A stretch of 64,000 nt of DNA, taken from NCBI RefSeq assembly GCF_024297145.1, contig NZ_JANCTC010000006.1, forward strand, positions 1 through 64,000, given 5' to 3'. The notes beneath the pieces are model-generated. The model was not told the DNA's origin. It ran no database searches and worked only from the letters and a program-made list of their open reading frames with translations. A program made the translations under genes and the position numbers. Positions 1-64,000 of this stretch are shown piece after piece (within the stretch, counting starts at the first letter, position 1; every line of letters begins with the position of its first letter). Origin of the DNA: Mesorhizobium sp. LMG 17147. Lineage in GTDB: Bacteria > Pseudomonadota > Alphaproteobacteria > Rhizobiales > Rhizobiaceae.

Positions 1-186
1 TCGCGAAGATCATCCGAAAGCGGTCGCGTCATCCGATACTGGCCTCCACTCCAGCCAGCATCTTGAATCACAGAACCGACTGATCGGGAATCCCCTTCGA
101 TTCCGTCAAATCAGGAACCGCTCTAGCTCGCAGCGCTCGCAGCCGACTGGATCAAACGCTGCGATTGCCGCGCCCGAAAACGCGGC

Positions 187-420
187 TCAGAAACTTGCCG
201 AACCGAAAAGCGATGCCATTGTCAGCACTCTGACGTCTGTCAGCATCAACATCGGCTTTTCCCCCTGAAAAGTCGCTGATAAGCACCAGAAGAAGATCAA
301 GAAAAGGACGAGAATCGCGGTGTCGATCGGACCGTAGCTGGAATATCTGCCGCGCGAAATCAGCGCACCGCTACCGACAATGAGAAACGCAGCAGAGTAG
401 GCGGGGTGAAACTTTTTCAT
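187..420 (-). CDS. Hypothetical small membrane protein (77 aa)
   Basis: I do not recognise this protein. It has two hydrophobic stretches, near residues 9-21 and 33-50 (ILVLFLIFFWCL), so a small inner-membrane protein is plausible. A purine-rich GGTGGG lies directly before the ATG. Its base composition is less GC-rich than the cob genes next door. It stands alone, downstream of the 3' end of cobT and on the same strand, separated from it by a 20-bp tandem repeat. It could be a chance ORF. Confidence 0.4.
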   Translation of the reverse strand: MKKFHPAYSAAFLIVGSGALISRGRYSSYGPIDTAILVLFLIFFWCLSATFQGEKPMLMLTDVRVLTMASLFGSASF

Positions 421-463
421 CCCACCAGATTATCTGAGAATCATCGCGAACGGAAGCTGCTGC

Positions 464-503
464 CTTAGTGGATCGAGTTCATACTTAGTGGATCGAGTTC
501 ATA
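464..503. repeat. Perfect tandem duplication of a 20-bp unit
   Basis: The 20-bp unit CTTAGTGGATCGAGTTCATA occurs twice head to tail (464-483 and 484-503), ending 12 bp before the cobT stop codon. Nothing else lies in the 421-515 gap. It may be slippage or the footprint of an excised element. Confidence 0.85.
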
Positions 504-515
504 GGCCGTATCCGA

Positions 516-1526
516 TTACTTCTCCGAAACACCAGCCTCCGCAAAACTTGCCATCCTGGCATGGCATTCGAGTGCCGAGCGGACGACGTTGACGGCGAGG
601 CAGGCGCCGGAGCCTTCGCCGAGCCGCATGCCGAGGTCGAGCAAGGGCGGCAGGCCGAGCGCCTCCAACAGGCGACGGTGGCCGGATTCGGCCGAGACAT
701 GGGCTGCCAGCGTGTGGGCGAGGCCAGCAGGGTGCAGCGCTGCCAAAGGTGCCGCTGCGGCGGTGCAGACGAAGCCGTCGAGCAATACCGGCACGCCGAG
801 ATGACGCGCAGCCAGCGTTGCGCCCAAGATCGCCGCAAGCTCGCGGCCGCCGAGGGCCGCCGCTACCTTCAGCGGATCGGCCAGCGCCGGGGCGTGGCGC
901 TTCAGGCCGGCCTCGATGGCGACGATCTTGCGCACGAGGCCGGCATCGTCGACGCCGGTGCCGCGCCCAGTCCATCGTTCGGCGCCGCCGCCGAACAGCG
1001 CGGTTGAGATGGCCGCCGCCGGCGTGGTGTTGCCGATGCCCATTTCGCCGAAGCAGACGAGGTCGAGGTCCTTGCTGACCGCGTCGTAGCCGGCCGAGAC
1101 AGCGGCGAGGAAGGCCTCGTCGTCCATCGCCGGCTCTTGCGTGATATCGCCGGTCGGATGATCCAGATCAAGCGGGATGACGTCTAGCTCCGCGCCGGCG
1201 ATGCGGGCAAGCTGGTTGATGGCGGCGCCGCCGCCGGCGAAATTCGCCACCATCTGCACGGTGACCTCCGACGGGAAGGCCGACACGCCTTGCGCGGTGA
1301 CGCCGTGATTGCCGGCGAAGACGAAGACCTTGACACGGTCGAGCTTTGGCATGTCGCGGCCCTGCCAGCGCGCCAGCCAGGCGACTATTGTCTCCAGCCG
1401 GCCAAGGCTGCCTTGGGGCTTGGTCAGCGTGTCCTGGCGGCGGGCGACGGCATTGGCCGCGGCGTCGCTGCCAATGGGCAGGCCGAGGCAGGCGGCGCGC
1501 AGTTCATCGAGCGATTTGAAAGGCAT
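516..1526 (-). CDS. cobT: Nicotinate-nucleotide--dimethylbenzimidazole phosphoribosyltransferase
   Basis: Makes alpha-ribazole 5'-phosphate from nicotinate mononucleotide and 5,6-dimethylbenzimidazole for the lower ligand of cobalamin (called CobU in Pseudomonas denitrificans nomenclature). The 336 aa show the family hallmarks: TKPQGSLGRLE near residues 35-45, FAGNHGV near 70-76, the phosphate-binding GEMGIGNTT at 160-168, and a C-terminal RLGEGSGA carrying the expected catalytic Glu. Length is normal. It is the last gene of the minus-strand run, 24 bp after cobS, the widest gap in the cobL-to-cobT series. The 20-bp tandem repeat follows its stop. Confidence 0.96.
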   Translation of the reverse strand: MPFKSLDELRAACLGLPIGSDAAANAVARRQDTLTKPQGSLGRLETIVAWLARWQGRDMPKLDRVKVFVFAGNHGVTAQGVSAFPSEVTVQMVANFAGGGAAINQLARIAGAELDVIPLDLDHPTGDITQEPAMDDEAFLAAVSAGYDAVSKDLDLVCFGEMGIGNTTPAAAISTALFGGGAERWTGRGTGVDDAGLVRKIVAIEAGLKRHAPALADPLKVAAALGGRELAAILGATLAARHLGVPVLLDGFVCTAAAAPLAALHPAGLAHTLAAHVSAESGHRRLLEALGLPPLLDLGMRLGEGSGACLAVNVVRSALECHARMASFAEAGVSEK

Positions 1527-1550
1527 GGGGGCAAAATCTCCGAAACAGAG

Positions 1551-2312
1551 TCAGGAAAGGGAAATGGAAGCGACGAGCAGGATTGCGATCTCGCCCAGCT
1601 GCTGAAGGGCGCCGACGGTGTCGCCGGTCTGGCCGCCGATCTGGTTGAGGCAAAGCGCGCGGAAGGCGGCGAATGACAGACCGAGCAGGATGATCGCGAA
1701 AACGGCAGCGCCGAACCCAAGCGTCAGCAGTGCGACCGCACCGAGTACGGCACCGATGCCAGCTGTTTTAGCCGAGACGGTCCCCGCTTCGGCCGAAAGG
1801 CCGTCGCTGCGGGCCGGCTGCAGCAGGTGCATGAAGGCGCCGAGCAGGCCGCGCGAGGCGGCATGCGCGGCAATGAGGGCCCAGAAGACATGAGCCGGGC
1901 CGGCGAGTTCTGAGAGCGCGCTCCAGCGGATCAACAGCGAGATGCCGAGCGCGCAGGCGCCGTAGGCACCGATGCGGCTGTCACGCATGATCTCCAGTTT
2001 CCTGTCGCGGGTCTTGCCGCCGCCAAAACCATCAGCAACATCCGACAGCGCGTCCTCATGCAGGCAGCCGGTGACAAGCAAGATCGCGGCAAGGGCGAAC
2101 GCTGCAGCAGGACCTCCGGCTAGGCCCAGCGTCGTGCCGACGGCGCAGGCCAGCGCACCGGCCATAGCGACGGCGAGACCGGCGACCGGTGCAGCCCAGA
2201 TCGCAGCGGCAAGGCTTCGGCCACGGAAGTCGGCTCGCGGCAGCGGCAGCCGGGTAAAGAAGACGAGGCAAAGCGCGATATCATCGAGAATTTGCTGTTG
2301 CGAGGCCTTCAT
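1551..2312 (-). CDS. cobS: Adenosylcobinamide-GDP ribazoletransferase (cobalamin synthase)
   Basis: Joins adenosylcobinamide-GDP and alpha-ribazole (or its phosphate) to give adenosylcobalamin (phosphate); an integral inner-membrane enzyme (CobV in P. denitrificans naming). The 253 aa open with the family's FFTRLPLP motif near residues 18-25. They carry the Asp-rich HEDALSDVADGFGGG around residues 85-99 and several hydrophobic helices. The ATG overlaps the cobB stop by 4 bp, so translation is probably coupled. Do not confuse it with the cobaltochelatase subunit that shares the name CobS. Confidence 0.95.
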   Translation of the reverse strand: MKASQQQILDDIALCLVFFTRLPLPRADFRGRSLAAAIWAAPVAGLAVAMAGALACAVGTTLGLAGGPAAAFALAAILLVTGCLHEDALSDVADGFGGGKTRDRKLEIMRDSRIGAYGACALGISLLIRWSALSELAGPAHVFWALIAAHAASRGLLGAFMHLLQPARSDGLSAEAGTVSAKTAGIGAVLGAVALLTLGFGAAVFAIILLGLSFAAFRALCLNQIGGQTGDTVGALQQLGEIAILLVASISLS

Positions 2313-3622
2313 CCGGCCCTCGCAATGGCATGGAAGAACGTGCCGCTGACATTGCCGCGCCGGTAGCCGGAGGCGCCGAGCGGGTTGCCTTGCCCGTCGG
2401 CGAGATCGGCCAGCGGCCCGTCATTGCCGGTCGCAACCATCTGCGCGTAGTGGAACTCATGGCCGCGGATCAGCGTGCCTTGGCTGCCGAGCGGACAGCC
2501 GGACCGCAGCCGCGCCTCGCGGTAGCCGAGATTCATCTTGCGCTTGGCGAAGCTGGTCGAATGGCCGAGCAGGCCAAGCATCCGATGCGTCTCGCCCGAT
2601 GCGTCCTCGAGCGCTTCGCCCAGCACCATGAAGCCGCCGCACTCGCCATGCACCGGCCGCGTGGCGGCGAACCTCGCCATGCCCGCCCTGAAATTCGCAG
2701 CGGCGGCGAGGCGGCCGGCGTGGAGCTCGGGATAGCCGCCGGGCAGCCAGCAGACATCGCAATTGTCGCCGGGCGCTTCATCGGCGAGCGGCGAGAATGG
2801 GACGATCTCGGCGCCGGCCTTGCGCCAATGCGCGGCAACGTGCGGATAGAGGAAGGTAAAGGCGGCGTCCTCGGCGAGTGCAATGCGCTGGCCGGGGGGC
2901 GGCAGCGCGTCGCCGAAATTGCCAGGCGCGGGCGTGAATGGCGCCGCCAGAGCCATGATGGCGTCGAGGTCGAGCGAGCGCTCGACCATATCGGCCAGCC
3001 GGTCGAGATGCGCCATCAGATTCTCATATTCGCCGGCCTGGACGAGGCCGAGATGGCGCTCGGGCAGGTTGAGCGAGGGATCGCGCAGGATAGCGCCGAC
3101 CACAGGCAAGCCGAGCGCTTCGATGGCATCGCCGCACAGTCGGCGGTGGCGTTCACTGCCCAATCGGTTGAGCACGGCACCGGCCATGCGCACATCCGGG
3201 TCATAAGTAGTAAAGCCCTTGGCAACGGCCGCCGCCGTGGTCGACTGGCCGGAAACGTCGAGCACCAGCAGCACCGGCAAGCCATAAAGTCGGGCAAGGT
3301 CGACGGCCGAGCCGGTGCGGCCCGGAGCAGCCGGAATCCCGTCGAACAGGCCCATGGCGCTTTCGAGGAAGATAAGATCGGCATCTTCGGTCGCTTCGCC
3401 GGCCAGTGCGTTAAGGAGGGCGGGCGGCATTGCCCAGCTGTCGAGGTTGATGCCGGATAAGCCTGTGGCGGCGGTGTGGAAGCCGGGGTCGATATAGTCC
3501 GGGCCGGACTTGGCGCCGCGCACCTTCAGGCCGCGCCGGGCGAGCGCGCGCAGAATGCCGATGGTGACGCTGGTCTTGCCCGAGCCCGAGCGCGGCGCGC
3601 CGATGATGATGGCGCGGGTCAT
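2309..3622 (-). CDS. cobB: Cobyrinic acid a,c-diamide synthase (hydrogenobyrinate a,c-diamide synthase)
   Basis: ATP- and glutamine-dependent amidation of the a and c side chains of hydrogenobyrinic acid, the step before cobalt insertion in the aerobic route. The 437 aa show an N-terminal P-loop GAPRSGSGKTS (residues 8-18) and a C-terminal class I glutamine amidotransferase domain, with CWLPGGYPELHAG and the nucleophile-containing GECGGFMVLGE. Length matches the family. It overlaps cobA upstream and cobS downstream by 4 bp each. Confidence 0.95.
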   Translation of the reverse strand: MTRAIIIGAPRSGSGKTSVTIGILRALARRGLKVRGAKSGPDYIDPGFHTAATGLSGINLDSWAMPPALLNALAGEATEDADLIFLESAMGLFDGIPAAPGRTGSAVDLARLYGLPVLLVLDVSGQSTTAAAVAKGFTTYDPDVRMAGAVLNRLGSERHRRLCGDAIEALGLPVVGAILRDPSLNLPERHLGLVQAGEYENLMAHLDRLADMVERSLDLDAIMALAAPFTPAPGNFGDALPPPGQRIALAEDAAFTFLYPHVAAHWRKAGAEIVPFSPLADEAPGDNCDVCWLPGGYPELHAGRLAAAANFRAGMARFAATRPVHGECGGFMVLGEALEDASGETHRMLGLLGHSTSFAKRKMNLGYREARLRSGCPLGSQGTLIRGHEFHYAQMVATGNDGPLADLADGQGNPLGASGYRRGNVSGTFFHAIARAG

Positions 3623-4425
3623 GGCTCGCCCGCCAGTGCCGCACGCATAGCGACAATACCCCCGACGACGATCAGCGCCGGCGAGGTCAGACCGGCGGCC
3701 GCTGCCTCTTCCGCAATGGTGGCGAGCGTGGCGACGACGATCCGTTCCTGCGGTGTCGTCGCAGCGACAATCACCGCGGCGGGCGTCGAAGGCGCCAGCC
3801 CGCCCTCGAGCAGCGAGGCGGCGATCAGCGGCAGATTGGCCATGCCCATATAGATGACCACCGGCTGGCCGGTACGGGCGATGGCCGCCCAGTCGAGATC
3901 GTCATCGGTGCCGGCGGCGTGACCGGTCGCCAGGATCAGCGCCTTGTTGATGCCGCGCATGGTGCCGGGAATGCCGGTGGCGGCCAGCGCGCTGAGGCCG
4001 GACGTCAGGCCAGGCAGGATGCGGAACGGGATGGTTTTCCCGGCCAGCGCCAGCGCCTCTTCGCCGCCACGCCCGAAAATATAGGGGTCGCCCCCCTTCA
4101 GCCTGACGACGCGCCGGCCCGCGCGCGCCAGCCGAACCAGCAGAGCGGTAATGTCGTCCTGCTTCATCGATGGCTTGCCACCGCGCTTGCCGGCATAGAA
4201 CAGTTCCGCGCCCTCGGCGACGGCGACTACCGCGGGCGAGACCAGCGCGTCATAAACCAGCGCATCGCACTGTCCGAGGGCGGCCAGCACTTCCAGCGTC
4301 AGGCAGCCGGGATCGCCAGGGCCGGCACCGGCCAACCAGACATGACCGGGCTCCAGCTGGCGCGGCTTGAAGTTCAGCCGGGTGAGCGCCTGCCCGACCG
4401 TAGTGTTTCTATTGCTGCCGCTCAC
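3619..4425 (-). CDS. cobA: Uroporphyrinogen-III C-methyltransferase
   Basis: Adds methyl groups at C2 and C7 of uroporphyrinogen III with SAM to give precorrin-2, the branch point into corrins. The 268 aa show [10 protein letters not shown] (31-40), the [16 protein letters not shown] signature (108-123) and a short N-terminal extension. There is no CysG-like oxidase/ferrochelatase domain, so it is a stand-alone SUMT. ATGA overlaps link it to cobM upstream and cobB downstream. Confidence 0.95.
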
Positions 4426-5186
4426 AATCCGTCCCGTCCGCGAAAGCGCCGCTGGTAGTGCGCGTCATACAGTGAACTTTCGCCAAAGCCTTCCGCCGCC
4501 AGCGAGCGGCCGACGAAGATGATTGCCGTGCGCTCCATCGGATCGGCGGCCAATTGCGCCTCGATGGTGGCCAGCGTGGCGGTCAGCACGCGCTCGTCCG
4601 GCCAGGAGGCACGGAAGACGACCGCGACCGGGCAGTCGGCGCCGTAATGCGGCGTCAGCTCGGCGACGACGCGGTCGATGGCGTGGATGGCAAGGTGGAT
4701 GGCCAGCGTGGCGCCGGTGCGGCCGAAGCCGGCCAGCGTTTCGCCGGGCGGCATTTTCGAGGCGCGGCCGGAGATGCGGGTCAGCACCAGGCTTTGCGCG
4801 ACTTCTGGAATGGTCAGCTCGCGGCGCAGCGCTGCCGCCGCAGCGGCGAAGGACGGCACGCCCGGCGTCAGCGTATAAGGGATACCATGCTTCTCCAGCC
4901 GGCGGATCTGCTCGGCAACTGCGCTCCAGACCGACAAATCACCGGAATGCAGGCGGGCGACATCATGGCCGGCCGCGTGGGCGGCCACATATTCGGCCTC
5001 GATCTCGTCGAGTGACATCGGCGCGGTGTCGATCAACCTCGTTCCGGGCGCGCAGTGCTGCAACAGCTCCGGCGCCACGATCGATCCGGCATAGAGGCAG
5101 ACGGGACAACTGCCGAGCAGGCGGCTGCCGCGCAAGGTGATGAGATCGGCAGCACCCGGGCCGGCACCGATGAAGTGAACGGTCAT
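4422..5186 (-). CDS. cobM: Precorrin-4 C(11)-methyltransferase
   Basis: SAM-dependent methylation of precorrin-4 at C11 to give precorrin-5. The 254 aa belong to the tetrapyrrole methyltransferase family: [18 protein letters not shown] at the N terminus, [13 protein letters not shown] near 30-42 and the [12 protein letters not shown] segment near residue 78. The order in the operon (cobE before, cobA after, 4-bp overlaps) supports the call over other members of the family. Confidence 0.94.
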
Positions 5187-5563
5187 GCCGCATCTCCGCT
5201 GATGGCGATGGCGCAGGTGACAGCACCGAGCACCGTGCGCGGTCCGAGCAGCTTTGCGCCTTTGCCGGCGGCGGCAAGCGCCGAGGCTTCGGAAACAGAC
5301 GGCGTGCCGGCATGCTCCTGTGATAGGTCGGAGTGGCTGGTCGTAGATGCAGCTTTGAGTTCGTCCTGCTCGACAACGATCACCGGGAGGCGGAGTTCAC
5401 GTCCGGCGGCGAAGATTGCCGCTTCATCCTGCTTGAGAGACGCGGTCGCGAGGGCTGAAAGCGCGGGCAGGGCAAGCCCGTGCGCCTCCAGCGCGGTTTC
5501 TACCGCAGCAAGCACGTCGCGTGCGCTGACACCTTTGCGGCTGCCGATGCCCGCGACCATCAT
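5183..5563 (-). CDS. cobE: Cobalamin biosynthesis protein CobE (CbiG C-terminal-like)
   Basis: Small protein of the CbiG C-terminal/CobE family. Its exact role in the aerobic pathway is poorly defined, but it is needed for efficient corrin synthesis in P. denitrificans. [12 protein letters not shown] near the N terminus and SVSEASAL near residue 93 are typical. I chose the start at 5563 (126 aa) because it gives a 4-bp ATGA overlap with the cobL stop, like the neighbouring junctions; an upstream ATG at 5581 would add six residues. Confidence 0.88.
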
Positions 5564-6801
5564 GGCTTGGCCCAACTCCATTGCGTGACCGGCATAGCCG
5601 GCCGCCAGGCCTGCATCGAACCAACCGGCGAAGCACGGGATATAGCGATCCGGGTAAGCTCGCCTCCGAGCGCAGCGTGACGGGAAAGCAGCAGTACCTC
5701 CATCTCCAGGGTCACTGCGTTGGCGACTAGGCGGCCGCCGGCAGGTAAGGCATCGATGGCTGTTTCCAGCACGCCGGCATCGCTGCCGCCGCCGCCGATG
5801 AAGATCGCTGCCGGCGTTTCCAGCCCGGCAAGAGCTTGCGGTGCCGAACCTTCAACGACGGCGAGACCGGGAACGCCGCAGGCCGCGGCGTTGCGTCGGA
5901 TGCGGGCGGCGCGGGCCGGATCGGCCTCAACGGCGATGGCACGCATGGAAGGATGGGCCAGCATCCATTCGATGCTGATGGAGCCCGATCCGGCGCCGAT
6001 GTCCCACAGCAGTTCGCCGCGCCTTGGCGCGAGAGCGGACAGGGTGACGGCGCGCACTTCGCGCTTGGTGATCTGGCCGTCATGCTCGAACAAACGATCG
6101 GCAAGTCCCGCTGTCAGCGGCAGGATGGGTGCTTGCGGAGTCGATTCAACTTCGATCGCGAGCACGTTGAGCGGATTGATCTTTGCGAGGTCGAAGGTGC
6201 CGGCGCTCGCCGAGCGCAGCCTTTCCTTCGGCCCGCCCAGTGCCTCCAACACCGTCAGCCGCGACGCGCCGAAGCCGAGCTCGGTCAGGAGACGGGCAAT
6301 CGCTTCCGGTGCATCGCCGTCCGAAGTCAGCGCGAGAATGCGGGTGCAAGGATGCAGCAACGGCCGGATCAGGTCGAGCGAGCGGCCATGCAGCGAGACG
6401 GTCTCGGCGTCCTGCAGCGCCCAGCCCAGGCGTGAGGCGGCCAGCGAGAAACCCGAGGGCGCGGGGATCACCCGCATATCCTCTGCCGCGACCTTGCGGG
6501 CGAGGGTGACGCCGACACCGTGGTAGAAGGGATCGCCGGAGGCCAGCACGCAGACGCGTCTGCCGGAGAGCGCCAGCACGTCGCGCATCTCGGCATCGAA
6601 AGGCGTCGGCCAGGCGCGCGCTTCACCTTTGACCAGTGATGCGACAAGGGCCAGGTGGCGCTTGCCGCCGAAGACGAACTCGGCCTCAGCGATCAACCGC
6701 TTGGCCTCGTCGCCGAGACCCGCTACACCGTCCTCGCCGATGCCGACGATCGTGAGCCACTTTGAGGTGAGCTTGGCGCCGCGCGGAGCTTCAGCAGGCA
6801 T
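5560..6801 (-). CDS. cobL: Precorrin-6Y C5,15-methyltransferase (decarboxylating)
   Basis: Bifunctional enzyme: the N-terminal CbiE-like half methylates C5, and the C-terminal CbiT-like half methylates C15 and decarboxylates the C12 acetate, giving precorrin-8X. Seen: GIGEDGVAGL near the N terminus, VLASGDPFYHG near residue 90, then a Rossmann SAM motif LLWDIGAGSGSISIEW in the second half. The open frame extends to 7023, but homology starts at the ATG at 6801, giving 413 aa, the usual size. That ATG faces the cobK ATG on the other strand, the two sharing CATG at 6799-6802, so any dedicated promoter must lie inside cobK. Confidence 0.94.
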   Translation of the reverse strand: MPAEAPRGAKLTSKWLTIVGIGEDGVAGLGDEAKRLIAEAEFVFGGKRHLALVASLVKGEARAWPTPFDAEMRDVLALSGRRVCVLASGDPFYHGVGVTLARKVAAEDMRVIPAPSGFSLAASRLGWALQDAETVSLHGRSLDLIRPLLHPCTRILALTSDGDAPEAIARLLTELGFGASRLTVLEALGGPKERLRSASAGTFDLAKINPLNVLAIEVESTPQAPILPLTAGLADRLFEHDGQITKREVRAVTLSALAPRRGELLWDIGAGSGSISIEWMLAHPSMRAIAVEADPARAARIRRNAAACGVPGLAVVEGSAPQALAGLETPAAIFIGGGGSDAGVLETAIDALPAGGRLVANAVTLEMEVLLLSRHAALGGELTRIAISRASPVGSMQAWRPAMPVTQWSWAKP

Positions 6802-7585
6802 GATGACCCACCGCATTCTGATCCTCGGCGGAACCACCGAAGCACGGCAACTGGCCGGCAAGCTTGCCGCGCGCGCGGATATTTCGGTGATGCTGTCGCT
6901 GGCCGGTCGCACCGAAAACCCGGCCGCGCAGGGGGTGCCGGTGCGGGTCGGCGGCTTCGGCGGTGCCGGCGGGCTGGCGGCGTATCTCCGCCAGAACAAG
7001 ATCGACCTGCTGATTGACGCCACGCATCCCTATGCGGCGCAAATCTCCGCCAATGCGGCGGACGCTGCGCATGAGGCTGGCGTGCCGATCATGGCGTTCA
7101 GGCGCCCAGGCTGGCAGAGGGTCGAAGGCGATCGCTGGATACTGGTCGACACCGTTGCCGGTGCGGTCAAGGCGCTGGGATCGGTGCCGCGCCGTGTGTT
7201 CCTGGCGCTCGGGCGGCAGGAGGTCGCTGCCTTCGAGGCAGCTCCCCGGCATCATTATCTCATTCGCAGTGTCGACCCGGTCGAGCCCAGGCTCGCTGTG
7301 CCCGACGCGGCCTATCTCTTGGCGCGCGGGCCGTTTCATGAGGTCGATGAGCGCGCGCTGCTCGAAAGCCGTGGCATCGAAGTCGTTGTTTCCAAAAACA
7401 GCGGCGGCGAGGCGACCTACGGCAAGATCGCCGCGGCGCGGGCGCTCGGTGTCGAGGTGGTCATGATCCGCAGGCCGGCGTTGCCGGACGTTACGTCGGC
7501 GGGAACCATCGAATCGCTTGCCGCTATGGTCGATCATTTTCTGGTCGGTCATGTTCTTGGGCCCGCTGCCGAACGCGGTGTGTAG
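6800..7585 (+). CDS. cobK: Precorrin-6A reductase
   Basis: NADPH-dependent reduction of precorrin-6A to precorrin-6B (dihydro form). ILILGGTTEARQLAGKL at the N terminus is the dinucleotide-binding signature of CobK/CbiJ; DATHPYAAQISANA near residue 75 and VVSKNSGG near residue 200 are also family-like. Start at 6800 (or the adjacent ATG at 6803), with GGAG about 12 nt upstream. It is the only plus-strand gene inside the cob run: its start codon interlocks with that of cobL and its last 37 bp overlap the 3' end of cobJ, so the whole gene is antisense to any cobJ-to-cobL transcript. Confidence 0.95.
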   Translation: MMTHRILILGGTTEARQLAGKLAARADISVMLSLAGRTENPAAQGVPVRVGGFGGAGGLAAYLRQNKIDLLIDATHPYAAQISANAADAAHEAGVPIMAFRRPGWQRVEGDRWILVDTVAGAVKALGSVPRRVFLALGRQEVAAFEAAPRHHYLIRSVDPVEPRLAVPDAAYLLARGPFHEVDERALLESRGIEVVVSKNSGGEATYGKIAAARALGVEVVMIRRPALPDVTSAGTIESLAAMVDHFLVGHVLGPAAERGV

Positions 7586-8313
7586 ACCAGCGCGGCCTTG
7601 TCACGCCGCTTGATGATCCTGGTTTCCGGCGAGCCGATGATGATGCAAGTCGCCATGTCAGCCTTCGCGGCATCGGCGTCGGCCAGCAGAAAAACCTCGA
7701 TGCGCTCGTCGGGGCGGCCGGCGGCACGGCCGAAGATCACCGGCGTGGTGCCGGGCAGGATCGCCGTCAGGCACTCGAAGGCGCGGCCAAGCTGCCAGGG
7801 GCGTGCCTTGCTGATCGGATTGTAGAGCGCGATCACGAAGCCGGCGCCCGCCGCGGCAAGCAGGCGCAGCTCGATCAAATCCCACGGCTTCAGATTGTCG
7901 GACAACGAGATGGCGCAGAAATCATGGCCGAGCGGCGCGCCGATGCGGGCGGCGACAGCGAGCATGGCGGTGATGCCGGGCACGATAGCGATGTCGACCG
8001 TGCGCCATTCGGGTGGGCCCGCCTCGATCGCCTCGCAGACGGCCGCCGCCATGGCGAAGACGCCGGGATCGCCGCCCGACACGACGGCGACATCGTGGCC
8101 TTCCGCAGCCTTCAGCAGCGCGTCCCTGGCGCGTGCGAGTTCCTCGCGATTATCGGAAGCGACGCGGGTCTGGTCGGGACGCAGATCGAGCCGGTCGAGA
8201 TAAGGCTTGTAACCATAGAAGAATTTTGCCTCGGCAACGGCGCGGCTTGCCTCCGGCGTCACCTGGTCGGCGTTGCCGGGCCCGAGGCCGATGACGGTGA
8301 GGCGGCCGCTCAT
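7549..8313 (-). CDS. cobJ: Precorrin-3B C(17)-methyltransferase
   Basis: Ring-contracting methylation of precorrin-3B at C17 to precorrin-4. The 254 aa start with LTVIGLGPGNADQ, and the FYGYKPYLDRL segment (residues 32-42) and VVSGGDPGVFAMA (near 76-88) are characteristic of CobJ/CbiH. The ATG overlaps the cobI stop by 4 bp. The 3' end overlaps the convergent cobK by 37 bp. Confidence 0.95.
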   Translation of the reverse strand: MSGRLTVIGLGPGNADQVTPEASRAVAEAKFFYGYKPYLDRLDLRPDQTRVASDNREELARARDALLKAAEGHDVAVVSGGDPGVFAMAAAVCEAIEAGPPEWRTVDIAIVPGITAMLAVAARIGAPLGHDFCAISLSDNLKPWDLIELRLLAAAGAGFVIALYNPISKARPWQLGRAFECLTAILPGTTPVIFGRAAGRPDERIEVFLLADADAAKADMATCIIIGSPETRIIKRRDKAALVYTPRSAAGPRT

Positions 8314-9068
8314 GCTTCGGCTCTCAATGCGCTAGGCCGGCCCGACCAGCCGGCCACCAGCACGATGGCGAAATAGGGCGCCTGGTCGTCCTTTTTGTCG
8401 GCCAGCCGCATCGAGACGCCGCCCGGCATGGTGCCGCGCTCGACATAGATGGCCCGCGCCAGCTTGTCGGTTGCCTCCAGCGCGCGCCTGATCTTGGGCA
8501 GGTTGCGGCCGACCTTCATGATCACCGCGGCGTCGGTGTCGGCGAGGCGACGCGTCAGCTCGAATTCGCTCATCGTGCCCGGCAGCACCGTCAGCACGTC
8601 GTCGCCCTGGACGATCGGCAGGCCGGTCGCCGACCAGCAGCCGGACATGGCCGTGACGCCCGGGATGACTTCGGTCGGAAAACGGTGCGCCAGCCGGACA
8701 TGAAGATGCATGTAGGAGCCGTAGAAAAGCGGATCGCCTTCCGAAAGAACCGCGACCATCCTGCCGGCGCTTAGGTGCGCGGCGACCTTTTCGGCCGATT
8801 GCTCATAGAAATCGGTGATCTGCGAGCGGTAGTCGCTGTGATCCTTGTCGATCTCGGTCGTCACCGGATAGAGCAGCGGCAGTTCAATCAAATCGGGGCG
8901 AAAATGCGCGCCGACGATGGCCCGGGCGTTGCTGTTGTTGCCGCGCTTGGCGAAATGCGCGACGACTTCAGCCTCGGCCAACACGCGCACTGCCTTCAGC
9001 GTCAAGAGTTCCGGGTCGCCGGGTCCGGTGCCGACGCCGACAAGCCTGCCTTTTGCAATCGCATTCAT
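8310..9068 (-). CDS. cobI: Precorrin-2 C(20)-methyltransferase
   Basis: SAM-dependent C20 methylation of precorrin-2 to precorrin-3A. The frame is open much further upstream, but family similarity begins at MNAIAKGRLVGVGTGPGDPE, and that ATG overlaps the cobH stop by 4 bp, so I place the start at 9068 (252 aa). VLSEGDPLFYGSYMH (around residue 107) and VIPGVTAMSG are the expected tetrapyrrole-methylase motifs. Confidence 0.95.
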   Translation of the reverse strand: MNAIAKGRLVGVGTGPGDPELLTLKAVRVLAEAEVVAHFAKRGNNSNARAIVGAHFRPDLIELPLLYPVTTEIDKDHSDYRSQITDFYEQSAEKVAAHLSAGRMVAVLSEGDPLFYGSYMHLHVRLAHRFPTEVIPGVTAMSGCWSATGLPIVQGDDVLTVLPGTMSEFELTRRLADTDAAVIMKVGRNLPKIRRALEATDKLARAIYVERGTMPGGVSMRLADKKDDQAPYFAIVLVAGWSGRPSALRAEA

Positions 9069-9703
9069 AGGCCCGGCCTCGCCAATGCATTGAGGGCGGC
9101 GGCGGTCATGGCGCTGCCGCCCAGCCGGCCGCGCACGACGGCGTAAGGCACGCCATAGGAATTTTCGGCCAGCGCATCCTTCGATTCGGCGGCACCGACA
9201 AACCCGACTGGCATGCCGATAATCGCCGCCGGCTTCGGCGCGCCGTCGCGCAGCTTTTCCAGCAGATAAAACAGGGCGGTCGGCGCATTGCCGATGGCGA
9301 CGACCGAACCGGCCATGCGCTCGCCCCACAGGTCGATCGCCGCGGCCGAGCGGGTGTTGCCGATCTTTTTCGCGATGTCGGCGGTCCGCGGATCGCGCAG
9401 CGTGCAGATTACCTCGTTGCCGGCAGGCAGCCGGGCGCGCGTGACGCCGTGCGAGACCATCTGCGCGTCGCAGAAGATTGGCGCGCCGGCGTCCAATGCT
9501 GTGCGCGCGGCGGCGACGAAATCGGTCGAGAAAACGAAGTGCCGCGCGGCCTCGACCTGGCCGCATGCATGGATCATGCGGATAGCGACGTCGGTCTCGG
9601 CTTCGGAAAAGCGCGACAGGTCGGCCTCGGCGCGGATGATGGCGAAGGAGCGCTCATAGATCGCCGTGCCATCATGGATGTAGTCGTAGGCGGTCATGTT
9701 CAT
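9065..9703 (-). CDS. cobH: Precorrin-8X methylmutase
   Basis: Moves the C11 methyl group of precorrin-8X to C12, giving hydrogenobyrinic acid. The 212-aa product has the conserved IRMIHACGQVE segment with the presumed catalytic His at residue 45, and the GMPVGFVGAAESK motif near the C terminus. Start at 9703, overlapping the cobG stop as ATGA; a second in-frame ATG lies two codons later. Length is normal. Confidence 0.95.
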   Translation of the reverse strand: MNMTAYDYIHDGTAIYERSFAIIRAEADLSRFSEAETDVAIRMIHACGQVEAARHFVFSTDFVAAARTALDAGAPIFCDAQMVSHGVTRARLPAGNEVICTLRDPRTADIAKKIGNTRSAAAIDLWGERMAGSVVAIGNAPTALFYLLEKLRDGAPKPAAIIGMPVGFVGAAESKDALAENSYGVPYAVVRGRLGGSAMTAAALNALARPGL

Positions 9704-11190
9704 TCCTGTCGGTAAGCTTTGACGACGCCCGCCGTGCCGAGCCTCGCCAGGCAGGCGGCAGCGGTTTCGCCGGGATGTCGTGCGCTGCGGATCGCCGCTG
9801 CAACGCGGCCGATGCCGTGCGCGGCGTCGTAGCCCGGCCTGTATCCGGCGGGCATTGCCTTTGCCGTCCCGTCCACGACAAGTCCGGCTCCGTTTTCGCC
9901 ACCGACCAGGGTCAGCGCCGCCGGACCGGGATGGGCGCAGCCCTTGGCGCAGCCGGAGATGTGCAGCGTCAGCGAGGAATCGAGGATGTCGCGGTTTTCT
10001 GTAGCGATGATCTCGGCGATGTCGCGGGTGGAGATGCGGCCGGAGGCACAGGCGGGTGCGCCGGGGCAGGCGGCGATTTTCGTGCGCGGATCGGCTGCGT
10101 CGGTGACAAAGCCGAGGGTGGCGGCTGACTGCTGAAGCGAGTGGTAGGCGGTTGGCCAAAGGCCGATGAAAAGCAGCGCGCGGCTTGGAGCGAGGCGGAT
10201 TTCGGTGACGCCCAGGGCGATGGCTTCTTGCGTGAGGCCGATGAGTTTTTGCGCGGGCATGCTGCCGAAGGGCAGGCCGATGCCGAGGGCACGGCCGTTG
10301 CTCAGGTTGAAGATACCAATGGGCGGGCGAAAGCGCTCGACGGCGCGCCCCTCTGTCCTGCCGGACATCTCCCTCTCTAGGGGGGAGATTGCGCCTTGGT
10401 CTCCGCCTTCCCTAATCGCCGAAGTCGCGCCAAATACCAAGGCAGCAGAAGGACGGCCGTCGGCGGAGCTGCCGATCTCCCCCCTAGAGAGGGAGATGTC
10501 CGGCAGGACAGAGGGGGGCGCGAAGGAATGCCAGCTTGCGAGAGATCTGCGCTGCCGTTCCGTCAAATCCCTTGCGTGAGCGTCGCGGCCTTTTTCGGCG
10601 ACCATCCTTAGAATCGCGACGGCGATATCACGGGCTGCTTCCTCCTCGGCCATGGCGAGAGGCTTGGCATTCTGCCCGTCGCCAGCAACGGCTATCAGCC
10701 AGCGGACGCCCGCGTCGGTTCTGATCGCAGCCAGTTGTATGTCGGCCGTCACCGCATCCATCGTCAGTTGCCCGCCGCCGTCGATGACGACTGAAACCTT
10801 CGGACCGAGCCTTGTCGTCAGACCAGCCGCTTCAATCGCCACCCGAATCCGCTCCGCCATCGGGCGCGGGTCGGCTATCTCCTCCGGGTCGAGCCCGGCC
10901 AGCGGGCCGGTCTCGACCGGCACGCCGGTGCGCACCGCGATGCCGAGCGCATCGACCTCCATCGCCAGCAGCCGCGCGCTTGCCGGCGTCAGGCCGCGTA
11001 TCTGCAGACCGCCGCGGGCGGTCACTTCCATGATGCCGTTGCCATGGCGCAAGGCGGATTCGCAGAGTCCGATCAACGACTTCGGCAACAGTCCTCCAGC
11101 GACCGGATTGAGCCGCACCAGCAGCCCGTCGCCGGTTTGCATCGGCGCGGACAAGGCAGGGCAGGCGCCACGGCGCGAGAAAGCGTTCAT
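9700..11190 (-). CDS. cobG: Precorrin-3B synthase (oxygen-dependent), with a repeat-derived insertion
   Basis: Iron-sulfur monooxygenase that hydroxylates C20 of precorrin-3A and forms the gamma-lactone; it marks the aerobic B12 route. The 496 aa resemble nitrite/sulfite reductases, with cluster cysteines in CPGAPAC and SGCAKGCAHPG in the C-terminal third. About residues 224-282 are encoded by a long palindromic repeat (10345-10521), whose reading gives PPSVLPDISLSRGEI at one end and EREMSGRTEG at the other. Without it the protein would be about 437 aa. The frame is kept through the repeat. Overlaps of 4 bp join it to cobN and cobH. Confidence 0.93.
   Translation of the reverse strand: MNAFSRRGACPALSAPMQTGDGLLVRLNPVAGGLLPKSLIGLCESALRHGNGIMEVTARGGLQIRGLTPASARLLAMEVDALGIAVRTGVPVETGPLAGLDPEEIADPRPMAERIRVAIEAAGLTTRLGPKVSVVIDGGGQLTMDAVTADIQLAAIRTDAGVRWLIAVAGDGQNAKPLAMAEEEAARDIAVAILRMVAEKGRDAHARDLTERQRRSLASWHSFAPPSVLPDISLSRGEIGSSADGRPSAALVFGATSAIREGGDQGAISPLEREMSGRTEGRAVERFRPPIGIFNLSNGRALGIGLPFGSMPAQKLIGLTQEAIALGVTEIRLAPSRALLFIGLWPTAYHSLQQSAATLGFVTDAADPRTKIAACPGAPACASGRISTRDIAEIIATENRDILDSSLTLHISGCAKGCAHPGPAALTLVGGENGAGLVVDGTAKAMPAGYRPGYDAAHGIGRVAAAIRSARHPGETAAACLARLGTAGVVKAYRQE
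10345..10521. repeat. Palindromic element, family A copy 1, inside cobG
   Basis: Inverted repeat with arms of roughly 44 bp (left about 10345-10390, right about 10475-10521) that are near-perfect reverse complements; both include TCTGTCCTGCCGGACATCTC or its complement. The spacer is about 84 bp. It sits in frame within cobG and adds about 59 codons. A related copy lies in cobN at 13138-13292. Confidence 0.9.
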
Positions 11191-14100
11191 GCCGCCACTC
11201 CCAGAGCTTGCGCTTTGGCAATCAGTGCGGCGAGATCGTCATCGATCGAGTTGCGCAGCGGATGCCAGAGCCCGCGCCGCCGTGCCGACAGCAAACGCTC
11301 GGCAATCACCTTCGCCGCCGCCGGGTTCTCGCGCAGGATGAAGGCGCGCACCACGGGGTCGCCGAGATAGGCGTCGTGCACGGCCTCGATCAGCGTGCCT
11401 GATATGGCATGGGTAGTCTCCGCAAAGCCGACCAGCCGGTCGACCGTCTCGGCGAATTCCGAGGCGCCGCGCGGCCCGTGCCGCATCTGGCCGGCGATGA
11501 AGCGCGGGTTCACCGCGCGGGCGCGAACTACCCGGGATACGGCCTCACCAACCGAGCGCGGCTTGGGCTTTTGCGGGTCCGTGGTGTCGAGCACGATCAC
11601 GTCGGCGTTCTTGCCGAGCGCGGCAAGCGCTGCCGAAAAGCCGCCGATAAAGGCGACGTCGGCCGAGCCTTCGAGGATGTCGCGGCCGGGGTCGTCGCCG
11701 GTATGAACCAGAAGGTCGGCCTCAGCGATGCGACCCTCAAAAGCGCCGGGCGCCGAAATGCCTTCGCCCTCGGCGCCGCCATAGGCATGCGAAGTGGCGT
11801 CGAGATAGGCGCGGCCGATCTCTTCGCGCGCCGACCAGTCGCCGCTCGACAACAAGTCCTCGACGCCGGCGCCGTAAGTGCCCGGCGAGGTGCCGAAAAT
11901 GCGCGGGCTGATCTTTCCATCCGCGCGGGTGCTGGCCGCCAGCGGGTTTTCCGAATCGTCCTCGTCGCGGGCGGCGACGGCGTTGGCGGCGGCATCGATC
12001 AGCGCGATCTGGGTCGGGAACATGTCGCGGAACAGGCCCGATATGCGCCAGGTGACATCGACGCGCGGGCGGCCGAGCGTTGCCGGCGGCAGCACCTCGA
12101 TGCCGGTGATGCGGCCGGTGGCTGAATCCCATTGCGGCCGGCAGCCCATCAGCGCCAGGCCTTGCGCGATCTCCTCGCCGCCGGTGCGCAGCGAGGCCGA
12201 CCCCCAGAGGTCGATGACCAGCGAGCGCGGCCAGTCGCCATGCGATTGCATGTAGTTGCGCAAGACCTCGTCGGCGGCCGCCCTGCCGAGATCGAACGAT
12301 GTCGGCGTCGGCATGGTGCGTGGGTCGGCGGTGAACAAATTGCGGCCGGTCGGCAGCACATCGCGCCGGCCACGCGCCGGTGCACCGGCCGGACCGGCAG
12401 CGACATGGCGGCCGTCGAGCGCGGCAAGCAGTGCGGTTTTTTCAGCTGCCGCACTTTGCCGCCGTAGCGGATCAGCCTCGCCCTCAGGCGAGCGGCCATA
12501 AATATGCAGGCCATCCTTGATGGCGAAATCCTTGAGATCGCAGAGCCAGGCGTCGATGCGGCGCAAAGCCTCGTCGGCTGCGTCGGTCCTGGCGACACCA
12601 GCCTCTGAGGCGAGGCCGGTCTTTTCCGCCGTTTCGACTATCAGCTTCGCCAGGCGGTCGCGGCGGCGGCGGTCGAGCCCGTCGGCCTGGGCATATTCGT
12701 CGACCAGTCGTTCGAGCCTGTGCTGGTTTTCGTCCAGCCCGGCGCCGGTCAGCGGCGGCGGCAGATGGCCAAGCGTGACGGCGGCAACGCGCCGCTTGGC
12801 CTGCGCTGCCTCGCCGGGGTTGGAGACGATGAACGGATAAATGACGGGCAGGGCGCCGGTGACGATTTCGGGAAAGCAGTTTTCGCTGAGCGCAACGGTC
12901 TTGCCGGGCAGCCATTCCAGCGTGCCGTGGGCGCCGACATGGACAATTGCATGGATGCCGAGCGACTGGCGCAGCCAGAGGCCAAAGGCGACCAGCGCAT
13001 GGCGCGGCGGCAATGTCGGGTCGTGATAGTCGGCGCGGCGGTCGACCGAGCGCCCGCGATCGGGGGCGAGCGCCACGGTGATGTTGCCGAACGTGGCCGT
13101 GCGGAAGCGGAATTTGGCGACAGCAGGCGCTTGAACACCCCCCTCTGTCCTGCCGGACATCTCCCCCGCAAGGGAGGAGATTGCTCCGTGACTTCTGCTT
13201 TCGCCAACTACCGACCGTATTAAGGTAGAACCGTCGGCGAAACGGCCAATCTCCCCACTTGAGGGGGAGATGTCCGGTAGGACAGAGGGGGGCGCCTCGC
13301 GCGAACCTGTCTCATCTTCCGCCTTACCCCATGCCGCCTCCACGGCAGCGAGTGCCGCAGTCGGTAACTCTGCAGAAAGAGCGAGATAATCGTCCAGTCT
13401 CAGCCCACCATTGCCCCGTTCCAGCAAATCCAACAACTCCCTTGGCGTTTGCGGAATCCTTTCAACGGCGTAGCCCTGTTCGCTCAGGTCGTGCAGCATT
13501 GCCAGCACGCTGGACGGCACGTCGAGGCCGACGGCGTAGCCGGTGCGACCGGGGGCGCTCGGATAGTCGGGGATCAGGATGGCGAGCTTGCGTTCCGCGC
13601 GCGGCGTCCGCCGCAGGCGCACGAATGCCTCGATACGGTTCGCCACTTGCGCGACGCGGTCGGGCTCTGGCCGGTTGGCGAAGGCGCGGAAGGCCAATGC
13701 GGGATCGGTTTCGCTTTCGCCCTTGAAGGAAATGGCGCCGGCCAGGATGCGGCCGTCGAGCTCGGGCAGGACGACATGCATGGCAAGGTCGGCGGGCGCC
13801 AGGCCGCGCTGATTGGTTTGCCAGATGTCGCGGCGGGTGGTTGCGACGATGACCTGGAACACCGGCACGCCGGCGCGGTCGAACAGGGTTTCAACGCCCG
13901 GCTCGGCCCCGGAGGCGAAAGCTGTGGCGGTGATGATGGCGGCAGGCTTCAGCGTTGCAAGCGCGGTTTCAACAAAGGCGAGTGAGGCCGGGTCCTTGAG
14001 GCTGGAGACGAAGATAGGCACGGGAGCCATGCCGCGCGCGCTCAGCGCTTCGAAAAGCGCGTCGATGGGCGCGACGTCGGCGGCGAGCAGCATCGAGCGG

Positions 14101-14843
14101 TAGAAGAGGATCGGCACGACTTCTCCCTCCCCCTCGAGGGGAGGGTGGCCCGAAGGGCCGGGTGGGGTCGTTGCGGCAGTGCTCGACATTTTTTTCTGTC
14201 GGCGCGCTTCAAAGTGTTGGCGCGCTTCGGAGAGGACCCCACCGCCGGCCTTCGGCCGGACCCTCCCCTCGAGGGGGAGGGGGACGACCCCCAGCCCCGG
14301 CTCGTAAAATCCCGCCTTTGGCACGCTAACAGGTTCGGCTATCGCCGCACCCGATCCAGCGAGACTTGCCAGCCTCTGCACCAGCGCCGTCATATTTGCC
14401 GGCCCGCCCTCGCGGAAATAGCCCAGCAGGGCGTCCAACTCCTCGCGCGGCAGCGTCGAGCCTTCGATCAGTCGCAAATCCTCGTCGTGGCTCTCGCCCG
14501 GTAGGAGCGCCAGCTTGATACCGCGATTTCGCGCGATAACGGCGAGCTGGTCGCAGCCATAGCGCCACCACTCGTAGCCGCCGAGAATGCGGACCAGAAT
14601 GACCTTGGCATGGCGGGCGACGCTCTCGGTCCAGAGGTCGACGGACATCGGATGGCGCAGGTCGCGCAAGGCGGCGAGCCGCATCGAGGGCAGGCGGTCC
14701 GCATCCGCCTTCCACGCCGCCGCCAGCCCGGCCAGGTCGCTGTCGGTGAAGGACAGGGCCACGACATCCGCAGGCGTTTGCCTGAGATCGACAGGCTCGG
14801 CGAGATCGTCGAGCGAGGCGGATGTGGTGGTGAGGATGTGCAT
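11187..14843 (-). CDS. cobN: Cobaltochelatase subunit CobN, with two repeat-derived insertions
   Basis: Large subunit of the ATP-dependent aerobic cobaltochelatase (CobNST), which inserts Co(II) into hydrogenobyrinic acid a,c-diamide. The 1218 aa are related to magnesium chelatase H; the signature HVGAHGTLEWLPGK lies in the middle of the protein. Two palindromic elements are translated as part of it: about residues 187-242 (14121-14285, reading LPLEGRVRPKAGGG...PPLEGEGEVV) and about 516-570 (13138-13292, reading PPSVLPDISPSSGEIG...GEMSGRTEGG). Neither contains a stop in this frame. The gene starts 18 bp after cobW and overlaps cobG by 4 bp. Its partner subunits CobS and CobT are not in the window. 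Confidence 0.94.
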   Translation of the reverse strand: MHILTTTSASLDDLAEPVDLRQTPADVVALSFTDSDLAGLAAAWKADADRLPSMRLAALRDLRHPMSVDLWTESVARHAKVILVRILGGYEWWRYGCDQLAVIARNRGIKLALLPGESHDEDLRLIEGSTLPREELDALLGYFREGGPANMTALVQRLASLAGSGAAIAEPVSVPKAGFYEPGLGVVPLPLEGRVRPKAGGGVLSEARQHFEARRQKKMSSTAATTPPGPSGHPPLEGEGEVVPILFYRSMLLAADVAPIDALFEALSARGMAPVPIFVSSLKDPASLAFVETALATLKPAAIITATAFASGAEPGVETLFDRAGVPVFQVIVATTRRDIWQTNQRGLAPADLAMHVVLPELDGRILAGAISFKGESETDPALAFRAFANRPEPDRVAQVANRIEAFVRLRRTPRAERKLAILIPDYPSAPGRTGYAVGLDVPSSVLAMLHDLSEQGYAVERIPQTPRELLDLLERGNGGLRLDDYLALSAELPTAALAAVEAAWGKAEDETGSREAPPSVLPDISPSSGEIGRFADGSTLIRSVVGESRSHGAISSLAGEMSGRTEGGVQAPAVAKFRFRTATFGNITVALAPDRGRSVDRRADYHDPTLPPRHALVAFGLWLRQSLGIHAIVHVGAHGTLEWLPGKTVALSENCFPEIVTGALPVIYPFIVSNPGEAAQAKRRVAAVTLGHLPPPLTGAGLDENQHRLERLVDEYAQADGLDRRRRDRLAKLIVETAEKTGLASEAGVARTDAADEALRRIDAWLCDLKDFAIKDGLHIYGRSPEGEADPLRRQSAAAEKTALLAALDGRHVAAGPAGAPARGRRDVLPTGRNLFTADPRTMPTPTSFDLGRAAADEVLRNYMQSHGDWPRSLVIDLWGSASLRTGGEEIAQGLALMGCRPQWDSATGRITGIEVLPPATLGRPRVDVTWRISGLFRDMFPTQIALIDAAANAVAARDEDDSENPLAASTRADGKISPRIFGTSPGTYGAGVEDLLSSGDWSAREEIGRAYLDATSHAYGGAEGEGISAPGAFEGRIAEADLLVHTGDDPGRDILEGSADVAFIGGFSAALAALGKNADVIVLDTTDPQKPKPRSVGEAVSRVVRARAVNPRFIAGQMRHGPRGASEFAETVDRLVGFAETTHAISGTLIEAVHDAYLGDPVVRAFILRENPAAAKVIAERLLSARRRGLWHPLRNSIDDDLAALIAKAQALGVAA
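13138..13292. repeat. Palindromic element, family A copy 2, inside cobN
   Basis: Inverted repeat with arms at about 13138-13182 and 13248-13292. The outer part (CCCCCCTCTGTCCTGCCGGA) matches the arm of the cobG copy, while the inner part and the spacer differ. It is read in the same frame and orientation as in cobG, again giving PPSVLPDIS and EMSGRTEG peptides. Confidence 0.88.
14121..14285. repeat. Palindromic element, family B, inside cobN
   Basis: Inverted repeat with arms at about 14122-14169 and 14235-14284. Both arms contain CCCTCGAGGGGAGGGT-type sequence and a GGCCCGAAGGGCC or GGCCTTCGGCC mini-hairpin. It is unrelated in sequence to family A. It encodes about 55 residues within CobN without interrupting the frame. 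Confidence 0.85.
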
Positions 14844-14861
14844 CGCGGCTCGTACCTGGGG

Positions 14862-15902
14862 TCAGCCGGCGAGGATACGCTCTATCGCCGGGCGGTTCAG
14901 CCCTTTCAGACCGATGACGACGAGGCGCGAGCGGCGGTCGTCGTCAGCCGTCCAGGTGCGGTCGTAATAATGGTTGACGCGCGGACCGACAGCCTGCAGC
15001 AGGAGCCGCATCGGCTTGCCGCCAACCTCGACGAAGCCCTTGACGCGCAACACGTTTTCTTCCTCCGCCGCCGTGGCGACGCGTTGTGCGAGCTCGTCCG
15101 GGTTGGACACGGACGCGATGTCGATGACGAACGAGTCAAAATCGTCATGTTCGTGGTCGAGCTCGTCGTCGTGATGGGTCTTGCGGTTCTCGATGTCGTC
15201 CTCGACGGCGAGGCCGAGGCCGAGCAGCACCGACGGATCGACCTTGCCTTGCGAAGTCGGCACGATCTTCACCGCCCGCGCAACATGCTTGCCGATGACG
15301 GCATTGGCACGGGCCGAGCCGGCTGCGTCCATCAGGTCGCTCTTCGACAGGATGATCAGGTCGGCGCAAGCGAGCTGGTCCTCGAATACTTCCTCGACCG
15401 GATCGTCGTGTTCGAGCGTCTCGTCCTGCGCGCGCTGCGCCTGCAGGGCGTCCATGTCGTTGGCGACGCGGCCATCCGCCAGCGCCGGTCCGTCGACGAC
15501 GGCGATGACGCCATCGACGGTCACCCGGCTCTTGACCGACGGCCACTGGAAGGCCTGGACCAGCGGCTTGGGCAGGGCCAGCCCGGACGTCTCGATCAGG
15601 ATATGGTCGACCCTCGGCATCAGCGACAGGATCTGGTCGAGCGCCGGGACGAAATCGTCGGCGACGGTGCAGCAGATGCAGCCATTGGCCAGCTCGACGA
15701 TGTTTTCCTCGGGGCAGGTATCGATGCCGCAGCCCTTCAGGATCTCGCCGTCGATGCCGATGTCGCCGAACTCGTTGACGATGATGGCCAGCCGCTTGCC
15801 TTTGGCGTTCTCGAGCAAATGGCGGATCAATGTCGTCTTGCCGGCGCCGAGAAATCCGGTAACGACGGTGCAGGGGACGCGCGAAAGGGAGGCAGCGGTC
15901 AT
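14862..15902 (-). CDS. cobW: CobW-family GTP-binding cobalt/zinc chaperone
   Basis: G3E-family P-loop GTPase thought to deliver Co(II) for corrin metallation. The 346 aa carry GFLGAGKTTL (Walker A, residues 15-24), the metal-binding ELANGCICCTV motif (CxCC) near residue 72, and a His/Asp-rich stretch near residues 240-260. The start at 15902 is where homology begins and overlaps the DUF1636 stop by 4 bp; the frame is open further upstream. cobN follows 18 bp later. Confidence 0.95.
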   Translation of the reverse strand: MTAASLSRVPCTVVTGFLGAGKTTLIRHLLENAKGKRLAIIVNEFGDIGIDGEILKGCGIDTCPEENIVELANGCICCTVADDFVPALDQILSLMPRVDHILIETSGLALPKPLVQAFQWPSVKSRVTVDGVIAVVDGPALADGRVANDMDALQAQRAQDETLEHDDPVEEVFEDQLACADLIILSKSDLMDAAGSARANAVIGKHVARAVKIVPTSQGKVDPSVLLGLGLAVEDDIENRKTHHDDELDHEHDDFDSFVIDIASVSNPDELAQRVATAAEEENVLRVKGFVEVGGKPMRLLLQAVGPRVNHYYDRTWTADDDRRSRLVVIGLKGLNRPAIERILAG

Positions 15903-16333
15903 ATCAAGTCCTTCAAAAGGTCGATGGGAGGGATGCGGGCAACCAGACCGCGCTTCAGGCAATCGGGACGGCCGCGCCACGGAATGAGCCCATCCGTCGA
16001 GGTGGCGAACAGCTTTGCGCCGGTCACGAGATCGGCGCCGCTGGTCGCGGTCAGGTCGCCGAAGACGTAACTCCAGCAGCCGTCGCGCAGCATGGCGGCG
16101 CTGAGCCGGCGCTTGCAATTGCCGAGGCATTCGACGGTGCGGATTTTGATGTTTTCGCCGGAAGCGGCGCGGCGCGTGTCCTCGGCGAGCAGTTCGCCGG
16201 CGCGGGGATGAGCGTCCGAACCGGTCTCGTCACGGCAGGAAGAGCAGACGATGACGGTAACGCCGGCCAGGGAATCGTCAGGGCCGGACAATAAATCCGC
16301 TGTCTCAGCCGAAAAACTGCTGTCGCGTTCCAA
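15899..16333 (-). CDS. DUF1636 family predicted metal-binding protein
   Basis: A 144-aa protein of the DUF1636 type, with a thioredoxin-like [2Fe-2S] ferredoxin-type cysteine arrangement: VIVCSSCRDE near residue 30 and ECLGNCKRRLS near residue 68. It is the first gene after the minus-strand cobalamin riboswitch and is translationally coupled to cobW, so a role in cobalt handling or cobalamin synthesis is likely. The biochemical function is not established. Confidence 0.85.
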   Translation of the reverse strand: MERDSSFSAETADLLSGPDDSLAGVTVIVCSSCRDETGSDAHPRAGELLAEDTRRAASGENIKIRTVECLGNCKRRLSAAMLRDGCWSYVFGDLTATSGADLVTGAKLFATSTDGLIPWRGRPDCLKRGLVARIPPIDLLKDLI

Positions 16334-16379
16334 ATCAGGCTCCTTGCCCGGAAAACCCGCCAGGCGATCGGATTCTTAT

Positions 16380-16565
16380 GTCCTAGACGGCAGGTCTCCT
16401 GGCTCGCGGGTCATCGCCTTGGTGCCGCCTTCCCGGGAATATCCCAGTGGTTTTCGGCCTTGGCTCGTCGCTTACAGTTGCGGGGACAGCCGCGGATTTG
16501 AAATCGAGATTTCGCACCGCATTCCCTCTTGGCCCTTGCCGTTGCGGGCAGGGGACCGTCTGAAA
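16380..16565 (-). promoter_or_regulatory. Cobalamin (AdoCbl) riboswitch controlling the minus-strand cob operon
   Basis: On the minus strand this leader contains the B12 box AGCCAGGAGACCTGCC (about 16389-16404) and the upstream conserved GCTGTCCCCGCAACTGTAA, in the normal order and spacing. It ends about 47 nt before the DUF1636 start codon. Cobalamin binding is expected to repress translation or cause premature termination of the DUF1636-cobW-cobN run. Confidence 0.93.
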
Positions 16566-16568
16566 CGG

Positions 16569-16597
16569 ATTTAGGCTTGTGGAGGCAGTCGTGTCAA
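16569..16597 (-). promoter_or_regulatory. Predicted sigma70-type promoter of the cob operon
   Basis: Minus strand TTGACA (16597-16592), a 17-nt spacer, then CTAAAT (16574-16569), a close match to the rhizobial housekeeping consensus. Transcription would begin near 16562, just ahead of the riboswitch. Confidence 0.7.
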
Positions 16598-16604
16598 CGT
16601 ACGT

Positions 16605-17804
16605 CTATGACGCGGCGATATCTGCGAGCGGCCGGCCAAGGTCGCCGGCAGCCGTCACCTCGATGCGCTCAAGCCCGAGCCAGCCCTGCATCTGCTTCAA
16701 TTCCTCGAAGAGTTCGGCAGCGGTTTGTGGCGGGGCGCCGGGCTCCGCATAGGCGGCATGGACGCGCAATACGCCGGCCGGACGGTCGGCCCTGAGGTCG
16801 ACGCGCCCGACGATGCTGTCGCCGAGCAGGAACGGCAGCACATAATAGCCATACCGGCGCTTTTCGGCCGGCGTGTAGATCTCGATGCGGTAGTGGAAGT
16901 CGAACAATCGCTCGGTGCGCGACCGCTCGAAGACCACGGGATCGAACGGCGCAAGCAAGGCGCGCGCCTCGATCCGGCGCGGCAAACGGGCGTTCTTGTG
17001 GAGATAGGCTGTTTTGCTCCAGCCGTCGACGCTCACCGGCAGCAGCTCGCCAGCCTCGACCAGCTCCTCGATGCGGCCCTTGATATCGGCGGGCGAGAGG
17101 CGGAAATAGTCGCGCAGGTCGCTTGCCGTGGCGATGCCATGGGCGCGGGCGGAGATGCGCAGCAATTCGCGGTGAGCGTCCTCGGGAGCGGGCGTTGGCA
17201 GACTTAGTATCGTTGGCGGCAGCACGCGCTCCGGCAGATCGTAGAACCGCTCGAAGCCGCGGCGATGGGCGGTGGTGATGCGGCCGGCCCAGAACAGCCA
17301 TTCGAAGGCGTGCTTGGCATGGCTCCAGCCCCACCAGCCGCCCGAACCCTTCTGGCCTTCGAAAGCCGACGCCGCGATCGGGCCTCGTTCGGTGACCTCG
17401 CGATAGATTTCTTCGATATACGCGGCGTGCTCGCGGCCCCATTTGGCCAGTCCGCTGTACATTTCCTCGCCGCGCTCGGCCCGCTGCATGCGCCAGCGCA
17501 TCAGCGGATAGGTCTCGACCGGCAGGAAGGAGGCTTCGTGCGCCCAATATTCAAAGACCATGCGCTTGCGCGTTATGGCGGCGTCGTCGAGCAGCGCCAG
17601 CTTGTAGGGGCCAAGCCGCGAATAGAGCGGCATGTAGTGGGCGCGCACCACGGCGCTGACGGAATCGATCTGCAGCAGGCCGGTACGGGCAAGCACGCGG
17701 GCCAGATGTCGGCGGTCGGGTGTACCGGCGGGTCGGGGGTCATTGAATCCCTGTGCCGCCAGCGCGATGCGGCGGGCCATGCGAAGTGAGATTTTTTCCT
17801 TCAT
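16605..17804 (-). CDS. YcaQ-like winged-helix protein (DNA glycosylase family)
   Basis: A 399-aa protein resembling the winged helix DNA-binding family that includes E. coli YcaQ, a DNA glycosylase acting on interstrand crosslinks. Seen: GLLQIDSVSAVVRAHYMPLYSRLG near the N terminus, FEYWAHEASFLP around residue 95 and a C-terminal FDPVVFERSRTERLFDF segment. I chose the start MKEKISLRMARRIAL at 17804; an in-frame ATG at 17888 would add 28 residues without obvious similarity. It is divergent from nuoA. The role here is inferred from the family only. Confidence 0.8.
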   Translation of the reverse strand: MKEKISLRMARRIALAAQGFNDPRPAGTPDRRHLARVLARTGLLQIDSVSAVVRAHYMPLYSRLGPYKLALLDDAAITRKRMVFEYWAHEASFLPVETYPLMRWRMQRAERGEEMYSGLAKWGREHAAYIEEIYREVTERGPIAASAFEGQKGSGGWWGWSHAKHAFEWLFWAGRITTAHRRGFERFYDLPERVLPPTILSLPTPAPEDAHRELLRISARAHGIATASDLRDYFRLSPADIKGRIEELVEAGELLPVSVDGWSKTAYLHKNARLPRRIEARALLAPFDPVVFERSRTERLFDFHYRIEIYTPAEKRRYGYYVLPFLLGDSIVGRVDLRADRPAGVLRVHAAYAEPGAPPQTAAELFEELKQMQGWLGLERIEVTAAGDLGRPLADIAAS

Positions 17805-18141
17805 CAATGCGGGTATCCTGATGATGCCGGACAGAGCAGAGAATCTGCGATTCCGCGCCCATGCTAGCAGGGTTTTGGCGGTATCCATGTCAGGAGAGAA
17901 AAGTGGAGTGAAAAGTGAAAGAAATCAAACAGGAGCGGATCTGACCAGTTTTCCCGGATATGCCGCCCAGCACCGCGATTTGAACAAGGTTTGACTTGCT
18001 TCGCCGAAAGCGCTGCGCTAACCCTCGCCGCGTTGCAGCATAGAGCCCCCTTAAAACGGTTCAGTGGTTAAACTGTCACGCTTCCGCAAGTGGGTCCGGT
18101 GCTGTAATCAGAGTGGATTGGCCGCCAACGGAAACTGCAGC
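17805..18141. other. Intergenic region between the YcaQ-like gene and nuoA
   Basis: This 337-bp divergent intergenic stretch must hold the nuo promoter. A TTGACT at 17991-17996 followed 17-20 nt later by TGCGCTAAC is the best candidate, but the -10 match is poor. I see no RNA gene or repeat here. Confidence 0.4.
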
Positions 18142-18507
18142 ATGAACGCACTTTTAGGTTCGTACCTGCCCATCGTCCTGTTCATCGGCGTGGCGCTGGT
18201 GGTCGGGCTGGCGCTGCTTGCCGCACCCTTCCTGGTGGCCTACCGCAACCCCGATCCGGAAAAGCTTTCGGCCTATGAATGCGGCTTCAACTCGTTCGAC
18301 GATGCGCGCATGAAGTTCGACATCCGCTTCTACCTGGTGTCGATCCTGTTCATCATCTTCGATCTGGAGGTAGCCTTCCTGTTTCCTTGGGCGGTGTCGT
18401 TCAGCCAGATCGGCATGCTCGGTTTTTGGTCGATGATGGTGTTTTTGGCGGTGCTGACCATCGGCTTTGCCTATGAATGGAAAAAAGGAGCGCTGGAATG
18501 GGATTGA
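18142..18507 (+). CDS. nuoA: NADH-quinone oxidoreductase subunit A
   Basis: Membrane subunit of complex I. The 121 aa have three hydrophobic helices and the conserved loop [20 protein letters not shown] between helices 1 and 2. The start at 18142 gives the normal length; the frame is open upstream but not family-like. First gene of the nuo operon, overlapping nuoB by 10 bp. Confidence 0.97.
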
Positions 18508-19079
18508 ACGACAGTTCCGGCACGCTCGTCGCGCCGAAGCCCAAGGGCCTCATCGACCCCAACACCGGCAGGCCGGTGGGGGAGGATGATCCGTTCTTCC
18601 TGGAGATCAACAACGAGCTCGCCGACAAGGGCTTTCTCGTCACCTCGACCGAGGCGCTGATCACCTGGGCGCGCAGCGGCTCGCTGATGTTCATGACCTT
18701 CGGTCTCGCCTGCTGCGCGGTCGAGATGATCCATACCTCGATGCCGCGCTATGACTCCGAGAGGTTCGGTGTCGCGCCGCGCGCGTCTCCGCGTCAGTCC
18801 GACATCATGATCGTTGCCGGCACGCTGACCAACAAGATGGCGCCGGCGCTGCGCAAGGTCTACGATCAGATGCCGGAGCCGCGCTATGTCATCTCGATGG
18901 GCTCCTGCGCCAATGGCGGCGGCTATTATCATTATTCCTATTCGGTGGTGCGTGGCTGCGACCGCATCGTGCCGGTCGACATCTACGTGCCCGGCTGCCC
19001 GCCGAGCGCCGAAGCGCTGCTCTACGGCATCCTTCTGCTGCAGAAGAAGATCCGCCGCACCGGCACGATCGAACGGTAA
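18498..19079 (+). CDS. nuoB: NADH-quinone oxidoreductase subunit B
   Basis: Carries iron-sulfur cluster N2, the electron donor to quinone. The 193 aa show [12 protein letters not shown] (adjacent cysteines), [20 protein letters not shown] and [13 protein letters not shown]. An AAAAAAGGAG ribosome-binding site precedes the ATG at 18498. In most alphaproteobacteria nuoC follows directly; here an unrelated 179-codon ORF intervenes. Confidence 0.97.
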
Positions 19080-19085
19080 ATCGCC

Positions 19086-19625
19086 ATGGATGAAGATCGG
19101 ATCATTTATGGCAACCCTGAGCCTTGGCTGGATTTGATGTTCAAAACGTCCGAGCAGCGATTTGTAAAGACGGACTCCGGTTCGACGTTTTATTCGTCGG
19201 CGCTTTCAACAGACACGAAATTTGGTGCTGCTGGTGTCGGTGTCGACATCCGATTGAATGACTGGGAAGCTGAGCCGACAAGCGACCCACGAATAGTCTT
19301 TTACCACGGCGACGTGAGACTGCGATCGCTTGGGGATCGAACCAAGAATCTGATTGCTGAAATGTCGGCTAAGTTTCCCTCCGCAGCGTCTGGCCAGGGA
19401 GCGCCTGCCGAAAAGCTGTTTGTGGAATGCGTTGCTCTAAATGGCGACCCCGCCAATCTGGAAACCCGGCAGTTTGTTGGAAAGCTGTCTTTTGGCGAGC
19501 CGGGTGACAACAATGAATGTCAGGTTTTTTTGACCATTGATGCCGCCAGGGAGAGCGGTTGGTTTGGCGAGAAAGATCCGGATGACTCGCACAAGGTTCT
19601 AGGCTGGTTGGCGAGGCTGTCATGA
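19086..19625 (+). CDS. Unrecognised 179-aa protein inserted between nuoB and nuoC
   Basis: I do not recognise this protein. It has no signal peptide, membrane segment or cysteine cluster, looks mixed alpha/beta and is acidic ([20 protein letters not shown] near the C terminus). The DNA is visibly less GC-rich than nuoB and nuoC and uses codons they avoid (TTT, GTT, AAT), which suggests recent acquisition. It starts 6 bp after nuoB with a weak ribosome-binding site and its TGA overlaps the nuoC ATG (ATGA), so nuoC now depends on signals inside this ORF. It is not a standard complex I subunit. Confidence 0.75.
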
Positions 19626-20224
19626 CCCAGGCGTTGAATGACCTCTCTACCTATCTCGGCGAGAAGCTGACCGGCCGGATCGGCGAGGTGGTGTTTGCCT
19701 ATGGCGAACTCACCATCTCGGTCGAACCGCGCGACCTGATCGAGGTAGTGACCTTCCTGCGCGACGACCCGAAATGCCAGTTCATCTCGATCATCGATGT
19801 CTGCGGCGCCGATTATCCGTCGCGGGCAAAGCGCTTCGACGTCGTCTATCATTTGCTGTCGCCGAGGCAGAATATCCGCATCCGCATCAAGGTCCAGGCC
19901 GACGAAGAGACGCTGGTGCCGTCAATCACCGGCATATATCCCGGCGCCGACTGGTTCGAACGCGAAACCTACGATCTCTATGGCGTGCTGTTTTCGGGCC
20001 ATCCCGATCTGCGGCGGATTCTGACCGACTACGGCTTCGAAGGCCATCCGCTGCGCAAGGACTTTCCGCTGACCGGCTTCGTCGAGGTGCGCTACGACGA
20101 CGAAGCCAAGCGCGTCATCTACGAGCCGGTGGAGCTCAAGCAGGAATTCCGCAATTTCGATTTTCTGTCCCCATGGGAAGGCACGGATTATGTTCTGCCG
20201 GGGGACGAGAAGGCAAAACAGTGA
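19622..20224 (+). CDS. nuoC: NADH-quinone oxidoreductase subunit C
   Basis: The 30-kDa peripheral-arm subunit that contacts NuoD. The 200 aa end with the family signature [20 protein letters not shown], followed by [11 protein letters not shown]. The ATG overlaps the stop of the 179-aa ORF upstream, and nuoD begins at the very next base after its TGA. Confidence 0.97.
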
Positions 20225-21415
20225 ATGGCTGAAACCTCCGTCCGCAACTTCAACATCAATTTCGGCCCGCAGCATCCGGCTGCGCACGGCGTTTTGCGCC
20301 TCGTGCTGGAGCTCGACGGCGAGGTCGTCGACCGGGTCGATCCGCATATCGGACTGTTGCATCGCGGCACGGAAAAGCTGATCGAGCACAAGACTTATCT
20401 GCAGGCGGTGCCTTATCTCGACCGGCTCGACTATTGCGCGCCGATGAACCAGGAGCATGCCTTTGCGCTCGCAGCCGAGCGGCTGCTCGGCATCGAGGTG
20501 CCGAAGCGCGGGCAGCTTATTCGAGTTCTCTACTCTGAGATCGGCCGCATCATGTCGCACATCCTCAATGTGACGACGCAGGCGATGGATGTCGGCGCGC
20601 TGACGCCGCCGCTGTGGGGCTTCGTCGAGCGCGAAAAGCTGATGGTGTTCTATGAGCGTGCCAGCGGCTCGCGCATGCATGCGGCCTATTTCCGGCCGGG
20701 CGGCGTGCATCAGGACCTGCCGCAGAAGCTGATCGAGGACATCGGCAAGTGGATCGACCCGTTCCTGAAGTCGATCGACGACCTCGACGCACTCTTGACC
20801 GGCAACCGTATCTTCAAGCAGCGAAATGTCGACATTGCCACCGTCTCCCTGGCGGACGCCTGGGCCTGGGGGTTTTCCGGCGTCATGGTGCGCGGCTCGG
20901 GTGCGCCGTGGGACCTACGCAAATCGCAACCCTACGAATGCTATGCCGAGCTGGATTTCGACATTCCGGTCGGCAAGAACGGCGACTGTTTCGACCGTTA
21001 TCTTGTACGCATGGAAGAGATGCGGCAGTCGGCGAAAATCATGCGCCAGTGCGTCGACCTGTTGCTCGGCAAGGAGGGCGGCGGGCCGGTGTCGAACCTC
21101 GACGGCAAGGTGGTGCCGCCGAAGCGCGCGGCGATGAAGCGCTCGATGGAAGCGCTGATCCATCACTTCAAGCTCTACACCGAAGGCTACCGCGTTCCGG
21201 CCGGCGAGGTCTATGCCGCGGTCGAGGCTCCGAAGGGCGAGTTCGGCGTCTATCTCGTCTCCGACGGCACCAACAAGCCCTACCGCTGCAAGCTGCGCGC
21301 GCCGGGCTTTGCGCATCTGCAAGCCATGGACTTTTTGTGCCGCGGCCACATGCTGGCCGACGTCACCGCCGTTCTCGGCTCCCTCGACATCGTGTTTGGT
21401 GAGGTCGATCGCTAA
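20225..21415 (+). CDS. nuoD: NADH-quinone oxidoreductase subunit D
   Basis: The 49-kDa subunit that forms much of the quinone-binding site with NuoB. The 396 aa include [20 protein letters not shown] near the N terminus and [12 protein letters not shown], followed by the [18 protein letters not shown] segment. It begins directly after the nuoC stop and ends directly before the nuoE ATG. Confidence 0.97.
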
Positions 21416-22477
21416 ATGTCAGTCCGCCGTCTCGCAGAAGCCAGCCTCCAGCCAGCCTCCTTCGCCTTCAGCCGGGCGAATGCGGCAGCGGCGAAGCAGT
21501 GGATCAAGAAATATCCGAAGGGGCGCGAGCAATCCGCGATCATTCCCTTGCTCATGCTGGCGCAGGAGCAGGAAGGCTGGGTGACCAAGGCGGCGATCGA
21601 GGCAATCTCCGACATGCTCGGCATGCCCTATATCAGAGGGCTGGAAGTCGCCACCTTCTATACGCAATACCAGCTCAATCCGGTCGGCAGCCGCGCCCAT
21701 ATCCAGGTCTGCGGCACCACGCCCTGCATGCTGCGCGGCTCGGAAGCGCTGATGGACGTGTGCCGCTCGAAGATCCATCACGACCAGTTCCACACCAACG
21801 ACAAAGGCACGCTATCGTGGGAGGAGGTCGAGTGCCTCGGCGCTTGCGTCAACGCGCCGATGGTGATGATATTCAAGGACACCTATGAGGATTTGACGCC
21901 GGAGCGGCTTGCCGAGATCATCGACCTTTATGACGCCGGCAAGGGCGCCACCGTGAAACCGGGACCGCAAAACGGCCGCATCACCTCTGAGCCGGCCAGT
22001 GGCCTGACGACCCTTAAGAGTGAAAAGGCGATCCTCAAGGCGACCCGCGACCGGGAAACCAGGGCCGCGACCAAGGCCGCCAAGGAAGCAGCGCCGGCGG
22101 CTAACGCCGCAGCGCCGGTTCCGCCTGCTGCCGCGCCTGCACCGGCGCCAGTTGCGCCCTCGAATGCCAGCAAGCCGAAGACCGATGCGGTCGAGACCAG
22201 CCCGGCGCTGAAATCGCCGTCGGTGACAAAAGTCGCGCCCGCGGCGGAGAAGGCGGCGAGCGTTGCTGCGCCTCTGCATTCGGCCGCCAATGCCAACAAG
22301 GCCGAGCCGCAGGTCGAGGACGTCTCGAAACAGCGCAAAGGCTCCAAGAACAAGGCCGAGCCGGCGTCTGCTTTCAAAGCGCCGGAGGCCAAGGTTAAAC
22401 CGGCGAAGGCTGCCGCCGAAGCGGCCAAGCCGTCGCCCGGAAACGGGAGCCGGCCGACCGGCAAGAAGCCGGTCTGA
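21416..22477 (+). CDS. nuoE: NADH-quinone oxidoreductase subunit E with long low-complexity tail
   Basis: The 24-kDa [2Fe-2S] subunit of the NADH dehydrogenase module. Cluster ligands lie in [14 protein letters not shown] (near residue 100) and [13 protein letters not shown] (near 140). The catalytic fold ends near residue 185; the remaining 170 or so residues are Ala/Pro/Lys-rich and appear disordered, making this 353-aa protein about twice the usual bacterial length. The reading frame is well supported by codon bias, so the tail is probably translated. Confidence 0.95.
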
Positions 22478-22488
22478 AGGAACGAGCA

Positions 22489-23793
22489 ATGCTTCAGGAC
22501 AGAGACCGCATCTTCAACAACATCTACGGCCGCTTCGACAAGTCGCTGGCCGGCGCCATGGCGCGCGGCGCCTGGGACAACACGCCCGGCATCATCGCCA
22601 AGGGGCGCGAGTGGATCGTCAACGAGATGAAGGCATCGGGCCTGCGCGGCCGCGGCGGCGCCGGCTTCCCGACCGGGCTGAAATGGTCGTTCATGCCCAA
22701 GCAAAGCGACGGTCGGCCGAGCTATCTCGTCGTCAATGCCGACGAGTCCGAACCCGGCACCTGCAAGGACCGCGATATATTGCGCCACGATCCGCATACG
22801 CTGGTCGAGGGCTGCCTGATCGCCGGCTTCGCCATGGGCGCGGTCGCCGCCTACATCTATGTGCGCGGCGAGTTCATCCGCGAGCGCGAGGCGCTGCAAC
22901 GCGCCATCGACGAGGCCTATGCGGCCAAGCTGATCGGCAAGAACAATACCTCCGGCTACGATTTCGACATTTACATGCACCATGGCGCCGGCGCCTATAT
23001 CTGTGGCGAGGAAACGGCGCTGCTCGAAAGCCTCGAAGGCAAGAAAGGCCAGCCGCGGCTGAAGCCGCCGTTTCCGGCCAATGTCGGCCTCTATGGCTGC
23101 CCGACGACGGTCAACAATGTCGAGTCCATCGCCGTGGCGCCAACCATCCTGCGCCGCGGTGCGGCCTGGTTCTCGTCCTTCGGCCGGCCCAACAATGCCG
23201 GCACCAAGCTGTTCTGCATCTCCGGCCACGTCAACAATCCGTGCACCGTCGAAGAGGCGATGTCGATCCCGTTCCGCGAACTGATCGAGACGCATTGCGG
23301 CGGTATCCGCGGCGGCTGGGACAATCTGCTGGCGGTCATTCCGGGCGGCGCCTCGGTGCCGTTGGTGCCGGCCGAGCAGATCATCGACGCGCCGATGGAT
23401 TTCGATGCGCTGCGCGACCTGAAATCGGGCCTAGGCACCGCGGCTGTCATCGTCATGGACAAATCGACCGATGTCGTGAAGGCGATCGCGCGGCTGTCCT
23501 ATTTCTACAAGCACGAGAGCTGCGGCCAGTGCACGCCCTGCCGTGAGGGCACGGGCTGGATGTGGCGGGTGATGGAACGGCTGGTGCGCGGCGAGGCGCA
23601 GAAGCGCGAGATCGACATGCTGCTCGACGTGACCAAGCAGGTCGAGGGCCACACGATCTGCGCTCTGGGCGATGCGGCGGCATGGCCGATCCAGGGCCTG
23701 ATGCGGCATTTCCGCGGCGAGGTGGAGCGGCGCATCGACGAGTTTTCGCGCAACGCACACCGCGCCGAACCGGTGCTGGCGGCGGCGGAATAG
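22489..23793 (+). CDS. nuoF: NADH-quinone oxidoreductase subunit F
   Basis: The 51-kDa subunit that binds NADH and FMN and carries the N3 [4Fe-4S] cluster. The 434 aa show [17 protein letters not shown] near residue 52, [16 protein letters not shown] near 165 and the cluster motif [15 protein letters not shown], with the fourth Cys in [10 protein letters not shown]. It lies 11 bp after nuoE. Confidence 0.97.
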
Positions 23794-23872
23794 AAGAAGT
23801 CAAAAAATACGGGCGAATGCCCGAAACGAGGAAACGAGCGCGGGGCAGACGGAAACGACCAGGAGACCACCT

Positions 23873-24568
23873 ATGTCGCTGTTTTCGATACCCGACGATT
23901 TGACGCCCGATGGGGACCCGTTCTTGCAGATGAACCAGGACCTGACCAGGACAATGCCGAAGGAGATGGCCAGCGCCGTCAATCTCCTGGCGCATCCTGT
24001 CGCCGGCGCGGCGGCGATGACGGCACTCGGCATCGGGCTTGCCAACCACGCCTTCGGCGTCTGGATGGGCGTGCTTTCAGGCGTGGCCGAGACCTCGCAG
24101 CGGCTTTGGCAGCCGGTCACCGAGGATTTCGAGGCCCGGACCGAACGCGTTTCCGCGCCCGGCAAAAGCTCCTCGACCAAGGCGCGCGCAGCCACCAAAA
24201 CCCTGATTGCCGAGGCGCAGTCCTTCGCCAATGACGTGACCGACATTGCGACAAGCACTGCGGCGCGGAGCGTGGCGAATGCGAGCGCCGTTGCAGCGGA
24301 CGCATCGGCCGGGCTCATGCCGGAGGATTTCAAGCAGCCCAAGCCGATGGACCGGCCAGCCGTGCCCGCCGACCTCAAGGCAATATCGGGTATCGGGCCG
24401 AAACTGGAAAAGGTGCTGAACGGCCTTGGCATCTGGACATACGCCCAGATTGCCGCGTGGACGCCGCAAGAGATCGCCTGGGTCGAAGATTACCTGTCGT
24501 TGAAGGGCCGTATCGGCCGTGACGGCTGGATCGGTCAGGCGGCCGCATTGGCCGGGGCCAAAAATTGA
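23873..24568 (+). CDS. Helix-hairpin-helix domain protein within the nuo operon
   Basis: A 231-aa protein not found among the 14 core Nuo subunits. Residues 1-60 include a hydrophobic segment (VAGAAAMTALGIGLANHAFG), 75-165 are Ala/Ser-rich, and about 168-228 form a domain beginning LKAISGIGPKLEKVLNGLGI and continuing TYAQIAAW...KGRIGRDGWIGQA. From memory, the same domain occurs at the C terminus of alphaproteobacterial ribosomal protein L21 and of some NuoE proteins, where it is annotated as a helix-hairpin-helix fold. Rhizobial genomes often label this gene NADH-ubiquinone dehydrogenase because of its position. The function is unknown; a complex I accessory or assembly role is an inference from synteny. 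Confidence 0.75.
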   Translation: MSLFSIPDDLTPDGDPFLQMNQDLTRTMPKEMASAVNLLAHPVAGAAAMTALGIGLANHAFGVWMGVLSGVAETSQRLWQPVTEDFEARTERVSAPGKSSSTKARAATKTLIAEAQSFANDVTDIATSTAARSVANASAVAADASAGLMPEDFKQPKPMDRPAVPADLKAISGIGPKLEKVLNGLGIWTYAQIAAWTPQEIAWVEDYLSLKGRIGRDGWIGQAAALAGAKN

Positions 24569-24642
24569 ATTCAATACCGTGCGCGGTGTCGGCTGCGCCC
24601 GGAAGGAAAGATTGCGGAACGTCCGCAGAGGTTTGAGGCGAA

Positions 24643-26724
24643 ATGGCAAAGCTCAAGGTCGACGGGAAAGAGATCACTGTACCCGACCACTACACGTTGC
24701 TGCAGGCGGCCGAGGACGCAGGTGCTGAAGTGCCGCGCTTCTGCTTCCATGAGCGGCTGTCGATCGCCGGCAATTGCCGCATGTGCCTGATCGAGGTGAA
24801 GGGCGGCCCGCCCAAGCCGCAGGCGTCCTGCGCCATGGGCGTGCGCGACCTGCGCCCCGGTCCAAATGGCGAGCCGCCGGAAATCTTCACCAACACGCCG
24901 ATGGTCAAGAAGGCCCGCGAAGGCGTGATGGAATTCCTGCTGATCAACCATCCGCTGGATTGCCCGATCTGCGATCAGGGCGGCGAGTGCGACCTGCAGG
25001 ACCAGGCGATGGCGTTCGGCGTCGATTCCTCGCGCTACCATGAGAACAAGCGGGCGGTCGAAGACAAGTATATCGGGCCGCTGGTCAAGACGATCATGAA
25101 CCGCTGCATCCATTGCACGCGCTGCGTCCGCTTTACCACCGAGATTGCGGGCATATCCGAGCTCGGCCTGATCGGCCGCGGCGAGGATGCCGAGATCACC
25201 ACCTATCTCGAAAGCGCGATGACGTCGGAACTGCAGGGCAATGTCATCGACCTTTGCCCGGTCGGTGCGCTGACCTCCAAACCCTACGCCTTCCAGGCAC
25301 GGCCGTGGGAACTGACCAAGACAGAATCCATCGACGTGATGGACGCCGTCGGCTCCGCGATCCGCGTCGATAGCCGGGGCCGCGAAGTGATGCGCATCCT
25401 GCCGCGTACCAACGAGGCGGTGAACGAGGAATGGATTTCCGACAAGACCCGCTTCATCTGGGACGGCTTGCGCACGCAGCGCCTCGACCGCCCCTATGTG
25501 CGCAAGGACGGCAGACTGGCACCGGCAAGCTGGGCCGAGGCTTTTTCCGCGATCAAGGAAGCGGTGTCGAATGCCGCACCCGAAAAGATCGGTGCCATTG
25601 CCGGCGATCTTGCCGCCGTCGAGGAGATCTACGCGCTTAAGCTTCTGATGGCTTCGCTCGGCTCGAAGAACACCGACTGCCGCCAGGACGGTGCCGCACT
25701 CGATCCGTCGCTCGGCCGGGCGAGCTATGTCTTCAACCCGACCATCGAAGGCATCGAACAGGCCGATGCGGTGCTGATCATCGGCGCCAATCCGCGCTTC
25801 GAGGCATCCTTGCTCAACGCCCGCATCCGCAAGCGCTGGCGGGCCGGCAATCTGCCGGTCGGCGTCATCGGCGATGTCGGCGATACGCGCTATGATTACG
25901 AGCAGCTCGGCGCTGGACCGGAATCGCTGAAGGATCTGGCCGACGGCAACGGCAAGTTCTTCCAACTGCTGAAGAAGGCGACGCATCCGCTGATCATCGT
26001 CGGACAGGGTGCGCTGGCGCGTCCGGACGGCGCGGCCGTGCTTGGCCAGGCGGCGAAGCTCGCCGTCGCAGTCAACGCCGCTAGGGCCGACTGGAACGGC
26101 TTTGCCGTGCTGCACACCGCCGCGGCGCGTGTCGGCGGCCTCGATGTCGGCTTCGTACCGGGCGAGGGCGGCAGGAATGTCGCCGGCATGCTGGGCGAGA
26201 CCGACGTGCTGTTCCTGCTCGGCGCCGACGAGATCGACATGGCCAAGACCGGCGGCGCTTTCGTCGTCTATATCGGCACGCATGGCGACAAGGGCGCGCA
26301 TCGCGCTAACGTCATCCTGCCGGGTGCCGCCTATACCGAGAAGTCGGGCACCTTCGTCAACACCGAGGGCCGCGTGCAGCAGACCAACCGGGCCGGCTTT
26401 GCGCCCGGCGAAGCGCGCGAGGACTGGGCGATTCTCAGGGCTCTGTCGGATGTGCTCGGCAAGAAGCTGCCGTTCGATTCGCTGCCGCAGCTACGCGCAA
26501 AGCTCTATGCGCAATACCCGCATCTTGCCCGCATCGACCATGTCGCGGCCGGCGACCCGGCCGACATCGCCAGGGTGGCCAAGCTCGGCGGGCGGCTGAA
26601 CAAGGGCACCTTCACCTCACCGGTCAAGGATTTCTACCTGACCAATCCGATCGCGCGGGCTTCCGCGGTGATGGCCGAATGCTCGGCTTTGGCGAAAAAC
26701 GGCTTCAGGCAGGCGGCGGAGTAG
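24643..26724 (+). CDS. nuoG: NADH-quinone oxidoreductase subunit G
   Basis: The 75-kDa subunit that carries several iron-sulfur clusters in the peripheral arm. The 693 aa start with a [2Fe-2S] ferredoxin domain ([18 protein letters not shown]), then [18 protein letters not shown] (near residues 103-120) and [12 protein letters not shown] (near 153). A molybdopterin-oxidoreductase-like domain follows. Normal length; nuoH starts two bases after its stop. Confidence 0.97.
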
Positions 26725-26726
26725 AT

Positions 26727-27770
26727 ATGGACACCTTCTTCTCCTTTTATGTGCTGCCGGCGCTGCTGATCCTTTTGAAGTCGGTCGTGCTGATCGTCGT
26801 TCTGTTGATCTTCGTCGCCTATGTGCTTTACGCAGACCGCAAGATCTGGGCGGCGGTGCAATTGCGCCGCGGACCGAACGTCGTCGGCCCGTGGGGCACG
26901 CTGCAGGCCTTCGCCGATCTGCTGAAATTCGTCTTCAAGGAACCGGTGATCCCGTCCGGCGCCAATAAGGGCGTTTTCCTGCTGGCGCCCTTGGTGTCGG
27001 CGGTGCTGGCGATCTCTGCATGGGCGGTCATACCGGTCAATGAAGGCTGGGCGATCGCCAACGTCAATGTCGGCATCCTCTATGTCTTCGCCATCTCCTC
27101 GCTCGAGGTCTATGGCGTGATCATGGGCGGCTGGGCGTCCAATTCGAAATACCCGTTCCTTGGCGCGCTGCGCTCGGCGGCGCAGATGGTGTCCTACGAA
27201 GTCTCGATCGGCTTTGTCATCGTCACCGTGCTGCTTTGCGTCGGCTCGCTCAACCTGTCCGACATCGTCCTGTCGCAGCAGGACGGGCTGGGCACGCGGC
27301 TCGGCCTGCCCAACACCTTCCTCGACTGGCATTGGCTGTCGCTGTTCCCGATGTTCATCGTCTTCTTCATCTCGGCGCTGGCCGAAACCAACCGTCCGCC
27401 CTTCGATCTTGTGGAAGCCGAATCGGAACTCGTCGCCGGCCATATGGTCGAATATTCGTCGACGCCGTTCCTGCTGTTCTTCCTCGGCGAATATGTCGCC
27501 GTCGTCCTGATGTGCGCTCTGGCCACCATCCTATTCCTTGGCGGCTGGCTGCCGCCCTTCAACTTCGCGCCGTTCACCTGGGTGCCGTGGCTGATCTGGT
27601 TCGTGCTCAAGGTCTGCCTGGTGTTCTTCATGTTCTCGATGGTGAAGGCGTTCGTGCCGCGCTATCGCTACGACCAACTGATGCGGCTCGGCTGGAAGGT
27701 GTTCCTGCCGATCTCGCTATTCATGGTGGTCGCCACCGCCGCTTTCCTAAAGATCACGGGGTTTGCCTGA
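26727..27770 (+). CDS. nuoH: NADH-quinone oxidoreductase subunit H
   Basis: Membrane subunit at the junction with the peripheral arm that shapes the quinone chamber. The 347 aa have about eight transmembrane helices and the conserved loops [13 protein letters not shown] and [20 protein letters not shown]. The start at 26727 gives the standard length. Its TGA overlaps the nuoI ATG by one base. Confidence 0.97.
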
Positions 27771-28261
27771 TGTCTGCATTATCCCAGGCCGCCAAGTCAC
27801 TGCTTTTGCAGGATTTCGTCGGCGCTTTCTTCCTGTCGATGCGCCAGTTCTTCGCGCCGAAGGAGACGATCAACTATCCGCATGAGAAGGGACCGGTCAG
27901 CCCGCGCTTCCGCGGCGAGCATGCGCTGCGCCGCTACCCGAACGGCGAGGAACGCTGCATCGCCTGCAAATTGTGCGAGGCGATCTGCCCGGCACAGGCC
28001 ATCACCATCGAAGCCGGCCCGCGCCGCAACGACGGCACGCGGCGCACCGTGCGCTACGACATCGATATGGTGAAATGCATCTATTGCGGCTTCTGTCAGG
28101 AAGCCTGCCCGGTCGACGCCATCGTCGAGGGACCGAATTTCGAATTCGCGACGGAGACGCGCGAGGAACTTTATTACGACAAGGACAGGCTCCTGGCCAA
28201 TGGCGACCGCTGGGAGCGTGAACTGGCGCGCAACATCTCGCTGGATGCGCCTTACCGCTGA
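27770..28261 (+). CDS. nuoI: NADH-quinone oxidoreductase subunit I
   Basis: The 23-kDa subunit with two [4Fe-4S] clusters: [16 protein letters not shown] and [16 protein letters not shown]. The 163 aa match the family. Unlike the other nuo junctions, it is followed by a 230-bp gap with palindromes before nuoJ. Confidence 0.97.
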
Positions 28262-28297
28262 TATTTGATGCATGAACGGGGCGAGGGTCTCGTTCAG

Positions 28298-28406
28298 AGG
28301 ATGATCCCGAAAAGTTGCATACTTTTCGGACAAGATCATCCTCCGGAATGAAAGAGTGTCGCATGTTTTCTTTTCGATCGGGTCTTTCAACCCGATCGGA
28401 ACATGC
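28298..28406. repeat. RIME-like element with two palindromes between nuoI and nuoJ
   Basis: Two adjacent inverted repeats: 28298-28343 (GAGGATGATC, then CGAAAAGT, loop, ACTTTTCG, then GATCATCCTC) and 28361-28406 (GCATGTT and CGATCGGGT pairing with ACCCGATCG and AACATGC). The span of 109 bp with two large palindromes matches the described form of rhizobial intergenic mosaic elements (RIME). The assignment is by form, not by alignment. Confidence 0.7.
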
Positions 28407-28447
28407 GATAGGAACACGCAACTTGCCGACCGGAGGCGGTGGCAAAA

Positions 28448-28467
28448 AACAGGACGAACGTCCTGTT
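28448..28467 (+). promoter_or_regulatory. Perfect 9-bp stem-loop just upstream of nuoJ
   Basis: AACAGGACG-AA-CGTCCTGTT is a perfect inverted repeat ending 24 nt before the nuoJ ATG, with no T-run after it. It could be an mRNA-processing or stability hairpin within the nuo transcript, or an operator. Confidence 0.5.
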
Positions 28468-28491
28468 CTGACAGGAAACCCGGGGGAACCC

Positions 28492-29112
28492 ATGCTGAGT
28501 GGACTAGAGGCGGCCTTTTTCTACCTCTTCGCCTTTGTCGCGGTGGCATCGGCGTTCATGGTCATTTCGGCGCGCAATCCCGTGCATTCTGTGCTGTTCC
28601 TGATCCTGACCTTCTTCAACGCCGCCGGCCTGTTCATGCTGACCGGCGCCGAGTTCCTGGCGATGATCCTGCTCGTCGTCTATGTCGGCGCGGTGCTGGT
28701 GCTGTTCCTGTTCGTGGTCATGATGCTCGACGTCGACTTCGCCGAAATGAAGGAAGGCGCCCTGCAATATGCACCGATCGGCGCGCTGGTCGGGCTGATC
28801 CTGGCGGCGGAGCTGATCGTGGTGCTCGGCGGCTATACATTCGCGCCGAAACTGGCGGCGACGGTCGCCAAGCCCATTCCGGACCTGGCCGCGCGCTCCA
28901 ATACGGCAGCGCTCGGCGACATCCTTTATACGGATTATCTCTATTACTTCCAGATCGCCGGGCTGGTGCTGCTGGTCGCCATGATCGGCGCCATCGTGCT
29001 GACGCTGCGCCACAAGCCGGGCGTCAAGCGGCAGTCGATCGCCGCCCAGGTCGGCCGCACGGCGGCAACCGGAGTGGAAATCCGCAAGGTCAAGACGGGC
29101 GAAGGAGTCTGA
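28492..29112 (+). CDS. nuoJ: NADH-quinone oxidoreductase subunit J
   Basis: Membrane subunit with five predicted helices. The 206 aa include [20 protein letters not shown]-like early segments and [20 protein letters not shown], typical of NuoJ. The start at 28492 is preceded by GGGGGAACC; the frame is open upstream through the RIME-like repeat but is not family-like there. Confidence 0.96.
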
Positions 29113-29113
29113 G

Positions 29114-29422
29114 ATGGTCGTCGGCATCGCGCACTACCTGACCGTATCGGCGATCCTGTTCACGCTCGGCGTGTTCGGCATCTTCCTGAACCGCAGGAAC
29201 GTCATCGTCATCCTGATGTCGATCGAGCTGATCCTGCTTGCGGTCAACATCAATTTCGTCGCCTTTTCGGCGGCGCTCGGCGATTTGGTCGGCCAGGTGT
29301 TCGCACTGTTCGTGCTGACGGTCGCGGCGGCCGAAGCGGCGATCGGCCTTGCCATTCTCGTCGTCTTCTTCCGCAACCGCGGCTCGATCGCGGTCGAAGA
29401 CGTGAACATGATGAAGGGTTGA
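29114..29422 (+). CDS. nuoK: NADH-quinone oxidoreductase subunit K
   Basis: MrpC-like antiporter-derived membrane subunit, 102 aa, three helices, with the conserved [18 protein letters not shown] and the buried Glu residues in helices 2 and 3 ([11 protein letters not shown]). It begins one base after the nuoJ stop; nuoL follows 10 bp downstream. Confidence 0.97.
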
Positions 29423-29432
29423 CGGAACCACC

Positions 29433-31406
29433 ATGTATCAGGCCATCGTCTTCCTTCCGCTGCTCGGCTTCCTGATCGTCGGCCTGTTCGGCACTTCGCT
29501 CGGGGCCAAGGCTTCTGAATACATCACCTCCGGCTTCCTGGTGATCGCGGCTGTGCTGTCGTGGGTTGCCTTCTTCTCGGTCGGCTTCGGCGGCGGCGAG
29601 GTGTTCACCGTGCCGGTGCTGCGCTGGATCCAGTCAGGCGGCCTCGAAGCGTCGTGGGCGCTGCGGATCGATACGCTGACCGTAGTGATGCTGGTCGTCG
29701 TCAATACGGTGTCGGCGCTGGTCCATGTTTACTCGATCGGCTACATGCATCACGACCCGGACCGGCCGCGCTTCTTCGCCTATCTGTCGCTGTTCACCTT
29801 CGCCATGCTGATGCTGGTGACGGCCGACAACCTCGTGCAGATGTTCTTCGGCTGGGAAGGCGTCGGCCTTGCCTCCTATCTGCTGATCGGCTTCTGGTAC
29901 AAGAAGCCGTCGGCCAATGCGGCCGCGATCAAGGCCTTCGTCGTCAACCGCGTCGGCGATTTCGGCTTTGCGCTCGGCATATTCGGCGTGTTCGTGCTGT
30001 TCGGCTCGGTCAATCTCGGCACCATCTTCGCCAATGCGGCGACGTTCATTCCGGCGGAAGGCGCGCCACAAGGCGCGGCCGTACTGACCTTCCTCGGCTA
30101 TGCGCTTGATAAGCAGGCCGCGATGACGGTCGTCTGCCTGCTCCTGTTCATGGGCGCCATGGGCAAGTCGGCGCAGGTGCCGCTGCACACCTGGCTCCCG
30201 GATGCCATGGAGGGCCCGACGCCGGTCTCGGCATTGATCCATGCCGCCACCATGGTGACGGCAGGCGTGTTCATGCTGGCGCGGCTGTCGCCGCTGTTCG
30301 AGCTGTCGCATTCGGCACTGACGGTGGTCACCTTCATCGGCGCCTTCACCGCCTTCTTCGCGGCGACAGTCGGTCTTGTCCAGAACGACATCAAGCGCGT
30401 CATCGCCTATTCGACCTGTTCGCAGCTCGGCTACATGTTCGTGGCGTTGGGCGTCGGCGCCTATGGCGCGGCGATTTTCCATCTGTTCACCCATGCCTTC
30501 TTCAAGGCGCTACTGTTCCTCGGCTCGGGCTCGGTCATCCACGCCGTCTCCGACGAGCAGGACATGCGCAAAATGGGTGGCCTAAGGACGCTGATCCCGA
30601 CGACTTACTGGATGATGGTGATCGGCACGCTGGCGCTGACCGGTGTCGGCATTCCGGTAACGATCATCGGCACGGCCGGCTTCTTTTCCAAGGACGCCAT
30701 CATCGAAGCGGCCTTCGCCGGCCACAATGCGGTCGCCGCGTTTGCCTTCATATTGCTGGTCATTGCTGCCTGCTTCACCTCCTTCTACTCCTGGCGGCTG
30801 ATCTTCATGACCTTCCACGGCGAGCCGCGGGCCAGCCACGAGGTCATGCACCATGTCCATGAATCACCGCCGGTCATGCTGGTGCCGCTGTTCATCCTGG
30901 CCGCGGGCGCGCTGTTCGCGGGGGTGATCTTCCACGGCGCCTTCATCGGCGAGGGCTATGCCGAATTCTGGAAGGCGTCGCTGTTCACGCTCCCGGACAA
31001 CCATATCCTGCACGAAATCCACGAAGTGCCATTATGGGTCGAGCTGTCGCCGTTCATCGCCATGCTGATCGGCTTTGCGATAGCCTGGCAGTTCTATATT
31101 CGCGCGCCGGAAATGCCTCGGAGCGTCGCCGCTAACCATCGCCTGCTCTACGCCTTCCTGCTCAACAAATGGTATTTCGACGAGCTCTACGACTTCCTGT
31201 TCGTGCGGCCGGCAAAGCGCCTCGGCAGCTTCCTGTGGAAGACCGGCGACGGCACCGTCATCGACGGGCTCGGGCCGGACGGCATTTCGGCGCGCGTCGT
31301 CGACGTCACCAACCGGGTCGTCAAGCTGCAGACCGGCTATCTCTACCACTATGCCTTCGCCATGCTGATCGGCGTTGCCGCACTCGTCACCTGGATGATG
31401 CTCTGA
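29433..31406 (+). CDS. nuoL: NADH-quinone oxidoreductase subunit L
   Basis: Largest proton-pumping antiporter-like subunit (657 aa) with the long lateral helix at its C terminus. Seen: [19 protein letters not shown] near residue 132, [19 protein letters not shown] near 250 and [20 protein letters not shown] near 350. Its stop overlaps the nuoM ATG by one base (TGATG). Confidence 0.97.
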
Positions 31407-32911
31407 TGACCGCCTGGCCGATCCTATCGCTGGTCACCTTCCTGCCGCTGGTTGGTGTGCTGCTCATCCTCTTCGTACGTGATGACAGCGAGAACGCGCG
31501 CCGCAACATCCGCGCCATCGCGCTGTTCACGACTGCGTTCACGTTTGTGATTTCGCTGTTTATCTGGACCGGCTTCGATAATTCGCAACCCGGCTTCCAG
31601 TTTGTCGAGAAGTTTGCCTGGCTGGATTCCGGCATCTCCTACCATATGGGCGTAGACGGCATCTCCATGCTGTTCGTCATCCTGACCACCTTCCTAATGC
31701 CGCTCTGCATTCTCGCCTCGTGGGAATCGATCGAGAAGCGCGTCAAAGCCTATATGATCGCCTTCCTGCTGCTCGAGACGCTGATGATCGGCGTGTTCTG
31801 TGCGCTCGACATCGTCTTGTTCTACGTCTTCTTCGAAGCCGGCCTTATCCCGATGTTCATCATCATCGGCGTGTGGGGCGGCAAGCGGCGCGTCTATGCC
31901 TCGTTCAAGTTCTTCCTCTACACCCTGGCCGGCTCGGTGCTGATGCTGCTCGCCGTCATGGCGATGTTCTTCCAGTCCGGCACCACCGATATCCCGACGC
32001 TTCTGACGCATAATTTCCCGGCCAATATGCAGACCTGGCTATGGCTTGCCTTCTTCGCGTCCTTTGCGGTGAAGATGCCGATGTGGCCGGTGCATACCTG
32101 GCTGCCGGACGCCCATGTCGAAGCGCCGACGGCCGGCTCGGTGATCCTGGCCGCCATCCTGCTCAAGATGGGCGGGTATGGCTTCCTGCGTTTTTCGCTG
32201 CCGATGTTTCCGATCGCATCCGAAATGTTCGCGCCGCTGATCTTCACGCTTTCCGTTGTCGCCATCATCTACACCTCGCTGGTGGCGCTGATGCAGGAGG
32301 ACATGAAGAAGCTGATCGCCTATTCGTCGGTCGCTCACATGGGCTTCGTTACCATGGGCATCTTCGCGATGAACCAGGAAGGCGTCCAGGGCTCGATCTT
32401 CCAGATGCTGTCGCACGGCCTGGTCTCCGGCGCGCTGTTCCTCTGCGTCGGCGTCGTTTACGACCGCATGCACACGCGCGACATCGACGCCTATGGCGGG
32501 TTGGTCAACAACATGCCGAAATATGCAACCGTGTTCATGATCTTCACCATGGCCAATGTCGGCCTGCCCGGCACCAGCGGCTTCGTCGGCGAGTTCCTGA
32601 CCATGCTCGGCGTGTTCCGGGTCAACACCTGGGTGGCGTTCTTCGCCGCCACCGGCGTCATACTGTCGGCGGCCTATGCGCTCTGGCTCTACCGCAAGGT
32701 GATCTTCGGCGCACTGACCAAGGAAAGCCTGAAAGGTTTGCTCGACCTGTCGACGCGCGAAAAGGTGATCATCTATCCGCTGGTCGCGCTGGTCATCTTC
32801 TTCGGCGTCTATCCGGCGCCGATCTTCGACGCGACGGCCGAATCGGTCAAGGCGCTCGTTACCAATGTCACCGCATCCATCGGCGCCGCGCAGACCGCGG
32901 CGGCGAACTGA
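31406..32911 (+). CDS. nuoM: NADH-quinone oxidoreductase subunit M
   Basis: Antiporter-like proton-pumping subunit, 501 aa. [20 protein letters not shown] contains the conserved functional Glu, and [20 protein letters not shown] contains the family helix-break region. The start at 31406 overlaps the nuoL stop. Confidence 0.97.
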
Positions 32912-32928
32912 CTGGGGGTTTGCGAACC

Positions 32929-34365
32929 ATGACGCCGGACCTTCTCTCCAGCCTGTCGCTCTCGACGCCAGAGCTGATCCTCGCCATCGGCGCCTTGGCG
33001 CTGTTGATGCTCGGCGCCTATTCTCGCGCCAACACCGCCGTCACGGTGAGCGGCCTTGCTGTTGCCGTGCTGGTGATCGCCGGCGCCTGGCTGATCTTTT
33101 CCCCGGAGCAGGGCAACGCTTACGGCGAAGCCTTCATCCAGGACCCATTCGCCCGCTTCATGAAGATGTTGGCGCTGGTCGGCTCGGCGGTGACGCTGGT
33201 CATGTCGGTTCGCTTTGCCCAGGCGGAGCGTTTCGACAAATTCGAATATCCGGTGCTGATCCTGCTCTGCACGCTCGGCATGATGCTGATGATCTCGGCC
33301 AACGGCATGATCGGGCTCTATCTCGGCCTCGAGCTGCAGTCGCTGGCGATCTACGTGCTGGCGGCGATCAACCGCGATAATCTGCGCTCGACCGAGGCCG
33401 GGCTGAAGTACTTCGTCCTTGGCGCGCTGTCTTCGGGCATGCTGCTTTACGGCATCTCGCTGGTCTACGGCTACACGGGCAACACCGGCTTCCAGGAGAT
33501 CGCCGCGGCGCTGAGCGGCGGCGAGCGCCAGCTCGGCCTCGTCTTTGGCCTGGTCTTTGTGCTGGCCGGCCTTGCCTTCAAGATCTCGGCGGTGCCGTTC
33601 CATATGTGGACGCCCGACGTCTATGAGGGCGCGCCGACGCCGGTGACGGCCTTTCTGGCGGCGGCACCGAAGATGGCGGCGATGGCGCTGATGGTGCGCG
33701 TCACCATGGGCGCCTTCAAGCCGATCGCCGCCGACTGGCAGCAGATCATCGTCTTCATCTCGATCGCCTCGATGGCGCTCGGCGCATTCGCGGCCATCGG
33801 CCAGACCAACATCAAGCGGCTGATGGCCTATTCGTCCATCGGCCATATGGGTTATGCTCTGGTCGGCCTTGCCGCCAACAGCCAGGACGGCGTGCGCGGC
33901 GTCGCCATCTACATGCTGATCTATCTGGTGATGACGCTCGGCACCTTCGCCTTCATCCTCGCCATGCGGCGCAAGGAGGGCAATGTCGAGCAGATCAGCG
34001 ATCTCGCCGGCCTGTCGGCGACCAACCCGATCATGGCGACGATCCTCACCATCATGATGTTCTCGCTGGCCGGTATCCCGCCGCTCGCCGGCTTCTGGGG
34101 GAAATGGTACGTGTTCCTCGCCGCCATCAATGCCAACCTCTATGCGCTGGCGATCATCGGCGTGCTGGCCTCTGTGGTGGGCGCCTATTATTATCTGCGC
34201 ATCATCAAGATCATGTGGTTCGACGAACCGGTCGGCGGCTTCGTGCCGATGGCGACCGAACTGCGCGTCGTGCTCGGCGCCTGCGGCGCTTTCGTGCTGT
34301 TCTACGTGCTGATCGGCGGCCCGATCGGAACCTACGCAGCCGCCGCGGCCAAGACCTTCTTCTAA
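32929..34365 (+). CDS. nuoN: NADH-quinone oxidoreductase subunit N
   Basis: Antiporter-like proton-pumping subunit, 478 aa, about 14 helices, with [20 protein letters not shown] and [20 protein letters not shown] as hallmarks. It begins 17 bp after nuoM with a GGGGG-rich ribosome-binding region. birA follows 4 bp after the stop, so birA is probably transcribed with the nuo operon. Confidence 0.97.
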
Positions 34366-34369
34366 CGGA

Positions 34370-35191
34370 ATGACGTTCAGGCTGGCTCCAACCGCGGCTT
34401 CGGAAGGGTTCCGGCTCGAGGCGCACGATACGGTCGGCTCCACCAATGCGTTGGCGCTGGAGCACGCGCGGGCCGGCGATCCGGGCAAACTCTGGGTCGT
34501 CTCAAAAAAGCAAGAAGCGGGACGTGGCCGCCGCGGCCGCGCCTGGGCGACGCCCGAAGGCAACCTGGCGGCGACGCTGCTGGTGATCACCAACACCGAG
34601 CTTCGACTTGCCGCGACGCTCGGCTTCGTTGCCGGACTGGCGCTGGCCGACGCGCTCGACGCCGTCGTGCCGAAAGGCAGGATTGCGATCGGCCTCGATG
34701 GTGCGAGCCAGGGCAAGAACCGCTTCGAGTTGAAATGGCCGAACGACGTGCTTGCCTCGGGCGCCAAGCTCGCCGGCATCCTGCTGGAATCGGCGATGCT
34801 GGATGGCGACCGTTCGGCGGTGGCTGTCGGCATCGGCGTCAATGTGGTGGCTTATCCCAATGATTTGCCCTATCCAGCGACGTCGCTCAACGCGCTGGGG
34901 TCTGCTTGCGATGCCGAAACGCTGTTTCTGGCGCTGTCGGATGCATGGAGCGAGAATGCCCGGCTGTGGAACGAAGGGCGTGGGCTTGCCGCCGTCAGGC
35001 GGCGCTGGCTGGCGCGTGCGGCGGGGCTTGGCGGGCAGGTTGCTGTCAGAATTGACGGTAATGTGGTGCGCGGCACCTTCGAGACCATTGACGAAGACTG
35101 CCGTTTCGTGATCCGCGACGATGAAGGCTCGGTTCTGACGATCGCCGCCGGGGACGTGCATTTCGGCGCGGTCGCATCGGCCGCCGGTTGA
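34370..35191 (+). CDS. birA: Biotin--[acetyl-CoA-carboxylase] ligase
   Basis: Activates biotin with ATP and attaches it to biotin carboxyl carrier protein. The 273 aa contain TVGSTNALALEHA, the biotinoyl-AMP loop AGRGRRGRAWATPEGNL and LKWPNDVLASGAKLAGILLE. There is no N-terminal helix-turn-helix domain, so it should be a class I ligase without repressor function. It follows nuoN by 4 bp and shares its orientation. Confidence 0.95.
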   Translation: MTFRLAPTAASEGFRLEAHDTVGSTNALALEHARAGDPGKLWVVSKKQEAGRGRRGRAWATPEGNLAATLLVITNTELRLAATLGFVAGLALADALDAVVPKGRIAIGLDGASQGKNRFELKWPNDVLASGAKLAGILLESAMLDGDRSAVAVGIGVNVVAYPNDLPYPATSLNALGSACDAETLFLALSDAWSENARLWNEGRGLAAVRRRWLARAAGLGGQVAVRIDGNVVRGTFETIDEDCRFVIRDDEGSVLTIAAGDVHFGAVASAAG

Positions 35192-35310
35192 CTGGCCAAT
35201 AGGTTTGACTGGCCAGGTATTTGACCAGCTTGAATTTGACCGGCCGACAATTTTGATTGGCCGACAATTTTGACCGGCCCACAATTTGACCGGCCCACAA
35301 TTTGACCGGC
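35188..35310 (+). repeat. Eight degenerate tandem copies of a TTTGACCGGCC-type unit
   Basis: The birA-rnj gap is made almost entirely of about eight copies of a 15-18-bp unit with core TTTGACCGGCC(G/C)ACAA; the last three complete copies are nearly identical. The repeat begins over the birA stop codon and ends at the ribosome-binding site of rnj (AAGGAAGG). Confidence 0.85.
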
Positions 35311-35325
35311 AAGGAAGGAAAGACC

Positions 35326-36996
35326 ATGGCGACAGCGGAAAATGCCGAACTTGTCTTCGTGCCGCTCGGCGGTGTCGGCGAGATCGGCATGAACTTCGCG
35401 CTCTACGGCTATGGGCCGCCCAATGCGCGCGAATGGATCGTCGTCGACGTCGGCGTTACTTTTCCCGATGCAACCCTGCCCGGCGTCGACCTGGTACTGC
35501 CCGACACCCGCTTCATCGAGGAGAATGTCGCCAATCTGCGCGGCATCGTCATTACCCATGCACATGAGGACCACTACGGCGCGCTGCACGACATCTGGCC
35601 GAAGCTCAAGGCGCCGGTCTGGATGACGCCGTTCGGCGCCGGCCTGCTGGAAGCCAAGCGGCAGGGCGAGCAAGGGGCGCCGAAGATCCCGGTGACGATC
35701 TACCGGGCTGGCGAGAAATTCACCGTCGGTCCGTTCGAGATCGAGGCCATCCCCGTCGCGCACTCCATTCCCGAACCGATGTCGCTGGCGATCACCACGC
35801 CGGCCGGCGTCGTCATCCATACCGGCGACTGGAAGATCGATCCGGCGCCGACGGTGGGGCCGATGACCGACGAGGCACGCTTCCGCGCCTATGGCGACAA
35901 GGGCGTGCTGGCGTTGATCTGCGATTCCACCAACGCGCTGCGGGAAGGGGAATCACCGTCGGAAGTGGCGGTGGGCGAGGGCCTCAAGGGTGTCATCCAG
36001 AATGCCAAGGGCCGTGTCGCCGTCAGCAGCTTCTCCTCCAATGTCGGCCGCATCGTCTCGATCGCCAAGGCAGCGCGGGATGCCGGCCGCCAATGCCTGG
36101 TGCTTGGCCGCTCGATGAAGCGCGTCATCGATGTGGCTGATGAACTCGGTTATATGGACGGGTTGCCGGAATTCATCGCCGAGGAGGATTACGGCTTCAT
36201 CCCGCGCGAAAACCTCGTCATCATCTGCACCGGAAGCCAGGGCGAGCCGCTTGCCGCACTTGCCAAGCTGTCGCGCGACGAGATGAAGTCGGTGGCGCTG
36301 ACGGCCGGCGACACGGTGGTGTTTTCCTCGCGCACCATTCCCGGCAACGAGAAGGCGATCCTCGAAATCAAGAACCGCCTTATCGATCTCGGCATCAAGA
36401 TCATTGAGGACGGCGATGCGCTGGTGCATGTCTCCGGTCATCCACGCCGCAGCGAATTGCGCAAGATGTATGAATGGGTGCGGCCGCAGATCGGCGTTCC
36501 CGTTCATGGCGAGGCGGCGCATCTGGTGGCGCAGGGCTCGCTGATGTCGACGTCCGGCATCGGCCAGGTGGCGCAGGTGCGCGACGGCGACATGCTCAGG
36601 CTGTATCCGGGTGCCGCCGCCATCATCGACCAGGTTCCGTTCGGCCGCATCTACAAGGACGGAAGGCTGATCGGCAGCGATCAGGCGATGGGCATTCGCG
36701 ACCGCCGCAAGCTGTCCTTTGCCGGCCATGTCGCCGTCAACGTCGTGCTCGACGACAAATACGAGCTTGCCGGCGATCCCGATCTCGTCGCCATTGGCGT
36801 CGCCGAGGCCGACGGCAGCGGCGAGAGCCTGGAAGACCTGATGATCGATGCGGCAATCGGCGCCGTGGACTCCATCCCCCGCCAGCGCCGAAAAGACCTC
36901 GACCTGGTCCAGGAGGCGGTGCGGCGCGCGGTGCGCGGCGCGGCCAACGAAGCCTGGGGCAAGAAGCCGCTGGTGACAGTGTTCGTCACGCGGTGA
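35326..36996 (+). CDS. rnj: Ribonuclease J (metallo-beta-lactamase/beta-CASP RNase)
   Basis: Zinc-dependent RNase with endo- and 5'-exonuclease activity in mRNA decay and rRNA maturation. The 556 aa contain the metallo-beta-lactamase motif THAHEDHYGAL (around residues 76-86), HTGDWKIDP, the beta-CASP segment with CTGSQGEP, and HVSGHPRRSEL near the C-terminal third. The start at 35326 follows a strong AAGGAAGG site; the longer frame would run through the tandem repeats. Confidence 0.95.
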   Translation: MATAENAELVFVPLGGVGEIGMNFALYGYGPPNAREWIVVDVGVTFPDATLPGVDLVLPDTRFIEENVANLRGIVITHAHEDHYGALHDIWPKLKAPVWMTPFGAGLLEAKRQGEQGAPKIPVTIYRAGEKFTVGPFEIEAIPVAHSIPEPMSLAITTPAGVVIHTGDWKIDPAPTVGPMTDEARFRAYGDKGVLALICDSTNALREGESPSEVAVGEGLKGVIQNAKGRVAVSSFSSNVGRIVSIAKAARDAGRQCLVLGRSMKRVIDVADELGYMDGLPEFIAEEDYGFIPRENLVIICTGSQGEPLAALAKLSRDEMKSVALTAGDTVVFSSRTIPGNEKAILEIKNRLIDLGIKIIEDGDALVHVSGHPRRSELRKMYEWVRPQIGVPVHGEAAHLVAQGSLMSTSGIGQVAQVRDGDMLRLYPGAAAIIDQVPFGRIYKDGRLIGSDQAMGIRDRRKLSFAGHVAVNVVLDDKYELAGDPDLVAIGVAEADGSGESLEDLMIDAAIGAVDSIPRQRRKDLDLVQEAVRRAVRGAANEAWGKKPLVTVFVTR

Positions 36997-37001
36997 CGAA
37001 C
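36981..37001 (+). terminator. Stem-loop spanning the rnj stop codon
   Basis: GTTCGTCAC-GCG-GTGACGAAC is a perfect 9-bp inverted repeat that includes the rnj TGA. No T-run follows, so it is more likely a transcript-stabilising hairpin than a strong intrinsic terminator. Confidence 0.45.
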
Positions 37002-37120
37002 AAGGGAGTAGGGGAGTAGGGCAGTAAGGAAGTAGGGACGTAGGAAGTAGGAGCGCAAACAGTCTGCACTTCTAGATCCTTTTTTCCCTACTCCCTACTG
37101 CCTTACTCCCCTACTCCCTT
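37002..37120. repeat. Long inverted repeat built of GTAGGGA-like heptamers
   Basis: The left arm 37002-37037 (AAGGGAGTAGGGGAGTAGGG and on) and the right arm about 37085-37120 are near-perfect reverse complements of about 35 bp, each made of repeated GGGAGTA units, with a 47-bp loop. It fills the gap between rnj and mce. Confidence 0.88.
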
Positions 37121-37136
37121 AACCCGGGAGTACCCT

Positions 37137-37541
37137 ATGCTCGGACGCCTCAACCATGTCGCGCTTGCGGTGCCGGATCTGGCCGCGGCTGCGGCGGTCT
37201 ATCGTGATACGCTTGGCGCGCACGTAACCGCGCCGCAGGCGCTGCCGGAGCACGGCGTTACGGTGGTGTTCGTCGACGTCGGCAACACCAGGATCGAGTT
37301 GCTCGAGCCGCTCGGCGAAGCCTCGCCGATCGCCGCATTCCTCGAGAAGAATCCGTCCGGCGGCATGCACCATCTCTGCTACGAGGTGGACGACATTGTT
37401 GCGGCACGCGACCGTCTCAAGGCCAGCGGCGCGCGCGTGCTGGGCGACGGCAAGCCGAAGACCGGCGCGCATGGCAAACCGGTATTGTTTCTGCACCCCA
37501 AAGATTTCTTCGGCACGCTGGTCGAACTGGAGCAAGCATGA
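37137..37541 (+). CDS. mce: Methylmalonyl-CoA epimerase
   Basis: Interconverts (R)- and (S)-methylmalonyl-CoA in propionyl-CoA catabolism, feeding the B12-dependent mutase. The 134-aa VOC-fold protein begins LGRLNHVALAVPDL and has GGMHHLCYEVDDI and LFLHPKDFFGTLVELEQ, containing the expected metal-binding His and Glu residues. Its stop overlaps the next ATG by 4 bp. The mutase itself is not in the window. Confidence 0.94.
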   Translation: MLGRLNHVALAVPDLAAAAAVYRDTLGAHVTAPQALPEHGVTVVFVDVGNTRIELLEPLGEASPIAAFLEKNPSGGMHHLCYEVDDIVAARDRLKASGARVLGDGKPKTGAHGKPVLFLHPKDFFGTLVELEQA

Positions 37542-37822
37542 GTTGGGTTTCGTTTGTCGCCCTGTTCTTCGCCACATGGTGGGTGGTGTTGTTCGCCGTG
37601 CTGCCGTTCAGCATGCGAACACAGGACGAGGACCGGGACGTGACGCTTGGCACGGTTCCGAGCGCACCGCGCGGACCGCATATGCTGCGCGCGGCGCTGC
37701 GCACGACAATCGCCACGCTGGTCCTCATGGGTATCTTCTACGGCATCACGAGAGGGCTTGGCCTCGGCATCGATGACATCCCGCACATCGTGCCGGATTT
37801 CAACCAGAGCCCAGCGCATTAG
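37538..37822 (+). CDS. DUF1467 family membrane protein
   Basis: A 94-aa protein with two hydrophobic helices (WVSFVALFFATWWVVLFAVLP and LVLMGIFYGITRGLGLG) separated by a short charged loop with SAPRGPHMLRAALRTT, typical of DUF1467, which commonly follows mce and precedes proS in rhizobia. Function unknown. It is translationally coupled to mce by a 4-bp overlap. Confidence 0.85.
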   Translation: MSWVSFVALFFATWWVVLFAVLPFSMRTQDEDRDVTLGTVPSAPRGPHMLRAALRTTIATLVLMGIFYGITRGLGLGIDDIPHIVPDFNQSPAH

Positions 37823-37977
37823 CCGGCTACCTACCGTGTCCGGCTATCCCAGCCTAGCCGACGCCCTGAAATCAAGCTGAGCCAGCAAGGTCAACCCAAG
37901 TAAAGCCCCGGGGCGGGCCTGGGCTGACGCAACGTCATGTAGTTTGGTAATCTGTCGTGCTAACCAAATGATTGCAC

Positions 37978-38008
37978 AAAAAAAATGCAAGGCGCGAGGC
38001 CTTGCAAT
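37978..38008 (-). terminator. Intrinsic terminator, minus strand
   Basis: An 8-bp perfect stem with a 5-nt loop (37986-38006) followed on the minus strand by T8 (37985-37978). No minus-strand protein gene ends here, so it should terminate a non-coding transcript. Confidence 0.75.
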
Positions 38009-38128
38009 TTAAACGCGTCCGATCTGTTTCCGGTGTCCGGCGGCAGCGAGTTACCGCGCCTAGATCGCATCCTCCCAAGACTTTGACCGCGTAGGAGGGC
38101 AGATTTTTCTCTACCCTCTCGGTTATGT
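37978..38128 (-). ncRNA. Candidate small RNA ending at an intrinsic terminator
   Basis: On the minus strand, TGCAAGGC-CTCGC-GCCTTGCA (38006-37986) is followed by eight Ts, a textbook intrinsic terminator not attached to any gene. About 150 nt upstream a weak promoter can be drawn (CGTGAC at 38163-38158, 17-nt spacer, GCTAGT at 38140-38135). The intervening sequence can pair locally (CCCTCC with GGGAGG). I do not recognise a known RNA family; the 5' end is approximate. Confidence 0.42.
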
Positions 38129-38382
38129 GGGCACACTAGCCTAAGGCGGGTGAAAATGTCACGAAGAATTTTGCCCGGAAACAGGCAATCTCGTGCTGCA
38201 GTGCACAATAGTACGGCAGGCGTTGCTTGCGAAACGGCCAGCAAGCCGTGTGCGGCAATTGCGGCGCCTGTGCAGCGCCTGGGCCGGGTTTCCATTCCGC
38301 CATGAAATGGCTATGAAGCCGGGGCAAGCAAGCCTGTGCCGCGCCGATTCCGGCGCCGCCATCCTCTCTCACGGACCAGTTC

Positions 38383-39711
38383 ATGCGTTTGTCGCGCTAT
38401 TTCCTGCCCATCCTCAAAGAAAACCCGCGCGAGGCCGAGATCGTCTCGCATCGGCTGATGCTGCGTGCCGGCATGATCCGCCAGCAGGGGCAGGGCAGCT
38501 TTTCCTGGCTGCCGCTCGGCAAGCGGGTGCTGGACAAGGTCTGCCGGATTATCCGCGAGGAGCAGAATCGCGCCGGCGCGCTCGAAATCCTGATGCCGAC
38601 CATCCAATCGGCCGAGCTGTGGCGCGAAAGTGGCCGCTATGAAGATTACGGCAAGGAGATGCTGCGCATCAAGGACCGGCAAGACCGCGATATGCTCTAC
38701 GGGCCGACCAACGAGGAGATGGTCACCGAGATCTTCCGCTCCTACGTCAAGTCCTACAAGGATCTGCCGCTCAATCTCTATCACATCCAATGGAAGTTTC
38801 GCGACGAGGTGCGCCCGCGCTTCGGTGTCATGCGTTCGCGCGAGTTCCTGATGAAGGACGCCTATTCCTTCGACCTCGATTATGAAGGCGCCAAGGCCGC
38901 CTATAACCGCATGTTCGTGTCCTATCTCAGGACGTTTACGCGCATGGGGCTTCAGGCTATCCCGATGCGCGCCGACACCGGGCCGATCGGCGGCGACCTC
39001 AGCCATGAGTTCATCATCCTGGCCGACACCGGCGAGAGCCAGGTGTTTTGCCACCGCGATTATCTTTCGCTGGCAGTGCCCGGCGCAGACACGGATTTTT
39101 CGAACGACGCCGAGATCGGCGCCATCGTCAAGAGATGGACGACGCCCTATGCCGCCACCGACGAGATGCATGACGAGGCGGCATGGGAGAAGGTGCCCGC
39201 GAGCGACCGGGTCTCGGCGCGCGGCATCGAGGTTGGGCATATCTTCCATTTCGGCGACAAATATTCCAAGCCGATGGGCGCCAAGGTGACCGGCCCGGAC
39301 GGCAAGGATCATTTCGTTTCTGGCGGTTCCTACGGCATCGGCCCGTCCAGGCTGGTCGCGGCGATCATCGAAGCCAGCCATGACGATAACGGCATCATCT
39401 GGCCGGAGGCGGTGGCGCCGTTCGATGTCGGCTTGATCAACATGAAGGCCGGCGATGCCGAATGCGACCGCGTCTGCGGCGAGCTGCACGCCGCCTTTGC
39501 CGCCGCGGGCAAGGAGGTGCTCTACGACGACACCGACCAGCGGCCGGGCGGCAAGTTCGCCACCGCCGACCTGATCGGGCTTCCGTGGCAGGTGATCGTC
39601 GGACCGCGTGGTGTCGCCGCTGGCGAGGTCGAAATCAAGAACCGCAGGACCGGCGAGCGCGAGACGCTGCCGATCGCGGACGTGAAGCAGCGCTTCGGTG
39701 CCGCCGCATGA
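38383..39711 (+). CDS. proS: Prolyl-tRNA synthetase (short alphaproteobacterial type)
   Basis: Charges tRNA-Pro. The 442 aa begin [15 protein letters not shown] and contain the class II motifs: [14 protein letters not shown] (motif 1 region), [20 protein letters not shown] (motif 2) and [16 protein letters not shown] (motif 3). It lacks the inserted editing domain of E. coli ProRS, as is normal for this lineage. Its stop overlaps the ATG of the lolC-like gene. Confidence 0.96.
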
Positions 39712-40994
39712 ACGAGGCGGCGGCAGCAAGACCATCGGGCGCCGGACCCTTTTCCGGCTTCGAGCGCATGGTGGCGTGGCGCTATCTGCGCTCTCGTCGC
39801 AAGGAGACGGTGATTTCGGTCATCGCCTCGATCTCCTTCCTCGGCATCATGCTGGGGGTCGCCACGCTGATCGTCGTCATGGCGGTGATGAACGGCTTTC
39901 GCGCCGAACTGCTGACGCGCATCCTAGGCGTCAACGGGCACCTGATCGTGCAGCCGCTCGACATGCCGCTGGAGGACTATGCCCAGGTCGCCGGCCGCAT
40001 CAACGGCGTGCCCGGCGTTAAATACGCCATCCCGCTGATCGACGGGCAGGTGCTGGCGCAAGGCAATGTCGGCGGCGGCACCGGCGCGCTGGTGCGCGGC
40101 ATACGCGGCGAGGATCTCGGCAAGATCACCATCGTCGCCAACAATATCAAGGAGGGCTCGATCGTCGGCTTCGGCACCGGCGAAGGCGTCGCCATCGGCA
40201 GCCGCATGGCCGAGAATCTCGGCCTAGTGCTTGGCGATACGATCACGCTGATTTCGCCCGAGGGCGACATCACGCCGCTTGGCACGACGCCGCGCATGAA
40301 AGGCTATCCGGTCACCGCGATCTTCGAGGTCGGCATGTCGGAATATGACAGCTCGATCGTCTACATGCCGTTCTCGGAAGCGCAGCTTTATTTCAACATG
40401 GACGGCCGGGCGCAGACGATCGAGATCTATGCCGACAATCCCGACAATATCGACGCGCTGAAGCCGAAGGTCGAAGGGGCGGCGCAGCGGCCGATCAGCC
40501 TTGTCGATTGGCGGCAACGCAACAAGACGTTCTTCGACGCGCTGCAGGTCGAACGCAACGTCATGTTCATGATCCTGACCCTGATCGTGCTGGTGGCGGC
40601 GCTCAACATCATTTCGGGCCTGATCATGCTGGTGAAGGACAAGGGCCACGACATCGCCATCCTGCGCACCATGGGCGCGACGCGCAGCGCGATCCTGCGC
40701 ATCTTCCTGATGACCGGGGCTGCGATCGGCGTTGTCGGCACCATCGCCGGCGTGCTGCTCGGCATCGTGATCTGCCTCAACGTCGAGCGCATCCGCCAGT
40801 TCTTCTCCTGGCTGGCCAACGAGCGGCTGTTCAATCCCGAGCTTTATTTCCTGAGCCAATTGCCGGCCCGCATGGATGCCGGCGAGACGATCTCCGTCGT
40901 TCTCATGGCGCTGGCGCTGTCGTTCCTGGCCACGCTGTTTCCGGCGTGGCGCGCGGCCAGGCTCGATCCGGTCGAAGCGCTGAGGTACGAGTGA
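39708..40994 (+). CDS. lolC: Lipoprotein-releasing ABC transporter permease (LolC/LolE family)
   Basis: Inner-membrane permease of the LolCDE machine that extracts outer-membrane lipoproteins. The 428 aa show [20 protein letters not shown] followed by a first helix ([21 protein letters not shown]), a large periplasmic MacB-like domain, then three C-terminal helices including the [20 protein letters not shown] loop. Only one permease gene is present, so it probably forms a homodimer (sometimes called LolF). Start at 39708 overlaps proS; the stop overlaps lolD. Confidence 0.92.
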
Positions 40995-41674
40995 TGGCCG
41001 AGGCCATTATCGAGCTGAAGAGCGTCGAACGGCACTATGTGCAGGGACCGCGCAAGCTGACCATCCTGAACGGCGCCGATTTTTCGCTGAAGCGTGGCGA
41101 GATGGTGGCGCTTGTGGCGCCGTCGGGCACCGGCAAGTCGACGCTGCTACACACCGCCGGGCTGCTGGAGCGGCCAGACGCCGGCGACGTGATCCTGGCG
41201 GGGCGCGCCTGCGGCCGGCTTTCCGACGACGAGCGCACGGCGATCCGCCGCAACGACGTCGGCTTCGTCTATCAGTTCCATCATCTGCTGCCTGAATTCT
41301 CGGCGCTGGAAAACATCATGATGCCGCAGCTGATAAAAGGGCTGCCGCGCAAGGAGGCGGCCGAGCGGGCGGCGCAATTGCTCGACTATATGCAGATCGG
41401 CAAGCGGGCACAGCATCGCCCCTCCGAGCTCTCCGGCGGTGAGCAGCAGCGGGTCGCCATTGCGCGTGCCGTCGCCAATGCGCCGCTGGTGCTTTTGGCC
41501 GACGAGCCGACCGGCAATCTCGACCCGGTGACCGCTTCCTATGTGTTCGAGGCGCTGGCAGCACTGGTCCGGCAATCGGGCCTGGCGGCGCTCATCGCCA
41601 CTCATAATCATGAGCTCGCTTCGCGCATGGACCGCCGCGTGACTCTGGCCGACGGCAAGGTTGTGCCGCTTTAG
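40994..41674 (+). CDS. lolD: Lipoprotein-releasing ABC transporter ATP-binding protein
   Basis: ATPase of the Lol complex, 226 aa. Walker [10 protein letters not shown] (near residue 44), Q-loop [17 protein letters not shown], the signature [14 protein letters not shown], Walker [12 protein letters not shown] and the switch His in ATHNHE are all intact. The ATG at 40994 overlaps the permease stop. No terminator is obvious after it. Confidence 0.95.
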
Positions 41675-41837
41675 GGTGCGCTGCAATTGAGGCGATGACG
41701 GCCTGCGAGCTGCCGTGCGCCGTCCCGCCGCTTTCGCGCGCCTGTTGGCCCGAAACGCTTGGCATCTCCCTCTCAACCCTTTCTTAACCCTGTCGAAATG
41801 ACCGAGCGCGATTCCGGTGACGCCGGGACTGCGATCG

Positions 41838-41866
41838 TTGACATTCGAACAAAATTAGAACAAAAT
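41838..41866 (+). promoter_or_regulatory. Predicted SOS-controlled promoter
   Basis: TTGACA at 41838-41843, then a 17-nt spacer and CAAAAT at 41861-41866. The spacer and -10 region are occupied by LexA half-sites, so repressor binding would block RNA polymerase. Confidence 0.55.
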
Positions 41867-41872
41867 ACGAAC
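41847..41872 (+). promoter_or_regulatory. LexA operator (three GAAC half-sites)
   Basis: GAAC-N7-GAAC-N7-GAAC at 41847-41850, 41858-41861 and 41869-41872. The complement reads GTTC-N7-GTTC, the alphaproteobacterial LexA box, here as two overlapping operators, 22 bp upstream of the 28-codon ORF. Confidence 0.75.
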
Positions 41873-41894
41873 ATACTAACAACAGGAGAGAGTT

Positions 41895-41981
41895 ATGACC
41901 GATCTTGTTCAGGATGTCGTTTCGCTGGTGTGCATGAGCACGTTCCTCATTTCCATGGCAATCTGGATCGGCGCGATGTGA
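41895..41981 (+). CDS. 28-aa membrane peptide, SidA-like candidate
   Basis: A short ORF: MTDLVQDVVSLV, then CMSTFLISMAIWIGAM. After an acidic N terminus the rest is one hydrophobic helix, so a single-pass inner-membrane peptide is expected. A strong AGGAGAGAG ribosome-binding site ends a few bases before the ATG, and a triple LexA half-site overlaps the presumed promoter. Caulobacter SidA, a 29-aa SOS-induced inner-membrane peptide that inhibits division through FtsW, is the obvious analogue in size, topology and control; sequence homology has not been tested. It follows lolD on the same strand with its own promoter. Confidence 0.65.
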   Translation: MTDLVQDVVSLVCMSTFLISMAIWIGAM

Positions 41982-42060
41982 GGCTTGAGCTCAAGGGCGG
42001 GCTCGATGCTGATGAGCGAGGGCCGCCTTCGCATATTGGCGCAGGCATTGGGCGAGTGTT

Positions 42061-42804
42061 TCAGCCGGCCTTGCGGGACACTTCGACAGGCGATACCGCG
42101 GCGGGCCCGAACACGTCCTCGAAAGCGGATTTCAGCGCCAGGTCGAGGTCGGCCATGGTCACGGGAAGGCCGAGGTCGACAAGGCTGGTGACGCCGTGAT
42201 CCTGGACGCCGCACGGCACGATGCCGCTGAAATGGCTAAGGTCCGGCTCGACATTGATGGCGATGCCGTGAAAGCTCACCCAGCGCCTCAGCCTTATGCC
42301 GATGGCGGCGATCTTGTCCTCGGCCGCCGAGCCGTCGGGCAAAGCGGGGCGGTCCGGCCGCACCACCCAGACGCCGACGCGGTCCTCGCGGCGTTCGCCG
42401 CGTACGTTGAAGGCGGCCAGCGAGCCGATGATCCATTGTTCGAGTGCGGAGACGAAGGCGCGGACATCCTCGCGCCGCCGCTTCAGGTCGAGCATGACGT
42501 AGGCGACCCGCTGGCCCGGCCCATGATAGGTGTATTCGCCGCCACGCCCGGCGGCAAAGACCGGGAAGCGGTCCGGCTCGATCAGGTCCTCGACGCGGGC
42601 GCTGGTGCCGGCGGTGTAGAGCGGCGGGTGCTCGACCAGCCAGACCATCTCGCCGGCGGCGCCGCTGCGGATTGCCTCGGCGCGCGCCTCCATCAGGGCG
42701 AGCGCATCGGGATAGGCGGTGAGCCCAGGCTCGATCCGCCATTCGACCGGCGCCGAGCCGGGCAAGGGCAGGAACGACGTGGCGATCTGGCTGCGTTCTG
42801 TCAT
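42061..42804 (-). CDS. lipB: Lipoyl(octanoyl) transferase
   Basis: Transfers octanoyl groups from acyl carrier protein to lipoate-dependent enzymes. The 247 aa contain [27 protein letters not shown], the conserved Lys in [15 protein letters not shown] and the catalytic Cys in [13 protein letters not shown] chose the ATG at 42804 (MTERSQIAT); an in-frame ATG at 42822 would add six residues. The gene is convergent with the small SOS ORF. Confidence 0.94.
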
Positions 42805-42979
42805 GATATCTCGTCTCGCCACTCATATGGCGGCAATCGGTACAAACGTCCAGTTCCGGCACGTTCGGCCCTTGAAGAGTTATGCCGATGTCCGGCCGAT
42901 TATTGCTGGCCGCGCACTTGTTTCACCGGAAACGATTTGCTACACGCCGCGGGCCGGTTGGTTCCGGCTCCTACCACGT

Positions 42980-43064
42980 GCGGTCGTGGCGGAATTGGTA
43001 GACGCGCAGCGTTGAGGTCGCTGTGGGGCAACCCGTGGAAGTTCGAGTCTTCTCGACCGCACCA
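42980..43064 (+). tRNA. tRNA-Leu (anticodon GAG)
   Basis: Acceptor arms GCGGTCG and CGACCGC pair. The anticodon stem CAGCG/CGCTG encloses loop TTGAGGT (anticodon GAG at 43014-43016). A long variable arm is present, as expected for Leu, and CCA is encoded at 43062-43064. Its 3' end is the attachment site of the island that follows. Confidence 0.95.
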
Positions 43065-43066
43065 AT
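43043..43066 (+). repeat. attL: tRNA-Leu 3' end
   Basis: The 24-bp sequence beginning TCGAGTCTTCTCGACCGCAC and ending in CAAT covers the T arm, acceptor stem and CCA of the tRNA, and is repeated exactly at 47363-47386. Confidence 0.9.
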
Positions 43067-43133
43067 GGCTACCTTAGGCAAAGCCTTAAATCCCATGAAT
43101 TTGCGGGGTTTCTTCCACCGGCTGACCTAGGAA

Positions 43134-43143
43134 GTGCCCTAAA
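43134..43143. repeat. GTGCCCTAAA motif, left end of island
   Basis: One copy of GTGCCCTAAA, part of an 18-bp stretch (43132-43149) that matches 47276-47293 at 17 of 18 positions. A possible arm-type recombinase site. Confidence 0.5.
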
Positions 43144-43197
43144 ACGTTTCTAAGTCCCTTGTTGACTCGCCATCGAATCCGGTCAAATTGCCCGGCC

Positions 43198-44026
43198 ATG
43201 GCTAAATATCTCAAGAAACGTGGCACTCGTGGCACTGGTATTTCCAGCGGGCCATCCCTCCCGAACTCAAAGGCAAGGTCGATTCATCGCTCTTCCGCGA
43301 TAAGTCGATGGATACGACGGACGAGACCATCGCCGCCAAGGCGGCACGAAAGTACATCGTTGCCACAGACGATGCGATCGACCGCGCTAGAGCATTGGCG
43401 AAGGCTCCCGACTACGTTCGGGATCTAACCCCGGCCGAACGCTACGAGATTGAGGGAGCCGGAGGCGTCGAATTCCTCCGCGACGAGGAGGCGTCCAACG
43501 CTATGGATTTCAACCTCCTCCATCCTGTGCTGGCGCTCTCCTCAATTGTCCCGGAGGACATGCTTGTCGATCGGATAAGCGCTCACCTCCAGTCGCTTGA
43601 ACCTCAAACGCGACTCGACTGGTATCACGCGGGAGCGATTCCCGATGAACAAGCTGAGTCAGCAGCGGCTGAAGAGTACACCCCAGCACAGACCGAATAT
43701 CTCGAAAATCTGGGCAATTATTCGATCGCCGACCTGACCGCAGAGCGACGCGATATGCTTGATTTCTTCGGCCGCTTGCGCAGACCTGCGAACGCGGAAG
43801 AAGCTTCGGCCGAAGCCGCCAAGCCGTTGCCAGGGGCATCGGTGATCATTGGCCCCCATTCAAATTTCGACCTCGAAAGATCGCTCAACTGCTTCCGGAT
43901 CGGAGGTCAGAGCTTGCCGATTACATTGCACTCATACGGCGTGGTTCGAAGGACAATGCATCGCTGTCCGACCAGTGGTCGCTTGAACAGGCTCGGCAGC
44001 ATGTCGCGCCATACGTCATCAAGTAG
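43198..44026 (+). pseudogene. Frameshifted tyrosine recombinase (integrase) N-terminal remnant
   Basis: MAKYLKKRG is followed, after a frame change near 43230, by WYFQRAIPPELKGKV and a helical region (RKYIVATDDAIDRARALAK), the layout of the N-terminal domain of many tRNA-targeting phage-type integrases. A second shift near 43910 moves to a frame reading ELADYIALIRRGSKDN before a stop. No catalytic domain with the R-H-R-Y residues is visible, so the gene is broken. The position right beside attL fits an integrase. Confidence 0.65.
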
Positions 44027-44312
44027 AGCGATGTGTGTCCGCATTCCCGTGCCTCGCAACCCTCGGGCGGCACCGGCACAAAAGCCACAGCCATCGCGAC
44101 CACGCTCAAGCATCCGGCCTGCGATGCCGCCGAAGGTAACGAACTGCTCCGACTGTGAAACAAGGGTCCAGCCGGCGCACAAGCGAGGCTTGCGACCCTT
44201 CTGCGCAAGCCTCGCTGACCTACCCCAAGCCGCTTGCGGCGCGGATAGCTCAGCATCGGTCGAAGTCCCACGCCGGGCGATGCTGAGCGAACGAACCGAG
44301 GTCTCTATCGGG

Positions 44313-44370
44313 CGGCCTCGCACTTGGCCGGCTTTGCGTGTCCCATCGCGAGGCCGGCCTTTTTCATCCA
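44313..44370 (+). terminator. Possible intrinsic terminator, plus strand
   Basis: GGCCTCGC and GCGAGGCC can pair across about 35 nt, followed by GGCCTTTTTC. A second inverted repeat (GCGAGGCTTGCG with CGCAAGCCTCGC) lies upstream at 44184-44215. They would end transcription from the integrase remnant before the opposing nuclease gene. Confidence 0.45.
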
Positions 44371-44385
44371 AGGCGCCGCAGAATT

Positions 44386-46302
44386 CTAGAATGGAACATG
44401 CCGCTTCGAGCCGAAGGCATTGATCCAAACGTCCAGCTTTTGGAGTACGATACGATAGGTCCGCTCGTCTCGGCAGAAGACCAAGGCTGTCGCGCGACTG
44501 TAATCGTCGTCTCTGTCGTTTAGGAACGCTTTGGCCTCGTCTTCTCTCAACCGTAGTGCAACCGTCTTTCGCAATTTCTCCCGCCAGAACGTCGCTTCGA
44601 CTGAGCGATCGTGCTCAGCCTGTTTCCGGCGCTCAATCGCAGACAGGATTTCCCGTGCCTTCCCCGCGCTGTGATAGCCATGGTAAGCGGCCTCCAGAGG
44701 CGTGCGACCGTCAAGATTGGGATGCGGAGTATTCAGCCACGCGTCGAGTTCGGAGCCGCCTAGTACCGTCGCGGCGTTGCCGGCGAGTTCCTTTTGCCGA
44801 TCGATCTTGATCTTCTCAGCCTGCCCCGCAGCTTCGGCCTTGCGCTGTAGCTCCTTAGCGGCAATCGCAGCTAGACGGCGCTCGCATTCCTTTGCAATCG
44901 GGAGACCGAGGAGGTCAAGCACGTCGGTGCGCGTGCCATTGAACAGACCGACGATGGCCCGCAATTCCGCTTCAATAGGCTGCATCGTTTGCGTGTGTTC
45001 TAGCAGGCTGGCGTAGGTATCGACGTTCTCCGGATTGATCGAGTCCATCCAATCGTCAACGGTCATGCCTTTGCGTTCGTCGTCCGGTAGCTGGTCAAGA
45101 ATCCGTTCGATTGTTTCTAATATGTGCTCGCGGGCGGCAACCCTGCCGATTTCTTCGTCGACCCAATTGAACCACTGTGAAGCCACCCGTTGCGCAATTG
45201 CAAAACCACGCGCCGTCTCGACGACGACGCCAACTCGGGCCAGGTATTTGAGGTAAGACTCCACCGCCCTCCAAGGAGCCGCGAAGCGATTGTCCAGCGC
45301 TATGGAAGCTGTTTCAAGCTCGTTGCTGATCCATTTAAACTCAGGACGTATAAGGCCTTTACCTCCAAGGTGTTTTGATACGGCCACGGCGTTCGCCAGC
45401 TTATTACGAAATTCTTGGCCATAGAGAACGTCTGAGAGAATGACTGACTGCCAATATGCCGGCCCCGTTGTAAAGCAGGCGAATCCGGCGACCGGGATGC
45501 CAATGTGCTTGTCTAGGCCAATGCCGCGAAGAACATCTATTGCCGGCATCGGCGGGGATTTCGGTGCTGAGTCCAGAGCCGTGGCGTAGGCGCGGGCCTT
45601 CTGTTTGGCATCGGTGGTCAGTTTGCTCTCGGCCGCGACACGGGCGGCGGTAGCCGCCTTCTGCAACTCGACAACAGCGTCGTCGATGGCCTTGTTGAAC
45701 AACCATTTCCGGGGAGCCGAGCGGATCACGGCGTTCGCGACTACCTCCGGAGTGGCATCCCTCGGCAGGCGGGAGAGGTCAATTTCGATCGCCGGTATCC
45801 CATGCTCGCGGATGCGCCGAATCTTCTCGTCGTCGCAGGGATGCGTCACAGCGATCTCAACGAAGAGCTTCCGGCCTTGGATAGTGACATAGAGGTCAGG
45901 GACTATCTGTTGCGGGTCACGGAATTCGAGGCTTGCCGACCCCAGCGCTATTTCTTCGCGACCCGGGAGGACCCGTTCAACATCCCCGTGAGTGGCAATC
46001 CGCTTTGGCACGAACAAGGTGAGACGTTCCTTGACGATCTGCTTGGCGAGTTTATGTAGGGCGGTTTCCGGCCCTCCGCCGCACGCGTCCCGATGATGAT
46101 GTGCGAAGTGAGGGGTCTTTGCCATGGTCCTAGCGACCAAGCGGCTCCCGCACATGCCAGGACAGACGCAAGCGCATTTGAGTCCGCGTTCGGCCGTCGA
46201 GATATGGACTAAGCTGCCATCGGCCTTCTGCCCATAGACAAGCTCGGCACGATCAGTGCCGAACTCAGAGCGTACCTCGGCATGGTCTTGACGATTTCCC
46301 AT
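44386..46302 (-). CDS. CoiA-like PD-(D/E)XK nuclease-fold protein with antitoxin-type C-terminal motif
   Basis: A 638-aa island protein. Residues 35-80 resemble the N-terminal Cys/His region of CoiA-like proteins (CACVCPGMCGSRL and HFAHHHRDAC). ETALHKLAKQIV and then VPDLYVTIQGRKLFVEIAVT give the E...D...ExA pattern of a PD-(D/E)XK nuclease core (about residues 80-185). The middle is helical and unassigned. Near residue 535, WLNTPHPNLDGRTPLEAA resembles the toxin-binding domain of MbcA/ParS/Xre antitoxins (DUF2384). It lies 27 bp after the membrane protein gene and is probably co-transcribed. Activity and role are unknown; mobile-element location suggests defence or DNA processing. Confidence 0.7.
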   Translation of the reverse strand: MGNRQDHAEVRSEFGTDRAELVYGQKADGSLVHISTAERGLKCACVCPGMCGSRLVARTMAKTPHFAHHHRDACGGGPETALHKLAKQIVKERLTLFVPKRIATHGDVERVLPGREEIALGSASLEFRDPQQIVPDLYVTIQGRKLFVEIAVTHPCDDEKIRRIREHGIPAIEIDLSRLPRDATPEVVANAVIRSAPRKWLFNKAIDDAVVELQKAATAARVAAESKLTTDAKQKARAYATALDSAPKSPPMPAIDVLRGIGLDKHIGIPVAGFACFTTGPAYWQSVILSDVLYGQEFRNKLANAVAVSKHLGGKGLIRPEFKWISNELETASIALDNRFAAPWRAVESYLKYLARVGVVVETARGFAIAQRVASQWFNWVDEEIGRVAAREHILETIERILDQLPDDERKGMTVDDWMDSINPENVDTYASLLEHTQTMQPIEAELRAIVGLFNGTRTDVLDLLGLPIAKECERRLAAIAAKELQRKAEAAGQAEKIKIDRQKELAGNAATVLGGSELDAWLNTPHPNLDGRTPLEAAYHGYHSAGKAREILSAIERRKQAEHDRSVEATFWREKLRKTVALRLREDEAKAFLNDRDDDYSRATALVFCRDERTYRIVLQKLDVWINAFGSKRHVPF

Positions 46303-46329
46303 CTGGCAAATTCATTGACTCGAATCGGG

Positions 46330-47112
46330 TCAATCATCGTGGGAGCGCAACAACTGGTCGTCAATTTGACGGATGCGCTTCCGAATGGAGTCGATTTCCG
46401 ATGCGGCGATGCCTGCAAAGGCCTTGCGCGTTTCGTCAACAGCATTTGCAATCTTCTCAAACTCGATCCGCGCGGCTTTCTCTTCAACCTCCAACTGCCT
46501 TTCTTGTTCGTTGGATATCCCAGGCTCACCCGCCAGTCGCGCGGGAGCGCTTAGGGAATTTAGGCAAGAAGACAGTTCACCCAACGTCTTGATGACCTCA
46601 CCACGGGCGGCCTCAATCTTGACCGTATCGCCCTTTGAAAGCTGGTGTCTTCCGAGTTCGGTCAAAATCTCATATGCCCCATGCTCCATGTTGTGCGCCC
46701 ATTCAGGTTTGACGGACTGAGGATCGTATTCTGCTTCGTCATCGAAATGGTCGTAAATAGTCCTCCAAACGTCCTGCAAATAAGCGCTTAGCTTCGTGTC
46801 GAGATAGCGGCCGTTGGCTTCGATGGATTTCATTCGACGCTCGATTATCTCGCGCGCCATGATGTCCTGCTGGACATTCATCTTCTGAATCTGACGCCAG
46901 ACAGGTTGAGCGGCATACCACGCGGCGAAGATCGCGAGGCCAGCGCCAAAGAGCGTCTGAAACTCACTGAATACCCGATACGTCCTACAAAGATTGTTGA
47001 CGCAGGCAGAGTTGGGGTCGGCAGGGACAAACATACCATTCAAGGTAAATAACAGGACTGCAACGAACAAAAATGCGGCGACGAAGACAACGATCGTGGA
47101 ATTGTCTCGCAT
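46330..47112 (-). CDS. Hypothetical protein with two N-terminal membrane helices and a coiled-coil domain
   Basis: I do not recognise this 260-aa protein. Helices are predicted at about residues 6-27 (IVVFVAAFLFVAVLLFTLNG) and 50-68 (FQTLFGAGLAIFAAWYAAQP), joined by a loop with two cysteines. The rest is charged and helical, with a likely coiled coil near residues 200-255 (EVEEKAARIEFEKIANAVDE). It is the first gene of the two-gene cargo of the island, ahead of the CoiA-like gene. Less GC-rich than the chromosome. Confidence 0.65.
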   Translation of the reverse strand: MRDNSTIVVFVAAFLFVAVLLFTLNGMFVPADPNSACVNNLCRTYRVFSEFQTLFGAGLAIFAAWYAAQPVWRQIQKMNVQQDIMAREIIERRMKSIEANGRYLDTKLSAYLQDVWRTIYDHFDDEAEYDPQSVKPEWAHNMEHGAYEILTELGRHQLSKGDTVKIEAARGEVIKTLGELSSCLNSLSAPARLAGEPGISNEQERQLEVEEKAARIEFEKIANAVDETRKAFAGIAASEIDSIRKRIRQIDDQLLRSHDD

Positions 47113-47233
47113 TTGCCCCGTCCATTTTGGAACCTATCCCCGCGCAACAATAGACGCATATAGGGCGTCAGGACAGGCCAAGGGGACGGTCAAGCCGTTA
47201 GTATTCGGGACTTAAGGGATCGGCAGGGAGAAT

Positions 47234-47293
47234 TGCCCTAAAATGTGCCCTAAATGATGCCCTAAACCGGGCCGAAAGTGCCCTAAATCGTTT
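47234..47293. repeat. Four TGCCCTAAA direct repeats, right end of island
   Basis: Copies at 47234-47242, 47246-47254, 47258-47266 and 47279-47287, with the first three at a 12-bp period. The last copy and its flanks match the left-end copy. They lie 70-130 bp inside attR, where arm-type recombinase sites are expected. The 47113-47622 stretch otherwise contains attR and no convincing gene. Confidence 0.65.
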
Positions 47294-47362
47294 GGTTAAG
47301 AGTTCAGAAAATCACTAAAAATCAATTGCTTGGTTGGCATTTTTCTGGCGACGCCCTGAAAA

Positions 47363-47386
47363 TCGAGTCTTCTCGACCGCACCAAT
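47363..47386 (+). repeat. attR: duplicate of the tRNA-Leu 3' end
   Basis: Exact 24-bp copy of 43043-43066, with no tRNA upstream of it. It marks the distal boundary of the island. Confidence 0.88.
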
Positions 47387-47622
47387 CAGTCTTTTGGCTG
47401 TGGAAGTTATTGCGATTTTTCAGGCTTGTCGCACAGCCGTGCAAATACGGCAAAAAGCGCACTGTCACCGTAATTTGTTAATTCGCGTTCTATGCCGTCT
47501 GTTCACTTTCCCGGACATCTGAGTTCACGGTTGGTGATGGGCATCGCAGCGAAAGCAAGCACCTTTGCGCTTGCCTTGAAGGCATCCTATTCTGGAGGGT
47601 AGCATCTGCTCGTGGGCATAGA

Positions 47623-48690
47623 ATGTCGGTACTGCCTGTCTTAAGAATTTACGCGCCGCTCAACGCGGTGCTGGCTGCGACTGGGCTTGTGGCGGTGGCT
47701 GCGCTCACGACACCGGACATGTCCGGGCGAAGCAGACTGGCTTTGGCTGCCGTGCTCGCGGTCATTTGGGGCGTCTATCTCCTGGAATTGGCCGAGAAAC
47801 TGCTCAGGCGCCGGGCGGGAGACGTTCGGGACAGGACGCCGGCAATCGCCATTGATGTGGTCGCGGTTTTGGTTCCACTCGCCGCATTTCTGCTCGTCGG
47901 CACGCCCGATCGGAGCCTCTACTGCGCTGTCTGGCTGCTGAAACCGCTGCGCGATTCAACTTTCTTCCCGCTGCTGGGCAGAATCCTGACCAACGAAGCG
48001 CGCAACCTGATCGGCGTCGCCACGGTCTTCGGCATCGTTCTGTTCGGTGTTGCGCTCGCAGCCTATATGATCGAGCGCGACGTCCAACCGCAAAAGTTCG
48101 GCAGCATCCCCCAGGCAATGTGGTGGGCGGTGGTCACGCTGTCCACCACCGGCTATGGCGACGCTATTCCGGAAAGCTTCGCCGGCCGCGTCCTTGCCGG
48201 GGCGGTCATGATGAGTGGCATCGGCATCTTCGCGCTCTGGGCTGGCATTCTTGCCACCGGCTTTTATCAAGAAGTCCGTCGCGAGGATTTCGTCCGCAAT
48301 TGGCAATTGGTCGCCGCCGTGCCGTTGTTTCAGAAGCTCGGCCCGGCCACACTGGTCGAGATCGTGCGCGCATTACGACCTCGCATAGTGCCGGCAGGTG
48401 CTGTGATCTGCCGCAAGGGCGAGACCGGTGATCAGATGTTCTTCGTCGTGGAGGGGCGCGTCAGCGTCGCGACGCCGAACCCGGTGGAGCTAGGCCCTGG
48501 CGCCTTCTTCGGCGAGATGGCGCTGATCACCGGCGAACCGCGCTCGGCGACCGTCAGCGCCACAACGGTGGTCTCACTCCTGTCGCTACACTCGGCGGAT
48601 TTCCAGATGCTGTGCAGCAGCAGCCCGGAGATCGCAGAAATCATTCGCAAAACCGCGCTCGAGCGGCGCGGCGCGGCGCCTAAGGGTTGA
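47623..48690 (+). CDS. mloK1: Cyclic nucleotide-gated K+ channel, MloK1 homologue
   Basis: Six transmembrane helices form a voltage-sensor-like domain and pore (residues 1-215). The selectivity filter TTGYGD lies near residue 175. A C-terminal cyclic-nucleotide-binding domain (about 230-350) has the phosphate-binding cassette GAFFGEMALITGEPRSATV. The 355 aa and almost every segment match what I remember of Mesorhizobium loti MloK1, the model for bacterial cAMP-gated channels. This is the main reason for placing the window in Mesorhizobium. It begins about 240 bp after attR. Confidence 0.95.
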   Translation: MSVLPVLRIYAPLNAVLAATGLVAVAALTTPDMSGRSRLALAAVLAVIWGVYLLELAEKLLRRRAGDVRDRTPAIAIDVVAVLVPLAAFLLVGTPDRSLYCAVWLLKPLRDSTFFPLLGRILTNEARNLIGVATVFGIVLFGVALAAYMIERDVQPQKFGSIPQAMWWAVVTLSTTGYGDAIPESFAGRVLAGAVMMSGIGIFALWAGILATGFYQEVRREDFVRNWQLVAAVPLFQKLGPATLVEIVRALRPRIVPAGAVICRKGETGDQMFFVVEGRVSVATPNPVELGPGAFFGEMALITGEPRSATVSATTVVSLLSLHSADFQMLCSSSPEIAEIIRKTALERRGAAPKG

Positions 48691-48932
48691 CCGCACTAGG
48701 TGTTTGTCAGGAGGAGGATGCGCTGCCAGGGCGGCCAATTGCCCGCCGACAGTGGCTGGCTGGAACTACATGCTCAGTAAATTCGAAAGCGGAATCTCTT
48801 CCTCGTTGAATTCTCGCACGGCGGGGAGCGTCCTTGTCGGGGCACGTGCTTTGTGCCTGATTGCGGTCGCGAGTTTGGCTTATGCGAACTGGCCATCGGC
48901 GGGCATGGCCATCCATCGACAAGCGCACATAA

Positions 48933-49913
48933 CTATTCGCGCACCAGGCGTCCGGTCGCCCACCAGATCACCGATACAACAACGATCGATGCGTAGCCGT
49001 CCACGGCATAGTGCCAGCCAGTGAACACCGATCCGTACAGGATCAGGGCTGCAAAGGTCCAACCCAGAACGCCAAGCCAGCGATTGATCGATGACAGCAA
49101 ATAGGCGTTCAATACGGCAAAGGCGACATGCATGCTTGGCATGGCCGAGATGCCGCCGCCAAGACTTGGCCGGCCGCTCTGGTAAGCCTTCAGGAGATAT
49201 GCCGCGGGTTCCCTCACCATGTAACTATGGTCCAGCCTGTCCAGGGCCGCATTCAATCCGTGGAAGCGATCCACGCCGACGAAGTGGTGGTAGTAAACCG
49301 GTCCGACCGATGCCAGCGCCAGGGCCAAGACCGTTCCGAGGACGGACAACGTCAGCGCTGCTGCGCAGAGATAGCGGATGCGGGCAATCTCGTCCGACCA
49401 GAGCGACACGAAAAGGATGGTGCCGAACCACTGGTAAAACCAAATGACTTCATAGCTGTTGAAGACGACGGACGACCAATTGTTGCTGTCGAGCTTATGG
49501 ACGATCTCCCATGGCGGCATCCCGTGCAGCCATTCATCAGCGTCGGCCAACCAGTTGTCGGCATAGTATGGGACGACGGACGGGATGGCGATCTTGTAGG
49601 TAGAGAACGCGGTCAAGCTGGCAAAGAAGAACAGCAGCACCAGCAGACAACCACGCCAGCGCCCTTGAGCCAAATCCAGCGCGTAGCGAACCGGTTGCCG
49701 CCGGCCATGGATTAGCGCGGCACAGCAGACGCCACCGATAAACAATACCGGGATGCCAACAAGAAACTTGTGAGAATAGATTAAGGCCGACGTATAGAAT
49801 ACTTCTGGGTATAGTGCGGATGCGCCTAAAACATATGTCGCCATGAACAAGGAGAGGCGCAATTGCCATATGGCGGAGGGCCGGTAGCGAGAGGCTTCCG
49901 TGGTTAGGGCCAA
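48933..49913 (-). CDS. PAP2-superfamily membrane phosphatase
   Basis: A 326-aa polytopic membrane protein with the PAP2 motifs in the C-terminal half: GISAMPSMHVAFAVLNAY (phosphatase motif 2) and GWHYAVDGYASI (motif 3). Motif 1 is less obvious, which resembles the inositol-phosphorylceramide synthase/AUR1-like branch. The likely substrate is a lipid phosphate or phospholipid headgroup; it cannot be named from sequence. Convergent with mloK1. Confidence 0.82.
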   Translation of the reverse strand: MALTTEASRYRPSAIWQLRLSLFMATYVLGASALYPEVFYTSALIYSHKFLVGIPVLFIGGVCCAALIHGRRQPVRYALDLAQGRWRGCLLVLLFFFASLTAFSTYKIAIPSVVPYYADNWLADADEWLHGMPPWEIVHKLDSNNWSSVVFNSYEVIWFYQWFGTILFVSLWSDEIARIRYLCAAALTLSVLGTVLALALASVGPVYYHHFVGVDRFHGLNAALDRLDHSYMVREPAAYLLKAYQSGRPSLGGGISAMPSMHVAFAVLNAYLLSSINRWLGVLGWTFAALILYGSVFTGWHYAVDGYASIVVVSVIWWATGRLVRE

Positions 49914-50151
49914 ACCAATTTACTCGTTCTTAACGTTTCGCCGGAGAGACACATATACCGATAAGGTAAAAACCTTGCCGCCAGGTTTACTTTTCCCCGG
50001 TGGTCGACATTTGCCGCCGGCTCGCATGCGACGGATTGTTTCCCTGTAATCTTGCATCCGCATTTGCTGTCCAAGCCCCTGCGTGAAGGGATTGCCCGGG
50101 GGCTGGAAACCGAACTGGCTGGTCGGTGCTTAACGCGCCTGCCGCCTCCCG

Positions 50152-50180
50152 TTGACGTATCATAAGTTTTAGCTTATCAT
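50152..50180 (+). promoter_or_regulatory. Promoter and operator of the arsR-type gene
   Basis: TTGACG (50152-50157), 17-nt spacer, TATCAT (50175-50180). An inverted repeat ATAAG-TTTTAG-CTTAT (50162-50177) fills the spacer, the usual place for ArsR autoregulation. Transcription would start almost at the ATG, so the mRNA may be leaderless. Confidence 0.65.
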
Positions 50181-50185
50181 AAGTC

Positions 50186-50497
50186 ATGGTTTATGATTAT
50201 GCAGGCATGATGGCCTTGGCCGATCCGACACGCCGCAAGGTGTTCGAGCTCATCGCCGATCGGCCACGCTCGGTCATCGATCTGACGCGAGTGCTTCCGG
50301 TCTCGCAGCCGGCGGTATCGCAGCACCTCAAGGTTTTGAAGGAAGCCCGGCTGGTCCGCGCAGAGCCGAAAGGTGCCAGCAACATCTATCATCTCGACCC
50401 GCATGGACTTGGCGAGATGCGCGCCTGGCTCGACCGCATGTGGGGCGATGCGCTCGACGCCTTCAAACGGGAAGTCGACAACAGCAAGGAGAAATGA
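50186..50497 (+). CDS. ArsR/SmtB-family transcriptional regulator
   Basis: A 103-aa winged-helix regulator: ALADPTRRKVFELIADRPRS and VSQPAVSQHLKVLKEARLVR form the recognition region. It lacks the CxC metal site of ArsR/SmtB metal sensors, so it is probably not a metal sensor. It is coupled by a 4-bp overlap to an SRPBCC protein gene, a common pairing in which the regulator represses its own operon. Confidence 0.88.
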   Translation: MVYDYAGMMALADPTRRKVFELIADRPRSVIDLTRVLPVSQPAVSQHLKVLKEARLVRAEPKGASNIYHLDPHGLGEMRAWLDRMWGDALDAFKREVDNSKEK

Positions 50498-50976
50498 CGA
50501 CCATGATCAAGCCCGCGCCGGTCAGGAAGTCGGTGACCGTGGAGGTGCCGCTCGACAAGGCATTCGATGTGTTCACCACAGGATTCGGGCGCTGGTGGCC
50601 GGCTTCGCACTCGATCGGCAAATCCGCCCTGACGACCGCGGTGATCGAACCGAAAGCCGGCGGCCGCTGGTACGAGATTGGCGAGGATGGGTCACAATGC
50701 GATTGGGGCGAGGTTCTCGCCTGGGATCCGCCGTCAAGGCTGACACTCGCCTGGCGCATTGGAGCCGGCTGGCGCTACGATCCGGCACTGCTGACCGAAG
50801 TCGAGATCCGCTTTGTCGCGCTCGGCGAGAACGCGACGCGTGTGGAACTCGAGCACAGGCTTCTGGAGAACATGGGCGAAACCGCAGAGGCGATGCGCGA
50901 GGCCTTCGAATCCGAGGGTGGCTGGAGCGGTCTCCTCGACCGCTATGCGGCCGAGGCCAAGCGCCACGCCGCCTGA
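50494..50976 (+). CDS. SRPBCC (AHSA1-like) ligand-binding protein
   Basis: A 160-aa START-like fold protein: VEVPLDKAFDVFTTGFGRWW at the N terminus, GGRWYEIGEDGSQCDWGEVL and WDPPSRLTLAWR in the middle, and GGWSGLLDRYAAEA at the C terminus. Start at 50494 overlaps the ArsR stop; an alternative ATG lies at 50503. The ligand is unknown. A stem-loop with T-run follows at 51003. Confidence 0.85.
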   Translation: MTTMIKPAPVRKSVTVEVPLDKAFDVFTTGFGRWWPASHSIGKSALTTAVIEPKAGGRWYEIGEDGSQCDWGEVLAWDPPSRLTLAWRIGAGWRYDPALLTEVEIRFVALGENATRVELEHRLLENMGETAEAMREAFESEGGWSGLLDRYAAEAKRHAA

Positions 50977-51305
50977 TCGGGAAGTCTTCCAGTCCAATAC
51001 CAGCGAGGCCCTCGCACTGTCGGCCTCGCCGTTTTGAATCAGTGTCGATCTCCCCATCTGGTTGACCGGGGCGGGGAGATACGCTGCCCTTTACCTGGCG
51101 CCGCGAAGGTTTTGCAGCGCCGCAGGTTTGTAGAACGTCCTCTCCTCCTACCATCCGGTATGCGTTGCGTCGTTTGGACGCGCGAACGGCGCTGTAGCAA
51201 TTTGCCGTTGCGCATGGTCCTTTCGCAAAATCGATTCCGATTGTCAGGGTCATGCGTTAGACCTGACAGGCACCTTATCCGGAAATCCAATGGCGGGAGG
51301 CGCTG
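50977..51305. other. Intergenic region between SRPBCC gene and mgtE
   Basis: This 329-bp gap holds the terminator at 51003-51034 and a short inverted repeat ATCTCCCC (51048-51055) / GGGGAGAT (51073-51080) that resembles a fragment of the family A palindromes. No gene is apparent; the mgtE promoter should be in its second half. Confidence 0.5.
51003..51034 (+). terminator. Intrinsic terminator after the arsR-SRPBCC operon
   Basis: GCGAGGCC (51003-51010) pairs perfectly with GGCCTCGC (51022-51029), followed by CGTTTT. Confidence 0.6.
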
Positions 51306-52724
51306 GTGGAAGGCCAGGACGAACAGATGACCGGCGCCAGGGCCGTCGAGGAGCGCCGCGCCGACATCTATGACGAGGACGGCGTCATCCTGTCGTCGTT
51401 TCTCGCCCAGATCGGTGCCGCGATCGCCGATCGCGATACGCTGACGCTGAAGCGTGAAGTCGACGATCTGCACCAGTCGGAACTCGGTCATCTGCTCGAG
51501 GCCCTGCACCCGGAACAGCGACGCGCGCTGGTCGAATTGCTGGGCAAGGATTTCGATTTTTCCGCGCTGACCGAGGTCGACGAGGCGATCCGCCGCGACA
51601 TCGTCGACAGTCTGCCCAATGCGCAGATCGCCCAGGCGGTGCAGGATCTCGATTCCGACGATGCCGTCTACATTCTCGAAGACCTCGACCAGGAGGACCA
51701 GGACGAGATCCTGTCGCAACTGCCGTTCACCGAGCGGATCAGGCTGCGGCGCTCGCTCGATTATCCCGAAGAGACCGCCGGCCGCCGCATGCAGACGGAG
51801 TTCGTCGCGGTGCCGCCCTTCTGGACGATCGGCCAGACCATCGACTACATGCGCGAGGACAACAACCTTCCAGACCGTTTCAGCCAGATCTTCGTCATCG
51901 ATCCGAGCTTCAAGCTGCTCGGGGCCATCGACCTCGACCAGATCCTGCGTACCAAGCGCTCGGTCAAGGTCGAAGAGGTCATGCATGAGACCAGGCATGC
52001 CATCCCGGCCACCATGGACCAGGAGGAGGCGGCGCGCGAATTCGAACAATACGATCTTCTGTCCGCTGCTGTCGTCGACGAGAACGAGCGGTTGGTCGGC
52101 GTGCTGACCATCGACGACGTCGTCGACGTCATCCAGCAGGAGGCCGAGGAAGATCTGCTGCGCATGGGCGGCGTCGGTGACGAAGAACTCTCGGACAGCA
52201 TCTTTTCGACCTCGCGCTCGCGCGTGCCCTGGCTGCTGGTCAATCTTTTGACGGCTTTCCTGGCGGCTTCGGTGATCGGCCTGTTCGACCGCACCATCGA
52301 GCATATCGTGGCGCTGGCGGTGCTGATGCCGATCGTCGCCGGCATGGGCGGCAATGCCGGCTCGCAGACCATGACCGTCACGGTGCGGGCGCTGGCGACC
52401 AGGGACCTCGACATCTACAATGCCGGCCGCATCATCCGCCGCGAAATCGGGGTGGGCTTCATCAACGGCATCATCTTCGCCATACTGATCGGCCTGGTGG
52501 CTGCTGCCTGGTTCCACGATCGCAATCTCGGCGGCATCATCGCGGCTGCGATGATCATCAACATGTTCGTGGCGGCTCTGGCGGGCATCCTTATCCCGCT
52601 GCTGCTCGACCGCTTCAAGATCGACCCGGCTGTGGCTTCGGCGGTTTTCGTCACCACGGTCACCGATGTCGTCGGTTTCTTTGCCTTTCTCGGGCTCGCC
52701 ACATGGTGGTTCGGCGTGCGCTGA
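51306..52724 (+). CDS. mgtE: Magnesium transporter MgtE
   Basis: Homodimeric Mg2+ channel. The 472 aa have an acidic N domain (LPNAQIAQAVQDLDSDDAV), two CBS domains (about residues 150-270) and five C-terminal helices with the conserved MPIVAGMGGNAGSQTMTV pore motif. The frame starts with GTG at 51306; an ATG at 51327 seven codons later is an equally good start. Confidence 0.94.
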   Translation: MEGQDEQMTGARAVEERRADIYDEDGVILSSFLAQIGAAIADRDTLTLKREVDDLHQSELGHLLEALHPEQRRALVELLGKDFDFSALTEVDEAIRRDIVDSLPNAQIAQAVQDLDSDDAVYILEDLDQEDQDEILSQLPFTERIRLRRSLDYPEETAGRRMQTEFVAVPPFWTIGQTIDYMREDNNLPDRFSQIFVIDPSFKLLGAIDLDQILRTKRSVKVEEVMHETRHAIPATMDQEEAAREFEQYDLLSAAVVDENERLVGVLTIDDVVDVIQQEAEEDLLRMGGVGDEELSDSIFSTSRSRVPWLLVNLLTAFLAASVIGLFDRTIEHIVALAVLMPIVAGMGGNAGSQTMTVTVRALATRDLDIYNAGRIIRREIGVGFINGIIFAILIGLVAAAWFHDRNLGGIIAAAMIINMFVAALAGILIPLLLDRFKIDPAVASAVFVTTVTDVVGFFAFLGLATWWFGVR

Positions 52725-52742
52725 ACGGCACCTCAATTGACT

Positions 52743-52752
52743 TTTACGTAAA
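52743..52752. promoter_or_regulatory. TTTACGTAAA palindrome, possible MerR-type operator
   Basis: A perfect 10-bp palindrome about 110 bp upstream of the MerR gene, directly after a TTGAC. Its form resembles sites I associate with LiuR-like MerR regulators of branched-chain amino-acid degradation; the link is tentative. Confidence 0.45.
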
Positions 52753-52864
52753 TGCCGTGCGAGGCTTTGGAAGGTGCCTTGTCCGCCGATTCTGGTTACG
52801 CGCCTGGGCGCCGGCTGCGCCGGCCAGTTGGAACTCGCGGCGTGGCCGGGGCATTGGAGTGAAG

Positions 52865-53251
52865 ATGCGGGAATATTATTCGATCACGGAACTGACCCGC
52901 GAATTCGACGTGTCGACGCGGACGTTGCGCTTCTACGAGGACGAAGGGCTGGTGCAGCCGGTACGGCGCGGCCGCACCCGGCTGTTCCGCCCGTCGGACC
53001 GGCATCTGATCCGCCAGATCATGCGGGGAAAGAGGCTCGGCTTCTCGATCAACGAGATCCGCGAAATCATCCAGATGTACAGGGAGCCGCCCGGCGAGGT
53101 CGGCCAACTCAAATTGATGATCAAGCGAATCGAGGAAAAGCGCGAGCATTTGCGCCAGAAACGCCGCGACCTCGAAGAGACCCTGGCCGAACTCGACCAG
53201 GCCGAGGAATCCTGCGTCGAGCGGCTGGTGGAACTCGGCGTCACCACATAG
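52865..53251 (+). CDS. MerR-family transcriptional regulator (LiuR-like)
   Basis: A 128-aa regulator with the N-terminal MerR helix-turn-helix (YSITELTREFDVSTRTLRFY, then RTRLFRPSDRHLIRQIMRGK) and a C-terminal coiled-coil dimerisation helix. It lacks the cysteines of metal-sensing MerR proteins apart from one near the C terminus. Start at 52865 (MREYYS). No liu genes are present nearby, so the target is unknown. Confidence 0.85.
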   Translation: MREYYSITELTREFDVSTRTLRFYEDEGLVQPVRRGRTRLFRPSDRHLIRQIMRGKRLGFSINEIREIIQMYREPPGEVGQLKLMIKRIEEKREHLRQKRRDLEETLAELDQAEESCVERLVELGVTT

Positions 53252-53270
53252 GCGCAGTGTCAGCCTCGGC

Positions 53271-53777
53271 TCAAATCCAGCGCCGCACCCTTTTGGCGTA
53301 GTCCCGGTACTTTTTGCCGAATTTGGCCGTCAGCACCTTCTCCTCGCTCTCGATCGTCAGCTTCTGCGTCAGGAACGCCGCGATGACCGCCAGCGGCAGG
53401 AACCAGGCGATCCCCGTGACAAAGGCGAGGCTGACCAGCAGCAATGTGTTGGCGAGGTAGATCGGGTTGCGGCTGACGGCGAAGGGTCCGGTGGTCACCA
53501 GATGGTCAGGCACGCCGTTCGGGTTGAGCGTCGTCCTGGCGCGGATCATGGTGCGAATTGCCGTGAACCAGAGCGCCGCAACCGCCACCAACCCCACAAG
53601 GCCGGCGGCGAACAGGATGTCGCCGAGAAGATCGCCGATCCACGGCAGCGGATAGAACAGCCCTAGCGCGACGCTGACGATGATGGCGGCGATATAGATC
53701 AGCGGCGGCCATGGGATGTGCCCCAGCTTCGGCTGCCCAGGATTTTGCTGCACGGGTTTCGGGTGACTGTCGCTCAT
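53271..53777 (-). CDS. Isoprenylcysteine carboxyl methyltransferase family membrane protein
   Basis: A 168-aa protein with four or five helices and the ICMT/PEMT-like C-terminal signature: VTTGPFAVSRNPIYLANTLL, then EEKVLTAKFGKKYRDYAKRV. These features are shared with SAM-dependent membrane methyltransferases; the substrate is unknown in bacteria. The start at 53777 follows AGGGAGGACAATA. It lies 16 bp after the DUF1624 gene on the same strand. Confidence 0.85.
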   Translation of the reverse strand: MSDSHPKPVQQNPGQPKLGHIPWPPLIYIAAIIVSVALGLFYPLPWIGDLLGDILFAAGLVGLVAVAALWFTAIRTMIRARTTLNPNGVPDHLVTTGPFAVSRNPIYLANTLLLVSLAFVTGIAWFLPLAVIAAFLTQKLTIESEEKVLTAKFGKKYRDYAKRVRRWI

Positions 53778-53793
53778 TATTGTCCTCCCTCGA

Positions 53794-54792
53794 TTAGCGC
53801 GTTCCCGGTTCCCCCGCCTCGGTTTGGGCGGTGCAGGTGCCGGCGAGCTCGCCAATATGCGCCTTCCACTCCAGGGACTGGTCGTTGCTGTAGAGCCGGT
53901 CAAGCGAGGCTTCGCCCTGGAGAGTGTCCAGCATGCAGGCACAATAGCTGGAGCAGAACTCGGTGTCGCGTGCCTGCTGGCAGGATATCTGGCAGGATTT
54001 CAGAAAACTCACCTCCCTGGTTTCGGCCTGCGCCGGCATGAATTGCGAAAACAGCCAGACCGAGCCGATCAGCACCGGCTGATGGATCAAATAGAAGGCA
54101 AGGCTGTGCCGGCCGATGAAGACCAGCGGGTTTGCCCAGCGGCCAGGCGCCAAGGCCGACAGCCGCGTCAGTGCGCCGGAGGTGGCGGCGAGCTTGGTAA
54201 CCGCGATGCCGGCAAGTACGGCGCCGAACCAGGGCAGCAGCGGAACGTAGTCATTGGAGCGTGGGTTGGTCGCCGACAGGCCGACCCACCACAAAGCCGG
54301 AGGATCGAAAAGCTCGGATCGCAAGTAGAAAGGCGCGGCGATAACGAGGGCCGCCACGGCAAGCGTCAGCAGCGCCGGCAGCCGCAGGAACGCCAGGCCG
54401 AGCAAGCTGGCGAGCGCGATCTCGTGCAATATGCCGAAGAAGATGAAGCCGTCGGGCGTGGCGATGCGGGTGACCAGCGATATTGCGAGCGCTGCCCCGG
54501 CAACCATGGCGAAGCGCTTCCAGAAGCCGGTCCAGCGGATTTTTTTGCCATGGGCGAGATAGAGGCTGATGCCGACCAGGAACAGGAAGCTCGAGGCGAT
54601 GCAGCGCGCGTAGATTTTCCACCAGCCGAAGGCGGTGAGGCCGGGATCGGTGTAGCCGAAGAATTCGAGGTCCCAGGTGAAATGATAGCTCGCCATGGCA
54701 AGCAATGCGATGCCGCGTGCAATGTCGATAGCGGCGATGCGCTTCGACTTCGGTTGATCCTGAACGGCTGCGCTCGGCGTGTCGATGCTCAT
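53794..54792 (-). CDS. DUF1624 (heparan-alpha-glucosaminide N-acetyltransferase-like) membrane protein with Cys-rich tail
   Basis: A 332-aa polytopic membrane protein. IAAIDIARGIALLAMASYHF with FTWDLEFFGY and LIHQPVLIG are typical of the DUF1624/HGSNAT catalytic family of membrane acyltransferases. After the last helix (near residue 255) an extra 70-residue tail has six cysteines (CQISCQQARDTEFCSSYCAC), probably a disulfide-bonded periplasmic domain. Substrate unknown. Confidence 0.83.
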   Translation of the reverse strand: MSIDTPSAAVQDQPKSKRIAAIDIARGIALLAMASYHFTWDLEFFGYTDPGLTAFGWWKIYARCIASSFLFLVGISLYLAHGKKIRWTGFWKRFAMVAGAALAISLVTRIATPDGFIFFGILHEIALASLLGLAFLRLPALLTLAVAALVIAAPFYLRSELFDPPALWWVGLSATNPRSNDYVPLLPWFGAVLAGIAVTKLAATSGALTRLSALAPGRWANPLVFIGRHSLAFYLIHQPVLIGSVWLFSQFMPAQAETREVSFLKSCQISCQQARDTEFCSSYCACMLDTLQGEASLDRLYSNDQSLEWKAHIGELAGTCTAQTEAGEPGTR

Positions 54793-55038
54793 TGGTCTCG
54801 CTGTCTTGGTTCAGCCCCGGCAAGACGACTATCACGGTTGCCACCGTCAAAAGAAGCAGGGCCTTGCGTCGCGTTGGTGACGGTCGGCATCAGGGCTGCT
54901 TTAGGCCAGAGCCGGAAAGCCTTTGGCCGGCTTCGCTTTTTGCCGTGAAGGCGTCGGTTTCCTGTTACCCGGCCAGGAATCGCCGCGGCAGATTTGTGCT
55001 CCAACCCTGCTTCGGGCGATTCGGCTTCGGGGAACACA

Positions 55039-56238
55039 ATGGCTACCCATGTGCGCCATCCGATCTGGCTTGCGGCCTTGCGGCCGGCGGATGCCCGCAC
55101 CTTCGCCTCGCTCTATGCGGTCGAATCCTTCGCGCGCGCCACCGTGTCCAGCGTCATCCCGATCCAGGCCTATGAGATACTGCACAACGAGCAGATCGTT
55201 TCGATCCTCTACACGATCGTGGCGATGCTCGGCCTGTCGGCGACGCTGTTCATGCCGATGCTGATCGCCCGCTTTGCCCGGCGCTGGGTCTATACCGCCG
55301 GCGCCTGCCTGCTGGCCGCCGGCTCGCTGTTCTTCATCACCCATACGCTGGCCGGCCAGGTGGTCGGCATGCTCTGCCGCGTCGTCGGCGCCGGGGCGCT
55401 GGCGATCACGCTCAACCTTTACATCATGGACCATATCCGCAAGACCGATTTCATGCAGGCCGAGTCGCTGCGCATGGCGTGGTCGATGCTTGCCTGGACC
55501 ACCGGGCCGACCCTCGGAATTTACCTCTACACGCGTTTCGGCATCTATGCCGCGCATGGCGCGGTGGCCGTCTTCGCCATGGCTTTGCTGGCGCTGTTTT
55601 GGACTTATCGGCTTGGCGATAACCCATCGATCCGCCCCGGCAAGACGCGGCCGGTCAATCCGCTGGCCAATATCGGCCGCTTCGTCGCGCAGCCAAGGCT
55701 GCGGCTGGCCTGGCTGATCGCCTTCGGCCGCTCCTGCTTCTGGACGACGTTCTTCGTCTATGGGCCGCTGTTCATGGTTATCACCGGCGAGGGCAAGCTC
55801 GCCGGCGGCCTCTTGGTTTCGGCCGGCAATGCGCTTTTGTTCATGGCCATCTTCTGGGGCAGGGCAGGAAAGCGTTTCGGCGGCCGGCGCACCATGACGT
55901 TCGCCTATTTCGCGATGTCGGCAACGCTGCTGGCGGCCGGCGCCGTCGGCGAGGCCGCACCGCTCATCACCGGCGCCTTGCTGCTTTGCGGTGCTTTCTT
56001 CACCATCGCGCTGGATGCGCTGGGCTCGACCGCCTTCATGCGCTCGGTGCGCTCGTACGAGCGGGCACAGATGGCGGCGGTCTACCGTACCTATCTCGAC
56101 TTTTCCGAGCTGACGCCGCCGCTGGTCTATTCCGTGGTGCTGGCGTTCTTCGGCCTGGGCGCGGTTTTCGCGACACTCGGCCTGCTGGCGGCGATCTGCG
56201 GCTTCGTCACCTGGCGCTATCTGCCCAAATCGCTTTGA
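55039..56238 (+). CDS. Major facilitator superfamily transporter
   Basis: A 399-aa protein with about 12 hydrophobic helices. LYAVESFARATVSSVIPIQA near the N terminus and RFARRWVYTAGACLLAAGSL (loop 2-3 region with basic residues) suggest an MFS exporter or carrier. The start MATHVRHPIW at 55039 is preferred over an ATG at 54994. Substrate not predictable. A perfect GC-rich hairpin follows its stop (56243-56262). Confidence 0.82.
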   Translation: MATHVRHPIWLAALRPADARTFASLYAVESFARATVSSVIPIQAYEILHNEQIVSILYTIVAMLGLSATLFMPMLIARFARRWVYTAGACLLAAGSLFFITHTLAGQVVGMLCRVVGAGALAITLNLYIMDHIRKTDFMQAESLRMAWSMLAWTTGPTLGIYLYTRFGIYAAHGAVAVFAMALLALFWTYRLGDNPSIRPGKTRPVNPLANIGRFVAQPRLRLAWLIAFGRSCFWTTFFVYGPLFMVITGEGKLAGGLLVSAGNALLFMAIFWGRAGKRFGGRRTMTFAYFAMSATLLAAGAVGEAAPLITGALLLCGAFFTIALDALGSTAFMRSVRSYERAQMAAVYRTYLDFSELTPPLVYSVVLAFFGLGAVFATLGLLAAICGFVTWRYLPKSL

Positions 56239-56242
56239 TGTT

Positions 56243-56262
56243 CGAGCGCCGCATGGCGCTCG
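56243..56262 (+). terminator. GC-rich hairpin after the MFS gene
   Basis: CGAGCGCC-GCAT-GGCGCTCG, an 8-bp perfect stem 4 bp after the stop codon. It lacks a T-run, so termination is uncertain. Confidence 0.4.
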
Positions 56263-56402
56263 TGCACCCAATTGTGGAAGCGGTGCGGTGCCGCATCGAA
56301 CGCAGGCCGTTCTGTTTGACCGCGCAGATCGCGACGTCTGCGGCGCCAGTTCTCCGGTTTGGCGAGGCGGCGCACTCGCCACACGATCCGGCGGAATTTG
56401 GT

Positions 56403-56431
56403 TTGCCGGGCGCGGCGATTCTGCCTATAGT
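56403..56431 (+). promoter_or_regulatory. Predicted promoter of the cbtBA-cobU-cobO operon
   Basis: TTGCCG (56403-56408), 17-nt spacer, TATAGT (56426-56431). Transcription would begin near 56438, at the riboswitch 5' edge. Confidence 0.6.
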
Positions 56432-56437
56432 CGCTGA

Positions 56438-56632
56438 TGTCGTCGGTTCCGTTTTGGAACCAAGAGGGAATGCGGTGCGGGCGAAATTGTTTGCCCAATG
56501 CCGTGGCTGCCCCCGCAACTGTGTGCGGTAGTCCTCTCCATATGCCACTGAAGGTTCGCCTTCGGGAAGGTGGGGAAGGGTGCTGATCCGCGAGCCAGGA
56601 GACCTGCCGGCGACAGGAAACTGACTTCTATG
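56438..56632 (+). promoter_or_regulatory. Cobalamin riboswitch upstream of cbtB
   Basis: Contains the P2-type hairpin GGTTCC...GGAACC, GGGAATGCGGTGCGG, GCTGCCCCCGCAACTGT and the B12 box AGCCAGGAGACCTGCC (56593-56608). It ends about 30 nt before the cbtB ATG and is expected to lower expression of the cobalt transporter and late cob genes when cobalamin is abundant. Confidence 0.94.
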
Positions 56633-56661
56633 CCCTCGGGTGGAGGGCGAAAGGACAAGAC

Positions 56662-56841
56662 ATGAATACCGCTTCCGTTTCGCTCGGCGCTTCCGCCTCC
56701 TCGCAGTCGCGTCTCATGCAGCTGGCGCTTGCTGCATTCCTCGGCATTTTCGTCATGGGCTTTGTCGGCTTTTCGCATATCGATGCGGTCCACAATGCCG
56801 CGCACGACTATCGCCACTCGATGGGCTTTCCCTGCCACTGA
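56662..56841 (+). CDS. cbtB: CbtB-type cobalt transporter subunit
   Basis: A 59-aa protein with one transmembrane helix (LALAAFLGIFVMGFVGF) and a C-terminal His-rich end (HNAAHDYRHSMGFPCH) typical of CbtB, a predicted cobalt uptake component always found with cbtA and under B12 riboswitch control. It starts 54 nt after the B12 box. Confidence 0.92.
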   Translation: MNTASVSLGASASSQSRLMQLALAAFLGIFVMGFVGFSHIDAVHNAAHDYRHSMGFPCH

Positions 56842-56856
56842 CAAGGGGCTGACATC

Positions 56857-57639
56857 ATGACACTGTTTCGCAACGTCGTGTTCATCGCGGCGATCGCAGG
56901 GCTTGTGGCCGGCGTCGTTCTCGCCTGCATGCAGGCCTACGCCACGGTGCCGCTCATCCTGAAAGCGGAAGTCTACGAACAGGCCGGCGGCGGCCATGAC
57001 CATGCCGCGGCACCTGCGACACCGGCCGAAAACGCAGCGGGCACGATGGCTATGAGCAGCGCCGCGCCGGCACCGGCTGAAGCAATGGCTCGGGCTGAAG
57101 ACGAAGGCTGGGCGCCGGCCGACGGCTTCGAGCGCTTTGGCTTCAGCGTCGTTGCCAATATCGTCACCGGCATTGGCTTCGCACTGGTCCTGGTCGCGGT
57201 TTCGGAGTTCGCCGGCGGCATCGGCAATTGGCGCCAGGGCCTGTTCTGGGGGCTGGCCGGCTTTGCCGTGTTCACGCTGGCGCCCGGCCTCGGCCTGCCG
57301 CCGGAACTGCCGGCGATGCCGGCGGCCGACCTTGTCCAACGCCAGATCTGGTGGTGGGCAACAGTGTTGGCGACAGCGGCCGGTCTCGGCCTTATCGCCT
57401 TCCGCAGATCGCTGCCGCTGGCGATCCTTGCCGTGGCGTTGATCGTTGCGCCGCATATTGTCGGCGCGCCGCAGCCCGACAGTTTCGAGACGGCGATCCC
57501 GGAAGGCCTGCATCATCAGTTCGTGGTGGCGGTGACGCTGACCAATCTGGTGTTCTGGCTGGTGCTCTGTATGGTCGTCGGGCTGGTGCGCGGACGCTTC
57601 ACCGGCGCGGCAACCAGCCTGCGCGACAGCTTTGCCTGA
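56857..57639 (+). CDS. cbtA: CbtA-type cobalt transporter subunit
   Basis: Predicted membrane subunit of a cobalt transporter, 260 aa with about six helices. The first helix (NVVFIAAIAGLVAGVVLAC) is followed by a loop with GGGHDHAAA, probably metal-binding; HHQFVVAVTLTNLVFWLVL is near the C terminus. It lies 15 bp after cbtB and overlaps the cobU start by 8 bp. Confidence 0.92.
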   Translation: MTLFRNVVFIAAIAGLVAGVVLACMQAYATVPLILKAEVYEQAGGGHDHAAAPATPAENAAGTMAMSSAAPAPAEAMARAEDEGWAPADGFERFGFSVVANIVTGIGFALVLVAVSEFAGGIGNWRQGLFWGLAGFAVFTLAPGLGLPPELPAMPAADLVQRQIWWWATVLATAAGLGLIAFRRSLPLAILAVALIVAPHIVGAPQPDSFETAIPEGLHHQFVVAVTLTNLVFWLVLCMVVGLVRGRFTGAATSLRDSFA

Positions 57640-58153
57640 CCGCGCTGCCGGGGCGCTGACCCTGGTCATCGGCGGTGCGCGCTCCGGCAAGAGCGCGCAT
57701 GCCGAGAGGCTGGTGAGCGCCTGTCCGGCGCCGTGGAGCTATATCGCCACGGCGCAAGCCTATGACGAGGAGATGCGTCAGCGCATCGCGCTGCACCGCT
57801 CGCGGCGAGGCGATGGCTGGACGACCATCGAGGCGCCGCTCGACCTTACCGGCGCGATCGAGGCACTGCCCGACGGCCAGCCGGTGCTGATCGACTGCCT
57901 GACGCTGTGGCTGACCAACCATATGCTGGCCGACCATGATGTCGAGGCCGAATGCCGAAGGCTGGCCGATGTGCTGTCGCGGCCGCGCGGCCCGTGGTTC
58001 GTGGTGTCCAACGAGGTCGGCCAGGGCATCGTGCCGGACAATGCGCTGGCAAGACGGTTTCGCGATACCGCCGGCCGGCTGAACCAGGACGTCGCGGCGG
58101 TCGCCAGCACCGTGCTTTTGATGGTGGCGGGGCTGCCGCTCAAGGTGAAATGA
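57632..58153 (+). CDS. cobU: Adenosylcobinamide kinase / adenosylcobinamide-phosphate guanylyltransferase
   Basis: Bifunctional enzyme of nucleotide-loop assembly (CobP in P. denitrificans naming). The 173 aa contain the P-loop VIGGARSGKSAHAE, the catalytic-His region RIALHRSRRGDGW and DCLTLWLTN. The best start is a TTG at 57632 overlapping cbtA by 8 bp; there is no ATG before the P-loop. cobO begins one base after its stop. Confidence 0.95.
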   Translation: MPDRAAGALTLVIGGARSGKSAHAERLVSACPAPWSYIATAQAYDEEMRQRIALHRSRRGDGWTTIEAPLDLTGAIEALPDGQPVLIDCLTLWLTNHMLADHDVEAECRRLADVLSRPRGPWFVVSNEVGQGIVPDNALARRFRDTAGRLNQDVAAVASTVLLMVAGLPLKVK

Positions 58154-58154
58154 C

Positions 58155-58787
58155 ATGGCTGATACTATCGATCCCAAGACCATTGAACAGGGGGACGAGG
58201 AACGCCACCGCGCCAAGATGGCCAAGCGCAAGGCGGTGCAGGACGCCGAGGTTGCAGCCAAGACGGTCGAGAAGGGGCTGTTGATCGTCAACACCGGGCC
58301 GGGCAAGGGCAAGACCACGGCCGCCTTCGGTCTGGCGCTCAGAATGCTCGGCTACGGCAAGCGCGTCGGCGTCGTCCAGTTCATCAAGGGCAAATGGCAC
58401 ACCGGCGAGAAGGACGCCTTTGCCGTCTTCGGCGACCGTGTCCTCTGGCACGCCATGGGCGAGGGCTTTACCTGGGAGACGCAGGACCTGAAACGCGACA
58501 TCGCGGCGGCCGAGGCCGCCTGGGCGAAGGCGCTCGAGCTGATGGCCGAGCCGTCGATCAGCCTGGTGGTGCTCGACGAGTTGAACATCGCGCTGCGTTA
58601 CGACTATCTCGACCTCGAAAAGGTGGTCGCGGCGCTGAAGTCACGCCGCGAGGGCCTGCATATCGTCGTCACCGGCCGCAACGCCAAGCCGGCACTGGTC
58701 GAGGCGGCCGACCTGGTCACCGAGATGGGCGTGACCAAGCACCACTTCTCCGCCGGCGTGAAGGCGCAGCAGGGGATTGAGTTCTGA
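58155..58787 (+). CDS. cobO: Cob(I)yrinic acid a,c-diamide adenosyltransferase
   Basis: Adenosylates the reduced cobalt corrinoid (CobA-type in Salmonella, CobO in the aerobic pathway). The 210 aa show a charged N-terminal helix, the P-loop NTGPGKGKTTAAFG, VQFIKGKWHTGE and VLDELNIALRY (Walker B). Normal length. It is the last gene of the second riboswitch operon; cobQ, often nearby, is not present. Confidence 0.96.
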   Translation: MADTIDPKTIEQGDEERHRAKMAKRKAVQDAEVAAKTVEKGLLIVNTGPGKGKTTAAFGLALRMLGYGKRVGVVQFIKGKWHTGEKDAFAVFGDRVLWHAMGEGFTWETQDLKRDIAAAEAAWAKALELMAEPSISLVVLDELNIALRYDYLDLEKVVAALKSRREGLHIVVTGRNAKPALVEAADLVTEMGVTKHHFSAGVKAQQGIEF

Positions 58788-58813
58788 GGGGTGTTGCTGG
58801 TTTGTCGAGGTCA

Positions 58814-58938
58814 GCGCTGCCCCTCATCGCCTGCCGGCGACTTCTCCCCGTGAAGGACGGGGAGAAGGAGCTAGCCGCAACGCTGGCGATCTCCCTCTCC
58901 CTGTCTTTTCACGGGGAGGTAAGGCTGAGGGGCAGCGC
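58814..58938. repeat. Palindromic element, family C copy 1
   Basis: An element of 125 bp with terminal inverted repeats GCGCTGCCCCTCA / TGAGGGGCAGCGC and internal CTCCCCGTGAAGGACGGGGAG. It lies between cobO and cbiB. A second copy with the same ends lies at 63783-63910. Confidence 0.85.
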
Positions 58939-58978
58939 CGACCTGAACCGATTATTTGAGGCGTTGCCCTATTTTGTT

Positions 58979-59007
58979 CTTGCTTTGTGCCGGCAGGTAT
59001 GCTATTA
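58979..59007 (+). promoter_or_regulatory. Possible promoter of a very short transcript
   Basis: CTTGCT (58979-58984), 17-nt spacer, CTATTA (59002-59007), a fair rhizobial-type promoter. The only thing downstream on this strand is the terminator at 59039, giving a transcript of about 45 nt. Confidence 0.35.
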
Positions 59008-59038
59008 ATTTGGCTATGGTGCTAATTGGCTCCAACGA

Positions 59039-59060
59039 CCCGCCGCTTGGCGGGTTTTTT
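59039..59060 (+). terminator. Strong intrinsic terminator, plus strand
   Basis: CCCGCC-GCTT-GGCGGG followed by six Ts. It could end the cbtB-cobO operon about 250 bp after cobO, or a separate small transcript. Confidence 0.8.
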
Positions 59061-59084
59061 GTTTCCGTCGATCTCGAGCGCAGG

Positions 59085-60056
59085 TCACGCCAAGATAACA
59101 ACCACTGCGACCACCCCGAACAGCCCGATCAGCAGCAAGTCGGCGACCCGGTAGAGCTTCAGCGCCCGTCGGACGTCGGTGCTCTCGACATCGTCGCGGC
59201 GGCCGCCCTCGCCCATCAACGCGTCTTCGACCATCACGCCGTCGTAGGAACGGGGGCCGGCGAGCGCCAGGCCGAGCGCGCCGGCCATCGCTGCCTCCGG
59301 CCAGCCGGCATTGGGCGAGCGGTGTTTTTTCGCATCGCGCCGCACGGCGTGCCAGGCGGCTTTGGCGTCGGCGCCCTTGACCAGGAAAGCCGCAAGCACG
59401 ATCAGCAGCGCCGTCAGTCGCGACGCCGGCAGGTTGATCCAGTCGTCGAAGCGCGCAGCCGCCCAGCCGAAGGCTTCGTGGCGCGGCGTGCGGTGGCCGA
59501 TCATCGAATCGGCGGTGTTTGCGGCCTTGTAGGCGACGCCGCCGGCGAGCCCGCCAATACCGATCCAGAAGGCCGGCGCGACGACACCGTCGGAGAAATT
59601 CTCGGCAAGACTTTCGATCGCTGCGCGGCAGACAGCGGCCCTGTCGAGCTTTTCCGGATCGCGGCCGACGATCCTGGAGACGGCGATGCGGCCCATGTCC
59701 AGTCCGCCGCTATCGAGTGCGTCGGCCACCGCTTCGACGTGCTCGGCCAGGCTCTTCTGCGACAGCAGCGACGTCGCCAGGATTGCGGTGATCAACAAGC
59801 CGAGGGGAATGCTCCAAAGCATGGCTTCGATCCAGAAGGCGAGGGCGGCCGGCACCAGCACGATCACCAGCAGCGCGACGACGCCCCGGCGGCGACGGTC
59901 GGCGTCGGAATCAGTGGCGCGGTTGAGCCTGCGGTCGAGAAAGGATATCAGCCTGCCGAACCAGGTGACGGGATGGCCAATGGCATCGAAGAGCCGGGCC
60001 GGGTAGCCGAGTACAAGTTCGATGGCCAGCGACAGGAAAGTGATCAGGATCGACAT
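59085..60056 (-). CDS. cbiB: Adenosylcobinamide-phosphate synthase
   Basis: Membrane enzyme that attaches aminopropanol phosphate to adenosylcobyric acid (CobD in P. denitrificans naming). The 323 aa show GYPARLFDAIGHPVTWFGRL at the N terminus, AESLAENFSDGVVAPAFW in the middle, YKAANTADSMIGHRT and several helices. The start codon at 60056 is interlocked with that of cobC (CATG at 60054-60057). Confidence 0.95.
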   Translation of the reverse strand: MSILITFLSLAIELVLGYPARLFDAIGHPVTWFGRLISFLDRRLNRATDSDADRRRRGVVALLVIVLVPAALAFWIEAMLWSIPLGLLITAILATSLLSQKSLAEHVEAVADALDSGGLDMGRIAVSRIVGRDPEKLDRAAVCRAAIESLAENFSDGVVAPAFWIGIGGLAGGVAYKAANTADSMIGHRTPRHEAFGWAAARFDDWINLPASRLTALLIVLAAFLVKGADAKAAWHAVRRDAKKHRSPNAGWPEAAMAGALGLALAGPRSYDGVMVEDALMGEGGRRDDVESTDVRRALKLYRVADLLLIGLFGVVAVVVILA

Positions 60057-61113
60057 GAAGTCTCTTGATGGGGTAACGGCGGCAGTGGACCACGGCGGAA
60101 GCCTTGGCCGGGCGAGGGCGCTTTTCCCTCACGCGCCGCTGCCTTTCGTCGACCTCTCGACCGGGATCAATCCGCACTCCTACCCGCTTTTCGATTTGCC
60201 CGCCACCGCCCTGTCGCGATTGCCGGAAACGGCGCGCAGCCGCGACTTGGCTGAACTCGCGGCAAGCGCCTATGGCGCGCCGTCGGCGGCGAACGTCGCG
60301 GCGGCGCCCGGCACGCAGATCCTGTTGCCGCGCGTCGCTTCGCTGGTCAGCCCGGGCAAGGCGCTGGTGCTCGGGCCGACTTATGCCGAGCATCGGCGGG
60401 CAGCAGCGATCGCCGGCCACACGGCGGCTGAAGTCGATAATTTCGAAGCCCTGGCGGCGGCCAACCTTGCGATCGTCGTCAATCCAAACAACCCGGACGG
60501 GCGCGTCGTCGAGCGCGAAAGATTGCTTCGACTTGCCGGGACATTACGCGCCAGAGGCGGGCTGCTGGTCGTCGACGAGGCCTTCATGGATGTCGGCCCG
60601 CGCAGCGAGAGCCTGGCCGGCGACGTCGACCAGGGCGGCATCGTTGTGCTGCGCTCGTTCGGCAAGTTCTTCGGCCTGGCCGGCCTGCGGCTTGGGTTTG
60701 CATTGACCGACGCGCTGATGGTCGAGCGGCTGGAGGCGCAATTCGGGCCATGGGCGGTTGCCGGGCCGGCGCTCGAATATGGCATAAGGGCGCTTGCCGA
60801 CACCGGCTGGCAGGCCGGGATGCGGCGCCGTCTGGCCAAGGACGCCGCACGGCTCGACACGCTGTTCGGCCGCTTCGGCGTGCCTGCCGCCGGTGGCACC
60901 ACGCTGTTCCGCTATCTCAGGCTGGCGAACGCTGCCGGCCTGTTTTCGGCGCTTGGCCAGCGCGGCATCCTGCTTCGGCATTTCGCCGGCCGGCCGGATG
61001 TGCTGCGCGCCGGCCTGCCGGGAGCCGACGAAGAATGGCGGCGGCTCGAATCCGCACTTGCCGGCTGGGCCTCGCGGCGCGACGATGATGCCAAGGGAGA
61101 AACGACCCAATGA
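60055..61113 (+). CDS. cobC: CobC: PLP-dependent L-threonine-O-3-phosphate decarboxylase-like aminotransferase fold
   Basis: Class I/II aminotransferase-fold enzyme of the CobC/CobD family, which supplies (R)-1-amino-2-propanol phosphate for CbiB. The 352 aa contain FVDLSTGINPHSYP, VVNPNNPDGRVV, VVDEAFMDV and the PLP Lys in VLRSFGKFFGLAGLRLGF. I chose the ATG at 60055, sharing two bases with the divergent cbiB start; a longer frame to 60022 would overlap cbiB further. A 4-bp overlap joins it to the phosphatase gene. Confidence 0.93.
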   Translation: MKSLDGVTAAVDHGGSLGRARALFPHAPLPFVDLSTGINPHSYPLFDLPATALSRLPETARSRDLAELAASAYGAPSAANVAAAPGTQILLPRVASLVSPGKALVLGPTYAEHRRAAAIAGHTAAEVDNFEALAAANLAIVVNPNNPDGRVVERERLLRLAGTLRARGGLLVVDEAFMDVGPRSESLAGDVDQGGIVVLRSFGKFFGLAGLRLGFALTDALMVERLEAQFGPWAVAGPALEYGIRALADTGWQAGMRRRLAKDAARLDTLFGRFGVPAAGGTTLFRYLRLANAAGLFSALGQRGILLRHFAGRPDVLRAGLPGADEEWRRLESALAGWASRRDDDAKGETTQ

Positions 61114-61613
61114 TCCATGTCTGCTCGCTGTCCAAAGTCGAGGAAACGGTAGCGAAGACCGGCGCCGGGCGGCTGCTTTCGCTGCTCGCCGCCGGAACGG
61201 AGGTGGTGCGACCGGCCTCGATCACCAGGGAAAACCATCTGCATCTGGTCATGCACGACATTGCGGTGGCGCAGGAGGGCATGACCATGCCGGGCGAGGA
61301 GCACGTTGTGACCCTGCTCGATTTCGCCCGCCAATGGGACCGCTCGCGGCCGCTGGTGGTGCATTGCTATGCCGGCATCAGCCGCTCGACCGCCTCGGCC
61401 TATATCATCGCGGCAGCGCTGGCGCCGAAGCGCGACGAGGCCGAGTTGGCCGAGACTCTGCGCAGGCTGTCGCCGACGGCGACACCCAATCCGCGGCTGA
61501 TCGCGATCGCCGACACGCTGCTCGATCGCAGGGGCCGGATGATCGAAGCGATCCAGGCGATCGGGCGCGGCGCGGATGCTTTCGAAGGCACACCGTTCGA
61601 ATTGAAAATCTGA
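61110..61613 (+). CDS. Tyrosine/dual-specificity phosphatase-like protein co-translated with cobC
   Basis: A 167-aa protein with the cysteine phosphatase signature VVHCYAGISRSTASAY (Cys near residue 86, Arg near 92) and a possible general acid in the upstream Asp-containing MHDIAVAQ loop. Its ATG overlaps the cobC stop (ATGA), so the two are coupled. Annotated family members are usually called protein tyrosine phosphatases, but no protein substrate is known. The context raises the possibility of a cobalamin-pathway phosphate ester substrate, which is inference. Confidence 0.85.
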   Translation: MIHVCSLSKVEETVAKTGAGRLLSLLAAGTEVVRPASITRENHLHLVMHDIAVAQEGMTMPGEEHVVTLLDFARQWDRSRPLVVHCYAGISRSTASAYIIAAALAPKRDEAELAETLRRLSPTATPNPRLIAIADTLLDRRGRMIEAIQAIGRGADAFEGTPFELKI

Positions 61614-61672
61614 GCCTTAAAACAAGTTCTAGGGAAAGTGCGCAGGAGTTCTAGGACACGGCCAAGGGGTGA

Positions 61673-62887
61673 ATGATGATCGGGAGAATTTTGGCCATCG
61701 TTGTTGGCGTGGTCTGCACGACAGGCAGCGCCATGGCCGCCTCCATGCCGGCTCTCAAGTCGATCGACCCGGCAGCGCTCCAGGCCACTGTCGAGGGTTT
61801 GGCCAAGGAACTTATGCTGCCCGGTGCTATGGTTTTGCTCAAGACTCCGCGGGGCAACCTCGTCTTCGGCTACGGTACGACTGAACTGGGTGCCACGAAC
61901 CCGCCGCGCGCCGATACCCACTTCCGTGCGGCCTCGAACACCAAGACGATGACCGCCGCTGTTATCGTGCAACTGGTGCAGGAAGGCAAACTGAGCTTTG
62001 CCGATCTGATCTCGAAATACGTCCAGCGCGTTCCCAACGGCGACGAGATAACCATTCGGCAGCTCATAACAATGCGGAGCGGCCTCCCTAACTTCACAAA
62101 TGCGCCGGAACTTGCCGAAAGCCTGGACAAGCATCCTTATCGGGTATGGACCGCCGATGAAGTCCTCGGCATGGCGTTCAAACGGCCGCCGGACTTCGCG
62201 CCGGGTGCCGAATTCGAGTACAACAACACCAACTACTATCTGCTCGGCCTTGTTGCCGAGAAGATCGACGGCAAGCCGCTCTCGACCATCTTCCGGGACC
62301 GCCTGTTCGGGCCGCTCGGCATGAAGAACACGGCGTTGCCGCCGAGCAAGTCGAACGCCATCCCCGAGCCATACTCAAACGGTTACCTCTACGGCAGTAC
62401 TTCGTACGCCCTGTCTGATGCGCCCTATCCGGACGACCTCCAGGCTGCGGCCAGGGCCGGAACGCTCAAGCCCAACGACGACACATGGCAGAACCCGTCC
62501 GCCTACTTTGCGGCTGGCGGAGTCATCTCCACCGCCGATGACCTCGCGACCTGGATGCGCGCGCTGGTCGGGGGCAAGCTCTTCAATGCCGACTTCCAGC
62601 GGCAGTGGCTTGCAAGCCCTGTGGCGCCGGAGCCGGGCGAACCCGCCATGCAAAAATACGGCTATGGCATCCTAACGCTTACCTTCGGGCCTAACGAAAT
62701 CTACTATCACGAAGGCGAGATGCCCGGTTACCAGTCCTTTATGGGCTACGATCCGGCCAATGACGTCACCCTGGTCATATGGACCAACCTGACTCTCGCG
62801 CTCGACGGCCAGGCGACCGCCCACACCTTGATGGTGAAGATACTGGACGAAATCTACACGGTGTCGCCGCTTCAAGAGGGGAAGTGA
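61673..62887 (+). CDS. Secreted serine hydrolase (class C beta-lactamase/DD-peptidase fold)
   Basis: A 404-aa protein with an N-terminal signal peptide (IGRILAIVVGVVCTTGSAMA). The catalytic motifs are SNTK (S-x-x-K, near residue 90), YNN in EFEYNNTNYYLLG (Y-x-N, near 183) and the third-motif equivalent YYHEGEMPGYQ (HxG). It belongs to the beta-lactamase-related serine hydrolases (D-alanyl-D-alanine carboxypeptidase or esterase type); the substrate cannot be told from sequence. Confidence 0.87.
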   Translation: MMIGRILAIVVGVVCTTGSAMAASMPALKSIDPAALQATVEGLAKELMLPGAMVLLKTPRGNLVFGYGTTELGATNPPRADTHFRAASNTKTMTAAVIVQLVQEGKLSFADLISKYVQRVPNGDEITIRQLITMRSGLPNFTNAPELAESLDKHPYRVWTADEVLGMAFKRPPDFAPGAEFEYNNTNYYLLGLVAEKIDGKPLSTIFRDRLFGPLGMKNTALPPSKSNAIPEPYSNGYLYGSTSYALSDAPYPDDLQAAARAGTLKPNDDTWQNPSAYFAAGGVISTADDLATWMRALVGGKLFNADFQRQWLASPVAPEPGEPAMQKYGYGILTLTFGPNEIYYHEGEMPGYQSFMGYDPANDVTLVIWTNLTLALDGQATAHTLMVKILDEIYTVSPLQEGK

Positions 62888-62947
62888 GGATCCTCGCGCG
62901 CGAATGGAATCGCCCCTCGTGAGGCCTGAGCTGGTGGGATCAAACAC

Positions 62948-63751
62948 CTACGCCAGCCAATCCGCCAGCTTGGCCTTGCGCACGTCCCTCACCAAGCCGA
63001 TGAAGCCGTCGGCCTGATGTTCGGCGGTGAGCCGGCCTTTTTCGGCGGTGGCAATGCTGGCGTCGCCGACCACGCCATTCGGGTTGAGATCGCTGGCGAT
63101 CCAGGCGAAGGCGTGCGTTCCGGTGTGGCGCAGCAGCGAAAATTCCTTTTCGGCGCGGGCAACCTTGGACACGAAATTGTCGGCCTTGGCCATATCGACG
63201 AGGTCAGACCGGAAATGCAGCATCAGCGAGGTCTCGACGTCGCCGCCATGAATGCCGTGGCGGTCTTCGAGATCGGTGTACATACCGGCCGGCCGGCCAA
63301 AGCGCTGCCAGCTGGTCTTTACCGCCAGCATCTTTGCCCGCACGCGCAATTCGCGGGTGACGATGCCCATGATCTCTTCATTGCCGCCATGCGAGTTGAC
63401 GACAATCAGTTTTCGGACGCCGGCGCGCGCGACCGACAGGCCGAGTTCGGTCCATGCCTCGACCAAGGTCGTCGCCGGCAGGGTGAGGGTGCCGGGCGCA
63501 TGCAGGTGCTCGTTCGACTTGCCTACCGCCTGCACCGGCAGGATGCGGATGTCGAGATCGCCGGGCAGGCGGGCGATCACCGTTTCCAGCATGCCGTTCA
63601 TGATCGAGGTGTCGGTCGAAACCGGCAGATGCGGCCCGTGCTGCTCGATCGCTGCCAGCGGCAGAACGGCAATGGTCGCCTCAGGATCGATGGTCGCGTA
63701 TTCGGTGGTCCGGTAGTCACCCCACCATACGCGCTTTTTTGTTCCGGCCAT
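62948..63751 (-). CDS. Creatininase-family amidohydrolase
   Basis: A 267-aa metal-dependent hydrolase: LAAIEQHGPHLPVSTD (Glu, His, Asp ligands), VVNSHGGNEEI and HGIHGGDVETSLML (Asp/Glu ligands) match the creatininase fold. Known members hydrolyse creatinine, formamides or cyclic amides, some in mycofactocin or flavin pathways; nothing local identifies the substrate. I chose the start MAGTKKRVWWGD at 63751; the longer frame to 63913 runs through a palindromic repeat. Confidence 0.87.
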   Translation of the reverse strand: MAGTKKRVWWGDYRTTEYATIDPEATIAVLPLAAIEQHGPHLPVSTDTSIMNGMLETVIARLPGDLDIRILPVQAVGKSNEHLHAPGTLTLPATTLVEAWTELGLSVARAGVRKLIVVNSHGGNEEIMGIVTRELRVRAKMLAVKTSWQRFGRPAGMYTDLEDRHGIHGGDVETSLMLHFRSDLVDMAKADNFVSKVARAEKEFSLLRHTGTHAFAWIASDLNPNGVVGDASIATAEKGRLTAEHQADGFIGLVRDVRKAKLADWLA

Positions 63752-63782
63752 TTTGAACCTCGAAGAGACTGAATGGGCGTTT

Positions 63783-63910
63783 GCGCTGCCCCTCACCCTT
63801 AGCCTCTCCCCGTGAAGGACGGGGGAGAGGGGGATCGCCAGCGTTCCGGCTAGCCTTGTCCCCGTCACTACACGGGGAGAAGGTGCCGGCACGCGGATGA
63901 GGGGCAGCGC
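63783..63910. repeat. Palindromic element, family C copy 2
   Basis: A 128-bp element with the same terminal inverted repeats as 58814-58938 (GCGCTGCCCCTCA / TGAGGGGCAGCGC) and the internal CTCCCCGTGAAGGACGGGG. It lies directly upstream of the creatininase-family gene. Confidence 0.85.
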
Positions 63911-63972
63911 CAACCTTTGTCGTGTAACTTGAGATCATCGGCCTGTCGATTCCAGCCGCTGGCCAGCGCTGC

Positions 63973-64000
63973 TCAACCCGCCGCGATGACCTCGATCTCG
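63973..64000 (-). CDS. 3' end of a probable RidA-family gene (partial)
   Basis: The last eight codons on the minus strand read EIEVIAAG and then stop. This ending is typical of RidA/YjgF-family proteins (VEIEAIAA), but the stretch is too short for certainty. The rest lies beyond the window. Confidence 0.35.

Follow-up and report, generated by a model that had tools for sequence, protein, structure and literature searches.

The question raised by this locus is what a 28-codon reading frame with LexA-type boxes in its promoter does in a rhizobial genome. The stretch of DNA analysed here (the window) comprises 64,000 nucleotides of Mesorhizobium sp. LMG 17147. The first-pass annotation had described a GAAC-N7-GAAC-N7-GAAC array overlapping a promoter, together with a ribosome-binding site and a 28-codon hydrophobic reading frame, and had argued by analogy that the peptide is a rhizobial counterpart of SidA, the SOS division inhibitor of Caulobacter. 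The arrangement itself was confirmed in the letters and in a promoter scan, and the features of the locus are the following.

40994..41674, plus strand: lolD (lipoprotein-release ABC transporter ATPase), the conserved upstream neighbour; TIGR02211 match, with homologs upstream in relatives
41838..41866, plus strand: sigma-70-type promoter TTGACA-17-CAAAAT, from a consensus scan
41847..41872, plus strand: two overlapping LexA-type operators, GAAC-N7-GAAC-N7-GAAC, with GAAC at 41847-41850, 41858-41861 and 41869-41872
41884..41888, plus strand: ribosome-binding site AGGAG, read from the letters
41895..41981, plus strand: sidA-like gene, 28 codons, ATG at 41895, stop ending at 41981; one hydrophobic helix
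42061..42822, minus strand: downstream neighbour, presumably lipB (octanoyltransferase); Pfam LplA-B_cat match

The 28-aa translation of the reading frame is MTDLVQDVVSLVCMSTFLISMAIWIGAM, and its hydrophobic centre, judged by hydropathy, would form about one transmembrane helix, which is the size and helix content of SidA. Searches of Pfam (up to E=1), NCBIfam and PHROGs with this peptide returned no match, nor did a search of phages; the best match among solved structures was no lower than E=0.65, and a search of plasmids with a stretch of the window gave no match. For 21 kb of the window, PLSDB plasmids gave matches to records of Mesorhizobium, Sinorhizobium, Nitratireductor, Azospirillum and others, none of those listed covering more than 10% of the query, and the proS of the source genome is closest among these plasmids to Shinella and Sinorhizobium. 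The peptide of one relative had a PHROG match at E=0.32. Of the two neighbours, lolD is matched by TIGR02211 at 41006-41662 below the model cut-off, as are all matches of that search, and the 42061..42822 gene is matched by LplA-B_cat at 5.1e-37. The dnaE1 gene of the source genome lies on another contig (C13), away from the peptide.

The consensus scan of 41650-42150 found a single sigma-70-like match, TTGACA (41838)-17-CAAAAT, which agrees with the consensus in 10 of 12 letters (0.1 expected); a TTGAC at the equivalent place and GGAG-like ribosome-binding sites before the peptide were seen in many relatives. Because this promoter spans 41838-41866, the GAAC boxes overlap its spacer and its -10 element. 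The bare GTTC-N7-GTTC pattern was dropped as evidence, since its frequency is that of chance both in the window (2 against 1.75 expected) and in the 5.98 Mb genome (164 against 159 for the reversed pattern), so that the evidence for the box rests on its conservation. The triple form was found once in the window with 0.01 expected. A stricter box, GAACANANNNNGAACANA, which was written after inspection of these promoters, has 8 matches in the genome and 0 for the reversed control; two of the 8 are in the peptide promoter, one is before lexA and one is divergent to a reading frame that by eye resembles DNA polymerase IV. Another match, GAACAAAAAAGGAACATA at L330:1501-1518, is divergent to a 449-aa reading frame that looks coiled-coil-like by eye and is a candidate SOS gene of the source genome, and one at L329:1501-1518 is divergent to a 400-aa reading frame, TIR-like by eye, which is a possible SOS-linked defence gene.

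The first-pass annotation had proposed a search of relatives for the peptide, and this search found the reading frame to be conserved. It is present in all 37 same-genus genomes, the source genome included (E<=6.6e-11); among the 24 other genomes of that search two reached E<=10, neither of them below E=0.9. With the single sequence as query, 160 of 297 family genomes were matched at E<=1, and at E<=0.01 a profile built from 65 relatives' peptides matched 255 of the 297, which represent 96 of the 109 genera. The profile missed 42 family genomes, and 8 of the 20 misses listed are small genomes (1.1-2.6 Mb). Fifteen weaker matches are absent from the profile, some of them already weakly seen in the single-sequence search and with three identical pairs among them; dnaE1 lies downstream of 14 of them, where the box is perfect in 10 and retains 7 of its 8 letters in 4, and the fifteenth is an unlinked second copy with neither neighbour nor box. 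A comparison of 27 distinct coding sequences of the genus gave a dN/dS of about 0.09. Per position, the sequences differ by 0.10 within the reading frame, by 0.41 over the 84 nt before it and by 0.65 after it, the flank values being inflated by small insertions as the differences were taken without alignment. Phe17 is invariant and Asp7 nearly invariant across the 65 profile rows. This purifying selection at the level of residues argues for a working peptide.

A perfect box lies within 90 nt upstream of the peptide in 124 of 129 family loci; of 3935 control tiles cut from these loci, 9 have one. The loci were chosen by the peptide and 30 of them share one genus, so the 124 are not independent events. 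The median distance from box to start codon is 32 nt, and 41 of the 124 loci have at least two GAAC-N7-GAAC boxes. The five loci without a perfect box retain 7 of 8 letters (L043, L105 and L124), 6 (L095) or 5 (L117). This count excludes L131-L135, which are box-less second matches elsewhere in the genome, and L092, which is too short. The LexA operator expected in a sidA promoter thus has its putative equivalent here in boxes of LexA type.

Gene order was compared in 130 family loci, of which 30 came from the same-genus search, 25 from the family search and 75 were hand-picked by going down the family search list, often one per genus. The upstream neighbour is lolD (within ~1.5 kb) in 92 of them, antisense lipB follows within 1.5 kb in 51, as in the window, and dnaE1 follows on the same strand in 25, 16 of which have lolD on the other side; 12 loci have none of the three nearby. 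The ancestral order is likely to have been lolD-peptide-dnaE1. In S. meliloti Ak57 (CP090106.1) proS, a lolC-like gene, lolD and dnaE are annotated in a row, and the 469 bp gap between lolD and dnaE, for which an incomplete gene table lists no gene, contains a triple GAAC-N7-GAAC-N7-GAAC, an AGGAG and the 28-aa MADFVRDLAAFASMSLFIVSISVIALGL. The title of CP090106.1 names plasmid pSymB of S. meliloti Ak57, but at 3.72 Mb, and with proS, lolD and dnaE on it, the record may be a misnamed chromosome. In Shinella sp. PSBB067 the order is lolD, one box, the 28-aa MTDFLRDLAAFTSVAMFVASFSVILFGI and dnaE1. In such deeper relatives the peptide is thus found in the place of SidA, after lolD and next to dnaE1, and in the window lolD is directly upstream of it.

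For the comparison with Caulobacter, we baited named contigs and looked for dnaE in the four genomes reached in this way, of which two are isolates and two were assembled from metagenomes, and we take CC1926 and CCNA_02003 to be the same gene. All four named Caulobacter genomes have a reading frame of exactly 29 codons about 110 nt before the dnaE1 frame, near-identical in sequence across them and preceded by the box GAACATCTTGTGAAC and further half-sites. In Caulobacter sp. 602-1 the end of LolD is directly upstream of it; the other three have an antisense frame beginning MRLIIDTDTAGDDVF or similar, which is nucleoside hydrolase-like by eye. In the passages of the literature that we drew on, SidA, an SOS protein of 29 aa, resides in the inner membrane and binds and acts on FtsW (PMC4211646), sidA is CCNA_02004 (PMC10769358), the Caulobacter dnaE is CC1926 (PMC1839093) and CCNA_02005 is a nucleoside hydrolase (PMC3667746). 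From its length and neighbours we infer that the Caulobacter reading frame is the published SidA.

An ungapped matrix made only from rhizobial sequences (76 peptides, being the 65 profile rows and 11 of the weaker matches) was used to score 30,292 different 28-mers, each anchored at a start, which were taken from the window and from loci L136 onwards, excluding profile-fetched loci and copies of the peptide promoter. The window's own peptide ranked first and the Caulobacter reading frames ranked 2, 3 and 5; an earlier run that included profile-fetched loci had L177 and L189 above SidA. The score of SidA was reached by 53 of 100,000 of its shuffles, and the Caulobacter reading frames, at 11.1-15.4, score above all of 420 hydrophobic small ORFs (highest 7.8), part of the match being shared hydrophobicity. 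The sequence similarity is therefore apparent in the matrix ranks despite low pairwise identity to the Caulobacter reading frame, which is 5/28 for the window peptide, 6/28 for S. meliloti and at best 8/28 in the compared set. Aligned without gaps, the window peptide and the Caulobacter frame have Met1, Leu11, Val12, Phe17 and Met21 in common, and an acidic residue (D/E) at position 7. Their N-termini are charged differently, with Asp3, Gln6 and Asp7 in the window peptide and Arg3, Arg6 and Glu7 in Caulobacter. The two may therefore not have the same topology or contacts, and this charge difference is the chief ground for treating the contact surface with caution. Position 6 is R or K in S. 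meliloti, Shinella and other members, as in SidA. The counterpart of SidA that the first-pass annotation had argued for by analogy now draws support from the lolD-peptide-dnaE1 order and from an ungapped match above background, both of them features of sequence.

The same gap was surveyed across the alphaproteobacteria in a sample anchored on lolD, which comprised 110 loci (30 + 80), 102 of them kept; the eight left out were the duplicates L305-L308, the second copies L252, L301 and L302 and the truncated L283, while G361 was kept as L280. In 63 of the 102 dnaE1 is just downstream of lolD, and the other 39 are unlinked within the fetched stretch and uninformative on linkage. A perfect box is found in the gap in 16 of the 63 and is absent from 47, of which 32 have gaps shorter than 200 bp; L302, dropped from the count, is one more linked locus without a box. 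In 14 of the 16 boxed gaps a short hydrophobic reading frame of 31-47 aa follows the box (that of L226 was read by eye), and these are listed here.

Boxed small reading frames between lolD and dnaE1 in other families: L217, L219, L223, L226, L248, L251, L262, L280, L281, L284, L285, L287, L297 and L298

These reading frames are candidates for unannotated SOS division inhibitors of other families. Thirteen of them were scored against the 420 hydrophobic small ORFs, L298 being excluded as near-identical to L297. Eight exceed every null value, and the remaining ones stand at 0.2% (L248), about 4% (L217, L219 and L223) and 7% (L262) of the null; the Mann-Whitney p of about 1e-9 is overstated because some of the boxed reading frames are near relatives. 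Since boxes and reading frames occur in part of the linked loci, the gene looks old but patchy. According to the first-pass annotation, loss of the reading frame in relatives that keep the box would have spoken against it. No such case was seen, the loci having been picked by the peptide; cases of this kind were searched for solely in the lolD-dnaE1 gaps of other families, where two of the 16 boxed gaps (L221 and L234) have no such reading frame. A class-wide search with the profile matched 143 of 385 genomes at E<=1, none of them, the source genome aside, better than E=0.006; these matches were taken as mostly noise, though one or two of them (L177 and L179) may be real. The match of L177, which is outside the family, is MNDLARDCLGIVVVSAFLGSLSLCLMLA, and it lies above SidA on the rhizobial matrix. 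PopZ (PF10691) was dropped as a marker of Caulobacter since it was found in 156 of 190 genomes, and the assignment of family f31 to Caulobacteraceae was dropped because its PopZ match was weak.

Some genomes of the family have a second, unlinked and box-less SidA-like frame (L131-L135 and L350). Box-less peptides some 32 aa long, MRDLLHDIASFVAVSTFIATFAVWAGYLAEKV and close variants, were seen in phage-like DNA at L132:1508-1603, at L133:323-421 (in peptide orientation) and in L351-L356. The copy in L132 is near a PDDEXK protein (PF12684, DUF3799) and the one in L133 is near a protein that looks similar by eye. The core TFIATFAVW occurs in six IMG/VR viral contigs (L351-L356), each time in a SidA-like reading frame; no box was found in the 110 nt before the start in four of the six, and in L355 and L356 the start codon is ambiguous, so that the upstream check says little. 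A search of phages with the phage-type peptide gave no match. That phages carry a division inhibitor is a reasonable guess from these frames. Elsewhere in the window, a tRNA-Leu(gag) at 42980-43064 is followed by a stretch of odd reading frames that could be an integrated island. One reading frame of 638 aa (44386-46302, minus strand) has a single Pfam match at E<=0.01, to the Xre/MbcA/ParS C-terminal domain (E=1e-05), and its N-terminus is CoiA-like by eye.

We consider it very probable that the 28-aa reading frame is a LexA-repressed ortholog of SidA; on DNA damage it would probably stop the synthesis of septal wall by acting at FtsW/FtsN. Homology to the Caulobacter reading frame and the presence of LexA-type operators are supported at the level of sequence; LexA binding, induction, membrane insertion, the FtsW target and division arrest are what we infer, with LexA repression, damage induction and a block of late division following from the homology to Caulobacter. 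In an undamaged cell the gene would be kept off by LexA bound to the overlapping GAAC-N7-GAAC operators within the promoter. DNA damage would lead to RecA filaments and self-cleavage of LexA, the promoter would open, and the good ribosome-binding site would allow quick synthesis of the peptide. The peptide would then enter the inner membrane as a single helix and most likely bind the septal wall machine (FtsW, perhaps FtsN/FtsI), holding it inactive until repair is done. SidA itself has been modelled against TM7 of FtsW, on another face than YneA, in models that are not of high confidence (PMC13396833, as far as the excerpted text goes). On a larger scale, we lean towards a history in which SidA is an old alphaproteobacterial SOS checkpoint located between lolD and dnaE1, placing damage control of division beside the gene for the replicative polymerase. 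Many lineages would have lost or relocated it, most rhizobia would have retained it, and rhizobial phages would have taken it up as a box-less copy that could arrest host division on the schedule of the phage.

Three other readings of the peptide have to be weighed. A SidA-homologous SOS membrane peptide could have changed its target, for example to another envelope or replication protein, and the low identity, the opposite N-terminal charge and the long divergence would agree with this; we regard it as unlikely, given that Phe17, an acidic residue 7 and Leu11-Val12 are common to the window peptide and the Caulobacter reading frame and that the two have operators of one type. A LexA-controlled type I toxin-like peptide similar to DinQ or TisB, damage-induced and acting on the membrane with no divisome target, would also agree with the size, the single hydrophobic helix and the SOS-type control; DinQ is described as a toxic peptide of E. 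coli that has a single TM and is regulated by SOS (PMC3567139, in the part consulted). Such a toxin accounts poorly for an invariant Phe17 and a nearly invariant Asp7, and for homology in both sequence and position to the SidA-like reading frame, and we hold it to be quite improbable. A search of 41600-42200 against Rfam gave no match, although an antisense RNA of a family not listed there may exist.

The last of these readings is that the frame is a leader ORF tuning expression of the downstream dnaE1. The gene order in part favours it, as dnaE1 is downstream of the peptide in 25 of the 130 family loci, in 14 of the 15 further loci and in S. meliloti, and sORF25 of S. meliloti is located in the dnaE1 5'-UTR (PMC10117765, excerpted text), where the same source allows a regulatory role for sORFs in 5'-UTRs, sORF25 before dnaE1 included. 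Yet peptide and operators are kept where antisense lipB follows, in the window and in 51 of the 130 loci; dnaE1 is on another contig in the source genome, so the two are not found on one transcript there; and the selection on residues speaks for a working peptide. A leader has, in our estimate, a very slight chance of being correct, and we retain the SidA ortholog as the preferred reading.

This reading would provide a named, testable SOS division inhibitor gene for most sampled genomes of the family including S. meliloti, in which what was listed as a 5'-UTR ORF may become a checkpoint gene; the gene, with 28 residues, is shorter than many gene lists admit. The naturally occurring SidA sequences, dozens of them and diverse, would help to identify which residues contact FtsW, and the gene may bear on the enlargement of symbionts in nodules. 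Among the matches listed from the open-licence full-text literature, judged by title and the start of the abstract, we found no report of SidA in rhizobia or outside Caulobacter, nor any SOS division inhibitor named for rhizobia. The parts of three sources that we used describe SulA as not widely conserved and speak of SidA solely in Caulobacter (PMC4211646, PMC13396833, PMC9578287), one of them, a review, naming it for C. crescentus (PMC9578287).

Among the known systems, the SulA family of soluble FtsZ-binding proteins was ruled out by the length of 28 aa and the lack of any Pfam match up to E=1. DidA of Caulobacter is likewise a small membrane inhibitor of the FtsW/I/N complex, but it has 71 aa and is independent of SOS, being controlled by DriD (PMC4211646, partial text); the 28 aa and the LexA-type boxes of the window peptide exclude this identity. 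YneA of Bacillus, SosA of Staphylococcus and ChiZ of Mycobacterium resemble the proposed function in that they are induced by damage, sit in the membrane and inhibit division at a late step, and models of less than high confidence put them on FtsW; unlike the window peptide they are larger and have a LysM domain (YneA and ChiZ) or an extended helix (SosA), to go by the excerpted text (PMC13396833). The translated sORF25 of S. meliloti lies in the 5'-UTR of dnaE1, as does the S. meliloti member of the family, and, compared by position alone, is probably the 28-aa reading frame found there; the main text of that paper makes no link to SOS, the terms LexA and SOS being absent from it (PMC10117765). 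SEP6/sORF6 (<30 aa, with a TM helix and conserved in Hyphomicrobiales) is a candidate alternative to sORF25. The closest known system is SidA of Caulobacter crescentus (CCNA_02004). It differs from the window peptide in its positive instead of negative N-terminus and in a sequence of low identity, and the lineage of the window differs in having two overlapping perfect boxes and lipB in the place of dnaE1 downstream. The two are alike in length (29 and 28 aa), in the single hydrophobic helix, in the putative LexA-type operators, in a gene next to dnaE1 and near lolD, and in a sequence that can be matched without gaps.
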